Shown: positions 1 to 18,048, numbered from the stretch's first letter. The stretch is DNA of 18,048 nt from a bacterium (GCA_025774805.1 JALGZR010000078.1:1-18048); one strand, 5' to 3'. Made by a program: numbers and translations. The notes: a model not told the origin generated them from the sequence alone.

Positions 1-315
1 CTCATCATTCAGATTGTCTTCCAGGAGAAAGGTGAAGTTCCCGCCGCCCTTCTCGGGCGAAGGGGCCATCGGGTCCGCGGCAAACACCGCGCCGAGCCCT
101 TCGGCGTGGCACGACAGACAGACGTCGCTCGGCGTCGCGTCCCTCAGCAGATACGCGTTGCCTCCGTCTTCGTCCGGATCCACGAGGACGCCGTCTTGGC
201 TGTTGTGCATCGTGTGGCAGCCATTACAGTGCGCGACACCGGCATCGTGGAAGGCGAACCCAGTACTCGCGAGGGCGAGGCACCCTCCCAGGGCGATTAT
301 TAGGGCTTTCCGCAT
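1..315 (-). CDS. OmcS-like multihaem c-type cytochrome, N-terminal 105 residues (runs off the left edge)
   Basis: Minus-strand gene starting with ATG at 315, preceded by a strong AGGAGGT ribosome site at 321-327. Only 105 residues are visible and the reading frame is open to base 1. Residues 1-21 form a signal peptide (basic start, hydrophobic core, GFA before FHD). Two haem-binding motifs follow, CNGCH at 30-34 and CLSCH at 66-70. The mature start reads FHDAGVAHCNGCHTMHNS. From memory this closely resembles the start of Geobacter OmcS (FHSGGVAECEGCHTMHNS), as do the LL-x-x-AT and GGxF stretches around and after the second haem. OmcS is a six-haem protein that polymerises into extracellular filaments. 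The protein is exported, binds haem covalently and probably acts outside the cell. Whether it polymerises cannot be judged from this fragment; it could belong to a related non-filament multihaem family. Confidence 0.85.
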   Translation of the reverse strand, partial: MRKALIIALGGCLALASTGFAFHDAGVAHCNGCHTMHNSQDGVLVDPDEDGGNAYLLRDATPSDVCLSCHAEGLGAVFAADPMAPSPEKGGGNFTFLLEDNLNDE

Positions 316-734
316 TGAGCACCTCCTCATCGGGATCACGTATTCCTTTGTGGTTGGCCGGGCCGACCAGGTGAGGCCCCCGTGCCGCCGGAATCGCCGA
401 CGCAATAGTCCCGGGAGAAGCACCTCGAGCGATCATAGGGGCAGAGCCGCGCGCGCTCGATCGAGGCCGGGAGATCGGCGTGGTCAATCGCCAGATGTCG
501 CACAGGGCGCCTCCAGCCGTGCGAGGTTGTGCTCAACGTAACACGGCGATAGGGCTGTGGGTACAAGAACCGGGACTCAGGAAAGGGCGGGGTGCCCAAT
601 CCTCTGATCATGTGGCTGGTAACCCCGTGCTCACCTTCGGCCATGGCGAATCCGGCACCCTCACCGCCGACTCCCTCGCCGCCGGACTGGGATGCGTGTA
701 GCGGGTCGTTATCACCAGATCCGGGGGGCCGCGG
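316..734. other. Intergenic region upstream of the OmcS-like gene, no convincing gene
   Basis: These 419 bases separate the cytochrome start (315) from the stop of the decayed iron-sulfur gene (735). Short open frames exist on both strands but none shows a family motif, a sensible ribosome site or convincing codon use. For the cytochrome, the best -10 candidate is TATGAT on the minus strand (432-437), without a recognisable -35. I looked for a GEMM-type cyclic-dinucleotide riboswitch, known upstream of some Geobacter omc genes, and did not see its conserved core. Confidence 0.5.
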
Positions 735-1319
735 TCAGCGAGGCCTCCACTTCCGGCCGTAGAACAGGTTCTCGAAGAAGATCGCCGGACGGCGAGTGAA
801 TCCAAAGCGTCGGACCAGCCAGCGCACCATGTTGTGAAACCTGTTGTCGCGATGCGAGAACGGGCAGGAGGCCATGCAAATGCCGCAGTCCGTGCCGACG
901 CAGTGCCAGTATGCATAGCACGCCTCGGCGTGCGTCGGCCATTTGCTCACACCTCGCACGGCCACCTTACAGGAGAGCGACAGGGACCGCGAGGGGCAGT
1001 TCTCCGCACACTTTAAACAGACTTTGCGGAACGCATCTGCGCCGAGAGAAACCGGCTTCTCGTAGTCCACCGGGAAGTCCGTTCGACTCCTTCAGGCTCA
1101 CGTCATCCCGATGGCCGCGGGCGGCGCCCGGGTATTGACCCCCTCGCGCAGCGAGTCACGCAGCACCAACGCGCCGAAATTTGCGACCTCGGCGGGTCCG
1201 ATTCCCGCCGCCTCCGCCCGCGAGGGCCCGTAACTGTCGTGGTTGAGCGCCCTTGCGCGCTTACTGAAACCCGCGAGAAGGCTGTCTCCGGTGACCCGCT
1301 CCGTTCTGGAGCGAACGGT
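735..1319 (-). pseudogene. Decayed reductive-dehalogenase-like / double [4Fe-4S] protein, C-terminal remnant
   Basis: The intact part (1088-735) carries the C-terminal double-cluster region of RdhA-like proteins. It has TDFPVDYEKP, then CLKCAENCP, an EACYAYW stretch, CGICMASCPFSH, then HNMVRWLVRR and a final NLFYGRK. Three signs of decay are visible. In the family as I know it, a Cys follows the AF/DF pair; here it is Arg (CGC, one transition from TGC), so the first cluster lacks a ligand. The frame is closed by TGA at 1094-1092, just upstream. A separate minus frame (about 1319 to 1107) with strongly GC-rich third positions contains ARALNHDSYGPS and VLRDSLREGVNT but ends in TGA and has no start codon. 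The two pieces look like one gene with its middle deleted. Assignment of the C-terminal piece is firm; that of the upstream piece is tentative. GTG at 1070 could alternatively start a small 111-residue ferredoxin-like protein. Confidence 0.65.
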
Positions 1320-1367
1320 CGGTGGAAGGTCTCGAGCCGGGCGGGGCAGGGAGTATTTACGAAGAAA

Positions 1368-1398
1368 TTCGTGGCATCCACGAAACTTTTCGTATTAT
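1368..1398 (+). promoter_or_regulatory. Candidate promoter with overlapping 17-bp palindrome for the molybdoenzyme operon
   Basis: GTGGCA (1371-1376) and TATTAT (1393-1398, five of six matches to the -10 consensus) are 16 bases apart. A perfect inverted repeat, TTCGTGG-CAT-CCACGAA (1368-1384), covers the -35 element, where a repressor would block polymerase. The predicted transcript would start near 1405, which excludes the longest open frame start (GTG at 1322) for the first gene. Promoter assignment is by eye. Confidence 0.45.
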
Positions 1399-1486
1399 TC
1401 CGACGTTGAAAGAGGCATCACCGCCCGGACGATTCCCCTGGCGGAAGGCCGCCGGCACCCGAGGAGCGCTGGAAGGCAGGTGTCCC

Positions 1487-2212
1487 TTGTCCGTCGTGGA
1501 ACCCACGAGCCCGTCCGCCGAGCGCGACACCGTCGAGTCCGCGGCCTCGACCCCCGACCGCCCCCGCCGACTGACCATGGTGATCGATCTCGATCGCTGC
1601 ACCGGATGCCACGCCTGCGCGGTCGCGTGTAAGGCCGAGAACGGGGTCCGCCTCGGCGGCTTCCGATCCTGGGTCGAGAGGAAGGAGGCGGGACGCTATC
1701 CCGCCGTCACGCGCCACTTCCTGCCGCGCCTGTGCAATCACTGCGAGAGGCCGGCCTGCTTGAAGGTCTGTCCCGTCGGGGCAACCTACAAGCGGCCCGA
1801 CGGTCTCGTCGGCGTCGACAAGGACCGTTGCATCGGCTGCCGGTACTGCATGGTGGCCTGCCCTTACGGCGTCCGGTACTTCAATCCCCGCCCGGACCCC
1901 GCGGGTGCGCGGCTGTTCCCGGCGCGCACCCGCGGCACCGTGGACAAGTGCGACTTCTGCGCGCACCGGGTGGATCGCGGGGTCGTCCCGGCCTGCGTGA
2001 ACACGTGCCCGACCGGCGCCCGGCGATTCGGTGACGGGAACGACCCGGAGAGTGATGTCTACCGGGCCGCTCGCGCCCCGGACGCGACGACTCTCCTGCC
2101 GGCGCTCGGCACCGGCCCCTCGGTCTTCTACCGGGGAGGGGACCCGCGGTCCTTCGAGTCTGGCCGGCCCCCGACCGACGCCCACGCAAACGAAGGGAGG
2201 AGAGGAGCGTGA
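1487..2212 (+). CDS. Ferredoxin-type iron-sulfur subunit of a molybdoenzyme (PsrB/DmsB-like), four [4Fe-4S] clusters
   Basis: This 241-residue protein would pass electrons between the molybdopterin subunit and the membrane subunit encoded next to it. Four cysteine groups are complete: C38/C41/C44/C48, C83/C86/C91/C95, C115/C118/C121/C125 and C155/C158/C170/C174, the usual arrangement of the PsrB/DmsB/NrfC family. The cluster-I lead-in MVIDLDRCTGC is typical. There is no signal peptide, as expected for a subunit exported with a Tat partner. I chose TTG at 1487 because AGG of GGCAGG lies six bases upstream; GTG at 1496 and ATG at 1577 are alternatives, but the family normally has residues before MVIDLDR. 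The stop overlaps the next start by four bases (GTGA). Residues after about 185 form a low-complexity tail. Confidence 0.9.
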   Translation: MSVVEPTSPSAERDTVESAASTPDRPRRLTMVIDLDRCTGCHACAVACKAENGVRLGGFRSWVERKEAGRYPAVTRHFLPRLCNHCERPACLKVCPVGATYKRPDGLVGVDKDRCIGCRYCMVACPYGVRYFNPRPDPAGARLFPARTRGTVDKCDFCAHRVDRGVVPACVNTCPTGARRFGDGNDPESDVYRAARAPDATTLLPALGTGPSVFYRGGDPRSFESGRPPTDAHANEGRRGA

Positions 2213-3756
2213 GCATGCAGACCCTCCAGACGCGGGTCCGGCCCATCGTCGAGCCGGGGCTCGCCTCGGGAGTCGTGACCTTCCTGCTGGCCGGAGGAAC
2301 GGTCTACTGGCTCCGGCACTGCATCCGGATCCTCACGGAAGGCCTCGGAACGCTGGGAATCGACACCTACGGAGCGACGTGGGGAATCCTCGTCGCCAAT
2401 ACCGTTCACATCGTCGGGATCAGCCACGTCGGCATCGCGATCTCCGCCGCCGTGAGGGTCCTGCGGCTGGATGCCTACCGCAACATCGCCCGGACTGCGG
2501 AGATCGTGACCCTGCTCGCGCTCGGGCTGGCGGTGGTCAACCTCATGCTCCACGTCGGTCGGCCCGTACGATTTCTCACCAACGTCTATCTCTACGGTCG
2601 GTGGCACTCGCCCATGGTCTGGTCGATGACCGTCTTCACGCTCTACTTTCTGGCCAGTTCAGCCTACCTGTATCTGTCGATGCGACGGGATCTGTCGGTG
2701 ATGGCGGAGGCGGCACCCCGTTTCCGCGGGTTCTATCGCGCGCTGTCGTTGGGCTACCGCGACACCCCCGGAGAGCGGGAGCGCCACGAGCGGACGCTCT
2801 TCTGGCTGGCTCTCGCGCTTCTCCCGATCATGATCTCCGTTCACTCCGTGTACGGCCTTCTCTTCGGCATGATTTCCGCCCGGGCGGGCTGGTACAACCC
2901 GCTCCAGGCGCCCTACTTCGTGCTCGGGGCCGTCGTCTCGGGCTTCTCCGCCATCGTCGCCATCGCGGCTCTTCTCCGACGGGCCTACGGTTGGCGGACC
3001 CTTCTCCCGGATCGTCTGTTCCGGGTCTTCGGGATCTTCCTCGCTTTCGTGGTCTTTCTGTACCTCTACTTCATGCTGAGCGAGCACCTCACCGCACAGT
3101 ACCTACCCCCGACCGCGGAGCAGGGAGTCTCGAGCTCCCTGCTGACCGGACGGTTCTCGGCGGTCTTCTGGGCGACGACCGTCGCCGGGCTGGTCCTCCC
3201 CTTCCTCTTCCTGTTCGTCCAGGGAGTGAGGAGAAACGGGGTTCACGTGGGAGGTACCGCCGCGGCGGCGCTGCTCGTAAACGTTGGGCTCTGGATCAAG
3301 CGCTCTCTCCTCGTGGTCCCGTCACAGTATCACCCCCATCTCGCGCCGGCCCGTCCACCGGTCCCCTACGTCCCGACCCATACGGAGTGGGTGGCGGCGC
3401 TGGGATCGTACGTTGCCGCCGCCTTCGCGTTCGTCCTGCTGCTGCGGCTGGTGCCGCTGTTCGAGCTGCCCGGCACCGGACGGACGACCCCGACCGAGAC
3501 GAAAAGGCGCCGGCCGGCCGCGAGGCAAGCCGTGCTCCTGCTTACCCTCGCGGCGGGAGCGACGATGATCCTCTGGGGAGTGATGACCCGCGACGGTGAC
3601 TTCGCGCCTCTCAAGTGGTTGCTCGGGATCACCCTCCTCGTCGCCCTCCCCGTCGAGTCCTGTCTCATCGGCGACCGGAGGGAGGAGGAGGTCCGCGCGG
3701 AGGCGGCCGACCCGGGCGGGGTTCGACCCGCCGGAGGGAGTGGACGAGATGAGTGA
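2209..3756 (+). CDS. NrfD/PsrC-like integral membrane subunit, quinone-interacting
   Basis: A very hydrophobic 515-residue protein. Segments near 17-40, 57-84, 93-116, 133-157, 197-223, 234-257, 271-292, 313-339, 347-364, 392-413, 439-457 and 467-485 look membrane-spanning, about twelve in all. NrfD/PsrC proteins anchor complex iron-sulfur molybdoenzymes and exchange electrons with the quinone pool. Their common core has eight to ten helices, so this one carries extra C-terminal helices, more like the long ActC/HybB-type members. Its start is GTG, in a GTGA overlap with the ferredoxin gene, behind a GGAGGAGAGGA ribosome site. The last eight bases overlap the catalytic subunit gene. The C-terminal tail is charged and probably cytoplasmic. 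The family call is strong; which quinone it uses and in which direction it works cannot be read. Confidence 0.88.
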   Translation: MSMQTLQTRVRPIVEPGLASGVVTFLLAGGTVYWLRHCIRILTEGLGTLGIDTYGATWGILVANTVHIVGISHVGIAISAAVRVLRLDAYRNIARTAEIVTLLALGLAVVNLMLHVGRPVRFLTNVYLYGRWHSPMVWSMTVFTLYFLASSAYLYLSMRRDLSVMAEAAPRFRGFYRALSLGYRDTPGERERHERTLFWLALALLPIMISVHSVYGLLFGMISARAGWYNPLQAPYFVLGAVVSGFSAIVAIAALLRRAYGWRTLLPDRLFRVFGIFLAFVVFLYLYFMLSEHLTAQYLPPTAEQGVSSSLLTGRFSAVFWATTVAGLVLPFLFLFVQGVRRNGVHVGGTAAAALLVNVGLWIKRSLLVVPSQYHPHLAPARPPVPYVPTHTEWVAALGSYVAAAFAFVLLLRLVPLFELPGTGRTTPTETKRRRPAARQAVLLLTLAAGATMILWGVMTRDGDFAPLKWLLGITLLVALPVESCLIGDRREEEVRAEAADPGGVRPAGGSGRDE

Positions 3757-6061
3757 CCTGAACCGTCGTGAGTTCATCAGGCTGACCGCCCTCGGAACGG
3801 CGGCGGGACTGATGGGGGCCTCCGGAGCGTCCGGCACCGGCGACCGGGTGCTGGAGGGAAAGCTCCGGCTCGAGGGAGCGGGAAGGGACTTCTCGCTGGT
3901 GACGGGAAAGGAGAGGAAGGCGATCCCGTCGGCCTGCTGGCAGTGCGTGAACACGGACGCCAACATCGGCTACGTGGAGAACGGGCGCCTCGTGAAGATC
4001 GAGGGGAATCCCCGGATGCTCACCAGCCGGGGACGGCTCTGTGCCCGCGGTCAGGCCGGCATCAATCAGGTGTACAACCCGGATCGCCTTCTGCACCCGC
4101 TCGTCCGGACGGGGCGTCGGGGGGACGGCCGCTGGAAGCGTATCTCGTGGGACGAGGCGCTGGATCTCCTGGTGGAGGGAGGGGAGATCGCGGGGCGGGA
4201 GGTCAAGGGACTGCGGGCACTCCGGGAGGAGGGGACTCCGGAGAAGTACCTCTTTCATTACGGCCGCATGACGGGCTCCGACTGGCTCATCAACAACTAC
4301 TACTTCATGCCGACCTACGGCTCCGGCACGGTGGGAGATCACAACTCGATCTGCGTGGCGGCCGGCGGAGTGGCGCGCCGCTACACGGGTGACACCCGCG
4401 GGGCGACCGGGTGGAAGGACTCGCGGATCATCCTGGACTTCGGCGCCAGCGTCCTGGAGGCCGGATTCGGACACCTCACGTCGACCCGGGAGTGCACCGA
4501 GGCCCTGGTCCGGGGCGCGAAGATGTACGTCTTCGACGTCCGGCTGTCCAACACGGCGGCCAAGGCCACCGAATGGGTGCCGCTGAAGCCGGGCACGGAT
4601 CTCGCGGTCATCCTGGCCCTGAGCCGGGTCCTCCTGGAGGAAGAGCTCGCGGACGAGACGTTCGTGGAAGACCTGACCAACGTGTCGATGAGCGAGCTTC
4701 GGAGCCACCTGGCCCCGTACACCCCCGAGTGGGCGGAGGCGACGAGCGGGGTTCCGGCCGAGAGAATCCGCTCCATCGCCCGCGAGTTCGGCACCACGAA
4801 GCCCGGCATGTGCCTCGGGGGCCGCGGACTGTTCATGCACTACAACGGGGTGCAGGCCATGCGGGCCCTCGACATGCTCCGGGCCCTGTCGGGCAACGTG
4901 GGGCCGGCCGGGGAGCGGAGCCCGCGCCCCCGATGGAACTACGCATTCGAGTTTCCGCAGCCCGAGGAGGAGCCGAAGACCCTCGACGTGCTGACCGGCG
5001 AGGCCGATGCCTACCTCTTTACCGGTTACGGTGTGTCGCACCAGATCGTGGACCGGATCGACCGCGGACCGGAGCGACCGGACATCTACCTGGTCTACTG
5101 CCACAACCCGGTGTACTCCAACGGCGAGTGCGACCGAAACGCCCGGGTCTACCGGGACGAGCAGAAGATCCCGTTCCTGGTCGCCGTGGACATCGCCATG
5201 AGCGAGACGACGGAGCTGGCCGATCTCATCCTGCCCGATGCCACCTATCTCGAGCGCTGGACCCTGGAGGGAACCGCGTCCCCGGAGGGGGTGCCGGAGT
5301 ACTTCATCCGGCAGCCGATGCACGCGCCGCTGGGAGAGGCGAGGAATTGGATCGACGTGCTCTGCGAGATCGGCCGCCGTCTCGACCTGGGGCTCGGCTT
5401 CGACTCGGCCGAGCAGTTCGTGCGCGAGACCTGCGACAACACCCCGGGTGTCAAGGAGGCGGGCGGGTTCGAGTACATGAAGGAGCACGGCATCTGGCAC
5501 GACCGGGAGAGCGCGAAAGCGCCGTACGAGCGCGAGCCGGTGACCCTGAAGTCCGAGGACCTCGAGGCGGCGGGGTTCGGCGGACTGCCGACGTGGATGA
5601 GCCACCCCGACCACGAGGAGATGGAGGCGGACGATCTGATCCTGACCACGTTCAAGGTCCCGACCCAGACCCACTCCCGGACCCAGGGCTGCAAGTGGCT
5701 CACCGAGATCTTCCACGAGAACCCGGCCTGGATCCACCCGACGGCCGCCGCCGAACGCGGAGTCGGGGACGGCGATCCCGTCCGCGTGAGATCCGGCGTC
5801 GGCGAGATCACGACCCGGGCCCGGATCACGGAGGGGGTGCACCCGGGAACCGTGGCGATCGCCCACCACGCCGGCCACTGGGCATGGGGATACTACGCAT
5901 CGGGTCGCCGGGCCCCCGGACACGTCGCCGAGGCCGACACCCGGAACAAATGGTGGAAGTCCAACGGCACCCACGTGAACCGCGTCATCCCCTGCGTGGG
6001 GGACCCCATCGCGGGCTCGATGTGCTGGATGGACACGGTCGTGAAGGTGGAGAGGGCGTAG
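3749..6061 (+). CDS. Molybdopterin oxidoreductase catalytic subunit (PsrA/PhsA-like, DMSO-reductase superfamily), Tat-exported
   Basis: A 770-residue protein that begins with a twin-arginine signal (RREFIRLTALGTAAGLMG), so the active site should be periplasmic. The N-terminal cluster motif is C63-x2-C66-x3-D70-x27-C98. Spacing is exactly that of the family, but the third ligand is Asp (GAC, 3956-3958) instead of Cys. VENGRLVKIEGNP and RLCARGQAG follow the family pattern. Cys202 in HNSICVAA is the likely molybdenum ligand, as in PsrA/PhsA/formate-dehydrogenase types. Downstream, VFDVRLSNTAAKATEWVPLKPGTD and LILPDATYLERW belong to the bis-MGD binding core, and the last ~120 residues form the dinucleotide-binding domain. 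ATG at 3749 overlaps the NrfD gene by eight bases. Substrate is unknown: polysulfide, thiosulfate, tetrathionate or another oxyanion are possible, and the enzyme could run oxidatively. Confidence 0.92.
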   Translation: MSDLNRREFIRLTALGTAAGLMGASGASGTGDRVLEGKLRLEGAGRDFSLVTGKERKAIPSACWQCVNTDANIGYVENGRLVKIEGNPRMLTSRGRLCARGQAGINQVYNPDRLLHPLVRTGRRGDGRWKRISWDEALDLLVEGGEIAGREVKGLRALREEGTPEKYLFHYGRMTGSDWLINNYYFMPTYGSGTVGDHNSICVAAGGVARRYTGDTRGATGWKDSRIILDFGASVLEAGFGHLTSTRECTEALVRGAKMYVFDVRLSNTAAKATEWVPLKPGTDLAVILALSRVLLEEELADETFVEDLTNVSMSELRSHLAPYTPEWAEATSGVPAERIRSIAREFGTTKPGMCLGGRGLFMHYNGVQAMRALDMLRALSGNVGPAGERSPRPRWNYAFEFPQPEEEPKTLDVLTGEADAYLFTGYGVSHQIVDRIDRGPERPDIYLVYCHNPVYSNGECDRNARVYRDEQKIPFLVAVDIAMSETTELADLILPDATYLERWTLEGTASPEGVPEYFIRQPMHAPLGEARNWIDVLCEIGRRLDLGLGFDSAEQFVRETCDNTPGVKEAGGFEYMKEHGIWHDRESAKAPYEREPVTLKSEDLEAAGFGGLPTWMSHPDHEEMEADDLILTTFKVPTQTHSRTQGCKWLTEIFHENPAWIHPTAAAERGVGDGDPVRVRSGVGEITTRARITEGVHPGTVAIAHHAGHWAWGYYASGRRAPGHVAEADTRNKWWKSNGTHVNRVIPCVGDPIAGSMCWMDTVVKVERA

Positions 6062-6066
6062 CTCCG

Positions 6067-6729
6067 ATGGACCCGGTCACCGCCACCGCGCCGCGGGAAT
6101 CGGAGGCGGAGTCGGCCCGCCGACGGGGCTCGATCTACGGGCTTCTGGCCCGCTTCTTCCGCCGCGAGCCGGACGCGCGGGTGGTCGGAGGACTGCGCGA
6201 GCCCGGAGTGTTCGAGAGCCTCGTGGAGGCGGGAATGTGCCTGGACCGGGCCGAGCTGATCGAGCCGCCGGTTCCGGACGTGGTCGAGACGCTTGCCGCC
6301 GACTACACCGCTCTCTTCCTCGCGCCCTCGACCCGCATTCCGCTAAACGAGTCCGTCCATCGGCCGGAGGACGGCTCGCTCCTCGGGGAGTCGACCCTCC
6401 AGGTCAAGGAGTGCCTCCGGACCCTGGGGCTGAGGATCGACGAGAGATGGGGCGACCTTCCCGACCACCTCTCCATCGAGCTGGAGATCATGCAGTGGCT
6501 GGCCGAAGGCGAGGCGGATCACCGAGGGTCCGCCGCGCCGGAGGTCGCGAACGAGCTCGCCGTCCGCCAGGAGGCGTTCCTCGATGGGCATCTCGTCCGC
6601 TGGGTGCCGGATCTCTGCGACCGGATCGAGGCGCGGGCCGTGACCCGGTTCTACGGGGAGGTCGCCCGGGTCACCCGCGCCTTCGTCCTCGCCGACGCAC
6701 GGAGGGCGCGAGGCGAGTCCGGCGCCTGA
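6067..6729 (+). CDS. TorD/DmsD-family molybdoenzyme chaperone
   Basis: A 220-residue soluble protein starting at ATG 6067, five bases after the catalytic subunit stop. The family signature is clear: LAADYTALFLAP at about residues 77-88, then LNESVHRPEDGSLLGEST, and PDHLSIELEIMQWLAEGE, the PDHxxxELExM helix of TorD proteins. It is mostly helical with no signal peptide or membrane segment. Such chaperones bind the Tat signal of the catalytic subunit, protect it and help insert the molybdenum cofactor before export, and their genes usually sit beside their client, as here. It is the last gene of the operon: its stop is five bases from the stop of the convergent cytochrome gene, with no room for a conventional hairpin terminator between them. 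Confidence 0.88.
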   Translation: MDPVTATAPRESEAESARRRGSIYGLLARFFRREPDARVVGGLREPGVFESLVEAGMCLDRAELIEPPVPDVVETLAADYTALFLAPSTRIPLNESVHRPEDGSLLGESTLQVKECLRTLGLRIDERWGDLPDHLSIELEIMQWLAEGEADHRGSAAPEVANELAVRQEAFLDGHLVRWVPDLCDRIEARAVTRFYGEVARVTRAFVLADARRARGESGA

Positions 6730-6734
6730 TCCGG

Positions 6735-7781
6735 TCAGTCGTCGTCCACGTTCACTTCCCCGTTGATGTGCAGATCGGGGGCGATGAACACGTCATTCTC
6801 GTCGATCACCATGCCGTGACAGCGGTGGCAGTCCTCGACGCCGGGACCGAACGGGTGCTCGTCGCTGATCGGCGGCAGGCCATGGCACGCGCCGCACTCG
6901 TTCCATGTACCGTCCACCTCCGTCCAGACGGGCTCGCCGCTGCGATGGCAATCGGTCGCGGCGCACGAGCTCGTGGCGAAGTCGTACCGTGCCGCACCGC
7001 CCGCGATTTCCGAGAACGTCACGTCGGCCGTCGCCGGTGTGTCGTCGATGTGCCCGGGATCGTCCCACGAGGCGGGGACGAGATGGCAGGCACGGCAGGG
7101 CACTGCTGCGGAAAAGCCGGAGGGGGCTCCGAGGTGCGTCTGGTGAGCGCCCACCCCGGGCGAGGATGTGGCGACGTCTCCCTCGAGGTCTTCCGGCGGG
7201 GCCCAGGATGCGGGGACCCCGGGATCACCTTCCGAGTCCCCATGGCAGACGTTGCAGGCCACCGGTCCGCCGTTGGCCGCGTCATGGCAACCGACCGTGC
7301 TGCACGAGCTGCCGAAGGTCGGGGAGGCGGGGAGCGGGGAGCGGCGCGTCGCCGTGCCCGGGCTTTCCGGTTCCGGATGACAGACGAAGCAGCGCCCGAG
7401 ATCCCAGTGGATCGCGCGCAGGTACGCCGGGTGCTCGTCCTCGGCGATCGTGAAGCCGACCTGGTGCTCGGTTGCCGTGTGGCATCCGTAGCAGGAGCGC
7501 TCGATGCCGCCGTTCGCGCCGACCTCCTGTCCGCGAAGGTCCGCTCCATGGCAGGGGGTGCACGCGGCGAATGTATAGTCGTTCGCAGCCAGCCAGGCGC
7601 CGTGTTCCGCCGCGTCCGCGAACGGATGGAGGTTGCCGCTGCCGATCCGGTAGTCCTCGTCGATCGATGTGCCGCAGCCCGTGACGAACCGGAGAAGGGC
7701 GATCGCGCCGAAGAGGGCACAGGTGGCGCGGTAGGGGGGAGTGATCGCGGCCCCTCTTCTGTCGTTCGCTCCGCTAATCAT
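6735..7781 (-). CDS. Nine-haem CxxxxCH/CxxCH-type cytochrome c, predicted lipoprotein
   Basis: A 348-residue protein from ATG 7781, overlapping the upstream cytochrome gene by eight bases. The N-terminus (ALFGAIALLRFVTGC) ends in a VTGC lipobox, so Cys36 would be lipidated. It has seven CxxCH motifs (C74, C97, C131, C176, C229, C296, C318) and two wide-spaced CxxxxCH motifs, CSTVGCH (C160) and CAATDCH (C273), giving nine haems. The repeated CNVCHG/HLGAP/CHLVPASWxDPGH pattern matches the CxxxxCH/CxxCH family abundant in Geobacter-type metal reducers, which supply outer-surface members of porin-cytochrome complexes. As the last gene of the barrel operon it is the best candidate for the outward-facing terminal cytochrome. 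The C-terminus is acidic (VNVDDD). A longer open frame upstream of 7781 is only antisense-like read-through in the neighbouring gene. Confidence 0.88.
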   Translation of the reverse strand: MISGANDRRGAAITPPYRATCALFGAIALLRFVTGCGTSIDEDYRIGSGNLHPFADAAEHGAWLAANDYTFAACTPCHGADLRGQEVGANGGIERSCYGCHTATEHQVGFTIAEDEHPAYLRAIHWDLGRCFVCHPEPESPGTATRRSPLPASPTFGSSCSTVGCHDAANGGPVACNVCHGDSEGDPGVPASWAPPEDLEGDVATSSPGVGAHQTHLGAPSGFSAAVPCRACHLVPASWDDPGHIDDTPATADVTFSEIAGGAARYDFATSSCAATDCHRSGEPVWTEVDGTWNECGACHGLPPISDEHPFGPGVEDCHRCHGMVIDENDVFIAPDLHINGEVNVDDD

Positions 7782-8736
7782 CGTGGCACCGTGCGCAGGT
7801 GTGGTCGGTGGAATCCACATCATGACATGACAGACAGGTCTCCGGGAATGCCTTGGCCTCGTCCACGTGGGCGCCCCCGGCGAGATCGTTCGCGAACTCG
7901 GGTCCGAACTCGTGCGGCACGGGCACGAGGGCGCGATGGCACTCCGTGCAACTGCGACGCGTCTCGTGGCACACGAGACAATCCTGCCCGAAGGAAGCCT
8001 CGGCCCAGTGCTCGTGGAGCCAGGCGGCGCCGTGCGGGCTGCCGTCCAGAAGGACCCCTTGGTGACAGGCGTCACAGCTCGCCTGCGCGTGACACGATGC
8101 GCAATCCGATGTGCCCACCGCCGCCTCCAGACCGTGATCACGACGCCAGTCGCCCTGCCCGTGGTCGGGGGGAATCGGGTCGCGGCCGAGGTGACAGGCT
8201 CCGCAGTCGAGCGGGCCGCGATGAGCCAGGTGGCACTGCTGACAATCGCTCATCGTGGGAATGAGCGGCTCCGCGCCCCTCGTGCCCTCCGCTGCGGTCA
8301 GGTCACCGTGGCAGAGCTCACAGACGCCGGACTCCCCCGTGTGGTCCCTGTGGGCGAAGCCCTCGTACCGACCGAGCCTCAGCGGCACTGCCTCCGGCTC
8401 TTCGGGGTTCCGGTGGCACGTGCCGCAGGAGTCGTCCTCCTCCAGATCGTGACAGTTCTCACAGGTTTCGTGGTCGGGAACCGATCGCCCGCGGATGCCG
8501 AGCTCCGTGACTCCCGCATGGCACTCCTGGCAGGTCATCTCGCCTTCGACGACGTGCAACGGGTGATCGAACCGGAGGGGGCCGGCGCCGGGATCGGGAA
8601 TGCCGCCCTCCGGGCCGTCGGCCGCTGCGAGAGCAGGTATCGTGACACGGAGGAGAGCCATCGGGATCAAGAGCGCCGCGAGCAGTGCCCGGACCGTCAT
8701 GACGAACGCCGTCCGTCGATCCGGCCTGAGACTCAT
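7774..8736 (-). CDS. Twelve-haem periplasmic cytochrome c
   Basis: A 320-residue protein with twelve CxxCH motifs: C69, C92, C104, C139, C165, C178, C212, C221, C253, C263, C301 and C314. Residues 1-38 form a signal peptide (basic start, hydrophobic RALLAALLIPMALL core, IPALAAA cleavage region), with no lipobox, so a soluble periplasmic location is expected. Histidine pairs such as FDHPLHVVEG before the first haem are reminiscent of c3/c7 cytochromes with bis-His ligation. The ATG at 8736 overlaps the barrel gene stop in an ATGA arrangement, and its own stop overlaps the next cytochrome. In porin-cytochrome complexes a periplasmic multihaem protein plugs the barrel from inside; size, export signal and position all fit that role. 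It could be shifted to the internal Met13 start without changing this. Confidence 0.9.
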   Translation of the reverse strand: MSLRPDRRTAFVMTVRALLAALLIPMALLRVTIPALAAADGPEGGIPDPGAGPLRFDHPLHVVEGEMTCQECHAGVTELGIRGRSVPDHETCENCHDLEEDDSCGTCHRNPEEPEAVPLRLGRYEGFAHRDHTGESGVCELCHGDLTAAEGTRGAEPLIPTMSDCQQCHLAHRGPLDCGACHLGRDPIPPDHGQGDWRRDHGLEAAVGTSDCASCHAQASCDACHQGVLLDGSPHGAAWLHEHWAEASFGQDCLVCHETRRSCTECHRALVPVPHEFGPEFANDLAGGAHVDEAKAFPETCLSCHDVDSTDHTCARCHDD

Positions 8737-10055
8737 CGCGAAGCTCCCGCGCTGTCGAAGCGCCAGGTGACTCCGGCCCGCGCGCGCCGGTCCTGGTCGA
8801 ACTGCGGGGTGCGGTAGACCTGGAACTCGCCGTGGACCGTGAGCGCCGGGTAGTGCGGCGGTGTGTAACGAGTGCCCACGCGGACCGTGACGATGTCGCC
8901 GCTGTCCAGCTCGAACGCGTCCCACTCGGTACTCATGACCGATCCGTAGGCGTGCACGGTGAAACCGCGGCCGGGGGTCGCGCGCAGGCTGGCCCAGGGG
9001 CCCGCCACCCGGGAGTGCCCGCCTCCGCTGAAGCGATAGCCGATGCGACCCCAGGGGCTCGTCAATGCCGGGCCACCCCGAAAGCCGGTCTCTCCGCCGG
9101 CCTCGAGAACCACGCCGTCGAACCCCGCGGCCCAGCCCCCGGCTCCGAGATAGCGATCCAAACCGGCGCGAACGCGGTGCGAGGAGGGAACGTCGAATTC
9201 ACTGAACCACGTGTACTCGTTGCGCGACGGCTTGAGCGCACCGACCTCGGCGAGCACGCCCCAGTCCGCGCTGCGATAGCGCGCCCGGCTGACGACCTTC
9301 CGCAGGAGGTCGCCCCGCGGCCGAAAGTGAGCGACGTTGAGCAGCGTGAGTGAGCGTCCCCAGCGGGACCGGGTGCCGACCCCGACGAGATGGCGCGTGA
9401 CACCCTCCTCGCGCCGCTGCCGAACGTAGGTCAGGTCGATATCGTGGACGGCCGAGAAGAACCGGCGGCGCGGCGCGTATCGGAGCTCGGCGCCGACGCT
9501 GAACGCCTCGTCGGGCTCTTCCAGTTCGAATTCGCGGCTGCGTGGTCCCGCCAGGCCGGCGAACAAGCCGACCCGGAGACGGCGGGAGCGGAGGAGGAGG
9601 TCCACGCCGTCGAACACGCCGACCATCACGCCCCGGTGCAGGAAGAACCGGCCCGCGCGCACGTCCGTGCGTGACCGGAGGCCACCGTGACGCAAGAAGC
9701 CCTTGAGGAGGCGACCGCGCCCTTCGCCGGAGAAGTCGTCGTCGAAACGACTCAGGTGACTGACCGTGCCGTGCAGAGACCAGCGCTCTCCGGGTCCGTA
9801 CAGGGAGAGACGGCCCGTCTGCTCCAGCGCGAGATGATCGGCTCGGGCCGCGTCCTCGTAGCCGAACGCCTCCAGGCCATAGGATCCGAGGAAGCGGAAA
9901 GGGGGAGACCCGGAGATCGGACGGCCGGCGGGGGGGCCCGGGGCCTCACCGTGCTCCGCGGAATCGGCCGCCGTTCCCGCGGAAAGCCCGCCGGCGCGCA
10001 GAAGATGGAGAAGGAGAACGACGCAGGATGCGGCCGACCGACGGCTGACGGACAT
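8733..10055 (-). CDS. Outer-membrane beta-barrel protein, porin of a cytochrome conduit
   Basis: A 440-residue protein from ATG 10055 with a GGGAGGG ribosome site a few bases upstream. Residues 1-29 form a signal peptide. The rest is alternating polar/hydrophobic segments separated by charged turns, for example TDVRAGRFFLHRG, RLRVGLFAGLAG and GFTVHAYGSVMS. The final strand AGVTWRF resembles a barrel-terminal signal, followed by a short tail. There is no cysteine in the mature part and no haem motif. No specific family could be recognised from sequence alone; it is shorter than MtrB (~700 residues) and within the range of the Geobacter conduit porins. The decisive evidence is context: it heads an operon whose next two genes, overlapping by four and eight bases, are a periplasmic and a lipoprotein multihaem cytochrome. 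The role as an electron-conduit sheath is inferred. Confidence 0.75.
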   Translation of the reverse strand: MSVSRRSAASCVVLLLHLLRAGGLSAGTAADSAEHGEAPGPPAGRPISGSPPFRFLGSYGLEAFGYEDAARADHLALEQTGRLSLYGPGERWSLHGTVSHLSRFDDDFSGEGRGRLLKGFLRHGGLRSRTDVRAGRFFLHRGVMVGVFDGVDLLLRSRRLRVGLFAGLAGPRSREFELEEPDEAFSVGAELRYAPRRRFFSAVHDIDLTYVRQRREEGVTRHLVGVGTRSRWGRSLTLLNVAHFRPRGDLLRKVVSRARYRSADWGVLAEVGALKPSRNEYTWFSEFDVPSSHRVRAGLDRYLGAGGWAAGFDGVVLEAGGETGFRGGPALTSPWGRIGYRFSGGGHSRVAGPWASLRATPGRGFTVHAYGSVMSTEWDAFELDSGDIVTVRVGTRYTPPHYPALTVHGEFQVYRTPQFDQDRRARAGVTWRFDSAGASR

Positions 10056-10152
10056 CTGCCCTCCCCACACCACCGTCCCACGACCCCGACAGGTCCGCCA
10101 CAGTGTCCGCCGCGTCGGCGCGCAGCTGATCTCCCGGGACCTTTTCGCGATC

Positions 10153-10180
10153 ACTCTACCACGATGAGATTCGATGCCAA
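10153..10180 (-). promoter_or_regulatory. Candidate promoter of the barrel-cytochrome operon
   Basis: On the minus strand TTGGCA (10180-10175) and TAGAGT (10158-10153) are separated by 16 bases, matching sigma-70-type elements at five and four of six positions. Transcription would begin near 10146 and leave a leader of about 90 bases before the barrel gene. Nothing else in 10056-10283 looks like a gene. Confidence 0.4.
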
Positions 10181-10283
10181 GGTCGGACTGAGGAAGTCCC
10201 GCAGGGTCTCGTCTACCGGTGCTCGCCGGGGATGACGTTCGCAGGGCCGATCCCGGACGTCGGACCTGCCCCGGATCCCCCGG

Positions 10284-10856
10284 CTACTCCTTCCGTCGCA
10301 GCCGGTAGGCCCGGGCCTTTTCCCGATTGCCGCAGATGCTCATCGAGCACCAGCTGGAGGAGCGGTTCTTCGAGTGGTCGTAGAAAACCCACTGGCAGGT
10401 GTCCCGGCGGCATGCCTTGAGACGCGGCCACGTGCCATCGACCATCGACGCGTAGACGATACCGAGGATCCCGGCCACGGCGCCGTCCACGCCGGACAGC
10501 ATCGGCTCGAGCCGGGCGCGCCCGTCGCCTTCGAAGCGCAGCGTCAGCCGGAGACCTTCCGCGAGGCGATTGAGCTTTCGCACGGCCTCGTCGTCGGGGA
10601 CACCCTCGTGATTCGCGAAGGCGAGAGCCCGGAGCGCCTCGCGCACCTGGATCACCAGGCGCAGATCCCCCTCGCTCACCGAGTCCCCTTCCGCGATCAG
10701 CTCCCGCTCCAGCAACCACCGACGCAGGGAGCGGACATCCCCGGTCCGATCCTGACCGCCCTCCAGATCGATCGTGTTCACGAAGGACTGGACCCGCCGG
10801 AGCGCGCCGGGGGCCGGCGTCCGCCCGCCGGGCTCCCTCTCTTGTGTCCTCTCCAT
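10284..10856 (-). CDS. CGNR zinc-finger protein with ABATE-type N-terminal domain, putative regulator
   Basis: A 190-residue protein. The C-terminus holds the signature of the CGNR family: ACRRDTCQWVFYDHSKNRSS followed by WCSMSICGNREKARAYRLRRK, in which Cys pairs and the CGNR tetrapeptide form a zinc-binding, probably DNA-binding, element. The N-terminal two thirds correspond to the helical stress-induced/ABATE domain (FVNTIDLEGG, then an RSLRRWLLERELI helix and a VREALRAL helix). These proteins are regarded as likely transcription regulators; ligands are mostly unknown. I chose ATG at 10856; a TTG at 10865 would add three residues. It lies divergent from a QueG-like gene and downstream of nothing, suggesting it regulates itself and/or that neighbour. 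No relation to the conduit operon is shown beyond adjacency. Confidence 0.88.
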   Translation of the reverse strand: MERTQEREPGGRTPAPGALRRVQSFVNTIDLEGGQDRTGDVRSLRRWLLERELIAEGDSVSEGDLRLVIQVREALRALAFANHEGVPDDEAVRKLNRLAEGLRLTLRFEGDGRARLEPMLSGVDGAVAGILGIVYASMVDGTWPRLKACRRDTCQWVFYDHSKNRSSSWCSMSICGNREKARAYRLRRKE

Positions 10857-10863
10857 GCCAACC

Positions 10864-10893
10864 AATCTAGGCCGGACACAGGTTAGGGGTCAA
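10864..10893 (-). promoter_or_regulatory. Candidate promoter for the CGNR gene, giving a leaderless transcript
   Basis: On the minus strand TTGACC (10893-10888) and TAGATT (10869-10864) are 18 bases apart. The predicted transcription start falls at about 10857, on or next to the ATG at 10856, and no ribosome site is visible ahead of that ATG. A leaderless message would explain both observations. Confidence 0.4.
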
Positions 10894-10927
10894 ACCATCT
10901 GTGGCAATGAATCACCATCATTCCATC

Positions 10928-10968
10928 TTGACAGGTGATGATCACCCTCATACTCTTCATACAGGTGA
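10928..10968 (+). promoter_or_regulatory. Promoter and operator region of the QueG-like gene
   Basis: TTGACA (10928-10933) is a perfect -35; seventeen bases later lies TACTCT (10951-10956), a weak -10, as expected of a regulated promoter. A perfect palindrome GGTGAT-G-ATCACC (10934-10946) fills most of the spacer. ACAGGTGA is directly repeated at 10931-10938 and 10961-10968, thirty bases apart, close to three helical turns, so the two copies face the same side of the DNA. The divergently encoded CGNR protein is an obvious candidate binder, but this is inference. Confidence 0.5.
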
Positions 10969-10995
10969 CGTATCCGCCCCGGCCCGGAGGTCCTC

Positions 10996-11958
10996 ATGTC
11001 CCCGAACCTCGCAACCGACCTGTTTTCAATGGTTTCCGCTCGCCTCGCCGGAGCCGGGCACCGGGCCCGCGCCGTCGGGGTCAAGCGCATCGGCGAACTG
11101 GCGGAGGAGATCGCGGCACGCCGCGAACGCGGCGAGGTCGACCCGACCTTTTACCGCGATCGGCTCAGCGGCTTCGCGGCCCGCGGGGCGGGCGAGTTCT
11201 CACGACCTCTTGACGGCGCGCTCCGGACACCCCCTCCCTCCCGCTCCGTGATCGTGGTCGCTACCGCGCAACCGACGCTTCGGGTCACGTTCGAACGCGA
11301 CGGGTCGCGCCACGCGGCGATCATCCCCCCCACGTACTGCGACGGCAGCGATCGCCGCGTTCGAGATCTCCTCCTCGCTGCGCTCCGACCCCACGGGTAC
11401 CGAGTCGAGCGGACCGGCGTACCCGTGAAGCTCCTCGCCGTCCGCAGCGGGCTGGCCGAGTACGGCAGGAACAACATCACTTACATCGAGGGGCTGGGCA
11501 GCTTCTTCCGTCTGACGGCGTTCGTCACCGACGCGCCGCTCGTCGAGACCGAGTGGATACGACCGCGCCTGGCGGCCCCATGCGAACATTGCTCCGCCTG
11601 TCGGGCGCGGTGTCCCACGGGCGCCATCGGCTCGGACCGCGTCCTGCTCCGCGCCGAGAAGTGCCTCACGTTCCACAATGAAAGCGACGCCCCTTTCCCC
11701 GAATGGATCGATCCCGCGTGGCATCACTGCTTGATCGGATGCATGCGCTGCCAGGTGGTCTGTCCGATGAACCGAGAGTGCATCCACTGGACGGAGGACT
11801 CGGAAGCGTTCACCGCAGAGGAGACCGCACAGATCCTGCAGGAGGAGGGCACCGGGAAGCTCGGACGCCCGGCCCGGGAGAAGCTGCGCCGGGTCGGCCT
11901 GCTGGATGACGTCCGGCAACTCGGGCGGAACCTGCGAGCGGTCATCGATCGCCGCTGA
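10996..11958 (+). CDS. QueG-like double-[4Fe-4S] protein (epoxyqueuosine-reductase-related)
   Basis: A 320-residue cytoplasmic protein starting at ATG 10996, with GGAGG six bases upstream. GLAEYGRNNITYIEGLGSFF (about 152-171) corresponds to the G-x-x-G-x-x-x-x corrinoid-binding region of QueG and reductive dehalogenases. The ferredoxin part has C196/C199/C202/C206 and C223, then C245/C249/C252/C256, enough for two [4Fe-4S] clusters. QueG itself reduces epoxyqueuosine to queuosine in tRNA with cobalamin, but it usually has GWIGKNT-type motifs and often a C-terminal HEAT domain, absent here. This is therefore better called a QueG paralogue, of which many are uncharacterised. The end (PAREKLRRVGLLDDVRQLGRNLRAVI) is helical. 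It is transcribed alone from a promoter with clear operator-like repeats, so a regulated rather than housekeeping job is likely. Confidence 0.75.
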   Translation: MSPNLATDLFSMVSARLAGAGHRARAVGVKRIGELAEEIAARRERGEVDPTFYRDRLSGFAARGAGEFSRPLDGALRTPPPSRSVIVVATAQPTLRVTFERDGSRHAAIIPPTYCDGSDRRVRDLLLAALRPHGYRVERTGVPVKLLAVRSGLAEYGRNNITYIEGLGSFFRLTAFVTDAPLVETEWIRPRLAAPCEHCSACRARCPTGAIGSDRVLLRAEKCLTFHNESDAPFPEWIDPAWHHCLIGCMRCQVVCPMNRECIHWTEDSEAFTAEETAQILQEEGTGKLGRPAREKLRRVGLLDDVRQLGRNLRAVIDRR

Positions 11959-12233
11959 AATCGGGCGGGTCGGCACCGCCATGAAGAACGAGAACCGCGA
12001 GTCAGGAACGGAACCGGCGGCCGAGTCCCCGGAGAATCATCCTCACTCCGTCCGTCGCCGCCGAGTTCACGAGCGTCGGATCCATTGTTCGTACCATTCG
12101 ATCTTCGTTTCCTCGGAAAGGGCGACCTCCGGACTGGCGAAAGACCCGATCATCGGTCATGCTATGGGTACCATTCGGTCGATCCCCACTTCGTACCGAA
12201 GGTCCCCACCTCACTTCGAAGGAGAGTGCACGA
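11959..12233. other. Intergenic region with possible promoter and palindrome
   Basis: 275 bases between the QueG-like gene and the small barrel gene. CCGAT-C-ATCGG (12146-12156) is a perfect palindrome just upstream of TGCTATGGG, a possible extended -10 (TATGGG at 12164-12169), without a good -35. GTACCATTCG occurs twice, at 12091-12100 and 12168-12177. No coding region is convincing here. Confidence 0.35.
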
Positions 12234-12503
12234 ATGGCAACCCTTTTCGTTCGACATGACGTCGCGGACTTTGGAAAGTGGAAGGCGGAATACGACGCGT
12301 TCGAGGCCGACCGCCGCGACATGGGAGTGACCGCGCACGGTGTCTACCGGGATGACGGGCGTCCCAACAGTGTCACCGCCTACCACGATTTCAAGAGCAT
12401 GGACGCAGCGAAGGCCTTTGCCTCCAGCTCCCGGCTGAAGCAGGCCATGAAGAGAGCGGGCGTCTCGAGCGAGCCCGAGATCTGGTTCGGAAACCGGGTC
12501 TAG
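12234..12503 (+). CDS. Small dimeric alpha/beta-barrel protein (antibiotic-biosynthesis-monooxygenase-like fold)
   Basis: An 89-residue soluble protein starting at ATG 12234; AAGGAG lies about ten bases upstream. The pattern of a first strand (TLFVRHDV), a helix with FGKWKAEYDAFEADRR, a strand (VTAHGVYRD), a strand with SVTAYHDFKSMDAAKAFA, a second helix and a final strand EIWFGNRV is that of dimeric ferredoxin-like alpha/beta barrels such as ABM and cyclase-like proteins. The DFGKWKAEYD lead is common in short proteins of this group with no assigned reaction. There are no obvious catalytic residues I can name, and the gene stands alone between a divergent-promoter region and a hairpin terminator. 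Function unknown; small-molecule binding or monooxygenase activity is possible. Confidence 0.75.
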   Translation: MATLFVRHDVADFGKWKAEYDAFEADRRDMGVTAHGVYRDDGRPNSVTAYHDFKSMDAAKAFASSSRLKQAMKRAGVSSEPEIWFGNRV

Positions 12504-12531
12504 CCCCCTCGACCGCCGTTCCGAATCGAAG

Positions 12532-12563
12532 GAAGGCCCGCAGGTCACGACCTGTGGGCCTTC
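12532..12563. terminator. Hairpin terminator between convergent genes
   Basis: GAAGGCCCGCAGGT and ACCTGTGGGCCTTC pair over 14 bases (one G-T wobble) around a four-base loop. It sits between the stop of the small barrel gene (12503) and the stop of the propeller gene (12605), so it can serve both. No T-run follows on either strand, so termination may depend on the very strong stem or another factor. Confidence 0.7.
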
Positions 12564-12604
12564 GCGCACCGAGCCGGCTTTCCCCGTAGCCGGGCCGTCT
12601 CCTG

Positions 12605-14029
12605 TCACCTCACCCGCACGACTTTCTGCGTCCTCATCTCCCCGCCGACCTCCAGTCCCAGAAAGTAGATGCCGGCCGCGGCCTTGGCCGCCCGATCGTC
12701 CCTCCCGTCCCAGCTCGTCACGTGCCGGCCGGCATCGCGCCGTCCTTCGTCCAGGGATCGTACGACTCTGCCGACCACGTCATACACCGCAAGCCGGACA
12801 TCGGCGGCTTCGGTCAGGAAGTACCTCACGCTCGTGGAGGAGTCGAACGGATTGGGCCGGACGTTCAAGCTCGGCCCGCCCGCCCCGGCGACGTCTCCGA
12901 CGCCGGTGGGAGTGCCGGCCGCCTGTGCCTGGACGGCGACGACGTTCACGTTCGTGCCGGTCACGGGGAAGCTGCCCGCGACGGTGTCGGTCGTCAGGTC
13001 GATCCGGTAGACGAGATTGCCCGCGGTCGTGGTTCCGCCGGCCACGTAGGCGGTCTCCTGATCGTCGAGAATGTCGACGTCCCGGGGGTCGGCCGTGGCG
13101 TCCAGGAACAGGGCCGTGATCGCGCCACTCCCGGTCTCGATGACGTACGCCTCGTGGCTGTCCTCGCACGCGACGACGAGCTTGTCACCGTCTTCCGTGA
13201 TGTCGATGCCCCACGGATCGTCCCCCACGGACCACACGTTGACCTGGGTCAGCCGGCCCGGATCGATGACCCGGACCTGATCGGTACCGCGATCGGTCAC
13301 GTAGATGTCCTGTCCATCGGGTGAGACGACCAGCTGCCAGAGGCTGTTGCCGAGGGTGACCTGGTTCAGAATGGCGGACCCGTCCGGGGCGATCTCGTAG
13401 AGATCGTCCCCGTACCAGTCCACCAGATAGAAGTTGCCGCTCACGGGATCGAGGGCGATGTTGCCCGCGCCGAGGTACGTCGTGGGGACGGACAGGGAGT
13501 CGGTGACCGCGTAGGTCGTCGTGCTGATGATCTTGATCTCCTCGGTGTCGCGACACGGAACCAGCGCCTTCGATCCATCCTTCGAAAACGCGATCGAGAC
13601 CGGGTACTCGCCCACGGCGATCCGATGGCTGATCGTGTTCGTCGCGCGGTCGATCACGATCACCCCGTCTCCGGACGCGCCGGGGATCCAGACTTCGGTG
13701 CCCGCCGGATTCAGGGTGGCGTCGTAGGGGTAGTTCCCCTCGGGGAGCAGCCCGATCGCCGGTCCGGCGACGTGCGTGTCGAGATCGAACGGTGCGCAGT
13801 TGTCCGACGTGCTGCAGCCGGCGAACCCGTCGTTCGGGCGGCGGAGCGAGCGAGGACCGGCCGGCACGAGATCACCGGGGAGCGACTCCTCCGGACGCAC
13901 GGTGAGGATCGTGCCGCGGATGGGATCGAGAATCGTCGTGTCGTCGATACGGATCGGGTCGATCCCGAAGCCGACGGATGCGAAGAGACAGGGGAGAAGC
14001 ACCGTAAGAGCCAGGGCCGAGCGTCGCAT
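12605..14029 (-). CDS. Secreted YVTN-type beta-propeller protein with FlgD-like/type-A sorting C-terminus
   Basis: A 474-residue protein from ATG 14029, with GGAGG six bases upstream. Residues 1-22 are a signal peptide. About 95-375 contain repeated propeller blades of the YVTN/NHL kind: GTEVWIPGASGDGVIVIDRATN, EYPVSIAFSKDGSKALVPCRDTEEIKII, WQLVVSPDGQDIYVTDRGTDQVRVID and similar, roughly 40-45 residues each, enough for about six or seven blades. Residues 388-474 (NVRPNPFDSSTSVRYFL, LAVYDVVGRVVRSL, AAGIYFLGLEVGG) form the FlgD-Ig-like domain that often ends secreted proteins in FCB-group bacteria, where related domains act as type IX secretion signals. C72/C78 before the propeller may form a disulfide. 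It is probably surface or extracellular; ligand unknown. It has no haem motif, so a direct part in electron transfer is not indicated. Confidence 0.85.
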   Translation of the reverse strand: MRRSALALTVLLPCLFASVGFGIDPIRIDDTTILDPIRGTILTVRPEESLPGDLVPAGPRSLRRPNDGFAGCSTSDNCAPFDLDTHVAGPAIGLLPEGNYPYDATLNPAGTEVWIPGASGDGVIVIDRATNTISHRIAVGEYPVSIAFSKDGSKALVPCRDTEEIKIISTTTYAVTDSLSVPTTYLGAGNIALDPVSGNFYLVDWYGDDLYEIAPDGSAILNQVTLGNSLWQLVVSPDGQDIYVTDRGTDQVRVIDPGRLTQVNVWSVGDDPWGIDITEDGDKLVVACEDSHEAYVIETGSGAITALFLDATADPRDVDILDDQETAYVAGGTTTAGNLVYRIDLTTDTVAGSFPVTGTNVNVVAVQAQAAGTPTGVGDVAGAGGPSLNVRPNPFDSSTSVRYFLTEAADVRLAVYDVVGRVVRSLDEGRRDAGRHVTSWDGRDDRAAKAAAGIYFLGLEVGGEMRTQKVVRVR

Positions 14030-14044
14030 GGAAGCCTCCGGGCG

Positions 14045-14100
14045 CGGGAGTCGAGTCAGCAGTCGACCTACCGGGTGATTATGCCAGAAGACGACTCCCG
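14045..14100 (-). promoter_or_regulatory. Candidate promoter of the propeller gene, flanked by a 9-bp inverted repeat
   Basis: On the minus strand TGG-CATAAT (14086-14078) fits an extended -10; the -35 is poor. A perfect inverted repeat, CGGGAGTCG (14045-14053) and CGACTCCCG (14092-14100), brackets the element with 38 bases between arms. Only one arm would be in the transcript, so if meaningful it works at DNA level. Confidence 0.35.
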
Positions 14101-14151
14101 GGCGTGCCACCGCGATCTCCGGCGCTTCCCCCCGCGGCCCCCGCTCCCGCC

Positions 14152-14181
14152 TTGCTCCCCCACGGGCTACCTCTCTATATT
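14152..14181 (+). promoter_or_regulatory. Candidate promoter of the moaDEA operon
   Basis: TTGCTC (14152-14157) and TATATT (14176-14181) are 18 bases apart, in an otherwise very GC-rich stretch. Transcription would start near 14188, downstream of the ATG at 14184, which supports GTG at 14211 as the moaD start. Confidence 0.45.
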
Positions 14182-14210
14182 GGATGATCATCCGAGCGGG
14201 GGGAGCTGCG

Positions 14211-14465
14211 GTGCCCAAGCGAACGATCCGGGTGGAGCTGCACGCGATGGCGGCCGACCTTGCCGGGGCCGGCAGCGCCGATCTCCAGGTCGAAGCCGAC
14301 GCCACCGGGGACGACGTGAAGAGGGCGCTGGCCGCCCTTCACCCCGCTCTGGAAGAGATTCTGTCGGTTTCGGCCCTCGCCACGGAGGTCGAGTACCTGC
14401 ACGACTCGGCCCGCGTCGGCGACTCCGCCCGATTCCACCTCGTGCCGCCCGTCAGCGGGGGGTAG
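14211..14465 (+). CDS. moaD: MoaD/ThiS-family sulfur carrier, small subunit of molybdopterin synthase
   Basis: An 84-residue ubiquitin-like protein that ends in Gly-Gly, the C-terminus that is adenylated and thiocarboxylated to donate sulfur for molybdopterin. The fold pattern fits MoaD: first strand RTIRVELHAMAADLAG, middle helix DDVKRALAALHPALEEIL, and the final FHLVPPVSGG stretch with the usual acidic/aromatic lead. GTG at 14211 was chosen because GGGGGGAG lies just upstream and the likely transcription start is downstream of the ATG at 14184. The stop is seven bases ahead of moaE, its partner subunit. ThiS is an alternative for an isolated gene, but the moaE and moaA neighbours settle it. 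Confidence 0.9.
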   Translation: MPKRTIRVELHAMAADLAGAGSADLQVEADATGDDVKRALAALHPALEEILSVSALATEVEYLHDSARVGDSARFHLVPPVSGG

Positions 14466-14472
14466 ACGCTTC

Positions 14473-14958
14473 ATGAGCCCGGACCGGATCCTCACCCGCG
14501 TGACGGACGAGCCGCTGCGCGATGCGGAGCTCGTCGGGTTCGTCACCGTCCCGGAGGCCGGCGGCGTCGTGACGTTTTCCGGCGTCGTGCGGAACCACCA
14601 CCGCGGGCGAACCGTCCTCCGGATCGACTACGAGGCGGTCGAGGCCCTGGCCTCCCGCAAGCTGCGCGAGCTGGCCGAGGAGGTGCTCTCCTCGACCGAG
14701 GTTCACCGCGTGGCGGCGATCCACCGCACCGGCACCGTCGAGATCGGGGAGGCGAGCGTGATCGTGGCCGCCTCCGCCTCCCACCGCGAGGAGGCCTTCC
14801 GGGCGGCGCGGACGCTCATCGACCGGATCAAAGAGGTCCTTCCCGTCTGGAAGCACGAGCACTTCGCGGATGGGGAGAAGAGGTGGGCGCCCGGCTGCGC
14901 CGTTCCCGCGGCCGATCGCTCCCCCGGGCCGACGCTCGAGGCGGGTCGCGAATGCTGA
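14473..14958 (+). CDS. moaE: MoaE, large catalytic subunit of molybdopterin synthase
   Basis: A 161-residue protein that, with MoaD thiocarboxylate, inserts two sulfurs into cyclic pyranopterin monophosphate to give molybdopterin. Family landmarks are visible: GGVVTFSGVVRNHHRGRTV near 30-48, IDYEAVEALASRKL, the AAIHRTGTVEIGEASVIVAASASHR strand pair, and the active-site stretch IDRIKEVLPVWKHEHF with Lys120 and Lys127 at the positions of the catalytic lysines. The C-terminus (after EKRWAPG) is about 20 residues longer than usual and low in complexity, and overlaps the start of moaA by seven bases, which suggests translational coupling. Length is otherwise typical (about 140-150). Confidence 0.95.
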   Translation: MSPDRILTRVTDEPLRDAELVGFVTVPEAGGVVTFSGVVRNHHRGRTVLRIDYEAVEALASRKLRELAEEVLSSTEVHRVAAIHRTGTVEIGEASVIVAASASHREEAFRAARTLIDRIKEVLPVWKHEHFADGEKRWAPGCAVPAADRSPGPTLEAGREC

Positions 14959-15935
14959 CCGACTCCCAAGGTCGCGAAATCGTCAATCTGCGCGTCTCGG
15001 TGACCGACCGCTGCAACCTGCGCTGCTCCTACTGCCTTCCCGAAGAGCACGTCGAGTGGCTTCCCCGCCGCGAGATCCTCACGTTCGAGGAGATCGAGCG
15101 CTTCGTCCGCATCGTCGGAACCCTGGGAGTCCGGAAGCTCCGGATCACCGGGGGAGAGCCGCTGCTGCGCAAGGACCTTCCCGTCCTCGTCGAGCGCCTC
15201 GTCAAGATCCCGGCGATCGAGGACGTCGGGATGACGACGAACGGGGTCGGACTGGAGAAGCTGGCCGGTCCGCTCCGGAAGGCCGGGCTCCGTCGGCTCA
15301 ACGTCAGCCTCGACACCCTCGACCGCGAGCTCTTCCGTCGGTTGGCCCGTCGGGACGCGCTGGCCACCGTGCTGGCGGGGCTGGCCACGGCCGCACGCGA
15401 GGGGTTCCGGCCGATCAAGATCAACGCGGTGATCACCCGGGACAAGAACCTCGAGGAGATGATCCCCCTGGCGCGAATGGCCCGGGAGAAGGGGTTCATC
15501 CTCCGCTTCATCGAGTACATGCCGATCGGTCGCGGAGACGACTGGAGCGATCGCGTCGTCGTCTCCAACGCCGAGGCGTTGCGGATCCTCGGAAAGATCG
15601 CGCCCCTCGAGCCGATCCCCGAGCCCGACGGGACGGGACCGGCCAAGCGGTACCGGTGGGCCGACGGCAAGGGGGAGATCGGGCTCATCGGCAGCGTGAC
15701 CGAGCCGTTCTGCGATCACTGCAACCGGGTCCGGATCACCGCCGAGGGCAAGCTCCGCACGTGCCTCTTCTCGGTGAAGGAGCACGACGTCCGCCGCCTG
15801 CTCCGGGGCGGCGCCCCCGACGCGAAGATCGCCGAGTTCGTCGTGAACGCCGTCGCCAGGAAGGAGCCCGGGCACAAGATCGGCAAAGACGACTTCCAGA
15901 AGCCGAGCCGGACGATGAGCTCGATCGGCGGCTGA
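14952..15935 (+). CDS. moaA: MoaA, GTP 3',8-cyclase (radical SAM)
   Basis: A 327-residue enzyme that starts molybdenum-cofactor synthesis by cyclising GTP with radical SAM chemistry. The N-terminal [4Fe-4S] motif is C21-x3-C25-x2-C28 (CNLRCSYC), followed by GGEP at 67-70 and the TTNG/NVSLDTLD segments. The C-terminal cluster that binds GTP is C254-x2-C257-x13-C271 (CDHCNRVRITAEGKLRTC). The protein ends in SIGG, the C-terminal Gly-Gly needed by MoaA. ATG at 14952 overlaps the end of moaE; a longer frame upstream is only moaE read in another phase. MoaC, the next enzyme of the pathway, is not in the window and must be encoded elsewhere. The operon's closeness to a molybdoenzyme operon fits supply of cofactor. 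Confidence 0.97.
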   Translation: MLTDSQGREIVNLRVSVTDRCNLRCSYCLPEEHVEWLPRREILTFEEIERFVRIVGTLGVRKLRITGGEPLLRKDLPVLVERLVKIPAIEDVGMTTNGVGLEKLAGPLRKAGLRRLNVSLDTLDRELFRRLARRDALATVLAGLATAAREGFRPIKINAVITRDKNLEEMIPLARMAREKGFILRFIEYMPIGRGDDWSDRVVVSNAEALRILGKIAPLEPIPEPDGTGPAKRYRWADGKGEIGLIGSVTEPFCDHCNRVRITAEGKLRTCLFSVKEHDVRRLLRGGAPDAKIAEFVVNAVARKEPGHKIGKDDFQKPSRTMSSIGG

Positions 15936-16013
15936 GGGCGCGGCCGCCGCACCCCCGACCCCCCGGATCGCGCGACGGCCCCCCACCACCCTCCACGACC
16001 GACGATCGATGAC

Positions 16014-17108
16014 TCAGTACGTCTTCCGCTTCCGGTTGCGGACGTAGTCGACGAACAGGAAGCGCCCCAGGTCGTCGAGCCCCGTGTAGTAGGCGCGCCC
16101 TCGGTTGAGGAGGGTGAGGCGCTCGACGAAGTCGACCAGGTGCCAGTCCTGCGCCACCATGAACGTGGAGATCCCGATGCCCCGGCGGCGGCAGACGACG
16201 ACCTCGTCGAGCGTCTTGTTGACGATCTTCTCGTCGAGCCCCCACGGGTTCTTGTAGAGGCGACCTTCCTCCCAGATGGCGCTCGGTTTCCCGTCGGTCA
16301 CGAGGAAGATCTGCCGGTTCGGCTGCTTCTGGGCCAGGAGGATTCGCTGCGCGAGGCGCAGCGCGGCCTTCGTGTTCGTGTGGAAGGGACCGACCGACAC
16401 GTAGGGGATCCGGTCCGGGGGGATCTCGACCGCGTCGTCCCCGAAGACCGCGACGTGCAGGCTGTCCTTGGGATATCGCGTCCGGATCAGCTCGAGAAGA
16501 GCGAGCGCGACCTCTTTCGCCGGGGTGATGCGATCCTCGCCGTAGAGGATCATGCTGTGGCTGATGTCGAGAAGCAGCACCGTGGCGCACCCGGTGAGCT
16601 GCTCCCGCTCGTACACGGCGAAGTCCTCTTCCCGCAGCGCGAAGTCGTCCGTCCCCGAGCGCCGGAACGCGTTCTCGAGGGTCCGGTTCACCGCGATGTC
16701 GAAGGGGGCGTCTCCGAACCGGTAGTCGCGCGTCTCTGGGAGCTTCTCGCCCCCGTCTCCCGTCACCGGGGAGCGATGGTCGCCCGGGCCGCCGGCGCGC
16801 ATCCGGTCGAAGATCCGGTCGAGGGCGTCGCGCCGGATGCCCCGTTCCCCCCGGCGCGTGAGGGAGAGCCGCCCCCCGTCGTCCTGCGAGACCAATCCCC
16901 GCTCGAGCAGCCGCTCTCGGAACTCTCGGGCAGTCGTCTTGTCGTCGAAGAGGCCGTATTGCGTGGCGACGCGCTCCAACCGGCGGAGCGCCTCCTGCAC
17001 GTTGCCGTCCGTCGTGATGAGGAGGTAGTTGAAGAGCTTGTCCAGGTCCGCGAGCCTCGTCAGCTCACGGGTCATCCGCTCCTCCCACTTCCGGTAACGG
17101 ACCCTCAC
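16014..17108 (-). CDS. VWA-domain protein, partner of a MoxR/Mg-chelatase-like AAA ATPase
   Basis: A 364-residue cytoplasmic protein. GTG at 17108 was chosen because it overlaps the AAA gene stop (GTGA). The N-terminal half (1-170) is charged and helical (DLDKLFNYLLITTDGNVQEAL, then FREFRERLLERGLVSQ-like helices). The C-terminal half is a von Willebrand A domain with the metal-ion-dependent adhesion site D181-x-S183-x-S185 (LLLDISHSM), a TNTKAALRLA stretch supplying the threonine, and IFLVTDGKPS supplying the second acidic residue. Such VWA proteins pair with AAA ATPases encoded next to them to insert metals or remodel other protein complexes. The client here is unknown. The C-terminus (FVDYVRNRKRKTY) is basic. 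The gene is intact although its AAA partner upstream is not, which is odd. Confidence 0.88.
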   Translation of the reverse strand: MRVRYRKWEERMTRELTRLADLDKLFNYLLITTDGNVQEALRRLERVATQYGLFDDKTTAREFRERLLERGLVSQDDGGRLSLTRRGERGIRRDALDRIFDRMRAGGPGDHRSPVTGDGGEKLPETRDYRFGDAPFDIAVNRTLENAFRRSGTDDFALREEDFAVYEREQLTGCATVLLLDISHSMILYGEDRITPAKEVALALLELIRTRYPKDSLHVAVFGDDAVEIPPDRIPYVSVGPFHTNTKAALRLAQRILLAQKQPNRQIFLVTDGKPSAIWEEGRLYKNPWGLDEKIVNKTLDEVVVCRRRGIGISTFMVAQDWHLVDFVERLTLLNRGRAYYTGLDDLGRFLFVDYVRNRKRKTY

Positions 17109-18048
17109 TCGATCTCTTCCATCTGCCGGAACATCGCTCCGATCATGTCCCGGTAGCCGACGCCGTGGTCCGCGTCCTCCTTGGCGAGCATCGAGCACTG
17201 GTGGAGGCCGTCGAGCACGAGCTCCATGTGCCCCGCCAGCTCCCCTTCGGACGCGGACGGAAGCCGCTGCCGGACGCACGCCTCGAGCCCGGCCACGGAG
17301 CGGAGGGCCGCGACGTGCTCCGGGAAGGGAGACTCGTCGGAGAGCTCGAGCGTCTGTCCCCCGGAGAACCAGTGCACGATCGGCGCGTAGGTCTGCGACT
17401 CCACCTCGCCGCCGGGGGAGCGCGCCTCCGGCCCGGCCCCGGGCCGACCCCGCGCCCCCTCCGGCCCGGCGGCGGATCGGCCCCGTCCCGGGGGATGCAC
17501 GGCAGGGTACTTCCGCAGAAACACCTCCCGCACCGCCTTGCCGAGAATGTGGCGCGCCACGCTCTCCGCCCCCTCCTGCTCGCCCTCGTACACGAGCTCG
17601 ATCTTCCCGGTGACGGCGGCCAGCGCCGAGCGGAGGTCGACGAGTCGCGGATAGACCTTGCTCTCCTCCGTGGCGATTCCCCGGCGCTCCAGGTTGGAGG
17701 ATCGACGAGCTCGGAGGTCCGCGCCTGCAGGGCCGTCTCCTCGATGATCTCCCGGAAGAGCGGAGGAACGACGACCTCGACCTCCGAATCCCGATCGATC
17801 CAGGCCTCTTGAGTCGTGATCGACGCCGCGTCCTCGTACGTGCGCGGATAGTGCGTGATGATCTGCGAGCCGATCCGATCCTTGAGCGGGGTGATGATGT
17901 TGCCCCGGTTCGTGTAGTCCTCGGGATTCGCCGAGTAGACGAGGAGGATGTCGCGCGGCAGGCGGACGGGAAAGCCCCGGATCTGAATGTCCTTCTCCTG
18001 CATCAGATTCAGAAGGCCGACCTGGATGCGCGGCTGGAGGTCGGGCAG
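17105..18048 (-). pseudogene. Mg-chelatase/MoxR-like AAA+ ATPase, C-terminal part, with a frameshift near 17700
   Basis: The gene enters from the right edge, so the Walker motifs are not visible. The first frame (18048 to about 17701) shows LPDLQPRIQVGLLNLMQEKD, a sensor-1 segment (DILLVYSANPEDYTNRG) and LKDRIGSQIITHYPR with the arginine-finger region, then ends meaningfully at ARTSELVD. The sequence continues in another frame as SNLERRGIATEES, LAAVTGKIELVYEGEQEGAE, VREVFLRKYP and QMEEIE, stopping at 17105. Compared with family members from memory, the join lacks about 17 residues (the SGVSxRL segment), so a deletion of some 52 bases has shifted the frame. The downstream frame has no good start of its own. 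It is either a genuine pseudogene or an assembly/sequencing error; the intact VWA partner argues mildly for error. Residues around the proline-rich HPPGRGRSAAGPEGARG stretch are an unusual insertion. Confidence 0.75.

What the first reader, a model, noticed from the sequence alone, without database searches (positions are those of the whole stretch)
6735..10055. Complete three-gene porin-cytochrome conduit: barrel, 12-haem periplasmic and 9-haem lipoprotein cytochromes
Three genes overlap in series (ATGA at 8736-8733; eight bases at 7781-7774): an exported beta-barrel, a soluble 12-CxxCH cytochrome and a lipobox-bearing cytochrome with nine haem sites. This composition defines trans-outer-membrane electron conduits in Geobacter and Shewanella. 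The porin is not recognisable to me as MtrB, OmbB or Ext types, and the order barrel-periplasmic-surface with 12+9 haems may be a distinct conduit class. Seen: motifs, signals, overlaps. Inferred: function.
Basis: partly seen in the sequence, partly recalled or inferred. Interest (0 to 1): 0.85.

Follow-up and report, generated by a model that had tools for sequence, protein, structure and literature searches.

The report
Porin-cytochrome electron conduit of Pcc type
Three overlapping genes encode a membrane pore and two haem-rich proteins that together most likely carry electrons across this bacterium's outer membrane, a known kind of device found here in a little-studied branch that has no family model in the databases searched.

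Summary
On the minus strand lie an exported 440-aa beta-barrel, a soluble cytochrome with 12 CxxCH motifs and a lipoprotein cytochrome with 9 haem sites (7 CxxCH + 2 CxxxxCH), with the stated overlaps. The barrel has no Pfam or NCBIfam match, but it is not an orphan. Relatives occur in 15 of 39 genomes of one other phylum (one record is named Candidatus Electryonea clarkiae, hence 'Electryoneota'), and all 14 loci long enough to show it keep the order porin, periplasmic cytochrome, surface cytochrome. A profile of the barrel finds relatives in 36 of 386 sampled genomes. A multihaem cytochrome gene lies beside 55 of 57 of the loci examined; the other two are cut by contig ends. AlphaFold gives a 22-strand barrel. 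Strand number, haem numbers and gene order fall within the published range of Pcc (OmbB-OmaB-OmcB type) conduits. The same genome encodes an 18-haem NapC-type inner-membrane cytochrome whose relatives sit beside this conduit in Electryoneota. Best reading: a Pcc-type trans-outer-membrane electron conduit, a new member of a known kind forming its own subfamily, possibly acquired across phyla. It is not MtrCAB, and no new conduit class is needed. Electron direction and extracellular partner are unknown.

The parts
8733..10055 (-). Outer-membrane beta-barrel (conduit porin), 440 aa, first gene
   Evidence: Signal-like N-terminus; AF2 22 strands, pLDDT 77.6, pTM 0.68; Foldseek/VIA matches are all OM barrels; no Pfam/NCBIfam hit; homologues next to multihaem cytochromes
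7774..8736 (-). Periplasmic/barrel-inserted dodecahaem c-type cytochrome, 320 aa
   Evidence: 12 CxxCH; Cytochrome_C7 repeats, Pfam E 9e-17; conserved in 14 loci; 11 non-motif His conserved as candidate distal ligands
6735..7781 (-). Outer-membrane lipoprotein c-type cytochrome, 348 aa, 7 CxxCH + 2 CxxxxCH
   Evidence: TIGR01904 above cut-off; lipobox VTGC, invariant Cys; homologues third in the cluster
8733..8736 (-). ATGA stop/start overlap, porin to 12-haem gene
   Evidence: Sequence; same 4-nt overlap in 9 of 11 relatives, 1 nt in the other two
7774..7781 (-). 8-nt overlap, 12-haem gene to lipoprotein gene
   Evidence: Sequence
10153..10180 (-). Possible promoter (TTGGCA-16-TAGAGT) upstream of the porin
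   Evidence: Consensus scan only; 2 sites found in the region against 0.2 expected

Best explanation
The three genes encode a Pcc-type porin-cytochrome electron conduit. Shown by sequence or prediction: an exported barrel of about 22 strands, a 12-haem cytochrome translationally coupled to it, and a lipoprotein cytochrome with 9 haem sites, kept together in this order in other genomes. Inferred: the 12-haem protein threads through the barrel as an insulated haem wire, and the 9-haem lipoprotein caps it on the cell surface and exchanges electrons with an extracellular partner. Also inferred: the periplasmic side is fed from the quinol pool by the 18-haem NapC-type inner-membrane cytochrome encoded elsewhere in the same genome (contig C38), in a locus that also encodes a Rieske protein, cytochrome b and a 9-haem cytochrome. 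Outward flow (respiration of a mineral, humic, electrode or partner cell) is the more likely direction.
For: Anatomy and overlaps. Barrel of 22 strands, matched only to OM barrels. Triplet conserved in all 14 complete loci of Electryoneota genomes. Profile hits in 36/386 genomes; multihaem ORF beside 20/20 enlarged loci and 55/57 loci. Negative controls OmpF, OmpC and FhuA not hit. Nearly full-length profile homology with cytochrome-associated porins, Ext-like ones included. Eleven conserved candidate distal His for 12 haems. In relatives the conduit is next to NapC-type 17/18-haem and 19-haem cytochromes, one 19-haem protein carrying a cytochrome-b561-like domain. Own genome has the NapC-type relative, E 1.3e-109 to one located about 0.5 kb from a conduit, and a 4-haem relative; Rieske/cyt b neighbours. 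Published Pcc ranges fit.
Against: No biochemistry. No model of the complex could be made, and the 12-haem model is poor (pLDDT 43.6), so threading is inferred. The nearest solved sequence relatives of the 12-haem protein are soluble periplasmic c7-type nanowires (GSU1996 type, 3ov0). The inner-membrane partner lies on another contig.
Confidence: 0.87

Rival explanations
1. Same conduit, opposite direction: electrons are taken up from an extracellular donor (Fe(II), sulfide minerals, a partner cell) and delivered to the quinone pool.
For: Conduits are reversible in principle; CymA- and CbcL-type partners are reported in both Fe(III) reducers and Fe(II) oxidisers (PMC6295460). The conduit lies convergent to a Mo-oxidoreductase/NrfD operon that could act either way.
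Against: A dedicated surface lipoprotein cytochrome is typical of Fe(III)-reducing Pcc clusters; Fe(II)-oxidising mtr clusters often lack it (PMC4245776). The genome-wide partner set was not reconstructed.
Confidence: 0.15
2. The conduit serves the neighbouring molybdoenzyme operon (1322-6729 +), as part of one extracellular respiratory system.
For: Adjacent, convergent gene ends; a profile-matched porin in another genome (L071, L072) is followed directly by a 6-haem cytochrome, a MopB protein and an Fe-S protein.
Against: The operon is on the opposite strand and its NrfD subunit makes it an inner-membrane quinone enzyme; no homologue of it was found at the conduit in the Electryoneota loci.
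Confidence: 0.08
3. Not a conduit: an ordinary solute porin that happens to lie beside a soluble GSU1996-like periplasmic electron store and an unrelated lipoprotein cytochrome.
For: The 12-haem protein matches c7 repeats and the GSU1996 structure best.
Against: Conserved three-gene order across phyla, conserved overlap, 55/57 co-occurrence with multihaem genes, no match to any solute-porin family by sequence.
Confidence: 0.04

Closest known systems
Pcc conduits: OmbB-OmaB-OmcB of Geobacter sulfurreducens and relatives (Shi et al. 2014, PMC4245776)
   Same: Gene order porin, periplasmic cytochrome, outer cytochrome; barrel of 18-22 strands; periplasmic cytochrome of 5-14 haems; atypical haem motifs in some outer cytochromes
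   Different: OmaB 8 haems and OmcB 12, here 12 and 9; too divergent for Pfam/NCBIfam models; named OmbB not compared directly
Ignavibacterium album cluster IALB_1837-1839 (PMC4245776)
   Same: Described there as a distant Pcc group: porin, 14-haem 400-aa periplasmic cytochrome, outer cytochrome with atypical haem motifs. Loci L081 and L083 here have this build and match the window porin and lipoprotein
   Different: 14 rather than 12 haems; in L081 the lipoprotein gene precedes the porin. That L081/L083 are from Ignavibacteriota is inferred
ExtABCD and ExtEFG conduits of Geobacter (Otero et al. 2018, PMC6148476)
   Same: Dodecahaem periplasmic cytochrome, barrel and lipoprotein cytochromes; the profile of the window's porin type matches Ext-like porins in a Geobacteraceae-like family
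   Different: Different gene order and different outer cytochromes
MtrCAB of Shewanella
   Same: Three-part conduit, works in the same way
   Different: No sequence match to the MtrB/PioB or DmsE/MtrA models; about 22 rather than 26 strands; 12 rather than 10 haems

Membership tests
Pcc porin-cytochrome conduit | Porin-like outer-membrane barrel of 18-22 strands | tested here: met
   AF2 22 strands, pLDDT 77.6; range from PMC4245776
Pcc porin-cytochrome conduit | Adjacent periplasmic c-type cytochrome with 5-14 haems | tested here: met
   12 CxxCH, 4-nt overlap
Pcc porin-cytochrome conduit | Adjacent outer-membrane lipoprotein multihaem cytochrome (most but not all clusters) | tested here: met
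   Lipobox, 7+2 haem motifs; surface exposure itself not testable
Pcc porin-cytochrome conduit | Sequence homology of porin to known Pcc/Ext porins | tested here: inconclusive
Pcc porin-cytochrome conduit | Electron transfer across a membrane | not testable with these tools
   Needs proteoliposomes or mutants
MtrCAB | Porin matches MtrB/PioB family TIGR03509 | tested here: not met
   No NCBIfam match at E 0.1 for the window porin, none for relative L018; no PDB sequence hit, MtrB included, with the profile at E 10
MtrCAB | 26-strand barrel with decahaem MtrA (TIGR03508 type) | tested here: not met
   22 strands predicted; 12 haems; no TIGR03508 match for the 12-haem protein
ExtABCD | Order dodecahaem, barrel, two lipoprotein cytochromes | tested here: not met
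   Order here is barrel, dodecahaem, one lipoprotein
GSU1996-type periplasmic nanowire cytochrome | Free-standing soluble dodecahaem of four c7 repeats | tested here: inconclusive
   c7 repeats present, but coupled to a porin gene; structure not resolved

The most novel reading that the evidence does not exclude
The window and Electryoneota clusters form a separate conduit subfamily with a modular wire. Barrels of nearly constant size carry 9, 11 or 12 haems because haems of the region around haems 4-6 (residues about 139-182) come and go, which would place that block outside the barrel. The whole pathway, including an 18-haem NapC-type quinol oxidase, would have moved between phyla as a set of unlinked genes.
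Probability: 0.25. Interest if true: 0.6.

Novelty: new member of a known kind. Interest (0 to 1): 0.4.

Why it matters
It extends Pcc-type extracellular electron transfer to lineages with almost no cultured members. It supplies a barrel family, unseen by Pfam or NCBIfam, whose presence reliably marks neighbouring multihaem cytochromes: 55 of 57 loci. A profile of it would reveal electron conduits that current HMM surveys may miss. The variable haem number within nearly constant barrels offers a natural test of which haems lie inside the membrane.

Tried and rejected
MtrB membership: no sequence match, and the own genome gave no TIGR03509 match, though no control genome rang either. MtrB is not among the top 50 Foldseek or VIA rows, which proves nothing, since generic barrels fill the list. 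Structure of the 12-haem protein: pLDDT 43.6, unusable. First genome-contig scan with the single porin found nothing; the alignment scan gave 8 named contigs. Contig misbinning considered: rejected because a VWA gene on the same contig is 71-75% identical to copies in three genomes of the same family and GC and tetranucleotides agree with other contigs. Terminators: none found. Literature: the one held paper naming Electryoneota with cytochromes does not mention porins or extracellular electron transfer.

Full report
What is there. The three genes are present as described, on the minus strand: porin 10055-8733 (440 aa, no haem motif), 12-haem cytochrome 8736-7774 (320 aa, exactly 12 CxxCH) and lipoprotein 7781-6735 (348 aa, 7 CxxCH plus CSTVGCH and CAATDCH). 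The lipoprotein stop codon lies only 5 bases from that of the convergent TorD-like gene ending at 6729.

Family searches. The porin matches nothing in Pfam or NCBIfam and no PDB sequence convincingly. The 12-haem protein matches Cytochrome_C7 repeats. Among solved structures it is closest to GSU1996-type c7 nanowires, with weak matches to MtrF, MtrC and MtrA. The lipoprotein passes the curated cut-off of TIGR01904, the CxxxxCH/CxxCH cytochrome domain, and weakly matches MtrC/MtrF domains II/IV.

Relatives. In the window's own family the porin has one distant hit (G002, E 1.6e-12) and otherwise none. In the phylum of G011, 15 of 39 genomes have it, best E 1.5e-101 and 43% identity. One named contig of that group is Candidatus Electryonea clarkiae (L035), so I call the group Electryoneota; this is inferred from that record. 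All loci long enough to show it carry the order porin, multihaem cytochrome (7-12 CxxCH), multihaem lipoprotein-type cytochrome (14 of 14; L030 is cut by the contig end). The 4-nt ATGA-type coupling of porin to cytochrome is kept in 9 of 11 relatives and is 1 nt in two. Among 9 close sequences, 11 non-motif His of the 12-haem protein are conserved in at least 8, enough for nearly full bis-His ligation.

Wider family. A profile of 12 porins (A1) finds relatives in 36 of 386 sampled genomes. All 20 enlarged loci from that search have a multihaem cytochrome gene beside the porin. Over 57 loci have one within the roughly 1.5 kb fetched on each side; the two exceptions are truncated contigs. OmpF, OmpC and FhuA are not hit, so the profile does not simply see any barrel. 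One family with hits (f235) is rich in TIGR01904 cytochromes and shows extABCD-like and extEFG-like gene orders; I take it as Geobacteraceae-like, unnamed. hhalign of A1 against an alignment of 15 porins, most of them from f235, gives 99.6%, E 4.5e-25, and against other cytochrome-linked porins 100%, E 1.3e-52, both over almost the full length. The claim that the porin is unlike Ext types therefore fails at profile level.

Structure. With 9 aligned sequences AlphaFold gives a 22-strand barrel, mean pLDDT 77.6, pTM 0.68. Foldseek and VIA-align list only outer-membrane barrels: ushers, OprD types and TonB-dependent receptors (VIA Z up to 19.9). The fold says nothing about function. The 12-haem model is unusable.

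Pathway. In Electryoneota the conduit sits beside 17/18-haem cytochromes (the one tested, in L018, has a NapC/NirT, NrfH-like N-terminus), 19-haem cytochromes (the one tested carries a cytochrome-b561-like C-terminus, CbcL-like), 9-haem lipoproteins and 4-haem c554-like cytochromes. In the window's genome an 18-haem NapC-type protein lies on contig C38 (9126-10817), with 4-nt overlaps between the cytochrome b, 9-haem and 18-haem genes and a Rieske gene just upstream. It matches Electryoneota proteins at E down to 1.4e-115 and same-family genomes at best 1e-35. In G117 its relative ends about 0.5 kb before the conduit porin. A 4-haem relative lies on C11. Quinol oxidation feeding the conduit is therefore plausible, though the genes are unlinked.

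Origin. On a porin + 12-haem tree the window row lies inside Electryoneota (support 100/99). Holding the 11 core Electryoneota rows together without it is rejected, AU p 0.0014; exclusion from the nearest 8 rows is not rejected, p 0.09. Contig membership is sound. Transfer between phyla is likely, but long branches and compositional bias (the window row fails the composition test) leave doubt.

Comparison with the known. Pcc porins have 18-22 predicted strands, periplasmic cytochromes 5-14 haems and outer cytochromes 1-15 CxxCH plus atypical motifs; ombB-omaB-omcB has the same gene order (PMC4245776). ExtA and ExtG of Geobacter are dodecahaem (PMC6148476). A 2020 survey separates MtrB, OmbB, ExtB/E and ExtI porin families and reports OmbB-like conduits in Ignavibacteria (PMC7399161). 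The window cluster is thus a new member of the Pcc kind and not a new class.

Haem number. In L017 and L027 the cytochrome has 9 haems, lacking haems 4-6 of the window protein, while their porins are of normal size. I infer that this block is periplasmic; it is testable.

Limits. No complex model, no named OmbB or Ext sequence, no phenotype.

Noticed in passing
L071 (5267-1097, 12354-6930, minus) and L072 (4066-9214, plus), genome G414: Three closely similar clusters of a related porin, a 6-haem cytochrome, a MopB protein of about 950-970 aa and a 205-aa Fe-S protein: a conduit porin apparently serving a molybdoenzyme, possibly outside the cell.
   Followed up: partly
window 1322-6729 (+): Operon Fe-S protein, NrfD, Tat-type MopB (PhsA/PsrA-like, below cut-offs) and TorD-like chaperone, convergent with the conduit; substrate unknown.
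   Followed up: partly
L141 9126-13672 (-) (contig C38 of the window's genome): Rieske protein, cytochrome b, 9-haem and 18-haem NapC-type cytochromes in one locus: a candidate quinol-oxidising complex with a very long haem chain.
   Followed up: partly
window 735-1070 (-): Short ORF with two ferredoxin-like cysteine clusters resembling the C-terminus of reductive-dehalogenase-like proteins; may be a fragment.
   Followed up: no
window 1-423 (-): Cytochrome with doubled CxxCH motif running off the contig end; similar haem-motif sequences lie near the start of contig C38 (77-880).
   Followed up: no
L028 11027-13132 (+): In one Electryoneota genome the lipoprotein cytochrome of the triplet is enlarged to 24 CxxCH + 1 CxxxxCH.
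   Followed up: no
window 12605-14305 (-): Beta-propeller protein with a FlgD/T9SS-like C-terminal sorting domain, suggesting an FCB-group host with type IX-like secretion.
   Followed up: no
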